A DNA stretch of 64,000 nucleotides from Bdellovibrio bacteriovorus (lineage in GTDB: Bacteria; Bdellovibrionota; Bdellovibrionia; Bdellovibrionales; Bdellovibrionaceae). The position numbers and the translations under genes were made by a program. Shown here piece after piece: positions 1 to 64,000 of this stretch. The notes under the pieces were generated by a model, which was not told where the DNA came from, ran no database searches, and was given only the letters and a program-made list of their open reading frames with translations. Position 1 is the stretch's first letter. Every line of letters starts with the position of its first letter. The stretch is taken from assembly GCF_002208115.1 (NCBI RefSeq), contig NZ_CP020946.1:3224001-3288000 (forward strand). The letters run 5' to 3'.

Positions 1-672
1 ATCATGAAACGTCTTTTGGCCGTGGCCAAAATCCCCAATGCCCGCTATCTGCTGCTAACTCCGCATCAGAAAAACGATTACAACGAAATCGTGAAACAAC
101 TGGGCTCCCCGTTCTTTATCAAACCGGCTAACGCGGGTTCTTCTGTCGGTGTTCACAAGATCAAAACAGCGGAAGATTTTGTCGTGAAGCTGAAAGACGC
201 CTTCCAGTTTGACACCAAAGTTCTGGCGGAAGAATTCATCCAGGGCCGCGAGGTGGAGTGTTCCGTGATGGGTCACAACCACGCACCCAAAGCCTCTTTG
301 CCGGGTGAAGTGATCCCGCAGCATGAATTCTATTCTTACGAGGCTAAGTATATTGATGACAACGGCGCTCTTTTGAAAATTCCGGCGGAGCTTTCTGCTG
401 AAACCACCAAAGCCGTTCAAAAAATGGCCGAACAAACCTATCAGGCCATGGGCTGCGATGGTTTGACCCGTGTGGATTTCTTCATTCGCCCGAACGGAGA
501 GTTGTACATCAACGAGATCAACACCATTCCAGGTTTTACCAAGATTTCAATGTATCCTAAAATGTGGGAGGCCTCGGGCCTGAACTACAAGGATTTGATT
601 TCTCAACTGATCCAATTGGGCTTTGAGAAGTTCGAAGGCGAGCAAAGCCTCAAAACCAGCTACTTGGATTAA
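1..672 (+). CDS. ddl: D-alanine--D-alanine ligase, C-terminal part (5' end outside window)
   Basis: ATP-grasp ligase that makes the D-Ala-D-Ala dipeptide for peptidoglycan precursors in the cytoplasm. The frame is open from base 1, so the N-terminal domain lies upstream of the window. Visible family features are the ATP-grasp segment [16 protein letters not shown], the [15 protein letters not shown] strand, and the metal and substrate-binding end [28 protein letters not shown]. All the expected C-terminal residues are present and the gene looks intact. A strong intrinsic terminator follows 20 bases after the stop, so it is probably the last gene of its transcript. Confidence 0.93.
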
Positions 673-692
673 CTTTCTGCAATGATCGTGTT

Positions 693-725
693 AAAGACCC
701 TGAAAATTTTCAGGGTCTTCCTTCT
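693..725 (+). terminator. Intrinsic terminator after ddl
   Basis: A perfect palindrome (AAGACCCTGA with TCAGGGTCTT around an AAAATTTT centre) lies just after the ddl stop and is followed by a T-rich tail. It separates ddl from the sensor kinase gene. Confidence 0.85.
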
Positions 726-795
726 TATGTCCTGAAGCGCCGTCAAAAAGCATTTTTGTTTATTTCATCGCCTATTTAGTCGATACACTACTCGC

Positions 796-2796
796 ATGGG
801 CATCAGACGTTTCTGGAAATACCTTTCGGTCGCAAACAAGCTGTATATCGTTATCGGCGTCATGGCACTTCTCATTGCCCTGGAGCTTTTCACTTTGTAT
901 TTCGCCATGAATTCTTTGTCTTCCGTTCGCGCCTTCGTGGCCGGCGAAAGCATGTGGTCGAAAGGTCAAAAAGACGCTGTTATTACTTTGCATAAGTATG
1001 CCCGCACCCGTGATCCGCAGTTCTACACCGTTTTCCAGGAAAACGTGCGAGTGCCTTTGGGCGACAGCAAAGCGCGTAATGCTTTGGAACAGGTTCCGCC
1101 AGACACAGCCAAGGCCAAAGAGGGCCTGCTGGAAGGAAAAGTTCATCCGGATGACATTCCCGGCGTGATTTCACTGGTGCTGAGATTTCATAATTTCAAA
1201 CACGTGAAAAAGGCCCTTGAGATCTGGCGCGAAGGTGACCAGATGACTCAAGAGCTGATTGTCATGGGTGAAAACCTGCACATGCTGATTCAAAAAAATG
1301 CGCCCGAATCAGAGATCTTCAAAGCCCTGAACAGTGTCGATGATCTGAATGACCGCCTGACAGTGCTGGAAGCCTCGTTTTCTTACACTCTGGGTGAAGG
1401 TTCCCGCTGGCTGGAAAACATGCTGATGGTCACGCTGATCTTTGCCGTGCTGATCGTGGAGGGAACAGGCCTTTTCCTGACGATCAGTTTCAGCCGCAAT
1501 CTTTCCAAAGGTCTGTCCGAACTGAACAACGCCGCCCACGAGGTGGGTGAAGGACGCTTTGATGTTCATGTGCCTGTTCGTTCCGGCGATGAACTGGGGC
1601 AGCTGGCCGAGTCCATTAACTTGATGGCCCACCATCTAAGCAGCAGCATCGGCGAACGACAGCAGGCCGAGCAGGCCAGTCAGTTAAAAAGTTTATTCCT
1701 GGCCAATATGTCCCACGAGATCCGCACTCCACTGGCGGCCATCATTGGCTTTTCTGATTTGCTGAAGGAATCGAATCTGGATGAAAGTGAACGACTGCAG
1801 TACGTGAACATCATTCACCGCACGGGCGAGCATCTGACCCGCATCATCAATGACATTCTGGATCTTTCCAAAGTGGAAGCGGGTCACTTGGAAATGCAAA
1901 GCCACCCGGTAAATCTGAATTCCCTGCTGGAGGACCTGCACATCCTGATGGTCGCCCGCGTGGGCGACAAGCCGGTGCATGTGGAGTTCAACCGCCGTGG
2001 CATTGTGCCGGACATGATCCGCACCGATCCTTTGCGCCTGCGCCAGATCCTGACCAACATCATCGGCAACGCCATCAAGTTCACCGATCAGGGTTATGTG
2101 CGCATGACCTACGAGATCTCTGGCAACAACCTGCTGTTCACCATCAAAGACACGGGTGTTGGGATTTCATCGTCGCAAAGATCGAATCTGTTCCAGGCCT
2201 TCTCACAAATCGACAATTCGGTTTCGCGCAAATATGAAGGCACCGGCCTGGGGCTGGTTCTGTCCCGCCGTCTGGCGCAGATGATGGGTGGTGACGTGGT
2301 TCTGGAAGACTCGGAGCCGGGCAAAGGTTGCACATTCATTGTAAAAATCGCTCTGGATATCCCGAAAATCCACACGGCAAAAATCGCCCCCGCCCCGGCC
2401 AAAGAAGTTCACTTGGGCGAGCAGCTTTCATCCACTTCCATTCTTTTGGTTGATGATGTTGAAGACAACCGACTTTTGATTCAGCGAATGCTGGCCAAAC
2501 GAGGCGCCAATCTGACGCTGGCAACGAACGGTCAGGAAGGCCTGACCAAAGCGCTTGAGAAAGAATTTGATATCATCCTGATGGATATTCAGATGCCGGT
2601 GATGGATGGCTACACGGCCACCCGCAAACTGCGTCAGGCTGGTTACTCCAAACCGATTATCGCCCTGACGGCCCACGCGATGAAAGATGACCGTGAACGC
2701 TGCCTTGAAGCTGGCTGCACGGACTATCTGACAAAGCCCGTGCAGGTCGAATCATTGATTCATACGATTTTGACTTATTCGATGGAATCCACTTAG
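796..2796 (+). CDS. Membrane hybrid sensor histidine kinase
   Basis: 666-residue signalling kinase. Two membrane segments (about residues 17-40 and 212-235) flank a periplasmic sensing region with no recognised domain. They are followed by a HAMP linker (about 235-287), a HisKA domain with the phospho-acceptor motif SHEIRTPL (His near 306), an HATPase domain with the N-box NIIGNAIKF and G-boxes DTGVGIS and GTGLGL, and a C-terminal receiver with ILMDIQMPVMDG (Asp near 596) and the TKP lysine. It is therefore a hybrid kinase that probably hands phosphate to a separate partner; none is adjacent. Its stop codon overlaps by 4 bases the stop of the convergent lipoprotein gene. No strong ribosome-binding site precedes the ATG. 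The signal sensed is unknown. Confidence 0.92.
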   Translation: MGIRRFWKYLSVANKLYIVIGVMALLIALELFTLYFAMNSLSSVRAFVAGESMWSKGQKDAVITLHKYARTRDPQFYTVFQENVRVPLGDSKARNALEQVPPDTAKAKEGLLEGKVHPDDIPGVISLVLRFHNFKHVKKALEIWREGDQMTQELIVMGENLHMLIQKNAPESEIFKALNSVDDLNDRLTVLEASFSYTLGEGSRWLENMLMVTLIFAVLIVEGTGLFLTISFSRNLSKGLSELNNAAHEVGEGRFDVHVPVRSGDELGQLAESINLMAHHLSSSIGERQQAEQASQLKSLFLANMSHEIRTPLAAIIGFSDLLKESNLDESERLQYVNIIHRTGEHLTRIINDILDLSKVEAGHLEMQSHPVNLNSLLEDLHILMVARVGDKPVHVEFNRRGIVPDMIRTDPLRLRQILTNIIGNAIKFTDQGYVRMTYEISGNNLLFTIKDTGVGISSSQRSNLFQAFSQIDNSVSRKYEGTGLGLVLSRRLAQMMGGDVVLEDSEPGKGCTFIVKIALDIPKIHTAKIAPAPAKEVHLGEQLSSTSILLVDDVEDNRLLIQRMLAKRGANLTLATNGQEGLTKALEKEFDIILMDIQMPVMDGYTATRKLRQAGYSKPIIALTAHAMKDDRERCLEAGCTDYLTKPVQVESLIHTILTYSMEST

Positions 2797-3728
2797 ATAC
2801 ATTCGATGATCTTCTGACGGGTGATGCAGATGGACTGCAAAGCCCCCGGGGGGCCTGGCTGACCATTGACGCCAGCATGACCTTCCGGTCCTTGGTTTCC
2901 GTCCAAAGCTTTGTATGAACAAGGAAGGAACGTTCCGTCCGATCCTTTCACCATCCCCATCGCTTTCCCGCCATAACCGCCCGGCCCACCTTTAGCTCCC
3001 GAGCCGCCTGCGCCGCCCATGCCGGGATTGCGATAGTGATCCAACTGAAATTCTTTCCCAGACTGTATCACCACTTCCAGAGTGCCACTGTCGCCACCCG
3101 GGGAACCATTGCTGCCGGATTTGCCTGTACGACCTCTGCCGCCGTCTTTTCCACTGGCCAGTTCGAAATACTCGCCAGATTTCGCGCACAGGGCGAATTT
3201 ACCATTTTCTCCGGCAAGTCCTCGCATGGATTCATCTGGCGCGGCTCCGGCTTTCCCAACTGCGCCGTCCTGGCCCAGCATCTGAATTCGCAAAGAGCCT
3301 TTGGCTGTTCCCACATCCAGTAGAATATGTCCGCCATGACGTCCGGCCTGACCGATGCCAGCTTTGAACTCTGGGGATAACGTTTGGATTCTTGCGCCGT
3401 CGGATTCAAGGCGGTCAATATGCAGGCGCACACGGTGGCCCATCGTATAGAGAACGGCATTCTTTTTCAGAATGACTTCCTTATAGTGAAACTCCAACTC
3501 TTCCACTGGCCATATTTTGGGGGCTTTACGCAGCTCCAGTTCCAGTTCCGGCCGAGTCAGAAAAGCGCCGTTAAAAAGGTACATCTCGCCGTCGACCACC
3601 ATCCGGCTGATTTTGTTAACCTGAACCATGGGTTTTACGGGATCTGTGTCTTCTTTATCCCGCACCTCCACACAGCCCGCAGTTACAGCCAAAACCGCCA
3701 CCAAAATTGCATTCATTCCGTATTTCAT
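2793..3728 (-). CDS. Collagen-like glycine-rich lipoprotein
   Basis: 311 residues. An N-terminal signal with lipobox VTAGC (Cys 19) predicts an outer-membrane or surface lipoprotein. The second half (about residues 125-300) is rich in Gly-x-x triplets such as GKDGGRGRTGKSGSNGSPGG and GNQGPEGHAG, collagen-like but interrupted. Between about 45 and 125 is a charged globular part that includes a glutamate-rich stretch. Two Cys pairs in the C-terminal half may form disulphides. It stands alone on the minus strand, facing the sensor kinase with overlapping stop codons. No family was recognised; a structural or adhesive surface role is only inference. Confidence 0.8.
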   Translation of the reverse strand: MKYGMNAILVAVLAVTAGCVEVRDKEDTDPVKPMVQVNKISRMVVDGEMYLFNGAFLTRPELELELRKAPKIWPVEELEFHYKEVILKKNAVLYTMGHRVRLHIDRLESDGARIQTLSPEFKAGIGQAGRHGGHILLDVGTAKGSLRIQMLGQDGAVGKAGAAPDESMRGLAGENGKFALCAKSGEYFELASGKDGGRGRTGKSGSNGSPGGDSGTLEVVIQSGKEFQLDHYRNPGMGGAGGSGAKGGPGGYGGKAMGMVKGSDGTFLPCSYKALDGNQGPEGHAGVNGQPGPPGALQSICITRQKIIECI

Positions 3729-3920
3729 ATCGAACCCTTTCGAAGTTTGCAGATCGGAAAAGGGACCTTACAAGTTACGGCCCGGAGCCTGTTGGATATA
3801 ACGGGTTGTTGTGATCGGATTCCGGACCTTGGGCTGTGAACAGGTTTTGCAGTGGCACAGAGATGCTCTGGGAAAGAGACTTCGTCAGGATGACGATGAA
3901 ATGCCAAGGATTAGAGGCGC

Positions 3921-4127
3921 ATGAATTACAACAAGATCAACTACTTCGAAAAAGCGGACTCTCCACAACACCGTGAGTTCATCATTTCCCAAAACAATTG
4001 CATACTTTGCGGCACTGTACTGGAGCTAAAACACATTGCCGACCGGGAAGTTTCTGAAGTGAAGGAAGAGGCTTTCTGCCCTCATTGCGAAGTCAAAACC
4101 CGCAACCGCACCCACATTCTGAACTAG
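3921..4127 (+). CDS. Small zinc-ribbon protein
   Basis: 68 residues. Two CxxC pairs (CILC and CPHC) about 33 residues apart make a single zinc-binding ribbon of the kind found in small regulators and RNA- or protein-binding domains. The spacing between the pairs is filled with charged residues (KHIADREVSEVKEE). It is a stand-alone gene; the preceding 192 bases hold no other gene. No family was recognised. Confidence 0.65.
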   Translation: MNYNKINYFEKADSPQHREFIISQNNCILCGTVLELKHIADREVSEVKEEAFCPHCEVKTRNRTHILN

Positions 4128-4171
4128 GGTCCGGTCAACTTTTCGACGGGGATTTCGTCACCTCTTTGACG

Positions 4172-5557
4172 TTACAGGGTCCCCGTCAAGATCTTAACAT
4201 CCGAATAGAAGGTGCCTGACCAGGCTTTGTCTGGATTTCCGAAGCTGGATTGTTTGAATCCAAACACATTGCTTTCGGAATTGGGCTGCCATTGATTCAA
4301 CCACACTTGCGCACAATCCAGTTGTGAAACCACCTTGGCCAGTTTCTCCTGCGGGCCCCAGACCACTGCGGACTGAGCCAGATAAGACGTGTTCGCCCAT
4401 TTTAGAATTTCATGCTGATATTTAACCGGAGTCATCAGGAACAGTGGTCCCTGCAACTCATCCTGCTGCAGCACCGAACAGTTCGGCAGATCCAGCATCA
4501 TCACGGGCTTCATGTGAAAACCTGGGCCCGAAGCACTGTCGCCGCCAGTGAGTACTTTGCCGTGTTCGACTTTGCCTTCCTGAACTTTTTTCTGCAGTTC
4601 TTCGCGACGGGCGGACGTAATCAACGGCGTCCACGGGGAATCACCCTTCGGGTCCGTCAAAGGCTGCAACTTATCAAGATAGGCTTTCATCGCTTCAATA
4701 AACTCAGCGGACATGGATTCCAGAAGAAACAAACGAGAGCTGTTCCAGCAAAGCTGTCCCTGCCCCAGCAGGAAGGATTTCATAATCTCGGGCATCTGCG
4801 CCTGATAGTCAGTTCCCGCCAATACGACGCAGGAGTTCTTCACACTGCCAGCCAGTTGCAGTTTTTTAAACTGCGAAAGACCTGCTTTGGCAATTTGTTC
4901 CATTGTCGATGTCTTCCCCACCGCCGTCACCGCGTGAATACTGGGGTGACCCGCTACGATCTTACCCACTTCGGCATCGCCTTGAAGCAAAGACACCGCG
5001 CCTGCCGGGATTTCGGCTTTTTGCAAAGCTTCGCCCAGAATTTGTGCGGTGATCGGTGACAGTTCCGAGATCTTCACCACGCACACATTCCCGGCCGCCA
5101 AAGCCGGGGCCATGCGCTCAATAACCAAAAGCAAAGACAGATTCCAAGAAGCAATGATGCCCACAAGCCCCACGGGCTGAGTCAGCACTTGTGCTGACAA
5201 AGGCTGATGCAGACTTCCCGCCACGTCTTTTAGAATTTTGATGGCCGGAAGCAGACTGTGCTGCAGTACAAAACTTTGTGACAGGCCCTGATGAAGGGCT
5301 TCCTGATAGGCATATTCAGAGGATTTTTCTTCCAGCGCGGAAGCCAGCTTCAACAACAAAGCGGCGCGATCAGACAATGAAAGTTCCTTCATCACCGGTG
5401 CGGCTTTTTTTGCGGACTGGATAGCTTTGATCACATCCATGGCATCCGACGCCGTCACGCGCGCCAGTTCAGTGCCATCAAAAGGAGAAATTTTTGCGAA
5501 GGTTTTCTGACTGTCGGAAGGGACAAAGGCCCCTCCGATAAAGTTTTGCAGTTCCAA
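4172..5557 (-). CDS. Aldehyde dehydrogenase-like protein with altered catalytic base
   Basis: 461 residues over the ALDH fold: the Rossmann part is seen in VGIIASWNLSLLL (Asn 139) and VKISELSPITAQILGEA, and the nucleophile Cys 270 in GQGQLCWNSSR. The usual general-base motif ELGGK is here QLAGS (Gln 234), so the conserved Glu is lost, and the nucleotide-binding GSTxxG loop is GKTSTM. Activity as a dehydrogenase is therefore doubtful, though an esterase- or semialdehyde-type activity is possible. The start is a TTG preceded by AGGA. It begins 8 bases after the cheD-cheB gene, so it is probably the last gene of the chemotaxis operon, an unexpected neighbour for an ALDH. Confidence 0.82.
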   Translation of the reverse strand: MELQNFIGGAFVPSDSQKTFAKISPFDGTELARVTASDAMDVIKAIQSAKKAAPVMKELSLSDRAALLLKLASALEEKSSEYAYQEALHQGLSQSFVLQHSLLPAIKILKDVAGSLHQPLSAQVLTQPVGLVGIIASWNLSLLLVIERMAPALAAGNVCVVKISELSPITAQILGEALQKAEIPAGAVSLLQGDAEVGKIVAGHPSIHAVTAVGKTSTMEQIAKAGLSQFKKLQLAGSVKNSCVVLAGTDYQAQMPEIMKSFLLGQGQLCWNSSRLFLLESMSAEFIEAMKAYLDKLQPLTDPKGDSPWTPLITSARREELQKKVQEGKVEHGKVLTGGDSASGPGFHMKPVMMLDLPNCSVLQQDELQGPLFLMTPVKYQHEILKWANTSYLAQSAVVWGPQEKLAKVVSQLDCAQVWLNQWQPNSESNVFGFKQSSFGNPDKAWSGTFYSDVKILTGTL

Positions 5558-5565
5558 CGAAGATC

Positions 5566-7122
5566 CTAGTATAAGTTTTGGTTTCGATACTGCATCAGAT
5601 GATGCGCCAACATGTCGGCTTTAAGTATCTCATCCGCCACTCCCAGTTCAATCGCTTTTTGCGGAGCATAGGGAAATTGCGCTTCTTCCGGGTGCTGCAC
5701 CACGCTGGCGCCACCGCGTTTTTGCACTTCCACCAGGCCGTCGACTCCGTCGGTGCCGAAACCGCCCAATAGCAGTGCATAAACACCCTGGGCGTAAGAC
5801 TGCGCTGCGGAATTGAAAAGCACATTCGCCGAAGGCAATTGCGACGACACCGGAGCTCCTTTGGAAAGACTCAGTACGGGCCCCTGAGGACCGGTCACAA
5901 TTTTTCCGTGATGTTCAGCAGGAATAAAATAAACGTGACCCATTCTTAGGAAGTCCCCGTCTTTACCCACCACCGGAGTCACTTTCGAACCGGCTTTCAG
6001 CTTGCTGATGAAAGCCGTCACAAAGTTCGCCACCGTACTGCAAGCGACCACCACGGGAGGTGTATCGGCGGCGAGGCCTTTAACAAACTTTTCCAGCGCA
6101 TCCGCACTGCCGGCGTTTCCACCCAGCACCACCACTTTCAACTCGGCCGCCCGACGGCGCGTTGGAGCTGCAAAGGTTGTGGTTTTGATTTCCAGAGGCG
6201 CGGGAGTCTCTTTTAACTTTTTCAGAATATTCACCGACGCAGCCGCACGAACTTTGTCCACCAGCATGCCGGCAAGGTCTTTTAGTACGGCCGGATCAAA
6301 CTGTGAAGGTTTGTGCACGAACTCAACCGCCCCCAGTTCCAGGGATTTCATGGCTGCCTCTCCGGTGCTTGCCAAAGAAGAAACCATCACCACCGGGATC
6401 GGATGATGCTTCATCAGCTTTTCCAGGAACATCACGCCCGACATTTTCGGCATCTCGATGTCCAGAGTCAGCACGTCAGGCTTTTTGCTTAGAATCATTT
6501 CGCGGGCCTGATAGGCATCAGCAGCAGAGCCCACCACTTCAAGTCCGCTTTTTGTGAAGATATTGGTAAACAGAGTTCGCACTGTGGCCGAGTCATCGAC
6601 AACCAGCACCTTCACGCTTTTGGCCACTGCCAAGGGTCTGAAGCCCGAGACATCCACAGGTTTATCAACACCGCCGCCAGAGGAGTTATGAATAACTTCG
6701 AAAGTCGCCGTGTTCATTTTGATTGTGCGCGCGGATTCACCGGCAACGTTTCTTTCCACGACCGGAATACCGCAGTCACGCAGTATCTTTTCGGCGAACT
6801 CGATATTGCGCTTGCCGATGCCTTCACCGATCTGGGAAACACTGATGACGTTACCGCCACCGTAAATTTTTGCCTGCAGGCGACCGCGGTTGGCCCCCAG
6901 ACGCACACATTCTTCAATCAGCAGGGGAATGGCATGCGCGCCGTAGCGGGTGTTTTCACGTTCATCCGGCATGCCGTCGGCCAGCAAATAGTGATTTAAG
7001 CCCCCAATGCGGGTCGTGGGATCATGCAGAGCCACCGCCACACAGGAACCAAGCAGAGTGGAAATCACGGTCTCTTCTTTGAAGGCCGCAAGTTTACCGG
7101 GAAAAAGATAATGAGTGTTCAT
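5566..7122 (-). CDS. CheD-CheB fusion; methylesterase domain catalytically degenerate
   Basis: 518 residues. Residues 1-150 are CheD, the receptor glutamine deamidase, with its catalytic Cys 26 in LLGSCVAV and His 44 in GGLNHYLLAD. Residues 170-285 are a complete receiver (Asp 176/177, phospho-acceptor Asp 221 in TLDIEMP, Lys 271). Residues 328-510 are a CheB methylesterase domain in which the usual GAST serine is Asn 336 (LGGNAGS), the usual QHMP histidine is Ser 362 (ACSTV), and only the Asp 458 of GGFGTDG remains. So CheD should be active while the methylesterase should not. The ATG overlaps the cheW stop by one base; an upstream in-frame TTG is less likely. The fusion suggests phosphorylation-controlled deamidation or binding at receptors. 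Confidence 0.93.
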   Translation of the reverse strand: MNTHYLFPGKLAAFKEETVISTLLGSCVAVALHDPTTRIGGLNHYLLADGMPDERENTRYGAHAIPLLIEECVRLGANRGRLQAKIYGGGNVISVSQIGEGIGKRNIEFAEKILRDCGIPVVERNVAGESARTIKMNTATFEVIHNSSGGGVDKPVDVSGFRPLAVAKSVKVLVVDDSATVRTLFTNIFTKSGLEVVGSAADAYQAREMILSKKPDVLTLDIEMPKMSGVMFLEKLMKHHPIPVVMVSSLASTGEAAMKSLELGAVEFVHKPSQFDPAVLKDLAGMLVDKVRAAASVNILKKLKETPAPLEIKTTTFAAPTRRRAAELKVVVLGGNAGSADALEKFVKGLAADTPPVVVACSTVANFVTAFISKLKAGSKVTPVVGKDGDFLRMGHVYFIPAEHHGKIVTGPQGPVLSLSKGAPVSSQLPSANVLFNSAAQSYAQGVYALLLGGFGTDGVDGLVEVQKRGGASVVQHPEEAQFPYAPQKAIELGVADEILKADMLAHHLMQYRNQNLY

Positions 7123-7886
7123 CAAGCCACCAGTTTTTCTAGATCCAGAACCATAATACTGCGGCGGTCTTTGATGAAAAACTGGTGAACAAAGTTCGCA
7201 GACATCATAGTGGATTGGTTTTCAAAATTTTGCAGATCAGCTTCTTTGACGCTGATCATGTCTTCAGTGTCTGTGACCTGCAGGCAGAAACGAACCCCCT
7301 GCTCTTCACAGATCACATAGAAGAAATTATCGGCATCCATCCGGGCAAAACCATGATCCTGCAGGTTGACCACCGGCACGGCTTCGCCGCGGAATGGAAT
7401 CACACCCAAAAGACCCTCTTTTCTTTCCGGCAGATCAAACAGCGGCAACTTGCCGCTGATTTCGATCACACTTAAAATCGGCACCGCAAATTCCTGCACC
7501 CCAAAACGGCAGTGCAGCAGCAGAATTTCACGCAAGTTCTGCGCATTCAGCGCAAAACGTGTCGCCAGATCGGCGGTGTCGGTCTTGTCAATTCCCAGAG
7601 CTTCAATATAGCCCCGCAGAGTTTTCAAGGCTTTGATCAACTCCGCAGCCCCTTCCAGGTTGCGGCTCTTTTCATCAAAACCTTCCAGCCATTCAGCCAG
7701 ATGCATAAACTCATTTGTCTTGGCATCCACCGCCCAGGCGCGTGTTTGCTCGCTGACCTCTGACAGAATACGGCGCCACAGCTTTTCGTCGGTCAGATCG
7801 ATGAACTTGTCTATTTCCTTGATCACACTGTCCAGGAAATACGCTTTGAGTTCCGCTGTAAAGTCATCACCGAAGAAATCACTCAT
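7122..7886 (-). CDS. cheW: CheW-domain chemotaxis coupling protein with N-terminal extension
   Basis: 254 residues. The C-terminal half (about 115-250) is a CheW fold: CRFGVQEFAVPILSVIEI, GLLGVIPFRGEAVPVVNLQ and a final RSIMVLDLEKLV strand. It links CheA to chemoreceptors in the membrane array. The N-terminal 110 residues are helical, contain repeated acidic and Leu-rich stretches and have no recognised family, so the protein is longer than a plain CheW of about 160 residues. It overlaps cheA by 4 bases (ATGA), which implies translational coupling. The role of the N-terminal helix bundle is unknown. Confidence 0.88.
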   Translation of the reverse strand: MSDFFGDDFTAELKAYFLDSVIKEIDKFIDLTDEKLWRRILSEVSEQTRAWAVDAKTNEFMHLAEWLEGFDEKSRNLEGAAELIKALKTLRGYIEALGIDKTDTADLATRFALNAQNLREILLLHCRFGVQEFAVPILSVIEISGKLPLFDLPERKEGLLGVIPFRGEAVPVVNLQDHGFARMDADNFFYVICEEQGVRFCLQVTDTEDMISVKEADLQNFENQSTMMSANFVHQFFIKDRRSIMVLDLEKLVA

Positions 7887-9619
7887 GCGGCCTCCTCGTG
7901 CGTTTGCTGTTCATACATCATCAAAGCCATCATTTTTTCCGGATCCACAATGTAGGTCACTTTTTCGTCCGCCAGGATGGAAATGCCCTTAAAGCCCTTT
8001 TGTTCCCCGATCATCGAACCAAAGGACTTAACGACCAGATCGGTCTGGGCCTCGATACGATCCACCAACAGGGCAAACACGGCCTCTTTCAGGCGGATAA
8101 ACACGGCCGAAGACTTGCGAACCGCCTCTTCCGGTACCGAGGTGCGCAGGTTCAGGATCTCGTGATAGTTCAAAATAGGCACAGTCATTCCACTGAACTG
8201 ACAATAGCGCAGATGATCCACAGTGGTGATCTGCAATTCGTCACACGATGTGATGTGCGCCACGGAAGTCAAAGGCACCGCCAACTGGTAAGAGTTCCAC
8301 GCACACAGCAAGGCGCTTTCCACCATGATGTGCTGAGGAATTGGAATTTCCAGGTGGAAGGCCGCCCCGGCCCCCGGATGATTTTCAATATGAATGCGGC
8401 CTTTGTATCTTTCCACGGTGGAAAGAACGATATCCATCCCGACACCACGGCCGGAGATGGTTGTGACTTTTTCTTTCGTCGAAAACCCGGCATTGAAAAT
8501 GAACTTGTAAATCTGCTCATCGCTCAGGGCTTTGGCGGCGTCTTCGGTCACCAGGGCATTTTTGACCGCGCGCTGAAGAATACGCTCACGATCCAGCCCC
8601 TTGCCGTCGTCTTTAAAGATCACGTGAACAGCGCCGTTTTTTTCATGCACGTCCAGGCATAGCAAACCAATCGTCGGCTTCCCCTGCACGGCTCTTTCAA
8701 ACTGATCCTCGATCCCGTGATCGATGGAATTTCGCACCAGATGCACAAGACACTCATAAAGATCTTTGCCAAGGCCCTTGTCGATCAGAAGCTCCGAGCC
8801 GGTGAACTCCAGATGAACGCTCTTATTCAGCTCTGTCGAAGCCTGGCGCACCAGAAGCGGCAGACCGGAAAGACTGTCCCCGGCTTTTTCCTTGCGGACC
8901 GTCTGCACCTGGCCCTGGAACTGATCGCAGATTTTCCCCAGATTCTGGGCAAAATCATTCTGACGACGTTCAAAGACCTCGGGCTGAATCCGGAAGTTCA
9001 CCGTCTGATTCATCATCTGGAAGAAATTTTTCAACACCAGAAGCTCGCCGGACAGTCGCAGGAATTCATTCAGTTGTTTTACGGACAGCCACACACCCTC
9101 CTCATCAGAGGCCGAGGTCGTGCGGCTGACAGCGGGACGCGGGCTGCGAACAGCCGACTCATCCCCGAAATCAAAAACTCCGTAAGCGGAAATCACCTCA
9201 ATGGCTTCACTGAGCTCTTCCGGATAAACTTCACGCTTGTCGCGCAGGCTTTGCGCCAGAACTTTCAAAATGCGTGAGCTTTTCAGGAACAGATCAATGC
9301 AGTCCTTGGTGACCGGACGGGATTCACGTTTGATGCGAGTTAAAAGAGCTTCAAATTCGTGAGCAAGGGAACCCAGCAACTGTCCGCCGGGAACAGCCCC
9401 CACACTGCCTTTGATGGTGTGAATTTTTCGGAAAAGGACATTCACCTGATCCTGATCTTCCGGATTGTTTTCCAGCTTCAGAATCAGATTGTCGAGATCT
9501 TCCAGAATTTCCTTGGACTCTTCGAAGAACGCACGGGACACCTCTTCGACCTGTTCAAAGTCGATAAAGGCAGAAAGATCCACCTCTTGGTTGTCCTGGG
9601 GTTTGTTTTCGTCCGACAT
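7883..9619 (-). CDS. cheA: Chemotaxis histidine kinase CheA
   Basis: 578 residues. P1 Hpt domain with phospho-acceptor His 67 (RKIHTIKGSVGA), a short linker, then the dimerisation and HATPase domains (N-box HLVRNSIDHGIE, G-boxes DDGKGLD and GRGVGMD) and a C-terminal CheW-like P5 domain (about 440-565). No P2 CheY-binding domain is evident between P1 and P3, where the linker is short. It phosphorylates CheY and the receiver of the CheD-CheB fusion. It is the first gene of the operon cheA-cheW-cheD/B-ALDH. A sigma-28-like promoter lies immediately upstream and no Shine-Dalgarno is seen, so its mRNA may be nearly leaderless. Confidence 0.95.
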   Translation of the reverse strand: MSDENKPQDNQEVDLSAFIDFEQVEEVSRAFFEESKEILEDLDNLILKLENNPEDQDQVNVLFRKIHTIKGSVGAVPGGQLLGSLAHEFEALLTRIKRESRPVTKDCIDLFLKSSRILKVLAQSLRDKREVYPEELSEAIEVISAYGVFDFGDESAVRSPRPAVSRTTSASDEEGVWLSVKQLNEFLRLSGELLVLKNFFQMMNQTVNFRIQPEVFERRQNDFAQNLGKICDQFQGQVQTVRKEKAGDSLSGLPLLVRQASTELNKSVHLEFTGSELLIDKGLGKDLYECLVHLVRNSIDHGIEDQFERAVQGKPTIGLLCLDVHEKNGAVHVIFKDDGKGLDRERILQRAVKNALVTEDAAKALSDEQIYKFIFNAGFSTKEKVTTISGRGVGMDIVLSTVERYKGRIHIENHPGAGAAFHLEIPIPQHIMVESALLCAWNSYQLAVPLTSVAHITSCDELQITTVDHLRYCQFSGMTVPILNYHEILNLRTSVPEEAVRKSSAVFIRLKEAVFALLVDRIEAQTDLVVKSFGSMIGEQKGFKGISILADEKVTYIVDPEKMMALMMYEQQTHEEAA

Positions 9620-9629
9620 ATAAGGGAAT

Positions 9630-9656
9630 TTATCGGTATTTCAGGGATTTAAGTTA
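9630..9656 (-). promoter_or_regulatory. Candidate sigma-28 (FliA) promoter of cheA
   Basis: On the minus strand, TAAC, 15 bases, then ACCGATAA. The -10 part matches the sigma-28 consensus GCCGATAA at 7 of 8 positions and TAAC matches TAAA at 3 of 4. The same ACCGATAA with equal spacing lies before csrA. The predicted start would be only about 4 bases before the cheA ATG. Confidence 0.5.
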
Positions 9657-9710
9657 GAACGGCAGGCAGTTTATTTAGGCCAGATTTGAATTACAAGTGC
9701 CACAAATAAG

Positions 9711-9734
9711 AAGAGCGACCTTACGGTCGCTCTT
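9711..9734 (-). terminator. Intrinsic terminator of the short transcript upstream of cheA
   Basis: Perfect stem AAGAGCGACC / GGTCGCTCTT with a 4-base loop. On the minus strand it is followed by a T-rich tail (CTTATTTGT). It ends the short transcription unit at 9864-9705 and separates it from the cheA promoter. Confidence 0.7.
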
Positions 9735-9759
9735 AGGTTTATGATTCTTTCGAACCCTC

Positions 9760-9799
9760 GGCGAAGGTCTAGGCGTCCTAAGAGGACGTCACCTCCGCC
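9760..9799 (-). ncRNA. Structured RNA segment of the short transcript upstream of cheA
   Basis: On the minus strand GGCGGAGGT (9799-9791) pairs with ACCTTCGCC (9768-9760) over 9 bases with one G-U. Inside it CGTCC / GGACG forms a second 5-base stem around the loop TCTTA, which holds the stop codon of the short reading frame 9778-9825. With the promoter-like TTGTGG-18-TAGTAT (9871-9900) and the terminator at 9711-9734 it makes a complete short transcription unit of about 160 bases. The rest of the 328-base gap between cheA and the di-haem gene holds no other gene that I can see. Confidence 0.5.
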
Positions 9800-9825
9800 T
9801 TGGTTATGTCTACGTTTTTAACCAT
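9778..9825 (-). CDS. Candidate 15-residue peptide with perfect Shine-Dalgarno
   Basis: ATG at 9825 reads 15 codons (MVKNVDITKAEVTSS) to TAG. The start is preceded 8 bases upstream by TAAGGAGGTGAT, a complete match to the 16S anti-Shine-Dalgarno, unusually strong compared with neighbouring genes. The last five codons run into the stable stem-loop. It could be a leader-type peptide, a very small protein or an RNA whose ribosome binding is the function. Confidence 0.4.
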   Translation of the reverse strand: MVKNVDITKAEVTSS

Positions 9826-9870
9826 AAGCATCACCTCCTTACCAGCCCCAATAGAAGCTTAGATATGATG

Positions 9871-9900
9871 ATACTATGTCTGAACTGTCTTTTGCCACAA
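9871..9900 (-). promoter_or_regulatory. Candidate sigma-70 promoter of the short transcript
   Basis: On the minus strand TTGTGG, 18 bases, TAGTAT. The predicted start near 9864 gives a 39-base leader before the 15-residue frame. Confidence 0.35.
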
Positions 9901-9947
9901 ATCTGTGGTCCAGTTTTCACCTGATCAGTTCATACCGAATCAAGTTA

Positions 9948-11456
9948 TTACAACGACTTGATGAACTGAATCAAAGCGGAACGATCCGCTTTGGGAAGTC
10001 GTGCGAATTTGTTTTTCGAGTACTCCGCTTCGCCCCCGTGCCACAAGATAGCCTCTTCCAAAGTGCGCGCACGACCGTCATGCAGGAAGCCCGCGCGAGG
10101 GTTGATGGTTTGAGTGTGCCCCATGCCCCACAAAGGACGAGTTTTCCATTCGCGGCCGTCAGCATCGAAATCCTGGCGACCGTCGGCCAGACCATCCCCC
10201 ATGTCATGTAAAAGCATGTCGGTGTATGGATAGATCTTCTGATTCGCGAACGCTTTGATCGGGTGATCTCCGGTTGTGAAGCTTGGCTGGTGACAGGTTG
10301 TGCAACTGACCTGATGGAAAATCCCCGCACCGCGGATCACTTCGGCTTCAGTCGCCCCACGACGAGCCGGGACTGCCAGGGTCTGAGAATAAAATACGAT
10401 GTCGTTGGCAACCTGATCCGTGGCTTCCAACCCGGCATGAGGTTCACGGCCCGTACGGTAAGCATCATACAACGGAGTTCCCGCGATGCTTTCATCCGGG
10501 AAGGCATAGTTCGTCACACCGATATCACCACGCAAAGCCCCCAAAGACTGGTGCAATACAGAGGGTGTGTTGTTCTTCAAGCCGAAACGACCCATGGAAA
10601 CCGGGTACGGATCACCCGCCATGCTTTTTTCGATATCAAACACCCAGTTGGCTTTTCCGGAAACACCTTCGGCAGACAAATCACGCTGGGCCAAAGCCAA
10701 AATGTCGGCTTCTTTGATCGCCTCAAGCAAACCCAAACCAATCATCGGCGTCCCGATACGTGCGCCCATGCGAACGTCTTTTTCATAAAGACGGCTTTTC
10801 ATTTCGCCAGTCACAGAATCAAAGTACTCATCATACGCGCCGGTGACTTTAAACACAGGCTTGCGAAGCTCCACCACATCCCCGTCAGGATAGGTGAACT
10901 GGGACTTTTCGTACTTCATCCAGACTTGCGCCTGACCTGTGCCCGGAAGATCCTCCCGAACCCCCAAAGAACCCAGGTGGAACAATTGATCCGAAAAACC
11001 CGGAACCGGCACCGGAGCGCCGAATTTATTTTCTTTTGTTTTTGGTTTCTTCACACCGTCTTCGATGCTGATACGCAGGAAGACCGCTTCATTCTGGCGC
11101 AAAGGCACCCATTCTTTATTGAAAGGAACCACCGGCAAAGCACCACGGCCATCTTTGGCGTGGCAGGCGTTACAACTGGTGTTGTTGTGGACCGGACCCA
11201 AACCGTATTCGAAACGGTTCGGATCATCAGAGAAATTTCTCTCAAAAAGAGCGTCGCCCGTCAGGTGACGAGCGATCTCTTCTTCAGACAAATTTGCAGC
11301 CGGGTTACGGAAGGCCCAGATGGACTGGCCTTTGAAAAACACTGTGGTCTCGCCACCGGATTTCTCCGCGTGAACATAGTCCATGTCAATTTGAGGAGCA
11401 GCAACCGCCGCCCCTGCCATGAAATTCAAAACAGTCAGTACAATCCAAGCCTTCAT
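9948..11456 (-). CDS. Di-haem c-type cytochrome oxidoreductase (DUF1111 / thiol oxidoreductase family)
   Basis: 502 residues with signal peptide (cleavage near AAVAA, residue 20). Two haem c sites: CNACH at 95-99 and CTTCH near 384-388. The length, the conserved PVVPFNKEWVPLR-type region and the C-terminal RPLWGMGHTQTINPRAGFLHDGRA match the di-haem oxidoreductase family often found next to imelysin-like proteins. It acts in the periplasm. It is the third gene of the porin-imelysin-cytochrome operon, 12 bases after imelysin, suggesting a joint role in metal (iron) acquisition or redox handling. Substrate unknown. Confidence 0.88.
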   Translation of the reverse strand: MKAWIVLTVLNFMAGAAVAAPQIDMDYVHAEKSGGETTVFFKGQSIWAFRNPAANLSEEEIARHLTGDALFERNFSDDPNRFEYGLGPVHNNTSCNACHAKDGRGALPVVPFNKEWVPLRQNEAVFLRISIEDGVKKPKTKENKFGAPVPVPGFSDQLFHLGSLGVREDLPGTGQAQVWMKYEKSQFTYPDGDVVELRKPVFKVTGAYDEYFDSVTGEMKSRLYEKDVRMGARIGTPMIGLGLLEAIKEADILALAQRDLSAEGVSGKANWVFDIEKSMAGDPYPVSMGRFGLKNNTPSVLHQSLGALRGDIGVTNYAFPDESIAGTPLYDAYRTGREPHAGLEATDQVANDIVFYSQTLAVPARRGATEAEVIRGAGIFHQVSCTTCHQPSFTTGDHPIKAFANQKIYPYTDMLLHDMGDGLADGRQDFDADGREWKTRPLWGMGHTQTINPRAGFLHDGRARTLEEAILWHGGEAEYSKNKFARLPKADRSALIQFIKSL

Positions 11457-11468
11457 ATTATTTCCCGA

Positions 11469-12554
11469 TTACATGTCCAGAGTCGGAAGAACTTCAGACT
11501 CTAGTGTTGCGTGAAGTGCATTCAGAGCATCAATCGCCGCTTGAGTGCGGGCACGGCCTTCTTTGGTGAAGATGGCCTGACCGAAGTCACCACCACCTGC
11601 TGGACGGATCGCTTCGATCAAAGCGATGCAGTTCAGGATGTCAGCTTCAACACGAGCCGCCAAAGACGCATCAACTTTTTCAACCAAAGCTTTTACGCCC
11701 GGACCCTTGTTGTTTTTGTAGTGGCCTGTGTAGATGCTGTAAACGGAACGGATGTTGTGCTGGAAGTCTTTCAAAGAGTTCCATGCAAATGGAGATTCCA
11801 CCAAAGCCATGTTCGCAGAACCGATATCCGCACCCATTGGGTCAGACATTTTACCGTTGGCAACTTCGTCAACGATACCCATCATGCCTTGAACGAATTC
11901 TTCCATGACGGCTCTTTCAGAAGAGTAGAATTCATTGTTCAAGCCCGGAGTGCTGATCACTTTTACGTAACCTGGAGCCGCTGGGTTTTCCGGGTCATAG
12001 TTTGTCGTCCAAGCGTGCGCCAGTTCCGCAGCGTGCTCTGCCAATAGCTGTGCACTTGCCTTCAAGTACTCAAGTTGTTTTGCTGTCAAAGACGCTGCTG
12101 GTTTTGTGTTGGATACTTTGCCGTCACCGAACAACAGATATTCCAAAGTGTGGAAGCCCTGAAGGTTGGTCCCCAGTGCACGAACCAGATCCACCGTGAT
12201 CTTGCGGTTGGAGGACATAACAGAATCCAGATCCAGTTTGTTCAAAGGCCAAGTGTCTAACAAGGGGTCAATACCCAAAGAATCCACCGGACCGAACAGG
12301 AAGGATTCAGAGCTTTCCCAAGGGATACGGGCTGCGCGCCAAGCGGCTTGAGCTTTATCCAGGTTTTCCTGATTGGTGTTAGCTGCCAAAGCGTCAACCG
12401 CTGCAGACAATTCCGCAGTTTTTGTCGCCAGGTCGTTATAAGTCGCAAGAATCACATTGTAAGAAACGTGATTGATAATTTCTTTGTTCGTTGCAGCCTG
12501 AGCCGTCGCACCCGCGAAGGCTACTGCTGCCAACATCATTTTAAGAGCTTTCAT
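11469..12554 (-). CDS. Imelysin-like (peptidase M75 family) periplasmic protein
   Basis: 361 residues with a signal peptide (cleavage after AFAGATAQA). The imelysin signature GFHTLEYLLFG is present near residue 135 and the protein is nearly all helical, as in IrpA/EfeO-like periplasmic proteins linked to iron uptake. It sits between the porin and the di-haem cytochrome genes (gaps of 33 and 12 bases), the typical arrangement of iron-regulated imelysin operons. Protease activity is not implied; the family members of this type are regarded as metal-binding proteins. Confidence 0.88.
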   Translation of the reverse strand: MKALKMMLAAVAFAGATAQAATNKEIINHVSYNVILATYNDLATKTAELSAAVDALAANTNQENLDKAQAAWRAARIPWESSESFLFGPVDSLGIDPLLDTWPLNKLDLDSVMSSNRKITVDLVRALGTNLQGFHTLEYLLFGDGKVSNTKPAASLTAKQLEYLKASAQLLAEHAAELAHAWTTNYDPENPAAPGYVKVISTPGLNNEFYSSERAVMEEFVQGMMGIVDEVANGKMSDPMGADIGSANMALVESPFAWNSLKDFQHNIRSVYSIYTGHYKNNKGPGVKALVEKVDASLAARVEADILNCIALIEAIRPAGGGDFGQAIFTKEGRARTQAAIDALNALHATLESEVLPTLDM

Positions 12555-12587
12555 TTTAAGTCTCCTTGGTTGTTAATAAAAAACAAA

Positions 12588-13937
12588 TTACTTTTCAAAA
12601 GCGGACAGATCGAAACCGAAGGCCACGTTGGCCTGATAGGTTTCAGGCAAGCCTTCCAGTTCGGTTTTGTCACGAGCGTACTGCACCTTCATGAAGGCTG
12701 CCGTATCCCACATCCACATGAAACCCCCGGAACGGCGGCTGACATCGTAGCGTGGATTTTTAACGATACTTCCCTGAACATCAGCAAAGGTGTTCACGTG
12801 TTCCGCTTTCAGGAAGAACACCAAGCCCGGTGTTTCCCAGTCATAGGAAAGCTGGACTGATTCCAAGCGGGCTTTGTGGCCCAATGGCGCAAACGCCTTT
12901 GGTTTTGCCAGGCCACCCAAAGTGGCATTGGCTGCGGAAACTTTGTCCGAATTTTCCAGTGAACCTTCGATGTACTCGGCCGCGATACCGAGGCCTTTCC
13001 ATTTGTAGTTACCCATCAGCGTAGTGATGCGAACTTCCGCCGGAACTTTCAGTTTGTCGACTTTATAGCGGTTGTCAGTGGTGTCACCCGCGTACTGGGC
13101 AAAGGCGATCCCGGTGCCCTTGGAGATATTGCCCCACTCCAGACTGAACACTGTCGCCAGATTGTCGGCGTTCATACTTTCAAAGTGACGTTGATAACCG
13201 CCACCCACCCAGGAATAAGTACGGAAGAATTCAGAATTCAGGCCGTTCACCAAAGCGGCGCGCGCTGTGAAGCCGTATTTGATTTTTTGCTCAAGCCCCA
13301 CACCGGTTTCAGTCCAGCCCAGTGGCAGCATCCGACCTTCCAGATCGGACGCGAGGATGGTCGGATATTTGTGTGGCTTGGTCAGAACCGAACCCAAAGA
13401 AATGAACAACGGGAATTTACCGATGCGAACAGCCGTCTCGGTCTTTTTGAAATCCTTTTTATAGTAGATTTCATGAAGAACGACTTCACCGCCCTTTTCG
13501 ATTTCCTGTTCGAATTCGCCGAACTCTTCGAATGGATCGAATTCGATGGTGGTACCGACGCCGCCGTGTTCGATTTCAACTTCGAACTCGATTTTGGAGC
13601 TGTCAGTCAGTTTGTACTCACCTTCGAATGCGAACTCTGCCAGATCCATGGAACGACGAACGATCGGCTCAAGGTTCTGAACAGTTTTAAACGTTTCACC
13701 CTGAGCGAAAGAGATATAGCCGTAAGAAGTGAATTCAAATTGCGGGTACTCTTTTTTGACTTCGGTGACAGTCGCCACTTGAGTCAATACCGGCGCTTCT
13801 TCCGCCTGAGTTTCAATCTTTGGCGTGCTTTCAGTGGTCGACGTGCTTTGAATCACCGTCGTCGTTGTGGTCGTGGTTTTCTCCTGCGCCTGGGCAGCAG
13901 AAGACATGGCAAAAATAAGTGCAAGGGCCCATTTCAT
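12588..13937 (-). CDS. Outer-membrane porin-like beta-barrel protein
   Basis: 449 residues: signal peptide (ALIFAMSSAAQAQ), a Thr/Ser-rich linker (about 20-60), then alternating amphipathic beta strands ending in VAFGFDLSAFEK. The overall plan resembles phosphate-selective-porin or outer-membrane-channel families; residue-level assignment is uncertain. The linker EKTTTTTTTVIQSTSTTEST is a low-complexity Thr run. It is the first gene of the operon, so it probably lets the substrate of the downstream imelysin and cytochrome pair cross the outer membrane. Confidence 0.72.
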   Translation of the reverse strand: MKWALALIFAMSSAAQAQEKTTTTTTTVIQSTSTTESTPKIETQAEEAPVLTQVATVTEVKKEYPQFEFTSYGYISFAQGETFKTVQNLEPIVRRSMDLAEFAFEGEYKLTDSSKIEFEVEIEHGGVGTTIEFDPFEEFGEFEQEIEKGGEVVLHEIYYKKDFKKTETAVRIGKFPLFISLGSVLTKPHKYPTILASDLEGRMLPLGWTETGVGLEQKIKYGFTARAALVNGLNSEFFRTYSWVGGGYQRHFESMNADNLATVFSLEWGNISKGTGIAFAQYAGDTTDNRYKVDKLKVPAEVRITTLMGNYKWKGLGIAAEYIEGSLENSDKVSAANATLGGLAKPKAFAPLGHKARLESVQLSYDWETPGLVFFLKAEHVNTFADVQGSIVKNPRYDVSRRSGGFMWMWDTAAFMKVQYARDKTELEGLPETYQANVAFGFDLSAFEK

Positions 13938-14008
13938 TTATCAAGATCTCCAGTGAGGCCCGGTTGTAGGCCCGCCCCCGGAAACTGTAAAGACCCCGCA
14001 TCTATTTA

Positions 14009-14056
14009 GAGATAAGTGAGAAGGCCCTGAATGCCAACTGAAAACTTATTGATAAG
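14009..14056 (-). promoter_or_regulatory. Candidate promoter and operator of the porin-imelysin operon
   Basis: On the minus strand TTGGCA (14037-14032), 17 bases, TATCTC (14014-14009). Immediately upstream, 14045-14056 is the inverted repeat CTTAT-TG-ATAAG, a possible binding site for a metal-responsive repressor; it does not match a full Fur box. Confidence 0.35.
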
Positions 14057-14098
14057 GCCCACCCTAGATGGCGGAAACTCCTGTATAATTTGAAAATT

Positions 14099-15124
14099 CT
14101 ACTGGCGCAATGAGGCCATATACTCCGCCACAGAACACGCGCGCAAAGCCCCCAAACCCTGCCCTGACCACAGTGATTGAAATTCGGTACGTCCACTTTC
14201 CTGTGCTTTCTTTCGTAAGGGCGTGGTCAGCCAGTGCTGAATTGGATAATCCGGAGTATCGGCTTCGTGGATTTTCATTTCACGGGAAAACCGATTGCTC
14301 AATCCTCGGGCCCAGCGACCACTGAAGACTTTGATCAGCTCCGTGTCTTCGGGCTTTCCTTTGAGCAAAAGATCCCGGTATTCCCGGGAAGCTCCGCTTT
14401 CATCACAGACCAGGAAAGCCGTGCCGATTTGTACGGCGCCGGCACCGGCAGAAAGCATCGTATGCATGTCAGCTTTATTCACAATTCCACCAGCGGCAAT
14501 CACCGGAATCTGCAACTGCGAGACAGAGTCCTGCACCAGTTTATGCGCTGGCAACAAAGGAAACTTGCCATCCAGGAAAGAACCGCGATGTCCGCCGGCC
14601 TCTAGCCCTTGGGCAACCACCGCATCACAGCCCTGAGCTTGCAAATACAGAGCCTCTTCCACACTTGTGGCCGTGCCCATGATAAATACGTTTTGAGATT
14701 TCAGTGCCGCCATCTCGGACGGCTTCAGGCACCCGAAAGTAAAACTGAAAGCAGGGACTTTTTCTTCCAGCACAACGGCAAATTGCTTTTGAAAAAGACC
14801 GGGATCATAGGAAAGCTCCGGCACAGAATCCATTCCCACTTCACGATAGAATGGCAGCAGAAGCTTCTTCATTCTTTCCACCTGCAGGAGATCCACTGCC
14901 GGGGACGTGGGGATGAACAGATTCACGGCAAAGGGTTTTGCCGTCAGAGCTTTTACTTTCTGAATAAGCAAACGCAAAGATTCCGGCGACATGTAACCGG
15001 CCCCGATCGAACCCAGCCCCCCGCTGTTGCTGACGGCAGAAACCAGCTCGGCCGTCGTATATCCTCCCGCCATCGGGCCTTGGATTACAGGGATATCTGT
15101 CAGCTTCCAGCGGGTTTCAGACAT
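14099..15124 (-). CDS. Nitronate monooxygenase / FabK-like flavoprotein
   Basis: 341 residues, a TIM-barrel FMN enzyme. Seen motifs are the N-terminal IPVIQGPMAGGYTTAELVSAVSNSGGLGSIGAGYM, AQGLEAGGHRG, and the phosphate-binding IPVIAAGGIVNKADMHTMLSAGAGAVQIGTAF. The family oxidises alkyl nitronates or, in FabK, reduces enoyl-ACP; the two cannot be told apart here. It is the last gene of the HIT-ppa-DUF1653 operon with an 11-base gap. Confidence 0.88.
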   Translation of the reverse strand: MSETRWKLTDIPVIQGPMAGGYTTAELVSAVSNSGGLGSIGAGYMSPESLRLLIQKVKALTAKPFAVNLFIPTSPAVDLLQVERMKKLLLPFYREVGMDSVPELSYDPGLFQKQFAVVLEEKVPAFSFTFGCLKPSEMAALKSQNVFIMGTATSVEEALYLQAQGCDAVVAQGLEAGGHRGSFLDGKFPLLPAHKLVQDSVSQLQIPVIAAGGIVNKADMHTMLSAGAGAVQIGTAFLVCDESGASREYRDLLLKGKPEDTELIKVFSGRWARGLSNRFSREMKIHEADTPDYPIQHWLTTPLRKKAQESGRTEFQSLWSGQGLGALRACSVAEYMASLRQ

Positions 15125-15135
15125 GGTAAACCTCG

Positions 15136-15375
15136 TTACTTGAACAGGAATTTGAAGCGCGGCACTTTCTGTCCGTCGACTTCGACGATTTCATTCCACA
15201 TCGGAAGGGGCCGGCACCACAGACGCCCCACCGAGTTGTTGTACAAAGATTCATAGAACACCATTTCATCCAGACTCTCGCTGTGGCGGCCAACACCGAT
15301 CACACGGTACTGCTTTCCGGAATAATGCTGGTAGATGCCACCAGCGACGATGTCGTGGGTGGTTTCTTTAATCAT
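15136..15375 (-). CDS. DUF1653 family protein
   Basis: 79 residues. Matches the short DUF1653 family: [22 protein letters not shown] followed by a YESLYNN segment and a C-terminal strand (PMWNEIV... PRFKFLFK). The family is a small beta-barrel of unknown function. It overlaps the end of the pyrophosphatase gene by 8 bases, so the two are translated together. Confidence 0.82.
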
Positions 15376-15928
15376 GGGATCTTTCCGACTGTTTCAACAG
15401 ATGGGTGCGCTCTTGTTTGTACAGATCGAAAGCCTCTTTGATGATCTTCAGGGTTTCCGGCAAATCGTGGAAGCCTTCAACTTCAACCTTTTTATTTTCA
15501 AGGCCCTTATAGATTTCAAAGAAGTTGCGGATTTCCTTCAACTGGTGCGGTGCCAGATCCTTGATCGAATGGATGTGGGCCATCTCGGGATCATCTTCAT
15601 GAACCGCGATGACCTTGTCGTCCATCTCGCCCTGATCCAGCATACGCATGCAACCCACCGGGCGGGCGCGCATGATACTGAGTGGATACACCTGCGCCTG
15701 CCCCAACACCAGAATGTCCAGCGGGTCATGGTCGCCACAATAGGTGCGCGGAATAAATCCATAGTTGGCAGGATAGTGAACCGAGCTGTAAAGCACACGA
15801 TCCACTTTCAAAAGACCTGAAACCTTGTCCAGCTCAAACTTGGTTTTGGATCCCGCGGGAATTTCAATCAACGCGGTCACCACTTCCGGAGCTTTTTCTC
15901 CGGGACTCAAATCATGCCAGGGATTCAT
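15368..15928 (-). CDS. ppa: Inorganic pyrophosphatase (type I)
   Basis: 186 residues. Hydrolyses pyrophosphate to phosphate and drives biosynthesis forward. Family motifs: [45 protein letters not shown] (metal-binding Asp cluster), and the [12 protein letters not shown] metal-binding segment. All catalytic acidic residues are present. It lies 14 bases after the HIT gene. Confidence 0.95.
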
Positions 15929-15942
15929 AGGGCCTCCGTTTT

Positions 15943-16344
15943 TTATTTCATCGCTTCCAGGTGTTTGATGATTTCAGACTGGATCTGTTTCATCTCAGCG
16001 TCGGAACGGCGCTGAGCGCGTTTGAAATCCAGATCCGGAATAGACCATGCCGGGATCAGATGCAGGTGATAGTGCGGAACTTCAAATCCCGCCACGATTT
16101 GTCCCACACGCGGAGAACCCGAGGCCTTCAAAATGGCTTTCCCGATTTTCTGGGATACTTTGTGAAGATGAGCGTAGGTTTCTGGCGGCACCTCTGTCCA
16201 ATGATTGATTTCTTCTTTGCTGATCACCAGGGTGTGTCCCAAATTGACTTGATCCAGCGCCAGGAAAGACAGGATGCTTTCATCCTCATAGATTTTGTAA
16301 CAGGGAAATTCGCCGTTGATAATTTTGGTGAAAACTGAAGCCAT
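15943..16344 (-). CDS. HIT-family nucleotide hydrolase
   Basis: 133 residues. The histidine triad HYHLH (in [12 protein letters not shown]) follows the GQIVAGFEV strand; the fold starts [32 protein letters not shown] proteins hydrolyse nucleotide-phosphate bonds or remove AMP from proteins. It is the first gene of the HIT-ppa-DUF1653-NMO operon. Confidence 0.92.
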
Positions 16345-16458
16345 GAGGTCTCCTTACATTTGCTGAAAAACTCTGGAAAATCATGCCCGATCCCAAAGGC
16401 TTTGACCAGCTTCAACACCCCGGGTCCCCGTTTCAAACCGGGACATTGGGCCAGCTTC

Positions 16459-16480
16459 CACAATTGCTCAATACTCCCCG
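16459..16480 (+). promoter_or_regulatory. Upstream motif shared with gene 17310
   Basis: CACAATTGCTCAATACTCCCCG lies 52 bases before the ATG of the response regulator; almost the same string occurs at 17257-17279 before the neighbouring gene. See the finding on this motif pair. Confidence 0.4.
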
Positions 16481-16532
16481 GCAAGAATAAGACCTGAGAC
16501 AACCCCGTAGCCTATGGTAGGCTGGAGAGTAT

Positions 16533-17207
16533 ATGAGCACTATTTTTCTGCTTGAAGATGACCCAGTAATTGGCAAAGCCGTTCAACTGCAGTTGGAACT
16601 TGAAAACTATAAAGTCGAATGGGTGCAAACACTTGCTGATGCCAAACGCCAAAGCGCGGACTGCAAAGCCGATTTGTATCTGCTGGATATCAACCTTCCT
16701 GACGGCAGCGGGATGGAGTTCTGCAACTGGCTGCGTGCCCAAGACCAGAAAAATCCAGTGATCTTCCTGACCGCCCGCACTGATGAAGAAAGTGTTGTGC
16801 AGGGCTTTGACCAGGGTGCCAATGATTATGTTCGCAAGCCTTTCAGTCAGCGCGAGCTGATAGCCCGCATCCGCAACCAGCTCGCGGACAACAAAGCCAC
16901 TTTGGATCTGGTTCGTTTTGCTGGCCTCACCCTGATCAAAAATCAGCAGGTGCTAAAAAACGGTGACGCTCTGATCAATCTGAATCGCCGTGAATTTGAA
17001 ATTCTGACGACATTCTTTGAACATCCGGAAACCATCGTGACGCGCGAACAATTGATTGAACGCCTGGCTTCAGGAGAAGAAATTTATGATCGTACCGTGG
17101 ACTCCCACATCAGTCACATTCGCTCCAAACTGACAAAAAACGGCGTCACCATGGTGAAGATCAATTCCGTTTACGGTCAGGGCTACCGCCTGGAAAAAGC
17201 CGTTTAA
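16533..17207 (+). CDS. OmpR/PhoB-type response regulator
   Basis: 224 residues. Receiver domain (1-115): acidic pocket LLEDDP, phospho-acceptor in LYLLDINLPDGSG (Asp 51) and Lys in YVRKPFSQRE. The C-terminal winged helix (about 130-222) includes NRREFEILTTFFEHP, and ends in SHISHIRSKLTKN, VYGQGYRL. No kinase gene is adjacent. A small stem (AGCCTA tgg TAGGCT, 16509-16523) sits just before the Shine-Dalgarno GGAG. It probably regulates the neighbouring Met/Gly-rich gene, which shares a motif with it upstream. Confidence 0.93.
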   Translation: MSTIFLLEDDPVIGKAVQLQLELENYKVEWVQTLADAKRQSADCKADLYLLDINLPDGSGMEFCNWLRAQDQKNPVIFLTARTDEESVVQGFDQGANDYVRKPFSQRELIARIRNQLADNKATLDLVRFAGLTLIKNQQVLKNGDALINLNRREFEILTTFFEHPETIVTREQLIERLASGEEIYDRTVDSHISHIRSKLTKNGVTMVKINSVYGQGYRLEKAV

Positions 17208-17256
17208 TCCCACGCCCCTCCACAGGATCTCACTTTAAACCGTGAGGTCCTAACTC

Positions 17257-17279
17257 CACAATCGCTCAATACTTGCCCG
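17257..17279 (+). promoter_or_regulatory. Upstream motif shared with gene 16533
   Basis: CACAATCGCTCAATACTTGCC followed by CG, ending 30 bases before the start of the Met/Gly-rich protein gene; a near-copy of 16459-16480. Confidence 0.4.
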
Positions 17280-17309
17280 CTATCCTGAATGTGTAAATAA
17301 GGCGGGACC

Positions 17310-19115
17310 ATGTTACAAAAATCTTTTCTGACATTTTTATTCCTCGGACCGGTGATGGCCACAGCACAAACTTCGATGTGGGGCACGGGAATGTATGGCG
17401 GCATGCAAAGCTGTTCTACCGGAATGCGCGCAGGCAACGGCGCCACCAGCATCGATGACGGCACGAAAGAAATTCAGGCCGAACTTCAAGAGGCCCAACA
17501 ACAGCTAAAAACCAAAAAAGCAGAAAAGAAAAAGATCGACCGCACCCTGCAACGAACCCGCACGGATGTGGAAAAATCAATCTCTAGCGACTATGCCGAC
17601 TTTATCTTTGAACACATGGAAAACTCCCGCCGCTGTGAAGAGTACAAAGGCCTGCAGGAGCAATCGGGGGAATTTGTCGCTCAAGGAGAGGAAGGTGATG
17701 GTGGCACCGTCGCCAACGCCGACATGATTCCAGTGTACGGCTTTTCCACTGCCGAATGGAGGCAGTACTGCGACCGCGGTAAAGCCGGGTCCGTCAGCGG
17801 ATCGGTTTGTTCCAATTCAAAGTACCGCGAAACCGACGGCGGCCGGGGCAGCGATGCCACCACTTGCAAAAAAGGGCTGTCGGATTATCGCAAGCAGTAT
17901 TCCCAGTCCGAAAAACTGCAACGTGAAATCGAACGCATGGAAAACCAGATCACCAACCTGAAACAAGATCTGAAAGACGCCAAAGCCGATGCATTGGAAG
18001 ACCGCAAGAACGGCCTTGCTTCCTCGGACACTGAAGGTGGCGTTTGTGTCGAGTGTATTGCTCAAGGAAATGGAACTCAGGCATCGGCTCCGAAAACCGA
18101 CTGGGCCAATGTGATCGCCAACGTGGGCACAGGGTTGTTTGCCTCGTATGTGGGTTACAAACAAAACCAGATGGTGGCGGAGTACAACTCTAACGCCGGC
18201 TGGCCGACACAGTCCTACCCGGCTTTGAGTTATGGATACCCCTATCTGATGGCGGGTCTTTATGGCGCGGTCAGCGGCGGCACTGGACAAGGCAGCTTCG
18301 GTTGCGGCAGCGGGATGAACGGCACAGGCAACATGAATGGTGCCATGGGCATGACAGGCGCCTATGGTATGGGTGGTATGTACGGAAATGCCGGCATGGG
18401 CGGAGCTTTCGGATATCCCGCAGGCATGATGGGCAACATGATGGGCGGCGGAATGTATGCCTCCGGCATGGGCCCATGGGGCATGAATGGAATGAACATG
18501 GGCGGCATGGGGGGCCTTGGTATGTACGGCGGCGCCATGATGGGTGGAATGATGGGCTATGGCTCCATGATGGGCGGGTCCATGATGAGCAGCATGGTCG
18601 GCGGTCTTGTCGGCTACGGCGGCATGATGGGATCGATGGCCGGTTATGGCGGAATAATGGGCTCTATGATGGGTAACTATGGTTCTATGATGGGATCCAT
18701 GACCGGCAGCATGATGGGTTATGGTGGTCTGATGGGAACCTACACGGGAAGCATGATGGGCTATGGCTCAATGATGGGCTCGATGACCGGATACGACTCT
18801 TCGTCGCTGGCGCTGCAACAGCAGATGATGCAAATGCAGATGCAGCAGTATCAAACAGCCCTGCAGTATCAGCAGCAATACCAACAACAAATGGTGCAAA
18901 AGTACCAGACTGTGTCTTCCCTGCAGCAAGAGATGTATAATCTGATGTATCGAATTCAGCAGGTGCAATACGGTGGAACCAGCTATCTGGGCGGAACACT
19001 CAGCTCCAGCACGTCACTGGGTCCGACTCCGATCTACTCCACCGGCACCACTTCCCTGGCACCGGTGCCGATAATCAACTCAACAACCACCACAACAATT
19101 CCAGCCGGTCGTTAA
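17310..19115 (+). CDS. Secreted Met/Gly-rich repetitive protein
   Basis: 601 residues with a signal peptide (cleavage near MATAQ). Residues about 55-85 and 185-235 are charged coiled coils (for example ELQEAQQQLKTKKAEKKK), with an intervening Cys-containing region (CEEYKG, QYCDRGK). From about 325 to 495 the sequence is almost only M, G, S, Y and A: it repeats units such as MMGYGSMMGS and SMMGNYGSMMGSMTG. A Gln-rich block (QQQMMQMQMQQY) follows at about 500-550 and the end is Thr/Ser-rich. Low-complexity M/G/Y/Q sequence suggests an extended surface or assembly protein. No family was recognised. Confidence 0.8.
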   Translation: MLQKSFLTFLFLGPVMATAQTSMWGTGMYGGMQSCSTGMRAGNGATSIDDGTKEIQAELQEAQQQLKTKKAEKKKIDRTLQRTRTDVEKSISSDYADFIFEHMENSRRCEEYKGLQEQSGEFVAQGEEGDGGTVANADMIPVYGFSTAEWRQYCDRGKAGSVSGSVCSNSKYRETDGGRGSDATTCKKGLSDYRKQYSQSEKLQREIERMENQITNLKQDLKDAKADALEDRKNGLASSDTEGGVCVECIAQGNGTQASAPKTDWANVIANVGTGLFASYVGYKQNQMVAEYNSNAGWPTQSYPALSYGYPYLMAGLYGAVSGGTGQGSFGCGSGMNGTGNMNGAMGMTGAYGMGGMYGNAGMGGAFGYPAGMMGNMMGGGMYASGMGPWGMNGMNMGGMGGLGMYGGAMMGGMMGYGSMMGGSMMSSMVGGLVGYGGMMGSMAGYGGIMGSMMGNYGSMMGSMTGSMMGYGGLMGTYTGSMMGYGSMMGSMTGYDSSSLALQQQMMQMQMQQYQTALQYQQQYQQQMVQKYQTVSSLQQEMYNLMYRIQQVQYGGTSYLGGTLSSSTSLGPTPIYSTGTTSLAPVPIINSTTTTTIPAGR

Positions 19116-19126
19116 TTTTTTACCCA

Positions 19127-20644
19127 CTACCAGGCACCCAGTCTTAACAGGCGGGTGCCTTGCTTGTAAGAGTCCTCGGCAAAGCGCAGAATTCCATCAG
19201 AGCTCAGCTGCGACGTCAGGAACACCATATACACCGGTATCTGCTGTTTCAGTTGAACCTTGGTGTCTTTATCCAGCACTTCACCCGGCTTGGCCATATA
19301 GCGCTCGATCGCTGTACGATCCCACTCTGTTCCTTTCATCAGATATTCCGCAAGATCCACGGGTTTTTCCACGCGTACACAGCCGGAGCTCAGCAACCGT
19401 TGCGGTTCCGCGAACAGCTCCCGCTGATTCGTGTCGTGCAGATAGATCGCGTAAGAATTGGTCATCATGAATTTCAACGATCCCAGCGCATTCATACGGT
19501 GCGGGCTTTGACGAATGTAAATATTGGCGTCCTGAGTTGGATCCATGTTGTACCAGTCAATCGTGGCCGGATCGATTCTTTGAGTGAACGACTTGTTCCA
19601 GACCTGATAGTGGCGGGAATCAAAGTATTGACGAATTTCCCAGGGCCACAGATTCTTGATTTCTTCGACCTTGTCCTCGCGGAAAATAGTCGGAGGAACC
19701 ACCCAGAATGGATTGATCACGATATAGACGATTTTGTCTTTCATGGTCGGCGACTTTCTTTCGGGGCGGCCGTTGATTGTACGGAAACTCATTGAATAGA
19801 ACCCGCCGCCACTCTTGTCGACCAGGCTAAAATAGGACATCGCAAGGTTCACAAAGATATAGCGCTCTTCCACGTGCTGTGGGAACCAGCGCAGCTTTTC
19901 CATATCCAGACGGATCTGTCGCATGCGGTCCTGGCATGACACATTCAGATACTTCCACGTCTTCCCACCCGGAGAAATCTTGCTGTCGGGTTTAAAGCGC
20001 AGATTCCACTGAATGTCATTTACCGCAGCCACCACTTTGTCATCGAAGACGTTGTCGAGGCTGGTCATCTGATAACCCAACTGCGCCATGCGTGTCTTTA
20101 ATGGAATGAGGATGGGGTCTTTGCTTCCTAGCTTTAAAGTCTTTTTGACTTTAGGCAATGCGGGCCACAGGTTGTTCACACAGGCATTGTTCATTTTGCG
20201 AAGGCTGTCGCGCAATGCCAGATACTGCGGCATTTGCGATGACATGGACTCCAGCAGCACATTGGGATTTTGCCCGGCAGCGGCCAAAGCCGTCTGCAGT
20301 TCAATAGGCGTCGGGAATTTCTTCTTGGTCAGCTTCACATCGACTCCCACCAGCGCCGGATCAACGATTCCGGTGGAAACATTCTGTAACAGGCGCAGAT
20401 AGTTAAGGCTCGCCTGATTTCGCAGAGTGGGATTTAACGGATCAACCAAAAAAGTCTGCTCCATTGAATCCGACCAGTAGCTCTTCGCATTGACTCCGTG
20501 ATCCCCTGACTGTGTCATCACCCAGCGCAGTTCACTTACCGGAATTCTGTCCACAACGGCCAAATAGTCTTTTGAATTCTGCGCGTTCGCACTCAAAGCA
20601 AGGCTCAGAACAGTCAAGAAACCCATGAGACGCACCAACTCCAT
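19127..20644 (-). CDS. L,D-transpeptidase (YcbB/LdtD-type)
   Basis: 505 residues with a signal peptide (SLALSANAQ). A peptidoglycan-binding-like helical domain (about 165-240) precedes the YkuD catalytic domain, with the HDT and active-site motif SSGCVRVEKPVDLAEYLM (Cys near 427). It makes 3-3 crosslinks in peptidoglycan in the periplasm. In predatory Bdellovibrio L,D-transpeptidases are known to act on the prey wall or the predator's own wall. Preceded by GGAGGGG. It faces the Met/Gly-rich gene with an 11-base gap. Confidence 0.9.
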   Translation of the reverse strand: MELVRLMGFLTVLSLALSANAQNSKDYLAVVDRIPVSELRWVMTQSGDHGVNAKSYWSDSMEQTFLVDPLNPTLRNQASLNYLRLLQNVSTGIVDPALVGVDVKLTKKKFPTPIELQTALAAAGQNPNVLLESMSSQMPQYLALRDSLRKMNNACVNNLWPALPKVKKTLKLGSKDPILIPLKTRMAQLGYQMTSLDNVFDDKVVAAVNDIQWNLRFKPDSKISPGGKTWKYLNVSCQDRMRQIRLDMEKLRWFPQHVEERYIFVNLAMSYFSLVDKSGGGFYSMSFRTINGRPERKSPTMKDKIVYIVINPFWVVPPTIFREDKVEEIKNLWPWEIRQYFDSRHYQVWNKSFTQRIDPATIDWYNMDPTQDANIYIRQSPHRMNALGSLKFMMTNSYAIYLHDTNQRELFAEPQRLLSSGCVRVEKPVDLAEYLMKGTEWDRTAIERYMAKPGEVLDKDTKVQLKQQIPVYMVFLTSQLSSDGILRFAEDSYKQGTRLLRLGAW

Positions 20645-20771
20645 AACCCCTCCTCATGTCTTCTTTTGATTTAATTTTGTCTCCGTTCTTGCTGCATTGT
20701 TAGGCTGGGTCTGGCCCACGGACTTGAAGATTTCGAAATCAAAACAAACTGGATGTTTTGCCACAGAAAAC

Positions 20772-20787
20772 TGGCTCTGACTTTGCT
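20772..20787 (+). promoter_or_regulatory. Candidate sigma-54 promoter of metallopeptidase lipoprotein gene
   Basis: TGGCTCTGACTTTGCT: TGGCTC, 5 bases, TTGCT. GG and GC are 10 bases apart as required; one mismatch in TGGCAC. The transcript would have a leader of about 90 bases before the ATG at 20890. Confidence 0.35.
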
Positions 20788-20889
20788 CCCTATCATTATC
20801 AGTAACAACATCGTTCCCCGGCTTCGATCCAATGCGAGTTCATCGCATAAAAGATCTACAGCTGTTGAACTTTTTTGGGAGGTCTCAAA

Positions 20890-22587
20890 ATGAGATGGTC
20901 AAAGTCACTTATGACTCTGGGTTTGGTTGCTGTCAGCGTAAATTTGGCTGCATGTAAAAAGCAGTCCAACAATTCCGTGCGCACTGCCAAGATCGCCAAA
21001 ACCGCCGCTCCCCTGACCGAAAAACAGAAAGCGGAAAGAGCCGCAATGACCTCAGAACAACTGTGCTATCAGGATCTGTGCGCATCCCAGTCGACAGAAA
21101 TTTCCTACGCAAATCTGATGGCGAAGGCGGCCCAGCCAAGTGACACCCAAAAAGCATATTACCAAGAACATCTGGAAGCCCGCCTCAAGGACGTGGTCAA
21201 TGCCAAGGTGCAACTGCACACCACCACCCTGAATCAACTGCAGGAAAAAGAGTCTGAGTTTGCCACTGCAGAACTGAACGAAACGCAAATGCGTTTAATC
21301 AAAGTCATCTATATTCTGAGTGGCAAGGACATTTCAGAATCCAACCGGAATACGATCTTTGCCAAGATTGGTGAATATGATTTCGCCAAGGCCAATCAAC
21401 GGGCCCAATTGCAGGGACCTCAGGCCTATCTGTTGGCCATGCATTCAGACAAAACTGTGATGGACGCAGCCCGCGCTGAAATCAACCTCGTACTGCAAAT
21501 GCAGGAGACTTTGAATAAAGCCATTGGCTTCCGATTTATCGACCTGGATCACGGTGTGTTCGCCCGCGTGAAAGCAGGCGGGGCCGCAGACGCAACTGAG
21601 CTGAAGGACCTGATTCAAAGCTCTTACAGCGTGCGCTTGGTTCACACCCTGACATTGAAGGACACGGCCATCGCCGATGCACTGCCACTGCAGACTGAAA
21701 CTATCCGTACCAATCTGGCAAAGTCCGACCTTAAAGCCCGCTTGCAAAAACGTCTTTCTGAGGCTCCAGGACTGAAATCAGCCTGCGAAGTGCGCATGTA
21801 CCAGGGACTTAATCTGTATCCGGAAGTCAAAGATGTGACCGCCTTCCAGGAAACAGTGGAAGTGGTGCGAGAACAGGTTTTAAAAAACCTGAATTCTCAG
21901 GACCCCGCCTATGAGATCGTAAAAAAGATCAGCGTCTATATGCCTGAGTCTATCAATGATCTGTCCAAGTCCCTGGCTCAGTCTTTGACGGACAGAGCCC
22001 GCACCGACATGCTGCAAGTGGAAATGCTTAAAAAGATGGACGCATCCTCAACCCTGATGTTGGGCGCATTGCTGTCGCAGACTCTTGGTGAAAACGACAT
22101 GCTTTGTGATGATCTGGTGAACCTCGGCATTTCTGATTTTGCCAGTCCGGGTCTGACGGGCATCAAAGTCAGTTGGATGTCTGTGAAGCTGCCGACTTAT
22201 GGCGTTTCCATTCTGGCGCACGAGTTCGCCCATCACGTGTTTGCCCATGCAAAGCAGTTTGAAACTGCGAAGGCGTGCCTGACAGAAAAACAGGATTCCA
22301 CCCAGTTCCTGAATGAAGACTTCTCGGATGTCCTGGCAGCCAAGGTTGTGTCACAACTGCAAAACGTTCTGCCTAAAAAACAATCGAACTATGGCTGCTT
22401 CTTCGCGTCTGAAGAAGCAGATCCGTCTTTGAAAGTTAAAGTTGTTGAAGGCGTTAAAGCTGTGCATTCCTCGGGTCTGTACCGCGCCCTGCAAATTGCG
22501 CAAGTTCGGAAAGAAACGATCCCCGACACTTGCAAAAAACTGGTGTCTGGGCAAAACTCCAAAGCCCTTAAATCCTGCGAGATGTGA
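20890..22587 (+). CDS. HExxH zinc-metallopeptidase-like lipoprotein
   Basis: 565 residues from the ATG at 20890, which has GGGAGG 7 bases upstream; an in-frame TTG at 20875 is unlikely. Lipobox NLAAC (VSVNLAACKKQ) at about residue 20. Most of the protein is helical and of no known family. Near residue 442 it has ILAHEFAHHVFAHAKQFE, a HExxH zinc site, with downstream acidic LNEDFSDVLAAK that could supply the third ligand. This fits a gluzincin-like protease fold. Three bases after its stop begins a trypsin-like lipoprotein gene, so the pair is probably co-expressed as exported proteases. Confidence 0.78.
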   Translation: MRWSKSLMTLGLVAVSVNLAACKKQSNNSVRTAKIAKTAAPLTEKQKAERAAMTSEQLCYQDLCASQSTEISYANLMAKAAQPSDTQKAYYQEHLEARLKDVVNAKVQLHTTTLNQLQEKESEFATAELNETQMRLIKVIYILSGKDISESNRNTIFAKIGEYDFAKANQRAQLQGPQAYLLAMHSDKTVMDAARAEINLVLQMQETLNKAIGFRFIDLDHGVFARVKAGGAADATELKDLIQSSYSVRLVHTLTLKDTAIADALPLQTETIRTNLAKSDLKARLQKRLSEAPGLKSACEVRMYQGLNLYPEVKDVTAFQETVEVVREQVLKNLNSQDPAYEIVKKISVYMPESINDLSKSLAQSLTDRARTDMLQVEMLKKMDASSTLMLGALLSQTLGENDMLCDDLVNLGISDFASPGLTGIKVSWMSVKLPTYGVSILAHEFAHHVFAHAKQFETAKACLTEKQDSTQFLNEDFSDVLAAKVVSQLQNVLPKKQSNYGCFFASEEADPSLKVKVVEGVKAVHSSGLYRALQIAQVRKETIPDTCKKLVSGQNSKALKSCEM

Positions 22588-22590
22588 TTT

Positions 22591-23424
22591 GTGAAAAAAT
22601 GCTTTCTGAGTTTTCTATTTCTGCTGAGTGCCTGCGCGCCGTCTGCCCAAGAGTCAGCGTCAGAACACTCTTTGCCTGACGGTGATGAATCAGCCATCGT
22701 CGGCGGTCGTCGTGTCACCAACACCGACCCTCGCGCCAACTGGGTCGTTATGGTTCGTGGGACCAAAGGCTCTTTTCTTTTCAGAAGTTCCGGCATCTGC
22801 ACCGGGGCCTTCATTACTGAAGACGTGATCCTGACAGCCGCCCACTGCCTGGATGAAAAAGACGCCAAATATGATATTGCCTATGGCCTGAATCCGCTGG
22901 AAGAAAAAAGAAAAGTCATCCGTATCGACAAAGTCATCACTCACGAAGACTACAAACGGGACACATCAAAACTGGGCGCCTATGACATCGCCCTGATCAA
23001 GATCCGTGATCCCAAACCAGCACGTCTGAAAATCCTGGGGCTGCAGGCCCAGCCAACTCTGGATCAGCCAACGGCTTACCTGGCGATCGGCTATGGTAAA
23101 ACCTCGGAAGGATCCAAAGTCAAAGAGCGGGGCGTGCTGCATTCCACCCCGACGATCATTTCTGAAATCAATGAGACCCATCTGATTGGCAATCAGAAAA
23201 ACGGCATCGGCATTTGCCAGGGGGATTCCGGCGGACCTTTGCTGAAAGCAGACGAAAACGGCGAGCCCGTGATCATCGGCATCACCCATGCCACTTTCAG
23301 ATACAAAGGCGACCCGGTCACTTCGAATGAATGTTACAGTCGCGCCGCCTATGTCAGTGTGGCCAACCAGATGGACTGGATCCAAAAAAATCTGAAGCTT
23401 CTTTCAGATCATTCAGACAAATAA
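22591..23424 (+). CDS. Trypsin-like serine protease lipoprotein
   Basis: 277 residues from a GTG three bases after the previous stop. Lipobox LLSAC (residue 15). The trypsin fold starts IVGGRRVTNTDPRANWVVMV; the triad is His in LTAAHCLD, Asp in YDIALIKI and Ser in GICQGDSGGPLL. It is complete. The signal puts it in the outer membrane or periplasm rather than freely secreted. Followed by a strong bidirectional terminator. Confidence 0.9.
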   Translation: MKKCFLSFLFLLSACAPSAQESASEHSLPDGDESAIVGGRRVTNTDPRANWVVMVRGTKGSFLFRSSGICTGAFITEDVILTAAHCLDEKDAKYDIAYGLNPLEEKRKVIRIDKVITHEDYKRDTSKLGAYDIALIKIRDPKPARLKILGLQAQPTLDQPTAYLAIGYGKTSEGSKVKERGVLHSTPTIISEINETHLIGNQKNGIGICQGDSGGPLLKADENGEPVIIGITHATFRYKGDPVTSNECYSRAAYVSVANQMDWIQKNLKLLSDHSDK

Positions 23425-23425
23425 A

Positions 23426-23452
23426 AAAAGGGAGCTTTTCAGCTCCCTTTTT
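23426..23452. terminator. Bidirectional intrinsic terminator
   Basis: AAAGGGAGCT / AGCTCCCTTT with 4-base loop and A-run and T-run on both sides. It lies between the trypsin-like gene (+) and citrate synthase (-). Confidence 0.9.
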
Positions 23453-23475
23453 CATTCGATCTTAAACCGAAATTC

Positions 23476-24615
23476 TTAGCGTTGGTTGGCTGGAGTCCAT
23501 TTCAGACCCTCTTTGCCTGCCCATTTGCCACGAGGACGGTAGATACGGTTGTTTGCGTACTGCTCGAAGGCGTGTGCGCACCAGCCGGAAATACGGGAAG
23601 CTGCGAAGATCGGCGTGAACAGATCTGTCGGGATGCCCATAGAGAAGTAAACAGTTGCAGAGTAGAAGTCCACGTTCGGCATCAAACCTTTTTCGTTGAA
23701 CATGGTGTCGTCGATCAAAGTGGACATTTCATACATGTGGTGGATACCAGCATCTTTAGTCAGCTTGTCGGACATGCCACGCAGGATGCGAGCGCGAGGG
23801 TCGCCGTTTTTGTAAACGCGGTGACCGATACCCATAACTTTTTCTTTTGCAGCCAAAGCGTCTTTAACGAACTGCTGAGCTTTTTCCATCGTGCCGATTT
23901 TTTGAAGCATCAAAATAACCTGCTCGTTCGCACCACCGTGCAAAGGACCTTTCAAAGCGCCAATCGCAGAAACGATTGCAGAGTGAAGGTCAGACAAAGA
24001 AGAAGCCGTTACGCGAGTTGCGAATGCAGAGCAGTTCAGCTCGTGGTCAGCGTGAAGGATCAAGCACGTGTCCATCACTTTTACGTGCTCAGCTTTTGGC
24101 TCAGCTCCGCCACCCAGCATGTACATCATGTTCCAAGCCATGGATTTGTCAGCTTTAGGAGCTACAGGCTCTTTACCTTTGCGGATTGCATCGAATGCGC
24201 AAAGCAGAGTTCCCATTTTCGCTGTCAAACGAACAGACTTGCGCAAGTTTGCTTCAGCGCCGTTGTCGTTAGCATCAGAATCCCAGTGAGCCATCAAAGA
24301 AACAGCCGTACGCAACCAACCCATTGGGTGTACGTTGGTAGGGATTGCTTTCAAAACTTTGATGAAATCAGGGCTCAAAGCCATTTCATTGCGAAGTTGA
24401 GTGGAGAATGCCGCCAGCTCTTGAGCATTTGGAAGTTTGTCGTTCCAAAGAAGGTAAGTTACTTCCTCAAAAGTTGAATTCGCAGCAAGATCATCGATCG
24501 TGTAACCACGGAAATTCAGAGAATCACCGACGATAAAAGATACTTTCGTCGTACATGCAACAACGCCTTCCAAACCCTTGTCCAAGGCGCCTTCATAGAT
24601 ATTTACTTCAGCCAT
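23476..24615 (-). CDS. gltA: Citrate synthase (or 2-methylcitrate synthase)
   Basis: 379 residues, short form. Condenses acetyl-CoA with oxaloacetate in the TCA cycle. Seen are the catalytic His motif LHADHELNCSAFATRV, GPLHGGANE, GIGHRVYKNGDPRA and the catalytic Asp in VDFYSATVYFSMGIP. The size and the N-terminus GLEGVVACTTKVSFI also fit 2-methylcitrate synthase, so the substrate is not certain. A sigma-70 promoter (24659-24686) precedes it. Confidence 0.92.
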   Translation of the reverse strand: MAEVNIYEGALDKGLEGVVACTTKVSFIVGDSLNFRGYTIDDLAANSTFEEVTYLLWNDKLPNAQELAAFSTQLRNEMALSPDFIKVLKAIPTNVHPMGWLRTAVSLMAHWDSDANDNGAEANLRKSVRLTAKMGTLLCAFDAIRKGKEPVAPKADKSMAWNMMYMLGGGAEPKAEHVKVMDTCLILHADHELNCSAFATRVTASSLSDLHSAIVSAIGALKGPLHGGANEQVILMLQKIGTMEKAQQFVKDALAAKEKVMGIGHRVYKNGDPRARILRGMSDKLTKDAGIHHMYEMSTLIDDTMFNEKGLMPNVDFYSATVYFSMGIPTDLFTPIFAASRISGWCAHAFEQYANNRIYRPRGKWAGKEGLKWTPANQR

Positions 24616-24658
24616 CGTAGTTTCCTTTCTGACTTATCAAATACTTCTTTTTTTAAAC

Positions 24659-24686
24659 ATTGTAGACTTAACAGGAGTTTTCACAA
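24659..24686 (-). promoter_or_regulatory. Candidate sigma-70 promoter of citrate synthase
   Basis: On the minus strand TTGTGA, 16 bases, TACAAT. The predicted start lies about 35 bases before the citrate synthase ATG. Confidence 0.5.
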
Positions 24687-24787
24687 GTTGTCACGCGGTT
24701 CCCGCCCCAAGGTCTGATAAACCCCGCGACTGAAAACATAGTAAAAATCAAATTTCCCGGAGACCGATTTCGCCCCAGGAGCCGCTT

Positions 24788-25681
24788 TTACCGACTGGCA
24801 AGTTTGATGACTCGGTCTTTAACCTCTGTGACGATCAGTGTCTGGTCCCGGACGGGATCCGGTTTTCCTGAATATCGCTCATTCGCGAGCAGAATCTCGT
24901 TACGCAGTTCATGCACACCCTGCTTCGGGGCCCGAGAAATCGCCTCGGAAATCCCATGTCCACCCCAGTTCACGCCCAGGGAGTTCTGGGAAAGCTTCAA
25001 CCCTTCGGTCGCCAAAATCAGACGGTCCCGCGGATTGAGCTGGATCACACGGCTTTGTGGCTCCGTGTTAAAGTCCTTGCCCAGACTTGGACCGGTCGGC
25101 AGAAGCTCTACCAGACTGTCCTGACCATAGACCTGCATGAAGCCATCGATGTTCCCGACAGAGCAGTACTGCATTTCAAAGCTGCGGCGGTCGACGATCC
25201 CGTAAAACACACTGGCTTTGTCTTCATTCTGAATGGACGGCACCACTTCCTTGGCCAGCAACGCCAGCACCTTGTGAGCCTCAAGCCCGCGACGGGCCTC
25301 GATCTGGGAAGAAATTTTAATAATCACGGACAGCAGTACCGAAGACAGCGAATAGCCGCTGGCACTGGAAATCAGAATGCCGAATTTAAGTTTGTCTTCG
25401 TGTTCAAAGATGTCGAAGTAATCACCGCCCGAACGGGTGCCGGGAAGGAATTTGGTGCTGAACTCAAACCCCTGAACGTTGGGAAGTTCTGTGGGGGAAA
25501 GAAACTTTTGCATGACCTGCGCCAGCTTCAGTTCCTGGCTGATCTGAGCAATCATCTTTTCCAGGGCGCCGTTGGCCTTGGAAAGCTCAAGGCGGTAACG
25601 GTGAAGTTCCGCCTCTTTCACCGCCAGTTCATGTTCCAGTTCTGAAATTCGCTCTTTGAGTTCGTCTTGTTCTTTTGCCAT
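24788..25681 (-). CDS. SpoIIE/RsbU-type PP2C phosphatase-like protein with coiled coil
   Basis: 297 residues. Residues 1-60 are a coiled coil (ELKERISELEHELAVKEAEL), followed by the PP2C-like fold: RSGGDYFDIF (85-92) and the final RDQTLIV. Two canonical metal-ligand aspartates appear replaced: the DVSGHG motif reads ISSASGYS and the TDG motif reads TEG. So activity is uncertain and it may be a pseudophosphatase. It begins 23 bases after the stop of the membrane protein gene, so it is probably the last gene of that operon. Confidence 0.8.
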   Translation of the reverse strand: MAKEQDELKERISELEHELAVKEAELHRYRLELSKANGALEKMIAQISQELKLAQVMQKFLSPTELPNVQGFEFSTKFLPGTRSGGDYFDIFEHEDKLKFGILISSASGYSLSSVLLSVIIKISSQIEARRGLEAHKVLALLAKEVVPSIQNEDKASVFYGIVDRRSFEMQYCSVGNIDGFMQVYGQDSLVELLPTGPSLGKDFNTEPQSRVIQLNPRDRLILATEGLKLSQNSLGVNWGGHGISEAISRAPKQGVHELRNEILLANERYSGKPDPVRDQTLIVTEVKDRVIKLASR

Positions 25682-25704
25682 GACGGCTTATATTAAATTC
25701 TTTT

Positions 25705-26874
25705 TTACGCCCAGTCGTGAAGGAACAGATTCAGTTGTTCTTCTTCGGCCTTTAGTCGGGCTTGAATGTGTTCGGGCACCTGCCCTTCTTTCAAACTTCC
25801 TAACCCCTGAAGGTGATAGCGGATCTCGCTGTGTCGTTTGTGGACTTTCTCGCGGGCCCAGGTCATCACTGTGGATGACAAAAGCTCCCAGCGCTTCCAG
25901 GTCGGTCCGAAATAGCGGGAAGCCTGCATTTCATCGACTTTCGCGTTACCCCCGAAATGACCCCAGATCATCTGGGCCACAAACTGCACGGTCAAAATCA
26001 AAGCAAACAGCAAAACGAACTGCAGAGTCTTATCCTGAGCCCCCGCCGTGCCCGTGGTGAAGCCCAAATTCAGGAAGGTGCGCACCTCACCTGCGACCAT
26101 CATTCCCAAAAACGCCCCGCTGGCCGAGACCATCGCAAACTGAGAACCGACGCGACGGCATTCCTGATTCAAAGACCGGCTTTGCCACCAGAAGAAGATC
26201 ATGCGACCCACGCGCTCCCCCGCAACCAGCCCCAGAGCCGCGTTGAAAGAGATGGTGTTGGTTAATAGCAACCCCAAAGCCAACGCCAGGGACCAGAACT
26301 CCAGTTGCACAATCAAACTGATCAAAGCTGCCAGACAGAACAAGGCAATGACCGTCGGAAAGCGCCCATCGGCCAGGAAATAAGCCAGCTCACTTTGTCC
26401 CAGGGTCGTCATCAGAATACTGGCGTTGCGAAGCATGGATTCGCCCCCGACCAGGAACAGGCCTGTGCCCAGAACCCAGCCCAGAATGTTTTTCACCTGC
26501 ACGGACATGAACACAGTCAGCAGCCCGACACCGGCCAGCCCCAGCAGGAAGTTTCCGTTGAAGCTCATGAACAGCAGCCCCAAAATCAGCACCCACCATG
26601 CACCGAGCGTGCTGAGACACATCAGCAAAACACTGGGACGAGTTCCCAAAACACGCAGATTCAAAAGCGCCAAACCAGAATACAAAGATTTTTGCGGGGA
26701 TGCTTCCAGCACCACCACATCCACAGCGCGGATGAACATTTTTCCGAGAGTTGTTTCCAACCCCTTTTCCAGAAAGCTTTTTTGCAGGTTTGAGAAAACC
26801 ACCGCCACGTACTTTTGGGAAAGATAAAGCCCCAGCAACATCAATACAAAACTACCCAACCACATAAGTATCAT
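25705..26874 (-). CDS. Multi-pass membrane protein, possibly Na/Pi-cotransporter-like
   Basis: 389 residues from the ATG at 26874, which has AAAGGTGG 6 bases upstream; it overlaps the rsmJ end by 23 bases. About eight hydrophobic segments (MWLGSFVLMLLGLYL through LLFALILTVQFVAQMIW) are followed by a charged cytoplasmic tail of helices at about 325-389. Two internal repeats begin with a GLxL-type segment, as in Na/Pi cotransporters, but the hallmark QSSSA motif is absent. The family is therefore only suspected. It lies in the operon of quinone-related genes. Confidence 0.6.
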   Translation of the reverse strand: MILMWLGSFVLMLLGLYLSQKYVAVVFSNLQKSFLEKGLETTLGKMFIRAVDVVVLEASPQKSLYSGLALLNLRVLGTRPSVLLMCLSTLGAWWVLILGLLFMSFNGNFLLGLAGVGLLTVFMSVQVKNILGWVLGTGLFLVGGESMLRNASILMTTLGQSELAYFLADGRFPTVIALFCLAALISLIVQLEFWSLALALGLLLTNTISFNAALGLVAGERVGRMIFFWWQSRSLNQECRRVGSQFAMVSASGAFLGMMVAGEVRTFLNLGFTTGTAGAQDKTLQFVLLFALILTVQFVAQMIWGHFGGNAKVDEMQASRYFGPTWKRWELLSSTVMTWAREKVHKRHSEIRYHLQGLGSLKEGQVPEHIQARLKAEEEQLNLFLHDWA

Positions 26875-27616
26875 AGCGAACCACCTTTCCCTCGTAAGAA
26901 TGACGAACACCCGGCAAAAGCTCTTCGGCCTGCATCGGGCGCTTCACCACCACGCGCTTCACCGGCCAGGTCAGGGCCTCTTGCAAAACCAGACTGGCGT
27001 CGTCGTCGTGACCGACCAGATCACGGAAGACCACCATTTCCTGCTTGGGAAGTGCGGATTTCTTTTTGTGCGGATACATCGGATCAAAATAAATGGCGTC
27101 CACTTCAAGCAGACCCTTGTTCTGTTTCAAAAACTGCAGGCTGTCGGCAAAGTGCAGTTCATAGGACTTCAGATAGTCCTTTTGGGTGCGCGCGAAGGCC
27201 TCTTTCAAAAGAGCATACAGCACCGGTGAGCGCTCGACCCCAATCACGGTGAATCCCAACTGGGTCAAAAACACACTGTCGATCCCCATACCTACCGAAA
27301 GATCCAAAACCCGGCGCGCCCCTTTGGCAACCCCCAGCGCTTTGGCGATCAATTCGTTTTTTCCCCGGTGCCCTTTGCGTTCGTAGTCCAGATGGTTTTT
27401 ATCGAAATCAATTTCAAGCAGGCGCTTTTCCTGATCGCGCACAAACACGCCCTCAGGTTCGACAAAGAAATGAAAGAAGTATTGTTCGGGATTTTCAGGA
27501 TTCAGCGGTGCCTTCAGAAAAGACGCCCACTCGACAGCCTTGTCGTGGACTTCCGGAGCGGAAGCCCGAACACAAATGCGAAGGCCGCCGTCTAGCGAAG
27601 CAGGTACCAAAGACAC
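26852..27616 (-). CDS. rsmJ: 16S rRNA (guanine-1516-N2)-methyltransferase RsmJ-like
   Basis: 254 residues from a GTG. AdoMet-binding motif VLDLSVGMGIDSVFLTQLG and the catalytic-type loop YFDPMYPHKKKSA are characteristic of the RsmJ (DUF548) family that methylates 16S rRNA G1516. An N-terminal extension of about 80 residues has no assigned domain. It overlaps the UbiA-family gene by 25 bases and the membrane protein by 23 bases, so the genes are translationally linked. Confidence 0.86.
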   Translation of the reverse strand: MSLVPASLDGGLRICVRASAPEVHDKAVEWASFLKAPLNPENPEQYFFHFFVEPEGVFVRDQEKRLLEIDFDKNHLDYERKGHRGKNELIAKALGVAKGARRVLDLSVGMGIDSVFLTQLGFTVIGVERSPVLYALLKEAFARTQKDYLKSYELHFADSLQFLKQNKGLLEVDAIYFDPMYPHKKKSALPKQEMVVFRDLVGHDDDASLVLQEALTWPVKRVVVKRPMQAEELLPGVRHSYEGKVVRYDTYVVG

Positions 27617-28659
27617 TCAAAAACCCACATGCCAATGGCGATCAGGAACAAGTAGAAACCGGAGCGGAACACCTTGCGCATCTCGCTGCCCACAGGGCTT
27701 GAAATGTTTTTCAGTTTATAGATGAAGCCCACGGACGCAAAAGCCAGAACCACCGTCAGATAAACGCCCCAGTAAAAACCGGCGTAGTTCAGATGGTAAA
27801 CCAGATTGAAGATCAGGAACAAAATCCACCAGCCGGCAATCAGGCGGCGGGCCTTGTCAAACCCCAGCCAGTTCACGGTGTTGGTGAAACCCGCCTGACT
27901 GCTCGGGAAGATATTCATGAAGTTTCTCAGGTGCACGACGAACAGCACCAGCCAACCCCACACGCAGCCCAGCCAGAAGGCTTCGACGTCACCAGGAACA
28001 CCCATTGCGATCTGGAAGCCCACAGTCAACAAAGGCCCCAGCATCACAAAAAGAGCAAACTCGCCCCCGATACGGTACTTGAATGAGTTCTGTTTTTTAA
28101 ACTGAGCCCACAACCCCACCGTCAAACTGACAGCAAAGATCCCCGCCAGTTGCGGGAAAGCAAACACCAGCGGCACCGCGCAGACCAAAGCCATGAAAAG
28201 GAAGAACGAAGACAGATGTTTAACCTGAGCAGCCGTGATCCAGCCATTTTGAATGGCGCGACTGCCGGAACGCTCCAGCACGCGGTCAACACCCTTCATG
28301 TGGTCCATGTAGTCGTTGCGCAGGTTGATGGAAATAAACGCCAGCAAGACCCCAATCGTCGCGATCGCCGTGGTCACCGGATCCTGCATGGTGTGGTCAT
28401 CAATATTCTTGGTCAGAATCAAAAACAGCGGCAGGAAAATCAGAAGGAAGGTGCGCACCTTGTATACTTGAGCAAGCTTCGCCCACAAAGAGGGCTTCGC
28501 GATTTCACTCAAAGGAAGAACACGAAACGTCACCAGCTCGGAAGCGGAATTGACGTTCAGGGTCTGCTGCGGCAGAGCCCGGTGAGTTTTGGAGAATGTC
28601 CCCAGCAAGTAGGATTCAAACTTCGCGTCTTTTTTGGAAAGCGTGATCAGTTCACTCAC
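27592..28659 (-). CDS. UbiA-family prenyltransferase homologue
   Basis: 355 residues, about nine membrane helices. The first Asp-rich motif is present (NDYMDHMKGVD near 115-125), as needed for binding the prenyl diphosphate. The second motif, RDxxxD in MenA, reads LRNFMNIF here, so two aspartates are missing. It resembles MenA more than UbiA, and true menA is elsewhere in the window (36585-37484). It is directly downstream of and overlapping a polyprenyl diphosphate synthase gene (GTG start within GTGA), so it may use that lipid tail; its aromatic acceptor is not predictable. Confidence 0.72.
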   Translation of the reverse strand: MSELITLSKKDAKFESYLLGTFSKTHRALPQQTLNVNSASELVTFRVLPLSEIAKPSLWAKLAQVYKVRTFLLIFLPLFLILTKNIDDHTMQDPVTTAIATIGVLLAFISINLRNDYMDHMKGVDRVLERSGSRAIQNGWITAAQVKHLSSFFLFMALVCAVPLVFAFPQLAGIFAVSLTVGLWAQFKKQNSFKYRIGGEFALFVMLGPLLTVGFQIAMGVPGDVEAFWLGCVWGWLVLFVVHLRNFMNIFPSSQAGFTNTVNWLGFDKARRLIAGWWILFLIFNLVYHLNYAGFYWGVYLTVVLAFASVGFIYKLKNISSPVGSEMRKVFRSGFYLFLIAIGMWVFECLWYLLR

Positions 28660-29612
28660 GAAGGTTTCCTTCTCCAGTACAGAATCTCGGTCAGCGGGCG
28701 CAATTGATCAATCAGCTTTTCTTCGCCCGGCTTCAACAGGGACTTCAGACGTTCCAGATGGTGATCATACATTTTGATCAGGCCGCGGTTGATCTCGTCG
28801 AATTCCGCCAGCTTCTGATCAAAGCGTGCTTTGCCTCCGACGTTTTCGTAGTACTGCTCCAAAGTTTTGGATTTCACAATGTGATCAATTTCATGTCGAG
28901 TGGCCCCGGCACACATGAACGCCCCGAAGGAATTCAGGTAACCAGATTTCAAATCACCCAGAATGGCTTTGCCTTCGTCGTTACGGATGTCGTAATCCAG
29001 AAGGTCATCACTGCGCTGGAACAACTGTCCCAGCAGTGTGCCCATCTCAGAAAGAATGTTGTGCAGTTCTTCGTCGTAGCGTTCCTGCGCGATGAACGGC
29101 GCACGGATGCACCACTTGAACAGACTTGCCGTTTTCAGATTATGAATGCGATCCAGTTGTTCCATGGTGACGAAAAAATCACCCACCACAGAATCCTGCA
29201 GCCATTCACCTTCCAACAGATCAGAAATCACTTCCGCGGTGTACTGAACCAGCTTGATGTTGCCGTGACCGGACAGATTCACCATCACACGCGCCAACAG
29301 ATAGTCGCCGGCCAGAACTGCGTACTCGGGCGTGTATTTCAGCCACGCGGCCGTTTTACCACGGCGAAGGTGAGAACGATCGATCAGATCATCATGAAGC
29401 AAAGAAGCATTGTGAATAAATTCAATGGTCTGGGACAAAAGCAGCTCAGTTTTGGGTTCAATACCCAGGTGAGCGGACATCATGCGGATCAATTTTGCGC
29501 GGAAGCCTTTGCCGCCGGAAAACAGGTCGTCATAAAGCTTGTTCAGCTTTGGCAGGTACGCCGGAAAATCCTTTGGATCATAGACTTTAAGATCAATGAC
29601 GCTGCGTTGCAA
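28656..29612 (-). CDS. ispB: Polyprenyl diphosphate synthase (long chain)
   Basis: 318 residues. trans-Isoprenyl chain elongating enzyme with both Asp-rich motifs, DDLID in LLHDDLIDRSHLRRGK and DDLLD in QRSDDLLDYD. It makes the side chain of menaquinone, and probably undecaprenyl-like carriers are made elsewhere. The start is TTG with AGGAG 6 bases before it. It heads an operon of five overlapping or closely spaced genes. Confidence 0.88.
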   Translation of the reverse strand: MQRSVIDLKVYDPKDFPAYLPKLNKLYDDLFSGGKGFRAKLIRMMSAHLGIEPKTELLLSQTIEFIHNASLLHDDLIDRSHLRRGKTAAWLKYTPEYAVLAGDYLLARVMVNLSGHGNIKLVQYTAEVISDLLEGEWLQDSVVGDFFVTMEQLDRIHNLKTASLFKWCIRAPFIAQERYDEELHNILSEMGTLLGQLFQRSDDLLDYDIRNDEGKAILGDLKSGYLNSFGAFMCAGATRHEIDHIVKSKTLEQYYENVGGKARFDQKLAEFDEINRGLIKMYDHHLERLKSLLKPGEEKLIDQLRPLTEILYWRRKPS

Positions 29613-29704
29613 TTTTAACTCCTGAAGAGGTCGAATAGTCCCGCTAACTTCGCGATTTATCTGCTTGCTGTCAAGGGCTTCAAGGCCGTAAAGTCCGAGA
29701 CATT

Positions 29705-30133
29705 ATGAATAAAGTCTTTCGCACGAAAAAGACCATCACCTTCAGGGACGCCGACCCTGCGGGAATCATGTTTTTTGGAAATATTTTTGGTTTCGCCCAC
29801 GATGCATTTGAAGAATTCATCGTCGACGCCGGCTATACCTGGAACGAGTGGTTTGGCAGCCGTGATCTGCTGATTCCCCTGCGCCACACAGAATCCAACT
29901 TTCTGGCGCCGTTCATCCCGGGAGAAACCTATGAAGTGAGTGTGGCGGTCGCCAGTTTTGGCGAGACTTCCTTCAAAATGAAGTACGTCTTCACTCAAAA
30001 AGACAAAACTCACGCCGTCGTCACCATGGTTCATGCTCTGGTGGATGGAAAGACAAAACAAAAGACGACTTTGCCGTCGTTGATGAAATCCCGTCTGGAA
30101 CCTTATCTGGAATCCACCGGTCAGGGCTGCTAG
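29705..30133 (+). CDS. 4-hydroxybenzoyl-CoA thioesterase-family (hotdog) protein
   Basis: 142 residues. Single hotdog domain with the catalytic-type motif FRDADPAGIMFFGNIF (Asp near residue 14-16). Thioesterases of this family hydrolyse aromatic or short acyl-CoA. Since several menaquinone genes lie nearby it could be the DHNA-CoA hydrolase, but this is inference from context only. It is divergent from the polyprenyl synthase operon and starts close to the next gene (11 bases). Confidence 0.82.
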   Translation: MNKVFRTKKTITFRDADPAGIMFFGNIFGFAHDAFEEFIVDAGYTWNEWFGSRDLLIPLRHTESNFLAPFIPGETYEVSVAVASFGETSFKMKYVFTQKDKTHAVVTMVHALVDGKTKQKTTLPSLMKSRLEPYLESTGQGC

Positions 30134-30143
30134 AGGAGCGCAC

Positions 30144-30599
30144 ATGGAAGAATTCAAATTCACTGGAAAAGAATGGTGGCGTGAAGGCGTTCGTTTCGAA
30201 TGCACCGGTTCCGGCAAATGCTGCACTTCCCACGGGGAATACGGTTTTGTGTACCTGAGCCTTGAAGACCGCCAGCGTTTTGCCAAACACCTGAAAATGC
30301 GCACCGGTGACTTCACCCGCAAATACTGCGATATGACCGGCGGCATCTGGCACCTGAAAGAAGACCCGAAAAACCCGGATTGCATGTTCCTGAAAGGCAA
30401 AGGCTGCAGCGTCTATGAGGCCCGCCCGACCCAATGCCGAACCTGGCCGTTCTGGCCCGAGGTTATGAACGCCAAATCCTGGGCCAAGGACGTCAAAGCC
30501 TTCTGCCCCGGCGTGGGTAAAGGCCCTGTCATCCCAGCCGAGCGTATCGAGCAACAAATCCGCGAACAAATCAAAAGCGAACAGGGCTGGGGCCGCTAG
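30144..30599 (+). CDS. YkgJ-family cysteine cluster protein
   Basis: 151 residues. CxxCxxCC-type cluster family: Cys in RFECTGSGKCCTSHG, then CMFLKGKGCSVYEARPTQCRTWPFWPE. These residues are thought to bind a zinc or iron-sulphur centre. Probably an operon with the thioesterase gene. A hairpin repeat element begins 13 bases after the stop. Confidence 0.88.
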   Translation: MEEFKFTGKEWWREGVRFECTGSGKCCTSHGEYGFVYLSLEDRQRFAKHLKMRTGDFTRKYCDMTGGIWHLKEDPKNPDCMFLKGKGCSVYEARPTQCRTWPFWPEVMNAKSWAKDVKAFCPGVGKGPVIPAERIEQQIREQIKSEQGWGR

Positions 30600-30611
30600 T
30601 CGGCAGTCGCC

Positions 30612-30652
30612 GGCAGAGCTGGAGGCCCGGCAGGGCCGCAAGCTGAAGCAGC
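30612..30652 (+). repeat. Hairpin repeat element, copy a
   Basis: 41 bases from GGCAGAGCT to GCTGAAGCAGC; the interior GGCCC/GGGCC forms a stem with AGCT/AGCT around it. It lies 13 bases after the stop of the YkgJ-family gene. It is followed by an 8-base perfect stem (CTGTCTAG/CTAGACAG, 30655-30673). Confidence 0.75.
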
Positions 30653-30727
30653 AGCTGTCTAGTCCCTAGACAGTCAGGCATTTCTTACCGTTATCCAGCA
30701 AATTCCACCATTGCAATTCTCAGAAGT

Positions 30728-30754
30728 GAGGTCCCTTGTGTTACAAAGGACCTC
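30728..30754 (+). promoter_or_regulatory. Hairpin sequestering the ribosome-binding site of gene 30755
   Basis: GAGGTCC pairs with GGACCTC over 7 bases and the stem continues with CTTGT / ACAAAG. The Shine-Dalgarno AAAGGA (30745-30750) is inside the 3' arm and the ATG follows directly at 30755. Confidence 0.5.
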
Positions 30755-31369
30755 ATGAAAAAACTCATCTTCCCCCTTATTGCTTTGACGCTTGTTTCCC
30801 TGCAGTCTTTTGCCGGTTCCAAAGCCACGGACCGTTCTTACAAGTACTGCGATGACATGACCCAAATCGACAAGCTGCTGGATCGCAGTCGTGAATCCGT
30901 GGAGCGCATCCAGCGCGAAGGTTTGAATATTGAGCGTATCGTGGTTTCCAAAGACAAACGCCAGTTGTACCTGATTTCTGGTGAAACCTTGCTAAGAACT
31001 TACACGGTGGCATTCGGCTGGAACTTTATCGGTCACAAACAGTTCCAGGGTGACGGCAAAACTCCGGAAGGCATCTATTCCATCGATTATAAAAATCCAA
31101 AGAGCCAGTTCACCAAGTCCCTGCATGTGGACTATCCGAACAAAGCAGACATCGCTTATGCAAAATCCCAGGGTAAAGACCCAGGTGGCGACATCATGAT
31201 TCACGGTCTGCCATCCAACCCACAGAAATACGAGCGCATCAGCAAAATTCACCCGTATGACTGGACACTGGGTTGCATCGCCGTGACCAACAAAGAAATC
31301 GAAGAGATCTACGCACTCGTAAAAGAAAGAACCCTGGTCGAAGTCTGCAAAATCAGCCCCGCCAAGTAA
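30755..31369 (+). CDS. L,D-transpeptidase-like protein (YkuD domain)
   Basis: 204 residues. A signal peptide (LVSLQSFAG) is followed by a compact YkuD domain: KDKRQLYLISGETLLRTYTVAFG, then IHGLPSNP and the active-site Cys in TLGCIAVTNKEIEEIY. Exported to the periplasm to act on peptidoglycan. Its translation may be controlled by the hairpin that contains its Shine-Dalgarno. The second L,D-transpeptidase of this window. Confidence 0.9.
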   Translation: MKKLIFPLIALTLVSLQSFAGSKATDRSYKYCDDMTQIDKLLDRSRESVERIQREGLNIERIVVSKDKRQLYLISGETLLRTYTVAFGWNFIGHKQFQGDGKTPEGIYSIDYKNPKSQFTKSLHVDYPNKADIAYAKSQGKDPGGDIMIHGLPSNPQKYERISKIHPYDWTLGCIAVTNKEIEEIYALVKERTLVEVCKISPAK

Positions 31370-31388
31370 GACTTTTCACAATAACCGA

Positions 31389-31421
31389 GCAGCTGAAGGC
31401 CGTTCAAAAAGGCTCAGCTGC
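31389..31421. terminator. Imperfect stem-loop between two convergent genes
   Basis: GCAGCTGA / TCAGCTGC, 8 perfect base pairs, with further partial pairing. It spans the stop codon of the minus-strand Cys-repeat gene. There is no T-run, so it is only a weak terminator candidate. Confidence 0.35.
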
Positions 31422-32069
31422 AAGGCGATACTTGCGCTGCACCCCTTCAAGACAAGACAGCTTCCCCGCATCATCAAAGACCCTCTCACACATCAGCACC
31501 TCCTCGCGCACAATAAACTTGTTACGAAGCTTTCCCAGACACTGAATCTTTTCGTCATCACTAAAACGATCCGCACAAAAACCAACAGCTTCCGCCGTGA
31601 ACAATTCTGCGGCTGACATCTCGTTCAGGCAACGGCGCTTGTCTTCATCATAAAAGAAGGACTGACACAAGCGCGATGCCGCCTGCAACCCCGGACGGGC
31701 ATCCACTTTCAAACGCGTGCGGTACGGGAAAGGCCTTTGAATTTCGGCAAGGCACCGGGCCTTTTCGTCATCAAAAGTCAGCGACTCACACACGTCCACT
31801 TCCTCGGGGCGAATATCACGATTCACCACACCCGCCAGACAGTTCACGCGGTCAGAATCAAAATTCTGATGACGACAAATTGGCAAAGCCTCTTTGCTCA
31901 CCCAGTTCGCGCCGCTTTCCAGACGCACGCAGCGGGGGATTTCGTTGTCATCTTCGATGCTCGCGCAAAACTGCAGCGCCGCCTGCAACCCGGGAACCGG
32001 ATCAGGAATCGGGATCGAATAGGCAGGAACCGAAACCAACATCAGAGCGAAAAGTACCATCTGTTTCAT
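31404..32069 (-). CDS. Secreted protein of six cysteine-pair repeats
   Basis: 221 residues with a signal peptide (VSVPAYSI). Almost the whole mature protein is about six repeats of about 30 residues with two Cys, for example CESLTFDDEKARCLAEIQ, CQSFFYDEDKRRCLNEMS, CADRFSDDEKIQCLGKLR. The pattern is C-x5-8-DD/DE-x-x-x-C-L. Each Cys pair may form a disulphide hairpin. No known family was recognised. Confidence 0.7.
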   Translation of the reverse strand: MKQMVLFALMLVSVPAYSIPIPDPVPGLQAALQFCASIEDDNEIPRCVRLESGANWVSKEALPICRHQNFDSDRVNCLAGVVNRDIRPEEVDVCESLTFDDEKARCLAEIQRPFPYRTRLKVDARPGLQAASRLCQSFFYDEDKRRCLNEMSAAELFTAEAVGFCADRFSDDEKIQCLGKLRNKFIVREEVLMCERVFDDAGKLSCLEGVQRKYRLAAEPF

Positions 32070-32210
32070 AGCGAGACCTCGTCCCTACTATGTCCGTTTA
32101 TATGAGGGGACTCAAGGATTGTAAGCTCAGAATGATGCGGCAATCTTACATCCGACAAAACTTGGTAAAGATTCTCAGTTTGAATCTTTAGGGGTCCACT
32201 GGACCTGTCG

Positions 32211-34142
32211 ATGAGTAAGGTCATGATGGACGTAAGTGGCAAGAATCTCATAGTTTTTATCCTGACAGTCTTTGCGCTGACTGGGTGTAAAGAGCCCGAG
32301 ATGCAGCTTTCAACCCTGGGTAAGAAGCTTCCGGCTCCTTCCCTTAAGGGCAACAGTCCGTTTGAACAGGACTTCGATGCCCAGAACTATGCCCGCGTGC
32401 AGGGAAGCTGCGACTCCCGTGTAGGCACCATTCTGGTCAGCTTTGATAAAAGCATTTGGCATCAGCCGCCTTCATCCCCGGACCTGACAGACACGGCTTT
32501 GGCCGCTGGCCTTACCAATGATTCAGACTGCTCTGACGGCAGCTTTGATATTTATCTGACCAAGAATGACCTGCAAAATATCTGGGGCATCACCACCGGT
32601 TCTTCCGGCAGCGATGTGGATTATATCTATATCAAAGGTTCTTCGGTGATCGGTGACACGGAAACACTCACCCTGGTGGATGGCGACGCCAACACCCCAG
32701 GAAACGGATCCAATTCCGGAGCGGCGGCCGTTGTGGTTCTTGAGAAAAGCTGGCCACGCGGGTTTGCAGGATCGAATCAGTGCGGCTCATTCTCGGTTTT
32801 CCTTAACACCGAAAATGGTCAACGCGCGATCCATTCTGCAGATGTGACTTTCCAGCTTAGCAAATCGGCAGGAGGCTCCACTTACAGCGGTATCACCGCC
32901 TACAAAACCTGGAGCGACTGTCAAAGTGATACGAACACAACAGACACCTTCACCATCCCGGCGACAGCGGGCTATACAGAAATCTATTATCGTTTCCCAT
33001 CGACGCCAATTGACGGAACTCTGAGCTTTAAAGTCATCAACACTTCGGCCCTGCGTGCAAGCACAACTGCGGCAGATGTGACACTCAGAAATTCAGAGGC
33101 CTCATCCAGCTATCGCTGGTTGGCACTGGACGAGCACATTTCCCAGATCTACAAGAACATCTGCTATCCGTTCCGCTTAAGATCCAACAACTATAACAAC
33201 AGCAGTGCTTACGATCAGTTCGGCGGCACTCTGGATGTGGCGGCAAGCGATGCCCGTCTGAAATTCTATTCCGATGCCTCCTGCGGCACAGTGACCTCCA
33301 GCTACACTTTCAGCAGCTATAATCCCTTGATTACCGGCTACATTAAATTCTCGGACGCGACCTCCTCTGACACGATGACCTCGGTCAGCGTGAGTGTCAC
33401 GGGCGCCACCGGCAACAGCTATAGCTATGACACCCTTCCTCTGAACTTCCGTGTGGATATGAGCAGCAAGTCTATTGCTGCGAAGCTGGACTTGTGGGGA
33501 CCGCGCGATATCGGTAACGGCTATTGCAATGCCTATAACGTCGTGACCATGAACGCCAACGGCACCATGCTGCCGGTCAACGGGGACCTGACCGTGAATC
33601 TTGCCACGCAGGAAAGTAATTTGGGCCAGTTCTTTACTGATGAATCCTGCTCAACCCCGGCAACCACGGCGATCGTAGCCAAGAACACCGCCCTTAAAAA
33701 GGTGTACTTCCGTGCAGCCGCCGCCAATGCGGGAACTTATCATTTCAATGTGAATGCGGCGGGATTAACGAACCATACGCCGATTATGAACATCAGCACT
33801 CCGGCTGTGCAGTTCAAGCTGGCGCCATTTGATATGCAGGCTGGTGCGTGCAAACCGCTTTCTATCGGGGTTGCGGATGCCGCGGGCATCTTCCGCATCG
33901 CCACTCAAAGTCACGCCACGACAGTGTCTATCGGACTGTCGCCGGATCCGGGCGCCAATGTTGTCTTTACTGATCCAAACTGCAGTGCCCCTTTCGCAGG
34001 CAGCACAGTCACAATTTCAAGTGGAATGGGCGCAGCAGTTTTGTACATTCAAACCGCCGGCATGGCCGGAAAAACCCTGAATGTCACCGTCTATGGTTCA
34101 GGCGGACTGTCGGGCACCAGCCTGACCGGAACCCTTCAATAA
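32211..34142 (+). CDS. Large lipoprotein of unknown function
   Basis: 643 residues with lipobox LTGC (residue 26). The rest is Ser/Thr/Gly-rich with beta-strand patterns and four or more Cys pairs, resembling repeated beta domains with a common SxCGT / SCSTPATT pattern. No recognisable enzyme motif. The start is uncertain: ATG at 32211, 32223 or 32226 are in frame, and TAAGG stands five bases before 32226. Two hairpins (AAAGATTC/GAATCTTT and GGTCC/GGACC) lie just upstream. Its stop abuts the following convergent gene. Confidence 0.75.
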   Translation: MSKVMMDVSGKNLIVFILTVFALTGCKEPEMQLSTLGKKLPAPSLKGNSPFEQDFDAQNYARVQGSCDSRVGTILVSFDKSIWHQPPSSPDLTDTALAAGLTNDSDCSDGSFDIYLTKNDLQNIWGITTGSSGSDVDYIYIKGSSVIGDTETLTLVDGDANTPGNGSNSGAAAVVVLEKSWPRGFAGSNQCGSFSVFLNTENGQRAIHSADVTFQLSKSAGGSTYSGITAYKTWSDCQSDTNTTDTFTIPATAGYTEIYYRFPSTPIDGTLSFKVINTSALRASTTAADVTLRNSEASSSYRWLALDEHISQIYKNICYPFRLRSNNYNNSSAYDQFGGTLDVAASDARLKFYSDASCGTVTSSYTFSSYNPLITGYIKFSDATSSDTMTSVSVSVTGATGNSYSYDTLPLNFRVDMSSKSIAAKLDLWGPRDIGNGYCNAYNVVTMNANGTMLPVNGDLTVNLATQESNLGQFFTDESCSTPATTAIVAKNTALKKVYFRAAAANAGTYHFNVNAAGLTNHTPIMNISTPAVQFKLAPFDMQAGACKPLSIGVADAAGIFRIATQSHATTVSIGLSPDPGANVVFTDPNCSAPFAGSTVTISSGMGAAVLYIQTAGMAGKTLNVTVYGSGGLSGTSLTGTLQ

Positions 34143-34460
34143 CTATTTGATCTTTTCGTGCAGGTGCTTCAGAAGCTTTTCGCGGTCCTTTTCAGGATGG
34201 ATCGCAAAAGTTTCTGTTTCACCTTTGGTGGAGGCAAACGTCACGGCCTGAGTGTCGTCGATGCAAAGATCCAGACAACTGGTTGTCACTACTCGGATCT
34301 TGGAACCGTCGCCACTTTCCTTGAATGATTTTTTCAGGAACATTTTCAGATTATCAGCGCTGTTGCCTTCTTCCTCCAGCAACTTGGGGCTGATGGACTT
34401 GTGGCACTTCGTGCAGATCAGAACGATGCCTTGGGACCAGGGGTTTTCTTCGCGCTTCAT
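34143..34460 (-). CDS. Small protein with CxxC and CxxxC, possible 2Fe-2S ferredoxin-like
   Basis: 105 residues from the ATG at 34460 (GGAG 6 bases upstream), overlapping the menE stop by 4 bases. Motifs CTKCHK at the start and TTSCLDLC later: a thioredoxin-like ferredoxin pattern, though the first pair is spaced CxxC, unlike the known family. It may bind an iron-sulphur cluster or zinc. Being fused to the menaquinone operon suggests a redox or assembly job, which is inference. Confidence 0.62.
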   Translation of the reverse strand: MKREENPWSQGIVLICTKCHKSISPKLLEEEGNSADNLKMFLKKSFKESGDGSKIRVVTTSCLDLCIDDTQAVTFASTKGETETFAIHPEKDREKLLKHLHEKIK

Positions 34461-35620
34461 AGTTTTCTCCTCAGCTCCGCCCACAGGATTTTTCCCAAAT
34501 CACTGCGCGGGATCTCGTTCATATAATAAATTTTACGTGCTTTTTCAAAGGGAAGCACTTTTTCTGAATACAACTGCAGGACTTTGTCCGTGTCAGCTTC
34601 CGACAAAAGACTGACCAGATGAATTTCTGCTCCCAGCCTGTCAGAAGGCACATCCAGCAATGTCACCTGAGTCGGCCAGTGCGGATTCAAATACAAAGCG
34701 CAGGATTCCAGTACAGAACGCAGTCTTGCCACGTTGGTGGCTTCGCCACCAATCTTGACGTAGTCCTTGCTGCGACCCTCGACCAGCAGATTGCCATTCA
34801 CAACGGACCCTTTGTCTTCGGTCGTAAACCAGCCATCCGTCGTTTTCGGATCCCACACACGCGAACCCGCTTCGGTATTCTGCGCATAGCAAGTGAACAG
34901 GGATTGCGCCCACACTTCCAGATAGCCGCCGTCATTCTGCCGAGCCTTCGCATGAGTCAACAAACCCACGGGTGGGAATTCCTCCTGCATCAGACTGTCC
35001 AAGGACGCCGTGGCGATCTGCGAGGCGGTCTCACTCATTCCATAACTGGGCAGAACGGGCCACCCCAGTGCGCGCGCTTTTTTATAAAGATCCACCTCGA
35101 AGGCCCCACCGCCAACGACGATCGCTCGCAAAGTGGCCGGCGCCTTCAATCCGTGGGATACCAGATCATAAACTTGCGTCGGAACCAACGCCGACAAAGT
35201 GCAGCCTTCAGACACCAGCACATCGTAAAAGTGCTGAACGTCCCAGCGTCCGTCTTTCAGGGCCTTCACCACCCGGGCCCCGCTAAGATGCGCACGAATT
35301 TCAATACCCAGGCCCCCCACATGAAAATGCGGCAGCACCTGCGTCCACACATCCTTGGCCGAACTTTGCACATGAAGATTCACGGACCGAGCCGAGGCCA
35401 TCAGTGCCTGTTTCGACAAAGCCACAAGCTTGGTTGCCGAAATCGAGTTCGCAGTGGAACCGGAGGTCGCAATCCACACATGGCCTTTCAGATTTTTTTC
35501 GCTCTGACTTTTTTCAGCAAGTCTGTACAGCGCCTGATAGTCAGCTTCCGGCCAGCGGGGGTTTAGCAGAATTTCATTGGCGTCTGAGTGAAGATCTATC
35601 GGACTTTGAGCTGATACCAC
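34457..35620 (-). CDS. menE: o-Succinylbenzoate--CoA ligase
   Basis: 387 residues, GTG start. An AMP-binding enzyme with the ATP loop ATSGSTANS, the adenylate motif SYGMSETASQIATA, and C-terminal GRSKDYVKIGGEATN and PRSDLGKI. It activates OSB for naphthoquinone ring closure. Slightly short at the N-terminus compared with typical members. It overlaps menC by 25 bases. Confidence 0.9.
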   Translation of the reverse strand: MVSAQSPIDLHSDANEILLNPRWPEADYQALYRLAEKSQSEKNLKGHVWIATSGSTANSISATKLVALSKQALMASARSVNLHVQSSAKDVWTQVLPHFHVGGLGIEIRAHLSGARVVKALKDGRWDVQHFYDVLVSEGCTLSALVPTQVYDLVSHGLKAPATLRAIVVGGGAFEVDLYKKARALGWPVLPSYGMSETASQIATASLDSLMQEEFPPVGLLTHAKARQNDGGYLEVWAQSLFTCYAQNTEAGSRVWDPKTTDGWFTTEDKGSVVNGNLLVEGRSKDYVKIGGEATNVARLRSVLESCALYLNPHWPTQVTLLDVPSDRLGAEIHLVSLLSEADTDKVLQLYSEKVLPFEKARKIYYMNEIPRSDLGKILWAELRRKL

Positions 35621-36588
35621 GTCAGGGCCTCCAGCAATTTATCAAAGCCCACGCCGGTGCCTTTGTTTTTCAAAAGATACGGTCCCTGGGTGGAAAGCTC
35701 GGCCGAGAAAGAATCCATCTGGTACAGACGATGAGTCAGACAGCCGGATTCAAGGATCATATCCCCGTACTTGTCTTTTAGCTCCATCGCCACACCCACG
35801 GCATGCACCACCCCCACTGGATGATCCATATAGCTGGTCACGGCCAGTTTCAGATTCCACTTCAGGCAGTGGGCCACGGCTTTATCAACATCGGTCTTTG
35901 CCGGCTTCACCACAATCACATCAAAAGGCGCGGAAGCAATCTTGCCCCAGGGCACTTTGTCGTACTGATTGTCCAAAGCGATTTTTGCCAGCTTGCGGGC
36001 TTCGCCCCAAGCGTGGAAATCAAACGGGAATGGATCTTCGACGTATTCAATCAGCGGTCGCACCGTCAATGGCAGATTCACCATGAACTTTTCAAAAGTC
36101 TGCCAGCTTCCCAGGGCGTTGAAATCCAGACGCATGCGCAGGCCCGAAGCGGCAATATGAGTCAGCATGTCTGCTTCTTTTGGCAGATCTCGGCCCATTT
36201 TGACTTTGAGGGTGGTATAGCCTTCGTTTTTCAGTCCATCCAGAAATCCGGACTTCAGATCCTGGTAATGAGAAAGCAGATAGTTGTTTTTGATTTTTTC
36301 GCCGCCATCAAAGACGTGCTTTTTTTCTTTGCGAAGAAGCGCGTCCCGACGGGCCAGCCAGATGCTTTGCTCAATCTGAGTGGTCATGCGACCCATGCGC
36401 AGATCAGATAGCTGTTCTTCCAGGGACAGATCCCCCAGCTCTGGCCACGGATGCAGGTCCGCAAAGCCATACAGCCCGTCATTCCACTCGACCTTCAGCA
36501 GAATCCCTTCACGCGCGGTGGCCACTGTTGTGGCATTCAGGGACTGAACAGGCTTCAGAGTGTAGGGGCTGTAGCTGATCTTAATCAA
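35596..36588 (-). CDS. menC: o-Succinylbenzoate synthase
   Basis: 330 residues, TTG start. Enolase superfamily dehydratase making o-succinylbenzoate. KxK motif LKVKMGRD, metal ligands in LRMDFNALG, IEYVEDPF and IALDNQY, and the second catalytic Lys in DVIVVKPAKTD are present. It overlaps menA by four bases and menE by 25. Confidence 0.92.
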   Translation of the reverse strand: MIKISYSPYTLKPVQSLNATTVATAREGILLKVEWNDGLYGFADLHPWPELGDLSLEEQLSDLRMGRMTTQIEQSIWLARRDALLRKEKKHVFDGGEKIKNNYLLSHYQDLKSGFLDGLKNEGYTTLKVKMGRDLPKEADMLTHIAASGLRMRLDFNALGSWQTFEKFMVNLPLTVRPLIEYVEDPFPFDFHAWGEARKLAKIALDNQYDKVPWGKIASAPFDVIVVKPAKTDVDKAVAHCLKWNLKLAVTSYMDHPVGVVHAVGVAMELKDKYGDMILESGCLTHRLYQMDSFSAELSTQGPYLLKNKGTGVGFDKLLEALTWYQLKVR

Positions 36589-37484
36589 AAGGCAAATCCA
36601 ATCGCGATAAGAAGTCCAAAGAGCAGATGCAAACCCGCAGCCTGCCCCAGGAATTTATTGTACGCCGGACTTGGTTCCGTGGCGAAAACATTTTTCGTGA
36701 TCTTCACCGCCAGTGGCAAAGCAAACATCGAAACAATCGCCGCAATCTTGTAACCTTCAAACCACCAGTACAGATTGAGAACAAACGGCAGAAATGCCAA
36801 GGCCGCAATCTCCCAACGGGAAAACTGCACGCCAAAACGCACCGCCAGGGTTTTTTTGTTCACCAGACGATCACCACCGTGATCGCGCAGGTTGTTGATC
36901 GCAATCAGCACCGTGGCATGCAAACCAATCTGAAGCCCCAAAACAAAGGCTTCAGTCAGCCATTCGCCCGTATTCAGGAACACGATCCCCGTCACCGCCA
37001 GCAAACCAAAGAAGATAATCACAAACAAGTCGCCCAAGCCCAGATAAGCCAGCGGGAACGGACCGGCGGTATAGGAATAGCCCATCAGCACCGACGCCAC
37101 ACCAATGGCCACAATCACCCAGCCGCCTTTCAGCACCAACGGCACTCCACAAAGCACGGCCAAAGCAAAACACAATGAACCCAGAAGCATCACCTGATTC
37201 GCCGTCAAAATCCCGGCCTGAGTGATGCGCTGAGGACCAATGCGTTTTTCCGTATCCGCGCCTTTTTTAAAGTCCACGGCATCGTTCACCAGATTGGTCC
37301 CGATCTGAATCAGGAAAGAAGCCATCAATGCGTAAAACAAAACCCAGCCATCCCAGGAAAGACCAATGGCCTTTACCAGCGCCGTTCCCGCCACACAGGG
37401 CACCAGGGCAGCGGTCAGAGTTTTAGGGCGAAAAGCGAGAAGAATACTTTTAATCTGGGTCGCAGAGGTCATTTTGCATCGCAT
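36585..37484 (-). CDS. menA: 1,4-dihydroxy-2-naphthoate prenyltransferase
   Basis: 299 residues, about eight membrane helices. Both Asp-rich motifs are intact: NLVNDAVDFKKGAD and NNLRDHGGDRLVNKKTLAVRFG. It attaches the polyprenyl tail to DHNA in the inner membrane to make demethylmenaquinone. It heads an operon menA-menC-menE-small Cys protein in which every junction overlaps. menD, menB, menF and menG are not in the window. Confidence 0.93.
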   Translation of the reverse strand: MRCKMTSATQIKSILLAFRPKTLTAALVPCVAGTALVKAIGLSWDGWVLFYALMASFLIQIGTNLVNDAVDFKKGADTEKRIGPQRITQAGILTANQVMLLGSLCFALAVLCGVPLVLKGGWVIVAIGVASVLMGYSYTAGPFPLAYLGLGDLFVIIFFGLLAVTGIVFLNTGEWLTEAFVLGLQIGLHATVLIAINNLRDHGGDRLVNKKTLAVRFGVQFSRWEIAALAFLPFVLNLYWWFEGYKIAAIVSMFALPLAVKITKNVFATEPSPAYNKFLGQAAGLHLLFGLLIAIGFAF

Positions 37485-37573
37485 TGTTAAGGGTTAAAAT
37501 CCAACCTCTTTGTATCAGATTCTTTTCGCGTGACCAAAAGAATTTCTAAGGGCAAAAGAAGGAGGTTTTCCGA

Positions 37574-38812
37574 ATGAAGGGGGTTTTTATGAATGGCATG
37601 ACTTTAGTGGCTTTTGCTGCCGGCGCGGTGATTTCCGGACTGCTGGTTTATTTCAAGCTGAAAGCGCAATTTGCCTCTGAAAAGTCCCAGTTGGAAGCCG
37701 ACCTGTCCACGGCGCAGATGAAAAATGATCTTCTTTCACAAAGCCTGTCGGAACAAAAAAACCTGATGGTCGAAACCCGCAAACAGCAGGAAGAGCTGTC
37801 CCAGCGCATGAACACCCAGTTTGAGGTGATGGCGCAAAAGATCTTTGAAGAAAAATCCGCCAAGTTCACCGACCAGAATCACAAGAACATCGCTTCTGTG
37901 CTAGAGCCACTTAAAGAACGCATCAAGGATTTCGAGAAAAAAGTGGAAGAAACCTATTCCACCGAACGTTCCGAGCGCGGTGTTTTGCGTGGAGAGCTGA
38001 CCAAGTTGATGGAACTGAACAAAGTCATGTCCGCGGAAACCCAGAACCTGACCAAGGCGCTGAAAGGCGAAGTGAAAACTCAAGGAAACTGGGGTGAACT
38101 GATTCTGGAAAACATTCTGGAAAGATCCGGACTGCGCAAAGGTGAAGAGTACGTGATCCAGGGAACAGACATGGATCTGCGTGGCGAAGACGGCCAGATC
38201 CTGCGCCCGGATGTGATCGTGAACCTGCCGGATGAAAAGCATCTGATCGTCGATTCCAAAATGACCCTGATCGCCTATGAGCAGTATTCTTCCGCGGAAA
38301 CCACAGAAGAGCAGGAACGTCTGGGGAAACTGCACATCGATTCCCTGAAAAAGCACATCGACGGTCTTTCCGAAAAGAAATATCACGCTGCTGACAAGCT
38401 GATCTCTCCGGACTTTGTGATTTTGTTCATGCCTTTGGAGCCGGCGTTTGCATTGGCCTTCAAACTGAAACCGGAAATCTTCCAGTACGCGTGGGAAAGA
38501 AACGTCGCGATCGTCAGTCCGACCACTTTGCTGGCAACCCTAAGAACTGTAGCCGCTTTGTGGAAACAGGATCGCCAGGAAAAGAACGCTTTGGAAATCG
38601 CCAAACGCGGCGGCTTGCTGTATGAAAAGTTCGCCGGTCTTTTGAAAGACCTTCAGCACCTGGGTGAAAAACTGGGGGCCGCCCAGAAAGCTCATGAAGA
38701 TGTTCTGAAAAAAGTTTCTGAAGGACGTGGCAATCTGATCGATCAGGTCGAAGACTTGAAACGTCTGGGTGCCAAGACTGAAAAATCCCTGCCGCAACTG
38801 GAACAGGCCTAA
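37574..38812 (+). CDS. rmuC: DNA recombination protein RmuC
   Basis: 412 residues. One N-terminal membrane segment (MTLVAFAAGAVISGLLVYF), a long coiled coil (about 30-140), then the RmuC core: KTQGNWGELILENILERSGLRKGEEY, RPDVIVNLPDEKHLIVDSKM and TLLATLRTVAALWKQDRQ. It limits inversion-type recombination, probably as a nuclease-like protein on the membrane. AAGGAGG precedes the ATG. Confidence 0.92.
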   Translation: MKGVFMNGMTLVAFAAGAVISGLLVYFKLKAQFASEKSQLEADLSTAQMKNDLLSQSLSEQKNLMVETRKQQEELSQRMNTQFEVMAQKIFEEKSAKFTDQNHKNIASVLEPLKERIKDFEKKVEETYSTERSERGVLRGELTKLMELNKVMSAETQNLTKALKGEVKTQGNWGELILENILERSGLRKGEEYVIQGTDMDLRGEDGQILRPDVIVNLPDEKHLIVDSKMTLIAYEQYSSAETTEEQERLGKLHIDSLKKHIDGLSEKKYHAADKLISPDFVILFMPLEPAFALAFKLKPEIFQYAWERNVAIVSPTTLLATLRTVAALWKQDRQEKNALEIAKRGGLLYEKFAGLLKDLQHLGEKLGAAQKAHEDVLKKVSEGRGNLIDQVEDLKRLGAKTEKSLPQLEQA

Positions 38813-38819
38813 AGACCAC

Positions 38820-38842
38820 GGGGCTTGCCTAAGAGCAAAGCC
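38820..38842 (+). terminator. Weak terminator after rmuC
   Basis: GGGCTT / AAGCCC stem with an 11-base loop, followed by TTCTTGTT. Confidence 0.4.
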
Positions 38843-38887
38843 CTTCTTGTTCCGTCGCAGATTTGCTTTGTATTGATTGAGCCCACA

Positions 38888-38915
38888 CCCCTTGAAACTT
38901 AGTCTGTTCAAGGGG
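38888..38915 (+). promoter_or_regulatory. Hairpin over the ribosome-binding site of gene 38920
   Basis: CCCCTTGAA (38888-38896) pairs perfectly with TTCAAGGGG (38907-38915), with a 10-base loop. The Shine-Dalgarno AAGGGG is in the 3' arm and the ATG is at 38920. Confidence 0.45.
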
Positions 38916-38919
38916 CCTC

Positions 38920-39870
38920 ATGACACGAAAGAATTTTTTCCTGCTGGGTCTGGCCGTGATTATCGGCGCATCCGTCTGGCTCTATTTTTCCTACAAAGGT
39001 ATCAAAACCACTCAGGACGCCTTGGTCGAGCAGGCCGAGCGGACCCGCGCCCGTCGTCCCGCCTCTATCCCTGTTGTCGTGTCCGCTCCGCCTGAAAATC
39101 GCGCCATCACGGCCACCAAGGCCCGCCTGCAACAGGAAGCCCTGACCCTGCAAGAGCAGCTTCTGGAGGCCAACACAAACCTGCAACAGTCCCAACAGAC
39201 CCTGGAAAGCCTGCGCGCCCGGCAGCAGGAGGAAAGCCAGGCCCCGACAGCCGACACGTTTTCTTCCGAACTGCAAAACAGCAGCCTGGAACTGCAAAGC
39301 TTCATCAGTGAACTGAACTCCTACGACCGTCTGGCCGAAGACATCAATCGCCGGGCAGACGAAGCCCTGCGCCTGCAAAGCAGCCAGGCCCAGGTGGCGC
39401 GCAGTCAGATCGATGAAAACATTCGCTCTCAGGAAAACTACATCCGTCAGACTCAGGATGAGATCATTTACTGGCAGCAGAACACCAACGATCTGACGGC
39501 CCAACAAACCCGCTTGGAGGATCTGAACAACCTGCTGTTGCAGCAGCAGCAACAACTGGAACTGATGCAAAATGAAAAGCTGCTGCTGTCATCCCAGGCT
39601 CTGCAAGGCCCGCAAAGCGTGCAACAGGCCCGCGCCCAGGCCTTGTCGGATCTGGATCAGGATCGCAGCAACCTGCAGGAGGAAATCGCCATCCGCCGCT
39701 CCCAGATCCAATCCCTGCAGGAAAATATCTATGAGTCCACCGCCAGTGACTATTCCCTGCGCCGCCAGTTGCTTCAAACCCAGCGCGCAGTCGAACAACA
39801 ACAGCAGCAGATCCGCCGTCTGGAGTCTTCGTTGATTGAAAAAAACGCCGAGCTGAATGCCTTGGAATAG
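38920..39870 (+). CDS. Membrane-anchored coiled-coil protein
   Basis: 316 residues. One N-terminal membrane segment (FFLLGLAVIIGASVWLYFSY), then a long series of heptads rich in Gln, Glu, Leu and Arg through nearly to the end (for example LQQEALTLQEQLLEANTN). It is probably exposed on the periplasmic side. No domain was recognised. Its codons for Gln runs are repetitive. It follows rmuC but has its own RBS hairpin and a terminator at the end. Confidence 0.75.
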   Translation: MTRKNFFLLGLAVIIGASVWLYFSYKGIKTTQDALVEQAERTRARRPASIPVVVSAPPENRAITATKARLQQEALTLQEQLLEANTNLQQSQQTLESLRARQQEESQAPTADTFSSELQNSSLELQSFISELNSYDRLAEDINRRADEALRLQSSQAQVARSQIDENIRSQENYIRQTQDEIIYWQQNTNDLTAQQTRLEDLNNLLLQQQQQLELMQNEKLLLSSQALQGPQSVQQARAQALSDLDQDRSNLQEEIAIRRSQIQSLQENIYESTASDYSLRRQLLQTQRAVEQQQQQIRRLESSLIEKNAELNALE

Positions 39871-39889
39871 ACAACGGGGGCTAAAATAA

Positions 39890-39916
39890 AAAAAGGAGCC
39901 TCTGGGGCTCCTTTTT
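39890..39916. terminator. Bidirectional intrinsic terminator
   Basis: AAAGGAGCC / GGCTCCTTT stem with A-run before and T-run after; between gene 38920 (+) and fliW (-). Confidence 0.88.
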
Positions 39917-39937
39917 CATTTTCTGAATCTTTAAAGA

Positions 39938-40465
39938 TTAAAGTTCAGCGTCGCGAACAACATGCAGCTTGGTCGCCACATCGATGCCCGTGGATTGATT
40001 TTTGATTGCGACAGCCGGGTTCTGCACCACACGCTGTTGCAGCTTGGTGAAGATAGGCTCGCGGATAGCCAGGTTGTTATCCTGAAGAACACACTGACGA
40101 GCCGTACGGGCTTCGATGTTCACGACAACTGGAGCCTTCAAGTTCGCAGTCATCAAAGTAGGATCATCCGGGATAGTCACGATAGAGAAATAACGGGCTT
40201 TGTCCTGAGCCGTCAGTTTCAAAGCTTCCATGTCCCCTTTGGTCAGGGTTGCTTTGTACTGAGGAGCGAACAGTTCAGGCTCAAGAACAGGGAAGGCAAT
40301 CGCAGGAGCTTCGCAGCTCTGCAACCATGCGAAGATTTCATCATTCGGATCGTCAAGAAGAACGAACTTGCGCAAATCAGCGAAGCCCAACAGGCCTTCG
40401 GTGAAAGTCAGAACATCTTCTTGTTTCAGCTCAACTTGGCCGAATCGCGATGTTGAAATGATCAT
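39938..40465 (-). CDS. fliW: Flagellar assembly factor FliW
   Basis: 175 residues. Begins MIISTSRFGQVELKQEDVLTF and continues with GLLGFADLRKFVLLDDP and FPVLEPELFAP. FliW binds flagellin and CsrA, relieving CsrA repression of flagellin translation. csrA lies 266 bases upstream on the same strand, with a terminator between, so FliW has a separate promoter or is reached by read-through. The C-terminal 40 residues go beyond the usual length. Confidence 0.94.
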   Translation of the reverse strand: MIISTSRFGQVELKQEDVLTFTEGLLGFADLRKFVLLDDPNDEIFAWLQSCEAPAIAFPVLEPELFAPQYKATLTKGDMEALKLTAQDKARYFSIVTIPDDPTLMTANLKAPVVVNIEARTARQCVLQDNNLAIREPIFTKLQQRVVQNPAVAIKNQSTGIDVATKLHVVRDAEL

Positions 40466-40672
40466 TCATCCTCCCAAAAGGTACTCAGGATTCACCCTTA
40501 TTTTAGACACACCAAGGCGCTATGATGGTGAATACATGTATAAATCTGGACCTAAATCTAGGGAGACTCAATTAAAATCTAGTAGACTTGACTGGGCGCT
40601 TCAGGCTGACAGCGGCCATAGGAAAGAAAAAGACGTCCCTGCCGAGGGGGCGGGTCGATGATTTTAGAAACG

Positions 40673-40707
40673 AAAAAAGGCCCGGCATCTCTGCCCCAGG
40701 CCTTTTT
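40673..40707 (-). terminator. Intrinsic terminator after csrA
   Basis: AAAAAGGCC / GGCCTTTTT stem with about 16 bases of loop; T-run on the minus side. 23 bases after the csrA stop. Confidence 0.75.
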
Positions 40708-40730
40708 GCTCCCAAGTCTTTTAAAACCTA

Positions 40731-40958
40731 TTATGGTTTCAACAACTTAGCGATATTACGTGTTTTATCGGCATCTGTGGTAGCAGACTGCTGATTTTGA
40801 TCCTGAATCGCAACGTACACTTCTTCACGGTGGATTTTCGTGTCTTTGGGCGCTTCGATACCTAGGCGGACCTGTTTACCTTTAATTTGAACTACTCTGA
40901 TTTTGATGTGGTCATCGATAGCGATGCTTTCACCCAACTTCCGTGTGAGAACCAGCAT
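40731..40958 (-). CDS. csrA: Carbon storage regulator CsrA
   Basis: 75 residues. MLVLTRKLGESIAIDDHIKIRVV, QVRLGIEAPKDTKIHREEVY are characteristic; it binds GGA-containing mRNA leaders. The C-terminal 15 residues extend beyond the usual length. It lies between flgL and fliW, as in many flagellar clusters, and has a sigma-28-like promoter. Confidence 0.95.
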   Translation of the reverse strand: MLVLTRKLGESIAIDDHIKIRVVQIKGKQVRLGIEAPKDTKIHREEVYVAIQDQNQQSATTDADKTRNIAKLLKP

Positions 40959-40981
40959 GACAACTCCTTTTGCTGCAGTCG

Positions 40982-41008
40982 TTATCGGTAGTTTTAAGCG
41001 GAACTGTA
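40982..41008 (-). promoter_or_regulatory. Candidate sigma-28 (FliA) promoter of csrA
   Basis: On the minus strand TACAGTTC, 11 bases, ACCGATAA. TACAGTTC matches TAAAGTTT at 6 of 8 and ACCGATAA matches GCCGATAA at 7 of 8. The predicted start is about 17 bases before the csrA ATG. Confidence 0.55.
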
Positions 41009-41018
41009 GGTATTATTT

Positions 41019-42104
41019 TTATCTTAGAAAGTCAAGAAGGCTTGGCTGAATAAGCTTACCCGACGTTTCGAGAGTCGCTTTCAGGGTGCTATCGGTCTTA
41101 TTGATATCGGAAATAACCTGGAAAGCATCGGCATCTTCCAACTGAGAAGCCGTTACTTTATTGTCCACCACGGCCTTTTGCAGGGAATCGGTGGTGCTAT
41201 TGACGGCCATAATTCTGGACCCAACCTCGGATCGAGCCAAAACCACCTGGGAAATAGCCTGATCCAGGGTGTCCAAAGCCTCCTGAACCCCCGCTTTATC
41301 GTTGGTTTTAAGGGAAATCTCCAGATTCTTAAGCGTCGAGAACAAATTCACGCCCACAGAGCCTGTGACCGGATCTTGCTTGTCCGAGCGGTTTTGACGG
41401 CCAGACTCTGACGCAGGACCTCGCGTGGTCAGGAAGTTAGAGTCCACTTCCTCGTTGATCTGTTGACGCTCGATTTCCTTGTTTTGGAAGTCCTTCAGGG
41501 ACTCAACATCGGTCGGCGTCTCGTACTGGGCACGAACGATCCCGTCCCCGCCCAAACCACGACCCAGGAAGACTTTACTGCCCGGAAGGTTCATCGCCAC
41601 GAAGGAGTCCTTCTGGGTCTGAATCTTCATGTCAGCATCATTACCGAAATATTCGCCGGACTGATTGAACGGCGTTGTCTGGGTCTTTTGACCCCCGAAA
41701 ATATATCTTTCACCCAGCTTGCGGTTCCCGATCTGGATGGACTGGTTGTAGATCTGTTCGATCTCGCTGGCCGTGACCATACGGCTTTCTTCATTACCGC
41801 TGGCATCATTCGACTGGCTGACCGCCAGTTCTTTTGCACGCACCAGGATTTCAGTCAGCTCACTCAGGGACTGATCTGAAAACTCCAGGAAACTTCGGGC
41901 GTTATTGATGTTTTTGATGAACTGGGTGTTGCCGCGTTCTTCGGTTCTTGCCGTCAGAACACGCGCCGAAGCCAAAGGATCATCCGAAGGCTTGTTGATG
42001 CGCTTTTGAGTCGCAGCCTGATTCTGCAAATCAGCCATCTCCGACCGGTTCTTGGTCAGATTCTGGTTTACCTGATTGAAAGACATCTTATCCGCGATTC
42101 TCAC
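41019..42104 (-). CDS. flgL: Flagellar hook-filament junction protein FlgL
   Basis: 361 residues, GTG start. N-terminal flagellin-like helix MRIADKMSFNQVNQNLTKNRSEMADLQNQ and the C-terminal ENTLQ-type helix pair. It joins hook to filament with FlgK. It lies three bases after the flgK stop and ends the operon; the sigma-28-like csrA promoter lies just after its stop. Confidence 0.94.
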   Translation of the reverse strand: MRIADKMSFNQVNQNLTKNRSEMADLQNQAATQKRINKPSDDPLASARVLTARTEERGNTQFIKNINNARSFLEFSDQSLSELTEILVRAKELAVSQSNDASGNEESRMVTASEIEQIYNQSIQIGNRKLGERYIFGGQKTQTTPFNQSGEYFGNDADMKIQTQKDSFVAMNLPGSKVFLGRGLGGDGIVRAQYETPTDVESLKDFQNKEIERQQINEEVDSNFLTTRGPASESGRQNRSDKQDPVTGSVGVNLFSTLKNLEISLKTNDKAGVQEALDTLDQAISQVVLARSEVGSRIMAVNSTTDSLQKAVVDNKVTASQLEDADAFQVISDINKTDSTLKATLETSGKLIQPSLLDFLR

Positions 42105-42107
42105 TCA

Positions 42108-43517
42108 TCACATCCGTTTTAGATTCAGTACTGTATCAAACATTTCGTCGGCGGTTTTGATCAAACGCGCAGACGCATCGTAAGTTTTTTGGAACTCAAT
42201 CATCTTCGTGGTCTCTTCATCAAGGCTGACGCCGCTGATGCTCTCACGAATATTGGTCAACTGGGACATCACGTTCTTTTGTGACTCCTGGGCCTTCACT
42301 GCCCGCTGGGTCACCGCACCGATCTGACCCACCTGAGTGCTGTAGTAATCATCCAATGTGGAGGTGCCACCATCCATCACCTGACGGTATTGCAAAGCCG
42401 AGATCACGTTGGCCACGGTGTTATCCCCGGCAGCGCCCGGCTGGGCTCCCGTCGCGATTCTTCCCACATCATTAAAGACTGTCTTGTTCAGACCGATAAC
42501 CGATGCGGCCCCTTTGACCTGATCTGGCATATCAAAGAACAAAACACCATTACGGCCGCTTTTATCAAACCCCTCGATGTGAGCGGTGTTGACCTCTTTG
42601 GCCAGAGTGTACGCCATGTTATCCACATGGGACAAAAGATCCTCGATCACGTGATCACGCACATCCAGAGCGCCACCAATGCGGCCCCCGGTGATCTGCC
42701 CGGTGATGTTCGCGGAAGTTGATCCGCTGCCTTCAAAGAAGACTTCAACACGGTCACGGGCATCTGTCTGACGGGCTTTCAGTTCAGAGGAACCGATACC
42801 GGAAACCAGAATCGCCGTGCGCCCCGCAGTCACCGTCACCATGCCGTCTTTACCCTCGGCCCAGGAAATGTCGATTTTTTCGCCCAGTTTTTTCAGCAAA
42901 AGATCACGACGGTCGCGCTCGTCATTGGCAGGGGTTCCCTGCACCTCAACCATCTGAACCTTTTCGTTCAGGGAGGCGATCTCTTTGGACAACTGGTTGA
43001 CCTCTTCAACGGTCGTTTTGATCTGACCGTCAAGGTCTTCCTGAACCGCCTTCAACTGACCCACCACGCGACCGAAATCTTTGGTCAGCGCCACCGACGA
43101 TTCACGCACCATCGTGCGGGAAGCCAGACTTTCAGGGTTGTTGGAAAGTTCACGGAAAGAGTTGAAGAAATCAGTCATGTACTGATTCAAACCCTTGTTA
43201 TTTTGTTCATTGTAAATCTGCTCTACACGGCTCAGAGCATCCGCACGGGAATCCTGGAAGCCCATGCTCATGCCTTCGCGCTGGATTTGTTTTTCAAGCC
43301 ATGGATTGTTAACACGGGTAACGACCCCTGCCCGGGCACCCATCCCGATCTGAAGATTTCCTTCAGTGATAGGCGTGTTCGTCTGAAGCTCCACTCTCTG
43401 ACGAGAGAAGCCTTCAGTCGATTTATTGGCGATGTTATGACCGACCGTTTGCAATGCCGTCTGAGAGTTCATCAGAGAGCGTTTGCCCGTATCCATCATT
43501 GCCGAGATTTTAGACAT
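42108..43517 (-). CDS. flgK: Flagellar hook-associated protein FlgK
   Basis: 469 residues. N-terminal MDTGKRSLMNSQTALQTVGHNIANKSTEGFSRQRVELQT and the C-terminal EETTKMIEFQKTYDASARLIKTADEMFDTVLNLKRM pair are the helical ends of axial proteins. The first hook-filament junction protein. It is shorter than some homologues because the middle D2/D3 domain is small. A hairpin repeat (copy b) lies between it and flgN. Confidence 0.95.
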   Translation of the reverse strand: MSKISAMMDTGKRSLMNSQTALQTVGHNIANKSTEGFSRQRVELQTNTPITEGNLQIGMGARAGVVTRVNNPWLEKQIQREGMSMGFQDSRADALSRVEQIYNEQNNKGLNQYMTDFFNSFRELSNNPESLASRTMVRESSVALTKDFGRVVGQLKAVQEDLDGQIKTTVEEVNQLSKEIASLNEKVQMVEVQGTPANDERDRRDLLLKKLGEKIDISWAEGKDGMVTVTAGRTAILVSGIGSSELKARQTDARDRVEVFFEGSGSTSANITGQITGGRIGGALDVRDHVIEDLLSHVDNMAYTLAKEVNTAHIEGFDKSGRNGVLFFDMPDQVKGAASVIGLNKTVFNDVGRIATGAQPGAAGDNTVANVISALQYRQVMDGGTSTLDDYYSTQVGQIGAVTQRAVKAQESQKNVMSQLTNIRESISGVSLDEETTKMIEFQKTYDASARLIKTADEMFDTVLNLKRM

Positions 43518-43547
43518 CCTATCCTCATCTCCGGTGGGTTCGTTACT

Positions 43548-43587
43548 GCTGCTTCAGCCTGCGGGGCTCCGCCCCTTCGGCTCTGCC
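43548..43587 (-). repeat. Hairpin repeat element, copy b
   Basis: 40 bases in minus orientation from GGCAGAGCC to GCTGAAGCAGC. The interior GGGGC/GCCCC stem is flanked by AGCC/GGCT, a compensated pair relative to AGCT/AGCT in other copies. Located between the flgN stop (43605) and the flgK start. Confidence 0.75.
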
Positions 43588-43604
43588 CGGTCGAGCCGGG
43601 GGCC

Positions 43605-44126
43605 TCAGGCTTCTTTACTTACGAAGTTGCCTGCGACTTGTGGGCCTTGTTTTACCTGGCCCTTGCCTCCGTAAGTTTTCTTGCCGGAAAGCGTGTCTTT
43701 GATATTGTTCAAAGCGCCGTTCAATGTCGACAGAGCGGACTTTGTGTATTCTTCGTTATCTTTGTTAATTTCAGTGATGCGTTTGATCAGAATGTCCAGC
43801 GCCGCGTGCTGCGTGCGCAGACGGTCTGCGGCTGGAGTGCCGGCAAGTTTCTGCGCAAGCTCCAGCAAACGTGGATTTTCAACATCCGCACCAATCAGCG
43901 TCGCCAGTTCCATCGCATAGCGGGAACGCAGGGAATCCTGAGCGCGCAGTTTGAACAGCAACTCTTCTTTCAGTTTGTTGCTTTCATCCAATGCTTCACG
44001 ATCCGCCTTCAAAAGAATTTCTTTTTCTTTGCGAACGATATCCAGCAGTGAACGGTAGATTTTGGTAAGTTCTTCGAGATTTGATTCTAACTTGTGAAAC
44101 GCTCTTTCGACTGTTGCATCCATCAT
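43605..44126 (-). CDS. flgN: Flagellar chaperone FlgN
   Basis: About 173 residues. Helical: MMDATVERAFHKLESNLEELTKIYRSLLDIVRKEKEILL, then KEELLFKLRAQDSLRSRYAMELATL. Matches the FlgN chaperone for FlgK and FlgL. The ATG at 44126 is preferred because AAGGA lies 8 bases before it, while the ATG at 44135 has no room for spacing. It is followed by the repeat copy b. Confidence 0.88.
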   Translation of the reverse strand: MMDATVERAFHKLESNLEELTKIYRSLLDIVRKEKEILLKADREALDESNKLKEELLFKLRAQDSLRSRYAMELATLIGADVENPRLLELAQKLAGTPAADRLRTQHAALDILIKRITEINKDNEEYTKSALSTLNGALNNIKDTLSGKKTYGGKGQVKQGPQVAGNFVSKEA

Positions 44127-44206
44127 CTTCATCATCCTTGATGCCGCCGTGGGCGGTTAAGATTTATGTTCGAGGCAGCTTTTCACTCCGGCTTCGCTGG
44201 AGTAGA

Positions 44207-44247
44207 GCTGCTTCAGCTTCAGGCCCTACCGGGCCTTCAGCTCTGCC
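44207..44247 (-). repeat. Hairpin repeat element, copy c
   Basis: 41 bases in minus orientation from GGCAGAGCT to GCTGAAGCAGC, with AGGCCC/GGGCCT stem. It lies between the flgM stop (44282) and flgN, in an otherwise noncoding gap of about 120 bases. Confidence 0.75.
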
Positions 44248-44281
44248 CGCTGGGGCGGAGCTCTGTCCGCTGAGGCGGCGA

Positions 44282-44611
44282 CTAAAATTCCAAATGTTCG
44301 TCGACCATTTTGTCGGCGATGGCTTTGGCGTCAACTTTGTATTTGCCTTCGTCAATCAAGGCACGGAATTTTGCAACTTTAGCTTCGTCAACATCCGGAG
44401 TTGCCAATGCAAGTTCCTTGATGCGTTTTGCTTCTTGTGCACGAGGAGAAAGTTCCACGCGAGAAGATTCGCCAAGATTGGAGGAAGTCAGAACGTCAGC
44501 TTTCGCCGCGCCGATATTATCCGCTTTGCCTTTGATACCAGCGGCGTTGTCAGCTCTGGAAGAATCAGTAAGATTCAAATTTTGACCGACTTTATTGTGC
44601 GTGATCTTCAT
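44282..44611 (-). CDS. flgM: Anti-sigma-28 factor FlgM
   Basis: 109 residues. N-terminal Asn/Asp-rich segment then a C-terminal helix containing LSPRAQEAKRIKELALA and VDEAKVAKFRALIDEGKYKVDAKAIADKMVDEHL. FlgM holds the flagellar sigma factor FliA until the hook-basal body is complete and is then exported. A strong SD GGAGG precedes the ATG. FliA-type promoters appear on csrA and cheA in this window, consistent with it. Confidence 0.93.
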   Translation of the reverse strand: MKITHNKVGQNLNLTDSSRADNAAGIKGKADNIGAAKADVLTSSNLGESSRVELSPRAQEAKRIKELALATPDVDEAKVAKFRALIDEGKYKVDAKAIADKMVDEHLEF

Positions 44612-44693
44612 CGAGATCCTCCTCCGTCGAAAGAGTGTAAAAACACACTCTTCTGTTCATTCAATAGTATCACAATGGGACAATTACACCAAA

Positions 44694-45401
44694 TCATTCT
44701 GAGACAGTTTCTGGTCTAGGTTCACTCTGTGGTTCGATGGTCCAGTAGAGTGATTTCGCCTCTGGACTTAAAAAGCCAAGGGTGTCGCCAGCTTGCAGTT
44801 TTTCCCCTGTCGAAACTTTTGACAGTCCGCCTTTGAATACCATCTGACTCTTTAGACCATTGTCGTGACCGATCTCGACCAGGGTCTGGTCATCGGCCAA
44901 ACTGCGCTTGCCAAGAAGCACGCCATCCCAAGGGGCCTTCACTTCGGAAGCCGCTCCTGGGGCTGATTCAGTGTCGAATCGGTAAGACAGGGCCTGCTTC
45001 TTTCCCGGGTGCTGGAATGGCTTCAATGCCAGGTTGCTTTTCTCATCCATGGCCAAAGGTCCTACAGGCTTTGTGACAGGTGCACGCACACCCATGGCCA
45101 CGCCGAACTTGTTCATCAGCTGATCATAGATCATGTTGGACAAACCGATACCACCGCGTTCGCCCCACTTTTCGACGTACTGGTCGTCTAACTGTTCTCG
45201 GAAAATTTTTTCAGCCTGGTTCGACTGGATGAAACCGCCTTCTTTGACGGTCGAGCGCATGGCTTTCATCATCTCCCGCAGGAAATGTTTTTCGTACATG
45301 TCAGAAACTTCGCGCAGCTTCTGCTCGGGCGCCTTTTGTTCAGGCCGCCCCATCATACGATTGCCAATGGGTTTAAAACCGCCGGATCCCACATCGCTCA
45401 T
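44694..45401 (-). CDS. flgJ: FlgJ-type rod-binding protein fused to a degenerate M23 domain
   Basis: 235 residues. Rod-binding domain at about 28-100: MYEKHFLREMMKAMRSTVKE, EQLDDQYVEKWGERGGIGLS. Residues 138-223 resemble an M23 (LytM) fold: VKAPWDGVLLGKRSL, TLVEIGHDNGLKSQMVFKGG, KLQAGDTLGFLSPEAKSLYWTIEP. The zinc ligands are missing, since the HLHFE motif is LYWTIE. In E. coli FlgJ the C-terminus is a glucosaminidase, so this is a different partner and probably inactive. Its upstream region contains an intrinsic terminator. Confidence 0.85.
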   Translation of the reverse strand: MSDVGSGGFKPIGNRMMGRPEQKAPEQKLREVSDMYEKHFLREMMKAMRSTVKEGGFIQSNQAEKIFREQLDDQYVEKWGERGGIGLSNMIYDQLMNKFGVAMGVRAPVTKPVGPLAMDEKSNLALKPFQHPGKKQALSYRFDTESAPGAASEVKAPWDGVLLGKRSLADDQTLVEIGHDNGLKSQMVFKGGLSKVSTGEKLQAGDTLGFLSPEAKSLYWTIEPQSEPRPETVSE

Positions 45402-45712
45402 TGCGAGACTCCTAGATCAAAAAAGAAAAAGGTACGGATGTACCTTTTTTGAAAGAGAAAAAAAAAGGGGAGTTAGAGTCGGAGAATCATGTGCATCCTG
45501 CACTCGATTCTGAGAGTGTAGCTTCGGCTCGTGTTGATCACTCCGTGATCTCTGCTGACCTATTGCTCCTGTTTCCTGCGAGAAACTTTTGACTCTTGAC
45601 CTTCCATGGTTCGCGATCTCTTTCTCACCCTCCCCGCGTTTCAAACACGTCCATGTGTCTGAAACTATAACTTTGATTGTATTAAATGCTGTGTCATTCT
45701 GAAACAGAAATC
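45402..45712 (-). ncRNA. Structured leader of the flgJ operon
   Basis: 310 bases between flgI and flgJ without a gene. In the transcribed direction it contains GATCACggaGTGATC (45551-45537), AGCcgaaGCT, GAATC-ga-GTGCA-gga-TGCAC-at-GATTC (45510-45484) and a terminator stem. A TATAGT -10-like box is at 45664-45669 in the minus direction. Either a regulated leader or an independent small RNA. Confidence 0.4.
45426..45450 (-). terminator. Intrinsic terminator in the flgJ leader
   Basis: GGTAC / GTACC stem flanked by A- and T-runs, with TTTTTCTTTTTT on the minus side. Only 25 bases remain before the flgJ ATG, so no promoter fits between. Confidence 0.7.
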
Positions 45713-46720
45713 TCATAAAACTTCGAGTTCCCCGTGCAAAGCTCCAGCTGATTTTATGGACTGAAGTATTGTAATCAGGTCCTTAGGCGAGACTCCGAGC
45801 TTGTTAAGTGCCTGGACCAGTTCACCGACGCTGACACCACTGTCGAGAACCGCCACTTTTTCTTCCGCACCTTTTTTGCCATCGCCCACTTTCACTGACA
45901 GTGCTCCGTGTGAGATAGCAACGCGTGAGATCTTCACTTTGTCACCGATAACAATCGTTCCTGTTTTTTCATTCACCACAACACGCGCTTTCATGTCGGG
46001 ATTGATCTCAATGGATTCAATCGTCGCCAGAAGCTCCACACCGCGATTTTCATAGGCAAACGGCGTGATGATATCAATCGTGCCGGAATCCTTTGCCGAA
46101 GCATAGTGACCCCCCAGCTCTTTATTGATCGTCAGCACAGAGCGCGCGGCCGTCGTGAAATCCGGATTGATCAAAGTCAGGCGGTACATCTTTCTGGAAG
46201 AAAAATCCGCTGTCATATCACGCTCAATCGTTGCGCCATTCGGAATACGGCCCGCAGTGGTGTGTGAATCTTTGCCATCACCACCAATCACGATGCTTCC
46301 CTGAGCCACGGCGAACACCTGCTCATTGGCAGCGCGCAGAGGCGTTTGCAGCAGGGTCCCCCCCTGCAGGGAAGACGCTTCACCGATCGCACTGACATTG
46401 ATGTCAATCGGGTTTCCGGCTTTACCGAATGCCGGCATGGTCGCCGTCACGATCACCGCCGCCACGTTTTTGCTGGAAAAATCGACATTGTCGAGCTTCA
46501 TTCCCAGCTTGTCGAGCATACGCACCATGCTCTTGCTCATAAATTCATTCTTGCCATCGCCGGTGCCTTTAAGACCCACGACGATACCGTAGCCAATCAA
46601 CTGATTTTCACGCACGCCACGAATGCTGGCGATGTCCTTCAAGCGGGCGGCATTGGCCGACTCGATCAAAGAGAAAAACAAGACAGCGGAAAGAATCAGA
46701 AAGTTTGTGATTTTATTCAT
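45713..46720 (-). CDS. flgI: Flagellar P-ring protein FlgI
   Basis: 335 residues with a signal peptide (SLIESANAA). RLKDIASIRGVRENQLIGYGIVVGLKGTGDG and VSPKDLITILQSIKSAGALHGELEVL are typical. The loop between LSVKVGDGKKGAEEKVAVLDSG and the C-terminal domain is much shorter than in most FlgI. It forms the ring around the rod in the peptidoglycan layer. It overlaps flgH by 8 bases. Confidence 0.94.
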   Translation of the reverse strand: MNKITNFLILSAVLFFSLIESANAARLKDIASIRGVRENQLIGYGIVVGLKGTGDGKNEFMSKSMVRMLDKLGMKLDNVDFSSKNVAAVIVTATMPAFGKAGNPIDINVSAIGEASSLQGGTLLQTPLRAANEQVFAVAQGSIVIGGDGKDSHTTAGRIPNGATIERDMTADFSSRKMYRLTLINPDFTTAARSVLTINKELGGHYASAKDSGTIDIITPFAYENRGVELLATIESIEINPDMKARVVVNEKTGTIVIGDKVKISRVAISHGALSVKVGDGKKGAEEKVAVLDSGVSVGELVQALNKLGVSPKDLITILQSIKSAGALHGELEVL

Positions 46721-47465
46721 TGCTCTTTGTCTTTCTTAAAGAAACCACGTCGTACTGTGGATCCAGAAGTTTATCCGAGTTGATGCCCGCATCGTTGAAG
46801 TCCTCTGGACGGATCAAACCCGTCACGATGACTTTGTATTCACGCTTGCCGATCATGAACGGCTGCTGACCTTTGATGCGATAGTTGCCGTCGGCCATTT
46901 TTTCCACGATACGGGTTGGGATGTTCGCCACATCGGCGGCTCCGTCATCCTTTTCCTCCACTTTGGCAGGTTCCGGTTTTTTAGCCGCTTCGGCCGAAGC
47001 CGGGGCACGGGAGGCCTCATCCCCATTTTGCGCCAAAGAGTTGTTCAACTGCTGTTGCTGCTGCTCTTCCAGCTGCTTCAAAAGTTTTTTGATCACTGAC
47101 ACTTTGGTGTCGACCTGTTTTTTGGCCGGACCATCCAAGGTCACATTCAACAGGTCCCCTTCTTTGCGCATTTTGTTTTGCGCAAACAGATAAGCTCCCT
47201 GGCCTTCCATCACCCATGTCGATCCGGCACTGGCACCCAGGTCGGATTCTTCTTCCATGCGGTTTTTCGTCATGCGTTTGTACTGACGGTCGGTCGGCAC
47301 ACCCATGTTCTGGTTGTCAGAATATCTTGGCGCTGTATTGATATCTTTCAGCGCCGGTGCCTCTTTCGGGCCGTCCAAAGACGCCATGAAATCCTGCATG
47401 GTTGCGCAACCTGCAGTGAACACCATCAAAACCAAAATTGAGAAAGAAGAAATCATCTTCATCAT
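46713..47465 (-). CDS. flgH: Flagellar L-ring lipoprotein FlgH
   Basis: 250 residues. Lipobox FTAGC places it in the outer membrane. The L-ring core includes GSTWVMEGQGAYLFAQNKMRKEGDLLNVTL and the C-terminal YRIKGQQPFMIGKREYKVIVTGLIRPEDF. An insertion at about 135-180 (Gln- and Glu/Ala-rich) is unusual. It overlaps flgA by four bases (ATGA). Confidence 0.93.
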   Translation of the reverse strand: MMKMISSFSILVLMVFTAGCATMQDFMASLDGPKEAPALKDINTAPRYSDNQNMGVPTDRQYKRMTKNRMEEESDLGASAGSTWVMEGQGAYLFAQNKMRKEGDLLNVTLDGPAKKQVDTKVSVIKKLLKQLEEQQQQQLNNSLAQNGDEASRAPASAEAAKKPEPAKVEEKDDGAADVANIPTRIVEKMADGNYRIKGQQPFMIGKREYKVIVTGLIRPEDFNDAGINSDKLLDPQYDVVSLRKTKSNE

Positions 47466-48391
47466 TGCAACTTCACCACACCTTTTTCAGTGACCAGACC
47501 GGACAGAACTTTTTGGGTTTCCAGATTTTTTACCTTGATAAGATCCCCAACAAAGCCACTGTCCTCCGCCATCATGTTGACGGAGATCTCGAAACTGTCA
47601 TCGCCAAGCAAAGCTTTAACGATCTGTCCCTTCTTAGCTGCCGGTTCACGCTTGAGATCAGAAGCCCATACGGTGCTTCCAACGGGAAGTGAGCGAGCTG
47701 CCATCTGACCCTGGATATCCTCCATGCGCAAACTGCCATCCTTGGCAAAAGTCACGTCCGTCATGGACATGCGCAGGTCATCTGCTTGAACTCTCTCTCC
47801 TTGTAAGATCAAACGGGTCGTTACAGGGGTTAATTTTGAAACGCGAATTGTGCCGGAAATCCATTTGATCTGGCGCTGATCGCCATCGCGCAGTGGCAGC
47901 AGGAAGCCGCCCTTGGCGGAAAGCTGAGTGAAATCAAGATCCCACAGCTTTGACGCCGGACGTGGCGTGCTTTGGATGCTGATCTGATATTCACACTCAT
48001 TGCAGCGCGCTTTGAGGATATTATGAACTTTTCTCTCAACTTCCTGGCGCGACACCGGCGTGGCAGCAAAGCTCACCTGCACTTGGGAAGGCACCTTGAA
48101 TTGAGGATTCAGACGACGCAGATTTTCCTGACTGTTCAAAGCCGCGCGCATCTTCACCAGAATTTCGCTGGAATTCAGATGCTGGCTTAACAACAATTCC
48201 CGGCAGTCCTCGCGCAGGACCACGGCATCCAGAGCATTCACCAACTCTTCGGTGCCGCCCGTTACCGTCGCGATGTCCCCCAGGCGCAAAAGTTCACGCT
48301 GGGAAATCTCCACACTGGAAGGAATGGAGATTTCAGGCCTAGCGAAGGCCTGCAGACTTACCAGAAATGCAAACACGAAAATCTTCTTCAT
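47462..48391 (-). CDS. flgA: Flagellar P-ring assembly chaperone FlgA
   Basis: About 309 residues with a signal peptide (MKKIFVFAFLVSLQAFA). The SAF-type domain and C-terminal PAAKKGQIVKALLGDDSFEISVNMMAEDSGFVGDLIKVKN are characteristic. FlgA assists FlgI ring formation in the periplasm. The ATG at 48391 is preferred to the upstream TTG at 48394. Directly follows flgG. Confidence 0.9.
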   Translation of the reverse strand: MKKIFVFAFLVSLQAFARPEISIPSSVEISQRELLRLGDIATVTGGTEELVNALDAVVLREDCRELLLSQHLNSSEILVKMRAALNSQENLRRLNPQFKVPSQVQVSFAATPVSRQEVERKVHNILKARCNECEYQISIQSTPRPASKLWDLDFTQLSAKGGFLLPLRDGDQRQIKWISGTIRVSKLTPVTTRLILQGERVQADDLRMSMTDVTFAKDGSLRMEDIQGQMAARSLPVGSTVWASDLKREPAAKKGQIVKALLGDDSFEISVNMMAEDSGFVGDLIKVKNLETQKVLSGLVTEKGVVKLQ

Positions 48392-48394
48392 CAA

Positions 48395-49180
48395 TTATCT
48401 CAGATTGTTAATGGCTTGAAGCATCTGATCAGAAGCCTGCATCACTTTAGAATTGGTTTCCATCGCACGCTGGGCGGTGATCATATTGACCATCTCATCC
48501 ACAATGTTCACGTTGCTGGATTCCAGCTGCCCTTGTGCCAGATAGCCTGTGCCGTTCAAACCCGGACGGGAGGCAATCGCCTGACCGCTGGACGGAGTCT
48601 GTGTGAACAGGTTTTTACCCATGGCTTTCAAACCAGCCGGGTTTACAAAGTTCACGATATCGATTTGACCGATAGTCTGAGGAACATCATTCAGGCCCGT
48701 GATCACACGCACTTCACCCGTGGGTGCCACCTCGATACCGGAGACGTTGGCAGGCACAGTGATTTCCGGCTGCAAAGCATTTCCGTTTTTGTCGACCAGA
48801 CGGCCGTTGGGATCTTTTTTGAAGGCCCCGTCGCGGGTGTAAGCTGTTTCACCATCCGCCGTCAGCACCTGGAAGAAACCGGAACCTTCGATCTGAAGAT
48901 CCAGAGGATTCTTGGTGATCTGCGCCTGGCCGCCGGCAAAATCCTTTTGCACACCCGCCGTACGCACACCCAAACCGACCTGAACCCCGTTCGGGGAATA
49001 AGCATTCAGACCCGAAGCCGTCCCTGGCTCCTTTTGGGTCTGGTACATGAGGTCTTCAAACTCAGCGCGGGATCTTTTAAAGCCAGCCGTTGAAACGTTG
49101 GCGATATTATTGGCGATAACATCCATGTTCGTCTGTTGTGCCGCCATCCCTGTAGCTGCTGTGTTCAAACTCTTAAGCAT
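48395..49180 (-). CDS. flgG: Distal rod protein FlgG
   Basis: 261 residues. The N-terminal helix MLKSLNTAATGMAAQQTNMDVIANNIANVSTAGFKRSRAEFEDLMYQT and C-terminal VNIVDEMVNMITAQRAMETNSKVMQASDQMLQAINNLR are the axial protein helices; FlgG forms the distal rod. The YTRDGAFKKDPNGRLV segment is typical. Confidence 0.95.
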   Translation of the reverse strand: MLKSLNTAATGMAAQQTNMDVIANNIANVSTAGFKRSRAEFEDLMYQTQKEPGTASGLNAYSPNGVQVGLGVRTAGVQKDFAGGQAQITKNPLDLQIEGSGFFQVLTADGETAYTRDGAFKKDPNGRLVDKNGNALQPEITVPANVSGIEVAPTGEVRVITGLNDVPQTIGQIDIVNFVNPAGLKAMGKNLFTQTPSSGQAIASRPGLNGTGYLAQGQLESSNVNIVDEMVNMITAQRAMETNSKVMQASDQMLQAINNLR

Positions 49181-49241
49181 TCACGAATCCTTCCGTTGGC
49201 TTAATAAATAATTTCAAAAACCGACTGCAAATCCTAAGCAG

Positions 49242-50057
49242 CTAGTTTGTTTTTCCCACCACATTGATCATTTTGTCGGCCATCTGATCGTAAGCACTGA
49301 TGGCCTTCTGCGTGCTTTCAAACACACGATTGGTGGAAATCATGTCCGTCATCTCCTGAACGATATTGACGTTCGAAGTTTCCAGAAAACCCTGTTTCAA
49401 ACTGGGGTTTGCAATATTCTGCATGTCTGGAGCGATATTGGGTTTGAAGGTATAAAGAGAGCTGCCGGTCTTTTGCAGTGAATCCGGATTGTTCACGTTC
49501 ACCAAAGACAGTCGACCCAGATTTTCCGTGCCCTCGTACACATCCCCATTGTCGGCGATAGCCACGGCCCCATTGCCCGTGAAACGAATCACGCGGCCTG
49601 CGGGATCAGAACCGGCTTCACCCTGTCGAAGAACAGGATAACCTTCCTTGGTCACAAGCTGTCCGTTGCCATCCAATGTAAAATTACCGGAACGAGTCAG
49701 CTTCACGCCGCCCGGAGTGGCAATTTCAAAGAAACCTTTGCCATCAATGGCCACATCCAGACTGTTGCCTGTCGGTTTCAAACCACCTTGAGAAAAGTCA
49801 GTGAAGGTGCCTTTGGTGTCGACATAGGATTTGTCGCCACCTTGCATGTTGTAGAAGCTTTCAATCGCCGCCACATCGCGCGGGATCTGTGTGGTCTCTG
49901 GCATCTTTTCGTTGGCGGTCAGATATTCCTGGAAGAGCTGCTGGTCCCGCTTGAACGCAGGTGTGTTCACGTTCGCCAAATTATTGGCGATTGTATCAAG
50001 CTTCGTACTTTGAGCCATCGCTCCACTGAGTGCTGTATAGACCCCTTTTATCGCCAT
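49242..50057 (-). CDS. flgF: Proximal rod protein FlgF
   Basis: 271 residues. MAIKGVYTALSGAMAQSTKLDTIANNLANVNTPAFKRDQQ at the start and the helix VNIVQEMTDMISTNRVFESTQKAISAYDQMADKMI at the end. Assigned FlgF rather than FlgG from position and the shorter core; the two are close. It heads the operon and has a sigma-54 promoter upstream. Confidence 0.88.
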   Translation of the reverse strand: MAIKGVYTALSGAMAQSTKLDTIANNLANVNTPAFKRDQQLFQEYLTANEKMPETTQIPRDVAAIESFYNMQGGDKSYVDTKGTFTDFSQGGLKPTGNSLDVAIDGKGFFEIATPGGVKLTRSGNFTLDGNGQLVTKEGYPVLRQGEAGSDPAGRVIRFTGNGAVAIADNGDVYEGTENLGRLSLVNVNNPDSLQKTGSSLYTFKPNIAPDMQNIANPSLKQGFLETSNVNIVQEMTDMISTNRVFESTQKAISAYDQMADKMINVVGKTN

Positions 50058-50081
50058 GAAAACCCCTCCACAGTGTTGAGC

Positions 50082-50097
50082 AGCAAGGCGTGTGCCA
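50082..50097 (-). promoter_or_regulatory. Sigma-54 promoter of the flgF operon
   Basis: On the minus strand TGGCACACGCCTTGCT: TGGCAC, 5 bases, TTGCT, a perfect match to the sigma-54 consensus with GG and GC 10 bases apart. The expected start is at about 50071, leaving a 13-base leader with GGAGGGG before the flgF ATG. Confidence 0.8.
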
Positions 50098-50277
50098 TCT
50101 TTTGACAGGACGGATTTTGGTCTGGGAAAAAGGTTCCAAGCCAGACCTTCGTTCAGGAAAAAAAATCTGGGCTCAAGTTTTCTTCGATTTGACCGTGCAT
50201 TGACCTTCGTCGATGGTGCCAGGGAATTGTCAGATCTTTGTCGACAGTGTCAAAGAATCGGCTTCATAATTGATTCT

Positions 50278-51273
50278 ATGAGGACGTGGGTTGCATTCAT
50301 TTTTATTGGCATCATTCAACTGAGCACCGGAGCTGGCGCGGCTTCTGTGGCATCAGCAACCCCGGCTACAGCAGCGACCACGGCAGCCCCTGCACCAGGG
50401 ACTCAGGCCCTCAGCCTGAAGGAAAAACTGAAAGCCCTCACTGCCAAGTCCACCCACGTTCAATCCGACAATCTGATCTTTGATCTTCCCGTCACCTACA
50501 ATAAAAAAGTCAGTCAGTGGATCGCCTATTTCCAGGGAAGCGGCAACAAGTGGTTCCGCACCTGGATGCAGCGTTCGTACAAGTACATGCCGTTCATTCA
50601 GGAAGAACTAAAGCGCGCGGGTCTGCCATCAGATCTTGCCTATATGGTGATGATTGAAAGCGGCTTTGCCCCGAATGCAATCAGTACGGCGGATGCTGTA
50701 GGCCCGTGGCAGTTCATCGAATCCACCGGAACTCGCTATGGCCTGAGCAAAAGCTGGTGGCTGGATGAGCGCCGTGATTTAAAAAAGTCCACCTTGGCAG
50801 CCATTCGTTACCTGAAAGATCTGCACGCTGAGTTCGGTTCCTGGTATTTGGTGGCGGCAAGTTACAATATGGGTGAAAACGGTCTGCGCCGTCGCATCAA
50901 AAAATATGGCACCAAAGATTACTGGGCACTCATTAAGCTGGATGCACTTCCTCAAGAAACACAAGACTACGTTCCAAAAATCCTGGCGGCCATGCTGATT
51001 GCCAAAGCTCCGAACCTTTATGGCTTCCGTGACTTGGAAAAAATGGACCCATTGGAATATGACGTTGTTCTTGTCCCTGGTGGCACCGATCTGGAACCTT
51101 TGGCAGATCACTTGGGAGTCACCAGAAAAGCATTAAAAGATTTGAACGCCGAGCTGTATTTGGGATACATTCCTCGTCAGATTGAGAAGCACTTCATCCG
51201 CGTTCCGAAAGGAGCTGGAAGAATGGTTTCCACTTACGTCTATCAGCACTCTCGGAAAGTTGCTTTGGAATGA
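50278..51273 (+). CDS. Membrane-bound lytic transglycosylase (MltD-like, SLT domain)
   Basis: 331 residues from the ATG at 50278, giving a signal peptide MRTWVAFIFIGIIQLSTGAGAA; longer upstream frames lack one. SLT domain at about 115-240: AGLPSDLAYMVMIESGFAPNAISTADAVGPWQF (catalytic Glu in IESGF), AASYNMGENGLRRRIKKYG. A degenerate LysM-like segment ends the protein (YLGYIPRQIEKHFIRVPKG). Cleaves peptidoglycan. Its stop overlaps the lysC start by four bases. Confidence 0.88.
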   Translation: MRTWVAFIFIGIIQLSTGAGAASVASATPATAATTAAPAPGTQALSLKEKLKALTAKSTHVQSDNLIFDLPVTYNKKVSQWIAYFQGSGNKWFRTWMQRSYKYMPFIQEELKRAGLPSDLAYMVMIESGFAPNAISTADAVGPWQFIESTGTRYGLSKSWWLDERRDLKKSTLAAIRYLKDLHAEFGSWYLVAASYNMGENGLRRRIKKYGTKDYWALIKLDALPQETQDYVPKILAAMLIAKAPNLYGFRDLEKMDPLEYDVVLVPGGTDLEPLADHLGVTRKALKDLNAELYLGYIPRQIEKHFIRVPKGAGRMVSTYVYQHSRKVALE

Positions 51274-52457
51274 AACCTCTGATTGTCCAAAAATATGGCG
51301 GCGCCACTTTAGCAGATCCTGAAAAAATCAAATCTGTTTCGTCCCGCATTGCCGCCCAATCAAAAGAGAATTCACTGATCGTCGTGGTCAGTGCCATGGG
51401 TAAAACCACCAATTCCCTGATTGATCTTGCCAACCAGGTGTCTGGTCATCCTCAACGCCGTGAAATGGATATGCTGCTGACCGTGGGTGAGCGCATCAGC
51501 ATGTCCCTGGTCAGTATGGCCTTGAATGATCTGGGTTGTCCCGCAATCAGCTTCACCGGAAGCCAAGCCGGAATTTTCACAGACGATTCCCACGTGAATG
51601 CGTTTATCAAAGACGTTAAACCCATGCGCCTTGATGAGGCCTTGAAAAACAACCGCGTGGTGATTCTGGCCGGTTTCCAGGGCGTGTCCCCGGTCACCAA
51701 GGAAATCACCACTCTGGGACGTGGCGGTTCGGACACTTCGGCTGTTGCGATGGCGGCGGCCTTCAATGCCGAGCGCTGCGAGATTCTGAAAGATGTCCCG
51801 GCCGTTTTCACCGCCGACCCGAACATCGTGAAATCCGCGCGCCCTTTAAGTGAACTGAATTACGATCAATTGATGGAGATGACTTTCTGGGGCGCCAAAG
51901 TTCTGCACTATCGCTCGGTGGAACTTGCGAAAATGCGTGATGTGACCCTTTACATCGGCCCGGCCTCCAGCAAAACCTCTGACGGAACCATCGTCAAAAA
52001 AGGATTGAATATGTTTGAATCCTGCAAAGCTCTTTCTTTGAACTCTCACGAACTGGTGCTGGGCATTCACTGCCGCGAAAAGAATCCGGCCAAGGCCCTT
52101 CAGGGTCTGCAGAATCTTTTGGACAAGAACCAGATTGCCTTCCCGCAGCTGCTTAGCTGTGAAACCAGCCTGGATAAAACCGAAATCTTTTTGACCGGCC
52201 CGCAGGAAATCATGTTCGCCGTCAAAAAAGAGCTGGAAAAACATCCGGACTTCACCCTGCTGCCAACCGACTATTCCACTGTCACCCTGACTTGCACGGG
52301 CGCGACATCACCGGAAATGACCCAGAAGGTTTTGAATACTTTGACGGGGAAAAATCTGGAAACCCAAAAGATCCTGATCAGCGCCATGAGCCTGACCGTT
52401 CTTGTTGAGGCACCCCTGCGCAAGCAGGTCATTGAGTGCCTTCATCCTTTGATTTGA
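51270..52457 (+). CDS. lysC: Aspartate kinase
   Basis: 395 residues. Phosphorylates aspartate for the lysine, threonine and methionine pathways. Motifs VQKYGGATLADPEKIK, VVVSAMGKTTNSLIDLA and GRGGSDTSAVAMAAAF are seen. The C-terminal 140 residues form two ACT-like regulatory domains. Translated together with the upstream transglycosylase gene by an ATGA overlap. Confidence 0.93.
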   Translation: MKPLIVQKYGGATLADPEKIKSVSSRIAAQSKENSLIVVVSAMGKTTNSLIDLANQVSGHPQRREMDMLLTVGERISMSLVSMALNDLGCPAISFTGSQAGIFTDDSHVNAFIKDVKPMRLDEALKNNRVVILAGFQGVSPVTKEITTLGRGGSDTSAVAMAAAFNAERCEILKDVPAVFTADPNIVKSARPLSELNYDQLMEMTFWGAKVLHYRSVELAKMRDVTLYIGPASSKTSDGTIVKKGLNMFESCKALSLNSHELVLGIHCREKNPAKALQGLQNLLDKNQIAFPQLLSCETSLDKTEIFLTGPQEIMFAVKKELEKHPDFTLLPTDYSTVTLTCTGATSPEMTQKVLNTLTGKNLETQKILISAMSLTVLVEAPLRKQVIECLHPLI

Positions 52458-52464
52458 TTTTTGA

Positions 52465-53844
52465 TTAAGGCAGAAGAGTCGGACTCATCACGCGATAGCG
52501 GTTTTGAATCTTCTGCCAGATATTGGAATGCGGTCCGGTGATTCCATCCGGGCCTCCGCTGCCAGCCAAGCCACGCAATTTTGGATCATATTGTCCACCA
52601 GGAAGGAACTTGCTTAGATCAGGTCCGCCTTTGCCTTTTGCCGCACCAGCCATACCCGCCATGCCGGCAGCGCCGCGATCTCCACCACCACTGCCGCCGC
52701 CAGAGCCACCAAAGGATCCGCCGCCACCATAGAATCCGGCATTCACCTGAACACCATCTTCAAGGCCTTCTTCGCCGGCACCACCACCGGCTGCGCCACC
52801 GCCGCCGCCTCCACCAGAACTGGAGATGCCCGCACCACCGCCCTGCTTGCCATCCACTGCCTCACCCGCACCGCCAGAACCTGGCTTGCCTGGAAGAATG
52901 GAAGGAAGACTTGGCAGATCACCCCCGGCACCTTCGAGACCTTGAGTGCCCAGACGAGCTCCCGGGTTTGTGCTGCTGATGAAAGTAGAACCGCCGGCAC
53001 TGTTTTCATTCATACAAATTGGATCTGTCGGATTCTTGGAGCACACGCACACCTTGCTGCCCGCATTTGCAGGGTTTGTGCAATCAGCGGCAGCGATCGC
53101 GGCACAGCCTGGCAGATTCGGGTTTGTTTTACAAAGCTCAGGCAAAGCTGTGCTGTCGCCTGCCGTCTGTTCCGCACACTGAGCCGCGTTTTTCATTGTA
53201 CCTGCGAAGTTATTGATCGCCTGATTGGCTTCCTGAACTTTGGAGTCAAAGTCATTACAGCGTTTCGCAGAGTTTTCCGCCGAAGCAATTGCCTGACGAC
53301 TGATACCATTGCCGCCCGCTGCCGCATCCAAACAAGCGGCATTCTGCTGGGCAAATTCAACAACCCGGTCACAGACGGAATGACAACTGCCGATGGCGGA
53401 CTGACAGTTCAATCGATAAGCGGCCACTGCCGCATTGGCCGCCGAACTGAATGAAGCCATCTTGGAACAAGCCGCCTGAATACTGCCTGCGGTCTGCTGA
53501 CCGAACATTAAACTAAGCTGCGAGGCCGTGTTGGCAACACCGCTCATGCCAGAGTCATTTTTTTCATCGCAGGAATAAGAGGTCTCGGAAATTTGGGTGC
53601 GACATTCTTCCATCATAGTATGCAGTTGGGTGCTGCACGTGAACATCACATTGCTTGTTGGTGCCGGAGGCCCGACAAAGCTGTCGTTGGGAGTGCACTG
53701 CTGTTGACCTGATTCACTGACAAAGCAACTTGAGCCCGCTGGACACACGATATTACAAGCAGGCGTTGCTGCAGCGTCGTTCGCGACAAAGAATAGCGAA
53801 ATTGTGAATAGTGTTTTCAACGCGAACAAAGTACTCATTCCCAT
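52465..53844 (-). CDS. Secreted Cys/Gly-rich protein, paralogue 1
   Basis: 459 residues from the ATG at 53844, chosen because the two paralogues start ATGGGAATGAG or similar there. Signal peptide (MSTLFALKTLFTISLFFVANDAAA), then a Cys-rich N-domain, CDEKNDSGMSGVANTASQLSLMFGQQTAGSIQAACSKM, a CVCSKNPTDPICMNEN segment, and a Gly-rich C-half (PGSGGAGEAVDGKQGGGAGISSSGG) ending in GPDGITGPHSNIWQKIQNRYRVMSPTLLP. Function unknown. Confidence 0.8.
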   Translation of the reverse strand: MGMSTLFALKTLFTISLFFVANDAAATPACNIVCPAGSSCFVSESGQQQCTPNDSFVGPPAPTSNVMFTCSTQLHTMMEECRTQISETSYSCDEKNDSGMSGVANTASQLSLMFGQQTAGSIQAACSKMASFSSAANAAVAAYRLNCQSAIGSCHSVCDRVVEFAQQNAACLDAAAGGNGISRQAIASAENSAKRCNDFDSKVQEANQAINNFAGTMKNAAQCAEQTAGDSTALPELCKTNPNLPGCAAIAAADCTNPANAGSKVCVCSKNPTDPICMNENSAGGSTFISSTNPGARLGTQGLEGAGGDLPSLPSILPGKPGSGGAGEAVDGKQGGGAGISSSGGGGGGGAAGGGAGEEGLEDGVQVNAGFYGGGGSFGGSGGGSGGGDRGAAGMAGMAGAAKGKGGPDLSKFLPGGQYDPKLRGLAGSGGPDGITGPHSNIWQKIQNRYRVMSPTLLP

Positions 53845-53911
53845 GGTATCTCTGATCGGCATTCCCACATGGGAACTTTACCAAGGTATTGAGCGCCGTC
53901 TCAAACTGAGA

Positions 53912-55273
53912 TTAAGGCATCAAAGTCGGACTTAAAACCTGATATCTATTCTGAATTTTCTGCCAGATATTTGAATGAGGCCCCGTGATTCCGTCCGGCC
54001 CGGCATTCCCCGCAAGACCGCGGGTCTTAGGATCGAACCTACCACCTGGCAGGAACTGACGCAGATCCGGAGCACCTTTGCCTTTGGCCGCTCCGGCTTG
54101 ACCGGCCATACCGGCGACACCGCGATCACCACCGCCACTACCCATACCAGAACCACCGAAGGATCCGCCGCCACCATAGAACCCGGCATTCACCTGAACA
54201 CCGTCTTCAAGGCCTTCTTCGCCTCCGGCGCCACCACCGGCTCCACCACCACCTCCGCCACCTGAGCTGGAGATGCCAGCGCCGCCGCCTTGTTTGCCAT
54301 CCACAGCTTCACCGGCCCCGCCAGAACCTGGTTTGCCAGGAAGAATGGAAGGCAGACTTGGCAGATCACCCCCGGACAAACTGGCCCCGGATGTTGACAG
54401 ACGCGAACCTGGATTTGTGCTGCTGATGAAAGTGGAACCCGCAGCGCTGTTTTCATTCATACAAACCGGATCGGTCGGGTTCTTTGAACAGACACAGACT
54501 TTGCTTCCGGCATTCGCTGGATTCGTGCAATCAGTTGCTGCCACTGCGGCACAGCCGGGCAGCGTTGGATTGGTCTTACAAAGTTCTTCCAATGCCGTTG
54601 TGTCCCCCGCCGTCAACGATGCACACTGAGCGGCGTTTTGCATGGTTCCGGCAAAATTATTGATTGCCTGATTGGCTTCCGCCACCTTGGCATCGAAGTC
54701 ATTGCAGCGTTGGGCTGCGCTTTCAGCAGAAGATCTCATCTGAGCCGAAGATCCCACACCGCCGGCAGCATCCAAACAAGCGGCATTGCTGTTGGCAAAT
54801 TCAACAACCTGATCACAAGCCGAATGGCAACTGGTAATGGATGATTGGCAGGTCAAACGATACGCGGCCACGGCCGCATTCGCTGCGGAACTGAAAGAGG
54901 CCATCTTCGAACAGGCCGCCTGGATACTTCCCGCCGTCTGTTGACCGAACATCAAACTAAGCTGTGAAGCCGAATTAGCGATGCCGCTCATGCCTGAATC
55001 ATTTTTTTCATCGCAAGTATAGGAAGTGTCGGTGACCTGAGCACTACACTGCTCACGCAGCTGGTTGTATTGAGACAGACAATCGGTATTGTTGACCTGA
55101 TTTGCGGCCACACACATATCGTTGCGACCACTGGGATCCGTCGGATCCGGCATAAAGCAGGTGAAACCTTCAGCGCACTGAGCCCGACAGCGGCGAGCCT
55201 CTGCATCCACAGGGATGAGAATCACTGAAAGCGCGAGCAACATTGTCACTGATAAAAACGATCTCATTCCCAT
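53912..55273 (-). CDS. Secreted Cys/Gly-rich protein, paralogue 2
   Basis: 453 residues. Signal peptide SVTMLLALSVILIPVDAEA, then the same plan as paralogue 1 with nearly identical blocks in the Cys domain (SYTCDEKNDSGMSGIANSASQLSLMF) and the Gly-rich half, ending GPDGITGPHSNIWQKIQNRYQVLSPTLMP. The leader upstream is also conserved in paralogue 1 (GGTAAAGTTCCC and AATGCCGA). This points to a recent tandem duplication with its promoter. Confidence 0.8.
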   Translation of the reverse strand: MGMRSFLSVTMLLALSVILIPVDAEARRCRAQCAEGFTCFMPDPTDPSGRNDMCVAANQVNNTDCLSQYNQLREQCSAQVTDTSYTCDEKNDSGMSGIANSASQLSLMFGQQTAGSIQAACSKMASFSSAANAAVAAYRLTCQSSITSCHSACDQVVEFANSNAACLDAAGGVGSSAQMRSSAESAAQRCNDFDAKVAEANQAINNFAGTMQNAAQCASLTAGDTTALEELCKTNPTLPGCAAVAATDCTNPANAGSKVCVCSKNPTDPVCMNENSAAGSTFISSTNPGSRLSTSGASLSGGDLPSLPSILPGKPGSGGAGEAVDGKQGGGAGISSSGGGGGGGAGGGAGGEEGLEDGVQVNAGFYGGGGSFGGSGMGSGGGDRGVAGMAGQAGAAKGKGAPDLRQFLPGGRFDPKTRGLAGNAGPDGITGPHSNIWQKIQNRYQVLSPTLMP

Positions 55274-55335
55274 GACAAACTGTTCGGCATTTCAGAGGGG
55301 AACTTTACCAAAGTGTAAGGAATCCCAGAGTGAGA

Positions 55336-56925
55336 TTATGGAATTAAGGTCGGTGTCAGAACCTGATATCGATTCTGAATTTTCTTCCAGATATTTGAAT
55401 GGGGACCCGTAATACCATCAGGTCCTCCGGTCCCCGCAACACCACGGGCTTTCGGATCATATTTTCCACCCGGCAGGAACTGTCGCAAATCCGGGGCACC
55501 GTTTTTACCGGCAACACCGGCTTGACCTGGCTGACCTTGACCAGCTCGGCCTTCACCACTGCCGCCTCCGTATCCCCCGAAGGATCCCCCGCCACCATAG
55601 AATCCGGCATTCACCGAGTGACCACCCTCTTCGCCTTCCGCACCACCACCTTCACCGGCACCAGCGGCACCGCCGCCGCCGCCACCACCTGAACTGGAGA
55701 TGCCCGCACCGCCACCTTGCTTGCCGTCCACAGCTTCACCCGCGCCACCAGAGCCCCGCTTGCCATGCTCAATCCCCGGCAATGAAGGCAAATCACCACC
55801 GGACAACTCAACGCCGGAGGTGTTTAGGCGAGCCCCGGGATTGGTGCTGCTCAGGAAGGTGGATCCACCACTGCTGTTTTCAGACATACAAATGGGATCA
55901 GTCGGATTCTTGGAGCAAACGCAGATTTTTGTGCCTGCAAGTTCGGGCTTGGTGCAATCCACCGGTCCCGTCGCCACACATCCTGGAAGATTCGGATTGG
56001 TCTTACAGAGCTCTGGAACAGGCGCACCGTCACCCGACGTGGCCGCCGCACAGCTCGCTGCATTTCGCATGGTGCCCGCCACATTGTTGATCGCCTGAGT
56101 CGCCTCTTGCACCTTGCTTTCAAACTGATCGCAGCGCTCAGCCTTGGATTCAGCATTTTGCAGCAGCATCGCATTGGATCCTGCCGTTCCCTGAAAACCC
56201 TGAACCGTGCACGTCGGATTGTTCTGAACGAAATCAACAAGCTTGCTGCAAGTCGAACGGCAGGTTCCCAAGGCACTGTTGCAATTCAGGCGATAAGCCG
56301 CGACAGCCGCATTGGCCGCCGCCGAAAAACTGGCCATCTGCGAACACGCCGACTGAATACTGCCCGAGGTCTGCTGCCCCAGCATCAAGCCCAACTGCGA
56401 AGCGGTGTTGGCAACACCGGACATGCCAGAGTCATTTTTTTCATCACAAGTGTGCGAAGTCTCCTGAACCGCATTCGAACATTCATTCAGCAGTTCGGTA
56501 TATTGGGAAGTACAATCATTCACCGTCGACTGAGTGTTGCCATTGATGATATCGATTCGGCACTGATAGTCCCGCCCGCTGCCATTCACATCCACACACT
56601 CGGAAACCGGGCAGCGCCCCCCGCAGGGCACTGACCCTGGTTCGGGATTATAATTGGAGGACTGAGCTGGTTCCTGCTGGCGTTGCTGGGCCGGTCGCGA
56701 GGTGCCTGATGACCGTGGCGCGCCTCCACAGCGGCCCTCGTTCTGGGTCTGCACCACGCACATGTCATATTTTCGCATTTGAGATTGATCGGCCTGACCC
56801 GACTTCGGAAGGAATCTGGCTGCACACCATTCAGCGCAACCCAAGAACGTGTCCGCAGACGCCGGTGCGCTCAAAAGAAGTGCCGAGAATAAGAGGGATA
56901 TACACCCAAAGTACCAGTTCCCCAT
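55336..56925 (-). CDS. Secreted Cys/Gly-rich protein, paralogue 3
   Basis: 529 residues. Signal peptide CISLLFSALLLSAPASA. An added N-terminal part (about 25-140) carries extra Cys pairs, e.g. CAEWCAARFLPKSGQ and GSVPCGGRCPVSECVDVNG. The rest matches the other two, with TSHTCDEKNDSGMSGVANTASQLGLM and final GPDGITGPHSNIWKKIQNRYQVLTPTLIP. It is the most divergent and longest copy and is first in the transcript direction. Confidence 0.8.
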   Translation of the reverse strand: MGNWYFGCISLLFSALLLSAPASADTFLGCAEWCAARFLPKSGQADQSQMRKYDMCVVQTQNEGRCGGAPRSSGTSRPAQQRQQEPAQSSNYNPEPGSVPCGGRCPVSECVDVNGSGRDYQCRIDIINGNTQSTVNDCTSQYTELLNECSNAVQETSHTCDEKNDSGMSGVANTASQLGLMLGQQTSGSIQSACSQMASFSAAANAAVAAYRLNCNSALGTCRSTCSKLVDFVQNNPTCTVQGFQGTAGSNAMLLQNAESKAERCDQFESKVQEATQAINNVAGTMRNAASCAAATSGDGAPVPELCKTNPNLPGCVATGPVDCTKPELAGTKICVCSKNPTDPICMSENSSGGSTFLSSTNPGARLNTSGVELSGGDLPSLPGIEHGKRGSGGAGEAVDGKQGGGAGISSSGGGGGGGAAGAGEGGGAEGEEGGHSVNAGFYGGGGSFGGYGGGSGEGRAGQGQPGQAGVAGKNGAPDLRQFLPGGKYDPKARGVAGTGGPDGITGPHSNIWKKIQNRYQVLTPTLIP

Positions 56926-57079
56926 GGTTTTCTCTTCGGCCCCCCCACACTGTTCCTATAGCGCCTCACAATATATTCTCATGTTTTAATGTTCCCTGTT
57001 CTCAAATTAATTTAACAAATCATATTCTTGATTAGAGACCACTATCTGTCTCAGAATGAGATCAATACAGGAGTTCCCA

Positions 57080-57565
57080 ATGAAGAAGCATCTTTATGAT
57101 TTCACCGTCAAAGCCGCCAACGGCCAGCCCGTGTCTCTGGATCAGTACCGTGACAAAGTGGTGCTGGTGGTGAACGTGGCGAGCAAATGTGGTTACACTC
57201 CCCAATACAAAGGCCTTGAGGAACTTTACCAGCAGAACAAAGACAACGGCCTTGTCATCCTGGGCTTCCCCTGCAACCAGTTCGGCGCGCAAGAACCGGG
57301 CAGCAACGAAGAGATTCAGCAGTTCTGTGAATTGAACTATGGCGTGTCCTTCCCGGTGATGGGCAAAGTCGAGGTGAACGGCGGCAATGCTGATCCTCTG
57401 TACCAGTGGATGAAAGAGGAAGCTCCGGGACTGCTGGGAACTGAAATGATCAAATGGAATTTCACCAAGTTCCTGATTGGAAAAGACGGAACTGTGTTGA
57501 AACGTTTCGCCCCGAAAGACGAACCCAAAGACATCGCTGACGACATCAAAAAAGCCCTGGCTTAG
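57080..57565 (+). CDS. Glutathione peroxidase (Cys type)
   Basis: 161 residues from the ATG at 57080 (AGGAG seven bases upstream). Catalytic Cys 37 in NVASKCGYTPQYKGLEEL, followed by FPCNQFGAQEPGSNEEI and WNFTKFLIGKDG. Reduces hydroperoxides, using glutathione or thioredoxin. It is not a selenoprotein: the codon is TGT. Fits defence against oxidative stress in prey. Confidence 0.94.
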   Translation: MKKHLYDFTVKAANGQPVSLDQYRDKVVLVVNVASKCGYTPQYKGLEELYQQNKDNGLVILGFPCNQFGAQEPGSNEEIQQFCELNYGVSFPVMGKVEVNGGNADPLYQWMKEEAPGLLGTEMIKWNFTKFLIGKDGTVLKRFAPKDEPKDIADDIKKALA

Positions 57566-57660
57566 ATCTCGCCGCGAAACATACAAATAAACGTCACCGG
57601 ACTGTCTGTGGCTTAAACACCGCCACAGCAGCCAGGTCCCTCACTTTCCTTCCCGCCTTC

Positions 57661-57676
57661 TGGCATCGTCGTTGCT
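57661..57676 (+). promoter_or_regulatory. Candidate sigma-54 promoter of the subtilisin-like gene
   Basis: TGGCATCGTCGTTGCT: TGGCAT, 5 bases, TTGCT. GG and GC are 10 bases apart; one mismatch to TGGCAC. The expected start near 57687 leaves a 20-base leader with AAGGAAGGG before the ATG at 57707. Confidence 0.5.
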
Positions 57677-57706
57677 ATCTCCTCCTTATATACAAGGAAG
57701 GGATCC

Positions 57707-59911
57707 ATGGTGATTTTCCGCCCGCTGCTGAAAGCTTTGCTGTTTTGTCTCGTTGTGGGACAATCGACTGCTTTTGCCGCCCTTAAAGTGGAAAAAGAAA
57801 AGTTCGACAACGGGGTCGTTTCCCGCGAGTCGTACTATCAGGACTCCCGACTGGTAGAGCGTCGTTATTTCAATATCGACGGCGTCTTCACCGCGTGGAC
57901 ACGCTTTACCTATCCGGCGGCAGGCCGGGTGATTGTCACGGACCTTTCCGTTGAAAAAGAAAGCTACGGCCTTGTCCAAACCCGCGAGGAATGGACCGGA
58001 CTTGATGCGAACAATTCGCAGACTGAAAAATCCCGTCTTATACGCAAATGGCACTTTACCAAAGAAGCCCCTTTCAATCTGGAATATGTGGGCTGGAATG
58101 AACAAACCTCGCCGTTCCGGGAAATCCAAAAAGACTATCTGGATAAGAACGAGAAGGTAACCAGCTCGGTTTACCTTTACTACAAGGGCACCGATGAAAA
58201 GCCGTATGCCTTTATCGAAAAGGACCCCGCCGGAAAGACGATTGCGGAATTCAGTCTGTATGAAAAGTATGATCTGGAAAAGTCACTGAGAGAGGCTGGC
58301 AAAACTGCCGCCGAGATCAAAGTGCTGAAAAACCAGCGTGAAAACCCGGACAAGTTCGTTATCGCGATCATCGATTCCGGTTTTGACTACAATCACAGTG
58401 AACTGGTCACAAAGTGGTGGAACAATCCGGCAGAACCCGTCGATGGCATTGATAACGATGGCAACGGCTGGGTGGATGATAACTTTGGCTGGGATCAGGT
58501 TCGCGATATAGGCCTGCCAACAGAATCCACCAGCGGGCTGCAGAAAGACCACCGTCCTCTGTCGCATGGAACTCACGTCGCACACATCGCCACCAAGGGC
58601 TTGAACAATGTGGCTCTGGTTGGGTTTGCCGGTGATTACACCCGCGCTGAATATATCAAGAAGATGTCCGCCTTCATCAAACAACATAAAGTCCGTCTGG
58701 TGAATATGAGTCTGGGCTTCCCCTCAGATAACAAGGACATGCTGGGTTTGCGCGATGGTATTCGTGCCTATAAGACCATGATCGAAGAAAATCCAGAGAC
58801 TCTGTTCGTCGTGGCCTCGGGCAACGCCGGTCAGGATCTGGACATCAGCAAGAACCGTCAGTACCCGGCAAGCTTCACTCACCCCAACGTGATGAAAGTG
58901 GGCGCACTGAATGCCGCCACGATCGAAGAGGTCACCCCTGAAAATGCGACGATGGCTGACTTCAGCAATTTCGGTCAGGACAACGTCGATATTCTGGCTC
59001 CGGGGGTTGACGTCAATGCAGCCTCTTTGGGGGGCGGCCTGATTAAACATTCCGGGACCTCGATGGCGACACCTTACATGGTGAATCTGATTGCGCAACT
59101 ATGGGCCGAGCTTCCACATCTGACAGCGGCGGAAGTCCGTCAGTTGTTTATCGAAACAGCCCAAGTCACCAAAACACCCGCACCGATCAAGTCCCGAGGT
59201 TATGTTGATTTGAAGGCGGCTTTGCTCAAAGGAAAAATCAAAAAGCTGCAGGGCCGTTCTGCCGCCCTGGAAGGACCAAACTGCTGGAACGCATCCACTT
59301 ATCTGGCGGGAATTTCACAAGGCATCCACCACACTGTGGGCAGTGAATTTGCCAACGTGCTTGAATCACCGCTATGCACCCAGATTTCCCGCGAAGAAGC
59401 ACAAGCCGGAGACATCGTCGCCCTTCGCCGGGTGAACCGCAAAGGCAAAGTCCTGCCTGCCGCGTTTGCCTCGGAAGTGCATGGTGACACACACCTTAAT
59501 TCCGGCATCGGATTCACTAAAAACGGCGTGATGCCGCAAGCCCCGTATGAAGTGCAAAGCAGCGAGCACATCTTCAACAAGTACCGCTCTACCGATGGCC
59601 GCGAGTGCAAAAAACTGGGAATTGAACGTCAGGACTGCCGCTTGGTCGAAATGGTCTATCGCTGCCAGACGCTGGAATCTTACATGAATGCTCGCGGCGG
59701 CTTGAATGCCTTCGAACAGGACATTCAACTGGCTCTGGATAAAGCAGAAAAGAATCTGGAAGAGCACTTTCTGAATGGAAAGCAACTCAACCCGGATTTT
59801 TCCCTGCAGGGCATCGCAGGCAGGATTGAGGGCTTGAAAGCCCAGGGCAGCACTCAGATGGTCATCGACTATTTTGAGTCCCGCTTAACTTCGCTGGAAT
59901 TTGGAAATTAG
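57707..59911 (+). CDS. Secreted subtilisin-like serine protease (S8)
   Basis: 734 residues with a signal peptide (LLFCLVVGQSTAFAA). An N-terminal domain of about 200 residues is followed by S8: Asp in IIDSGFDYNHSE (about 223), His in HGTHVAHIA (about 286), Ser in SGTSMATPYMVNL (about 451). All three are present. The C-terminal 230 residues include several Cys, KGKVLPAAFASEVHGD, and no known domain. Likely exported to act on prey or cell envelope proteins. Confidence 0.93.
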   Translation: MVIFRPLLKALLFCLVVGQSTAFAALKVEKEKFDNGVVSRESYYQDSRLVERRYFNIDGVFTAWTRFTYPAAGRVIVTDLSVEKESYGLVQTREEWTGLDANNSQTEKSRLIRKWHFTKEAPFNLEYVGWNEQTSPFREIQKDYLDKNEKVTSSVYLYYKGTDEKPYAFIEKDPAGKTIAEFSLYEKYDLEKSLREAGKTAAEIKVLKNQRENPDKFVIAIIDSGFDYNHSELVTKWWNNPAEPVDGIDNDGNGWVDDNFGWDQVRDIGLPTESTSGLQKDHRPLSHGTHVAHIATKGLNNVALVGFAGDYTRAEYIKKMSAFIKQHKVRLVNMSLGFPSDNKDMLGLRDGIRAYKTMIEENPETLFVVASGNAGQDLDISKNRQYPASFTHPNVMKVGALNAATIEEVTPENATMADFSNFGQDNVDILAPGVDVNAASLGGGLIKHSGTSMATPYMVNLIAQLWAELPHLTAAEVRQLFIETAQVTKTPAPIKSRGYVDLKAALLKGKIKKLQGRSAALEGPNCWNASTYLAGISQGIHHTVGSEFANVLESPLCTQISREEAQAGDIVALRRVNRKGKVLPAAFASEVHGDTHLNSGIGFTKNGVMPQAPYEVQSSEHIFNKYRSTDGRECKKLGIERQDCRLVEMVYRCQTLESYMNARGGLNAFEQDIQLALDKAEKNLEEHFLNGKQLNPDFSLQGIAGRIEGLKAQGSTQMVIDYFESRLTSLEFGN

Positions 59912-59953
59912 ACATTTAAATAAGTAAATGAATTTTTAAAAAGGAGAATTTTT

Positions 59954-60382
59954 ATGAAAAAGGTTTTGATGGTTGCTTTGCTGATGGCGGGTGTTCAGGC
60001 TCAGGCGGATACGGAAATGCGTGTTTATACGAACGCGGAAGGTTGCACTGTGATTCAGGAAGCCCGCACTAACGGCACCACTTACGACATTGAAATGGCC
60101 GGTCAGCGCGCCTTCGTGGGTGTTTTGCATGACAGATCCACCGGAGACATCGCCGCTTTCTGTGATGACGTGAAAATCACCAGCACAGCAAAAGGCTTGA
60201 AGATGGAATGCGCGAAAAACCAGAATGGCGGCCTGACGACTCGCGGAGCTGCCGAACTGGGTCTTTTGAAAGATGGCACTTTGACTTCAATCAGTGTGAT
60301 CGGCCAGGTTAAAAAGTTGTTGGGTTGGCAGACCGACACTGAGATTTCCTGTGCTAATCTGGAAGAGGACGTCGGTCCCTAG
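59954..60382 (+). CDS. Small secreted protein of unknown function
   Basis: 142 residues with a signal peptide (VALLMAGVQAQAD). The mature part has four Cys and mixed strands (VYTNAEGCTVIQEA, CDDVKITSTAKGLKMECAKN). A strong RBS AAAGGAG precedes the ATG. It begins 42 bases after the subtilisin-like gene and may be co-transcribed; it could be a propeptide-type inhibitor, which is speculation. Confidence 0.75.
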   Translation: MKKVLMVALLMAGVQAQADTEMRVYTNAEGCTVIQEARTNGTTYDIEMAGQRAFVGVLHDRSTGDIAAFCDDVKITSTAKGLKMECAKNQNGGLTTRGAAELGLLKDGTLTSISVIGQVKKLLGWQTDTEISCANLEEDVGP

Positions 60383-61126
60383 TTACCTTCTTGGTGGTAT
60401 GATAACGATATTACGCGTGCCGGGATACCCGGTGCGCTGTCTTGCCGCTTCGGCCTCCGCCGGGGTTGCCATGCGGAATGGAAAGCTGTTTTTGATATTG
60501 GCAAAACCCATCCGGTTGAAGGTGTTTTCCTTGGCATAAGGTTTCGTGAATCCGGTGTAAAAATCAAACCGGCCCGGCCCTTTGATAGCTCCCCCCGCAT
60601 CCCGCACAACAAAGAACCCGTCATGAGTCACTCCGTTAGGCATCACGGCCCCATCCAGCCTGGGCACATAGATCACATCCCCGATTTTATAAATACTTAA
60701 GTCCGCGGCCACCGTGTAATACGGATCCAAACAGACATTGCGCATTCCATATCCATAAGGACACTTGCGCATGTCGACTTCCTTAAAGCGGGGAATGTTG
60801 TCGGCTCCGCGGGCATAGTAATTAAATGAACGAAAACGTCCATCCTCATCGTGAACATAACAAGCCCCTTGCATAACACAGTTGTTGAAGTCCGCAGCAC
60901 AAAGACGCGTCAGCACCTTGTCTTCCGGCGACAACATTTCAACCCGAACCTCATCCTGACACTTGTCCACGTCAAATTTGATAATGGGCTTATAGTAGAT
61001 GGTGGGATTCAAGTACAAGGGCTCTTGTGGTTCGGGTAAAGGAGGAGGCATCGGAGCATCCGAGTAATCATCGGCACGAGCCTCCAAACTAATGGCCAGA
61101 ACTAAAGTCAGAAACACTTTCAACAT
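60383..61126 (-). CDS. Secreted 3D-domain protein
   Basis: 247 residues with a signal peptide (LTLVLAISLEARA). The C-terminal half carries a 3D (MltA-like double-psi barrel) domain: KIGDVIYVPRL and VRDAGGAIKGPGRFDFYTG, where the three Asp-type positions are seen. Such domains occur in lytic transglycosylases and wall-binding proteins. The N-terminal half has four Cys and no match. GGCCC/GGGCC near the ATG forms a small hairpin. Confidence 0.78.
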   Translation of the reverse strand: MLKVFLTLVLAISLEARADDYSDAPMPPPLPEPQEPLYLNPTIYYKPIIKFDVDKCQDEVRVEMLSPEDKVLTRLCAADFNNCVMQGACYVHDEDGRFRSFNYYARGADNIPRFKEVDMRKCPYGYGMRNVCLDPYYTVAADLSIYKIGDVIYVPRLDGAVMPNGVTHDGFFVVRDAGGAIKGPGRFDFYTGFTKPYAKENTFNRMGFANIKNSFPFRMATPAEAEAARQRTGYPGTRNIVIIPPRR

Positions 61127-61193
61127 GGCCCCATACTAACAAACTCAAAGGGCCAGCAGGTCTTTTCGGGTAAAAGACATAAACCAGTGCGAC

Positions 61194-61215
61194 AAAAGGT
61201 ACCAGGTACCTTTTT
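61194..61215. terminator. Candidate terminator between two minus-strand genes
   Basis: AAAAGGTACC / GGTACCTTTT with a single-base centre; T4-5 on both sides. It lies after the CDP-diacylglycerol pyrophosphatase gene. Confidence 0.45.
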
Positions 61216-61246
61216 CCGAAGCGCCGCAACACTTAAATTTCTATAA

Positions 61247-62026
61247 TCAATGGGCCAACTGAGGGCAAGAGTGATCCTGAATCTCTTCGACGGAGCCGTA
61301 ATTGTTTGTGCCACGCTCAAAGCGACTTGTGAGCAAAATCAAACTATGGCCCTTCTTTTTGTCTTTCACCGCCACCAGGCCCAGCCCAAACTCGCCGCTG
61401 TGATCTTTGGCACCTGGCACTCCGTCGGCCAGCATCTGGAAGGCGTTGCCTTTTTCCAGCTCTTTTTCGCTGATCTTACGGACATAGTACTTATGACCCA
61501 ACAAGGGCTGCGGCAACAACGTCCATCCGTTTTTCAGTTTCGCCGCTTGCTCCTGCAGTTGCTGCTGGACCTGAGGTTTCACGCAAGACACATGGATGTG
61601 CAACTGATTCTGACTGCGCCCGAACTGAGAATTGATCGCCAAAGACACCGCTTCCACCGGAATGACAGAACCGTGCTTTTTATCCATATAGGTTTTGGCT
61701 TTCCAGGCCAGATCAAAATAGTTCGTCGCACCCGCAGCGCGGATTTCAGGGCTTTCCATACCGGTGATTTTCTCCGTCGGCATCAGCAGATACTGCAAAT
61801 CTCCGACGCGGTCTTTGAACACGACATAACCTTTTTCCTCGCCTTGCGCGATGTTCACTTCGATGCACGGATTTTTCTCTTCACCGATTTTATGCAAAGG
61901 CAGACACTGCGTGCTGATGATATTCCACAAAGCATCCGAACGCGGAACTTCAACGACAGGCTTAGATTTGCAGGAGCTCAGTCCCAGGACAGCAACAGCG
62001 GCAAAAACGAAAGACAGGTTTTTCAC
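61247..62026 (-). CDS. cdh: CDP-diacylglycerol pyrophosphatase-like lipoprotein
   Basis: 259 residues, GTG start with GGAGG. Lipobox LSSC. Family residues: ALWNIISTQCLPL, GYVVFKDRVGDLQYLLMPTEKITGMESPE, SVIPVEAVSLAINSQFGRSQNQLHIHVSCVKPQ (HxH). It converts CDP-diacylglycerol to phosphatidate and CMP. The HxH motif resembles the HIT fold. Confidence 0.87.
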   Translation of the reverse strand: MKNLSFVFAAVAVLGLSSCKSKPVVEVPRSDALWNIISTQCLPLHKIGEEKNPCIEVNIAQGEEKGYVVFKDRVGDLQYLLMPTEKITGMESPEIRAAGATNYFDLAWKAKTYMDKKHGSVIPVEAVSLAINSQFGRSQNQLHIHVSCVKPQVQQQLQEQAAKLKNGWTLLPQPLLGHKYYVRKISEKELEKGNAFQMLADGVPGAKDHSGEFGLGLVAVKDKKKGHSLILLTSRFERGTNNYGSVEEIQDHSCPQLAH

Positions 62027-62135
62027 AAACGACCTCCGTTTAGAAATTTATCCAAACGGAGGCACCAAATCACGAAGTCAGTGATTATCCCTCACTTCGT
62101 CCAGTCGCCTACGCCGGCAGAGCTTTCGCGACAGC

Positions 62136-62176
62136 GGCAGAGCTGTATCCACGACCGTCGATACAGCTGAAGCAGC
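62136..62176 (+). repeat. Hairpin repeat element, copy d
   Basis: 41 bases from GGCAGAGCT to GCTGAAGCAGC with AGCTGTAT/ATACAGCT stem and 12-base loop. It ends immediately before the stop codon of gene 62177. A second partial GGCCGGCAGAGCT-like half occurs at 62112-62124. Confidence 0.7.
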
Positions 62177-62596
62177 TTATTTCATCTTCTTCAACAGACG
62201 CGAGTAAGCATCGGCATCCGCAGGCCTCGCCCAGTCGTGACCGACTTTAAGCAGATCCTCGTCGGTCACTTCAAGCCCCAGCCACTGAATGAAGTTTTCA
62301 TCACAGATGAAGAAGTCTTTCTGGTATGGCAACAGATAGCCGCCATCCGATTCCAGATGGGCCCGGGCCTCGTCATAAGACGCATACCAGACTTTCCAGT
62401 AAGCGCTGTGACCCTTCTTGCAGAAGTCCACCTGGTTTTCCAGCGTGGCTTTCAGATCATTCCACGAGGCAAAACCCGCAGTCTTGGCAATCAGGGCAAA
62501 AGCATCCTTTAACTGAAAATCCTGACCGGCTTTCTGTTTGGCTTTTTGCAAAAGTTTGGCTTTGATTCGATACGATTCAAGGCGTGATACAGACAT
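62177..62596 (-). CDS. Protein of unknown function
   Basis: 139 residues from the ATG at 62596 (AAGGA 7 bases upstream; a longer frame starting 45 bases upstream lacks this). N-terminal helical (SRLESYRIKAKLLQKAKQKAG), then an AFALIAKTAGFASWNDLKATLE segment resembling a motif repeated in several small bacterial proteins, and a C-terminal acidic part. No function recognised. Confidence 0.68.
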   Translation of the reverse strand: MSVSRLESYRIKAKLLQKAKQKAGQDFQLKDAFALIAKTAGFASWNDLKATLENQVDFCKKGHSAYWKVWYASYDEARAHLESDGGYLLPYQKDFFICDENFIQWLGLEVTDEDLLKVGHDWARPADADAYSRLLKKMK

Positions 62597-62823
62597 AGAA
62601 CATCCTTTGGTCTTGTCGCCGTCCCCGCCCATGGCAACCAAAAGAATTAATTTTGATTTTTTGAAGACACGATTTAGATCGCATCACGAAATGAGATTCT
62701 CTTTTGCGGGTGCAGGCTTTTTCGCGAAGCCTTGAACCCAATATAATCGAAAACCGGAATTCCCGAAAGAGGAAATCTTAAACCCCGCTTCCAAGAGAGA
62801 AAAACCAAAATCAAATCAGCACC

Positions 62824-63174
62824 TTAAAGCTTATCCAGAACTTCCTTCAGAACGATCGCATGGTTAGTTTTTTCGTCCCGGGCGGCATACAGCAAAGTCA
62901 CATTCCCATCCTGAGCCCGCTCGGCCAGCTCCGCCAGTTTATCGTGGGCTTCGGCGGATTTAAGTTCCTTTTTGTATTCTGTGCGAAACTCCCCGAACTT
63001 TTCGGGCTTGTGTCCGAACTCTTTGCGCAGCTCCGTGCTGGGACAGATTTCTTTCGGCCATTCACTGAATTTCAAATCTTCTTTTTTAATTCCCCGAGGC
63101 CACAGACGATCCACCAACACACGATAACCATCATCCTTACTGGGCTTTTCATACACACGCTTGATCTTGATCAT
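62824..63174 (-). CDS. DUF488 family protein
   Basis: 116 residues. Typical VLVDRLWPRGIKKEDLKFSEWPKEICPSTELRKEFGH and TLLYAARDEKTNHAIVLKEVL. Family of small proteins of unknown function, linked in some cases to stress. An alone-standing gene. Confidence 0.9.
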   Translation of the reverse strand: MIKIKRVYEKPSKDDGYRVLVDRLWPRGIKKEDLKFSEWPKEICPSTELRKEFGHKPEKFGEFRTEYKKELKSAEAHDKLAELAERAQDGNVTLLYAARDEKTNHAIVLKEVLDKL

Positions 63175-63241
63175 AGTATAAGAATTTTACGCAACGCTTC
63201 TGCAAAAGTAAGCAGGTACCTTTTGGGGATGGGAAAAAACA

Positions 63242-63270
63242 AAAGCCCCGTCCTTTTGGAACGGGGCTTT
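63242..63270 (-). terminator. Intrinsic terminator after recA
   Basis: AAAGCCCCGT / ACGGGGCTTT stem with loop CCTTTTGGA; on the minus strand TTTTGTTTTTT follows. Confidence 0.85.
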
Positions 63271-63282
63271 GAGATTTAAAAA

Positions 63283-63316
63283 GCTGCTTCAGCTGTGGCC
63301 AAGCCACAGCTCTGCC
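63283..63316 (-). repeat. Hairpin repeat element, copy e
   Basis: 34 bases in minus orientation from GGCAGAGCT to GCTGAAGCAGC with the perfect 8-base stem AGCTGTGG/CCACAGCT. It lies 12 bases after the recA stop and before the recA terminator. Confidence 0.75.
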
Positions 63317-63328
63317 GGCAGGGCCGAA

Positions 63329-64000
63329 CTAGTGCTTGCCCTTTTTACCTTTTTTCGGAGCAGCATCTTCCGCTTCGATTTCAGTTGGCTCTGTGCCTTC
63401 GTGGTCTTCACCGTTGTTGCCGTTAGTATCAACCAAAAGTTTGCCGATACCGTTTGCCGCAAGGATCTTCTTACGAAGTTCAGTCATGTATTCCGGGTGC
63501 TCTTTCAGGAAGGTTTTCGCAGCATCACGGCCTTGGCCCATGCGCTCACCATTGATAGAGAACCATGCGCCGGATTTTTCAACCATGCCCGCAGTCACTG
63601 CCAGATCCAGAAGGTCACCCTCTTCAGAGATACCTTCACCGTACATCAAATCGAATTCAACTTTGGTGAATGGAGGCGCCATTTTATTCTTAACAACTTT
63701 CACCGCAGTACGGTTACCCGTCACGTCTTCACCGTTTTTGATCGCGCCCACACGGCGTACATCCAAACGAACAGAAGAAACAAGCGTGTTGGAACGGTTG
63801 ATCGCCGCAGTCAATTTACGAAGAGCCTGGGACATCAAACGAGCCTGCAAACCAACGTGGGAATCACCCATGTCACCTTCGATCTCTGCACGAGGAACCA
63901 AGGCTGCTACGGAGTCGACAACCAATACGTCGATCGCGCCGGAGCGAACAAGAGTTTCAGTGATTTCCAAAGCCTGTTCACCAGTGTCTGGCTGGGAGAT
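63329..64000 (-). CDS. recA: Recombinase RecA, C-terminal part (5' end outside window); loop L2 missing
   Basis: The frame is open to the window edge (first codons [18 protein letters not shown]). Walker [37 protein letters not shown] is normal, but after INRSNTLV the sequence goes directly to [14 protein letters not shown]. The usual block IFINQIRMKIGV... through KFY, about 29 residues containing the conserved Gln and the DNA-binding loop L2, is absent. The frame is kept (junction at 63778/63779). The C-terminus ends in a normal Lys-rich tail. A RecA without L2 could not pair DNA normally. Confidence 0.9.

Follow-up and report, generated by a model that had tools for sequence, protein, structure and literature searches.

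The DNA analyzed here, a window of 64,000 nucleotides from Bdellovibrio bacteriovorus, contains on its minus strand a compact transcription unit (~9860-9705), which is located between a gene for a di-haem oxidoreductase (9948-11456) and cheA (7883-9619), whose product has CheW, HATPase and Hpt domains. A previous sequence-only reading had described a promoter, a Shine-Dalgarno (SD) sequence, a short frame, a nested stem and an intrinsic terminator in this region, and all of these elements were found on the minus strand (Table 1). In particular, the full match to the anti-SD sequence (TAAGGAGGTGAT, 9841-9830), the 15-codon frame, whose TAG falls within the apical loop of a 9+5 bp stem, and the intrinsic terminator were confirmed. 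Our analysis added three features: hairpins at the 5' end (P1) and at the start codon (P2), both with covariation, and a further SD-like sequence (SD2), which is located inside the frame and precedes the stop codon by a fixed distance.

Table 1. Features of the transcription unit, in window coordinates
Feature	Position	Strand	Basis
-10 box TATCAT	9868..9873	-	7 nt before the position matching HD100 start 535,188
Transcription start	9860	-	Orthology; exact match to HD100 APsRNA2 start 535,188 (PMC3627812, Table 2)
P1, 5' hairpin AGCUUC-UAUU-GGGGCU	9844..9859	-	Arm-swap test
SD1 UAAGGAGGUGAU, complement of 16S 3' tail	9830..9841	-	Own 16S end GGATCACCTCCTTTCT
15-codon frame MVKNVDITKAEVTSS*, TAG stop	9778..9825	-	Frame kept across relatives
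P2, hairpin UGGUUA...UAACCA around start codon region	9801..9824	-	Arm-swap test
SD2, GGAGG inside frame, 8 nt before last sense codon	9792..9796	-	Unbiased pattern set
P3/P4, 9+5 bp stem (5' arm contains SD2; loop contains stop codon)	9760..9799	-	Pair counts and arm-swap test
Small hairpin GGUUC-GAAA-GAAUC	9743..9756	-	MFE fold; present in most genus members
Intrinsic terminator AAGAGCGACC-GUAA-GGUCGCUCUU and T-rich tail	9705..9734	-	Stem 9734-9711

The RNA is an orthologue (96% identity) of APsRNA2 of B. bacteriovorus HD100, listed in Table 2 of PMC3627812 as a 134 nt transcript at 535,188-535,321 (+). Locus, strand and 5' end all agree, and position 9860 of the window is the A directly before P1. 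Given this correspondence, transcription of the window should yield the same RNA. Because the HD100 start maps to 9860, the -10 box should be TATCAT and not TAGTAT. Thus, the promoter proposed earlier, TTGTGG (9900-9895) followed after 18 nt by TAGTAT (9876-9871), is present as letters, but its -10 box had to be moved three bases downstream. A TANNNT motif occurs just upstream of P1 in 60 of the 85 distinct relatives, compared with 19% of random places. The proposal of a compact structured transcript is borne out by the predicted fold (-64.1 kcal/mol versus -42.7 kcal/mol for dinucleotide shuffles; z = -5.4, 0/200) and by the published HD100 transcript (PMC3627812). That proposal had been tied to the existence of a transcript and to conservation of the stem and frame in related genomes, and stem and frame are indeed conserved. 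The view that the RNA belongs to no known class holds for Rfam 15, where no family scored above its gathering threshold and relaxed thresholds gave only sub-threshold matches, but not for the literature, where the transcript had been reported as APsRNA2. The sole Rfam gathering match was c-di-GMP-I and was located in merRNA of HD100.

According to PMC3627812, APsRNA2 reaches 8,869 RPKM when HD100 is in attack phase and 204 RPKM in growth phase, a 43-fold difference, i.e., the RNA is made mainly in attack phase. This expression would suit a sponge that titrates ribosomes in non-growing attack-phase cells, one of the options raised by the sequence-only reading, and so would the strength of SD1, which is the strongest SD in the window (duplex of -21.0 kcal versus -17.7 kcal for the best SD among 47 long window ORFs). 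However, the same source gives ~2.0 million RPKM for merRNA, stated as twice tmRNA, so APsRNA2 is probably present in far fewer copies than ribosomes, although short RNAs may be under-counted. Titration is therefore disfavored, and we consider it highly unlikely.

Relatives were detected by DNA search in other genera and in 21 of the 24 genomes of the genus, the remaining three congeners giving no match in this search. A covariance model of the core recovered 67 of 369 Bdellovibrionota genomes at E < 1e-3, plus weaker ones; relatives occur across the order as well as in other classes of the phylum. One large family yielded no convincing match in ~130 genomes, and the RNA appears to be absent there. 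In nearly all congeners cheA lies just downstream on the same strand, an arrangement that would fit a cis-attenuator or leader of cheA; a leader-peptide RNA was among the options of the sequence-only reading. However, in other genera and phyla the downstream genes are unrelated, and the RNA is followed by a terminator, which was found within 160 nt of the stop codon in 51 of the 85 distinct relatives versus 1.4% of random places. The RNA gene is thus free-standing, and the chance that it serves as a cheA leader is very slight. More generally, the RNA lacks the consistent downstream gene expected for a cis-acting leader peptide or attenuator (cheA in the genus, other genes in other genera and phyla).

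Two minor observations concern the flanks. In some congeners (four loci), the terminator stem is lengthened by a CGAUGAGCACCGGAAACGGAUCC-like sequence with a GNRA-type loop. In several genera (five loci), the upstream gene codes for the same protein, recognized by a shared 21-residue stretch and HIT-like by eye; a 60-aa fragment of this protein had no Pfam matches. This gene probably marks an older neighborhood of the RNA.

The core columns of SD1 are invariant phylum-wide, and SD1 is most frequently separated from the start codon by 7 or 8 nt. The frame that follows has 12-21 codons among relatives; its start, stop and phase are constant, and the peptide sequence varies. Two genus members have 6-nt in-frame insertions that preserve the frame, and 1-nt indels occur outside it, immediately upstream of the start codon and immediately downstream of the stop. 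Judged from these sequences, the frame is very probably translated.

For SD2, we used an unbiased pattern that names only SD1, an ATG and a later GGAGG and specifies neither a stop codon nor any spacing. It matched 59 of 359 Bdellovibrionota genomes (one match for the reversed-pattern control). In all 55 distinct Bdellovibrionota sequences, the frame opened by the first ATG reaches its stop at most a few codons after the last GGAGG. In 47 of these 55, which have 40 different intervening tails, exactly 8 nt separate the end of this GGAGG from the last sense codon; in the remainder the distance is 4, 5 or 7 nt. Only the unbiased sets are taken to support this spacing, because the first covariance-model hits were biased to it. 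Given the usual spacing of SD1, the 8 nt of SD2 imply the same geometry at the last codon read by the ribosome as at the first. Changes of A to G are tolerated in SD2 where anti-SD pairing is kept; GGGGG, for example, retains it through wobble pairing. Re-initiation was rejected as an explanation of SD2, since inspection of the alignments showed no start codon conserved at a distance from it that would suit initiation. Programmed recoding was rejected as well: the frame is not conserved beyond the stop codon, and the length from the stop to the P3 arm changes by 1-2 nt from one close relative to another.

The coding capacity of the frame raises the possibility of a small-protein gene, which would act through its peptide of 12-21 residues and use the structures to adjust expression. 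The conserved start, frame and stop agree with this, as do two features seen in two phyla, namely the ending xEVxxS*, which recurs, and bodies rich in S, D, H, C and Y. However, the conserved residues coincide with the nucleotides of P2 and SD2, and the loop codons are free to vary within the genus. In addition, the Glu codon in SD2 is always GAG (GAG 71, GAA 0), whereas elsewhere in the same frames GAA prevails over GAG (15 versus 6), and Gly is allowed at this place if GGGGG keeps the SD pairing. The constraint on SD2 therefore acts on nucleotides and not on amino acids, and a gene of this kind seems unlikely, though it deserves some weight. The frame bodies are rich in Ser (mostly AGU, in Chloroflexota too), Asp, His, Cys, Tyr and Asn, i.e., in NAY, AGY and UGY codons.

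The GGA sites in SD1 and SD2 also resemble binding sites of CsrA, whose consensus is ANGGANGU; AAGGAGGU fits it, and the RNA might then sequester CsrA/RsmA. However, GGA is not invariant. Many relatives have GGGGG at SD1 or SD2, by which GGA is lost and anti-SD pairing is kept, and sequestration would leave both the frame and its stop spacing unexplained. We rejected this candidate, which is scarcely credible.

RNAalifold found no consensus pairs in a phylum-wide MAFFT alignment, because P2 slides relative to SD1. We therefore used arm-swap tests, in which the pairing energy of arms with their own partner is compared, by permutation, with that for partners from other relatives; the relatives in these and the other conservation counts are not independent samples. 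P1, which is part of the Bdellovibrionota anatomy, had -7.5 kcal with its own partner and -4.0 kcal when swapped among 68 non-genus relatives (0/10000 permutations). For P2 the values were -10.1 versus -6.9 kcal in Bdellovibrionota (0/10000) and -14.4 versus -11.2 kcal in Chloroflexota (0/20000), and for P3 they were -15.9 versus -14.2 kcal (0/10000). Pair counts among the first 25 sequences agree with the support for P1, P2 and P3. Pairing of SD1 with the 3' region showed no covariation (-11.4 versus -11.5 kcal; 7730/10000).

The 3' arm of P3 is pyrimidine-rich (ACCUUCGCC), conserved and complementary to SD-like sequence, and could be the seed of a base-pairing sRNA directed against SD regions of mRNAs; translation would then merely expose the seed. 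The attack-phase expression in HD100 (PMC3627812) is also in line with such a role. However, pairing with SD2 already explains this arm, and the arm drifts in length and position between genera. We regard such an sRNA as quite unlikely.

When 84,980 species were scanned with patterns, the same architecture was found in Chloroflexota; the distribution survey covered only some phyla, including Bdellovibrionota, Chloroflexota and Armatimonadota. The unbiased pattern matched 35 of 301 Chloroflexota genomes (reversed-pattern control, 0), and 18 of the 23 distinct loci examined were mini-ORFs in which SD2 precedes the last codon by 5, 7 or 8 nt. P2 is often a long perfect stem in this phylum, e.g., GGUGAUGCCCAUG and its complement, with GGAGG directly after. 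In one group of Chloroflexota loci (MDxHSRS...LEVTSS), a GCUACG motif recurs downstream of the stop codon and ahead of the terminator. In Armatimonadota, 11 genomes matched versus five control matches, and two sequence families recur; this phylum, less securely, carries similar mini-genes. Two Tenericutes hits were rejected as ordinary neighboring SDs.

The start signal, the start-codon hairpin and the stop-spaced SD2 thus recur in Bdellovibrionota and Chloroflexota, which suggests that translation is the purpose of the RNA. As the comparisons show, an unusually long SD1 is offered to the 30S subunit, the start region lies in the conserved P2, the frame is short and, when no ribosome is present, SD2 is paired in P3. 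When the stop codon occupies the A site, the anti-SD of the ribosome would stand opposite SD2 at the initiation spacing of 8 nt that is usual in relatives. It is possible, if somewhat short of probable, that the function depends on translation in the following way: one ribosome is loaded, is held at the stop codon and switches P2 and P3. The ribosome would load at SD1, open P2 and read 12-21 codons whose sequence is of little importance. SD2 may then hold it at the stop codon, as the spacing suggests. The held ribosome would keep P3 open, and P2 would refold behind it, so that each RNA would carry about one ribosome. The outcome would be a ribosome-gated switch, in which occupancy controls either the exposure of a particular 3' segment or the lifetime of the RNA. 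A function of the peptide could also explain the bias of these frames to S, T, D, N, H, C and Y, and this counts against a model based on translation only. A translated regulatory RNA is the best of the explanations considered, ahead of ribosome titration, CsrA sequestration, recoding and attenuation in cis, and of the options raised by the sequence-only reading it is the structured regulatory RNA that found support, as a structured and translated small RNA.

The strength of ribosome pausing by SD-like sequences is debated. Bacterial ribosomes are able to pair with SD-like stretches within coding frames, and footprints on such sequences can reflect footprint length instead of pausing (PMC6377232). 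Unrecycled ribosomes remain at stop codons (PMC7538156). Holding at the stop codon is therefore compatible with known biology.

Several known systems share parts of this design. As with leader peptides and attenuators such as trpL, ermCL and tnaC, the position of a ribosome on a short ORF would choose between RNA structures, but here no cis gene is consistently regulated and a terminator follows the RNA. The recoding signals of prfB and dnaX likewise have an internal SD at a set distance (3 or ~10) from a critical codon, whereas the spacing here is 8, no slippery site is seen and the downstream frame is not conserved. Dual-function sRNAs and other sRNAs with short ORFs (surveyed in PMC5521070) are also small free-standing transcripts with a conserved, probably translated short ORF, and the RNA does have a conserved translatable frame. 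It differs from them in that the peptide sequence is not the main conserved feature, and it has in addition a stop-pinned second SD and a start-codon hairpin. The closest relative is APsRNA2 itself, which shares locus, strand and start. PMC3627812 classes it as non-coding with no homologues found outside B. bacteriovorus, and its text, as far as available, describes neither the frame, SD2, P1-P3 nor the wide distribution, all four of which were found here.

A published "non-coding" attack-phase RNA thus carries a conserved translatable frame, and its family spans at least two phyla without an Rfam entry. The fixed distance from SD2 to the stop codon is a clean quantitative constraint, and SD-like holding of a terminating ribosome can be tested by a single synonymous base change. 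The RNA also offers a genetic handle on the attack-to-growth switch in a predatory bacterium. It is conceivable, though rather doubtful, that it belongs to a widespread and unrecognized class of mini-genes in Bdellovibrionota, Chloroflexota and perhaps Armatimonadota whose product would be the act of translation itself: a super-SD would load the ribosome, a stop-spaced second SD would clamp it and the RNA would be switched.

Other attack-phase RNAs of HD100 contain frames. APsRNA6 (1,338,787-1,339,441) and APsRNA7 (3,416,607-3,416,881), both classed as non-coding in PMC3627812, have good ORFs with SD-like sequences and therefore look like small-protein mRNAs; by eye, the products are an ~89-aa membrane-like protein (MNTELGAFA...) and a lipoprotein-like peptide (MLNRGSFSF...), respectively. 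APsRNA5 (605,441-605,617, minus strand), which the same source gives as >5000-fold up in attack phase, starts with TCTGCGAAAGGAGCCTTGAATGGCTAAAAAGCATG; the peptide that it encodes, MAKKHVVRKEYIWNREIRELALLTETGPP*, is short and basic.
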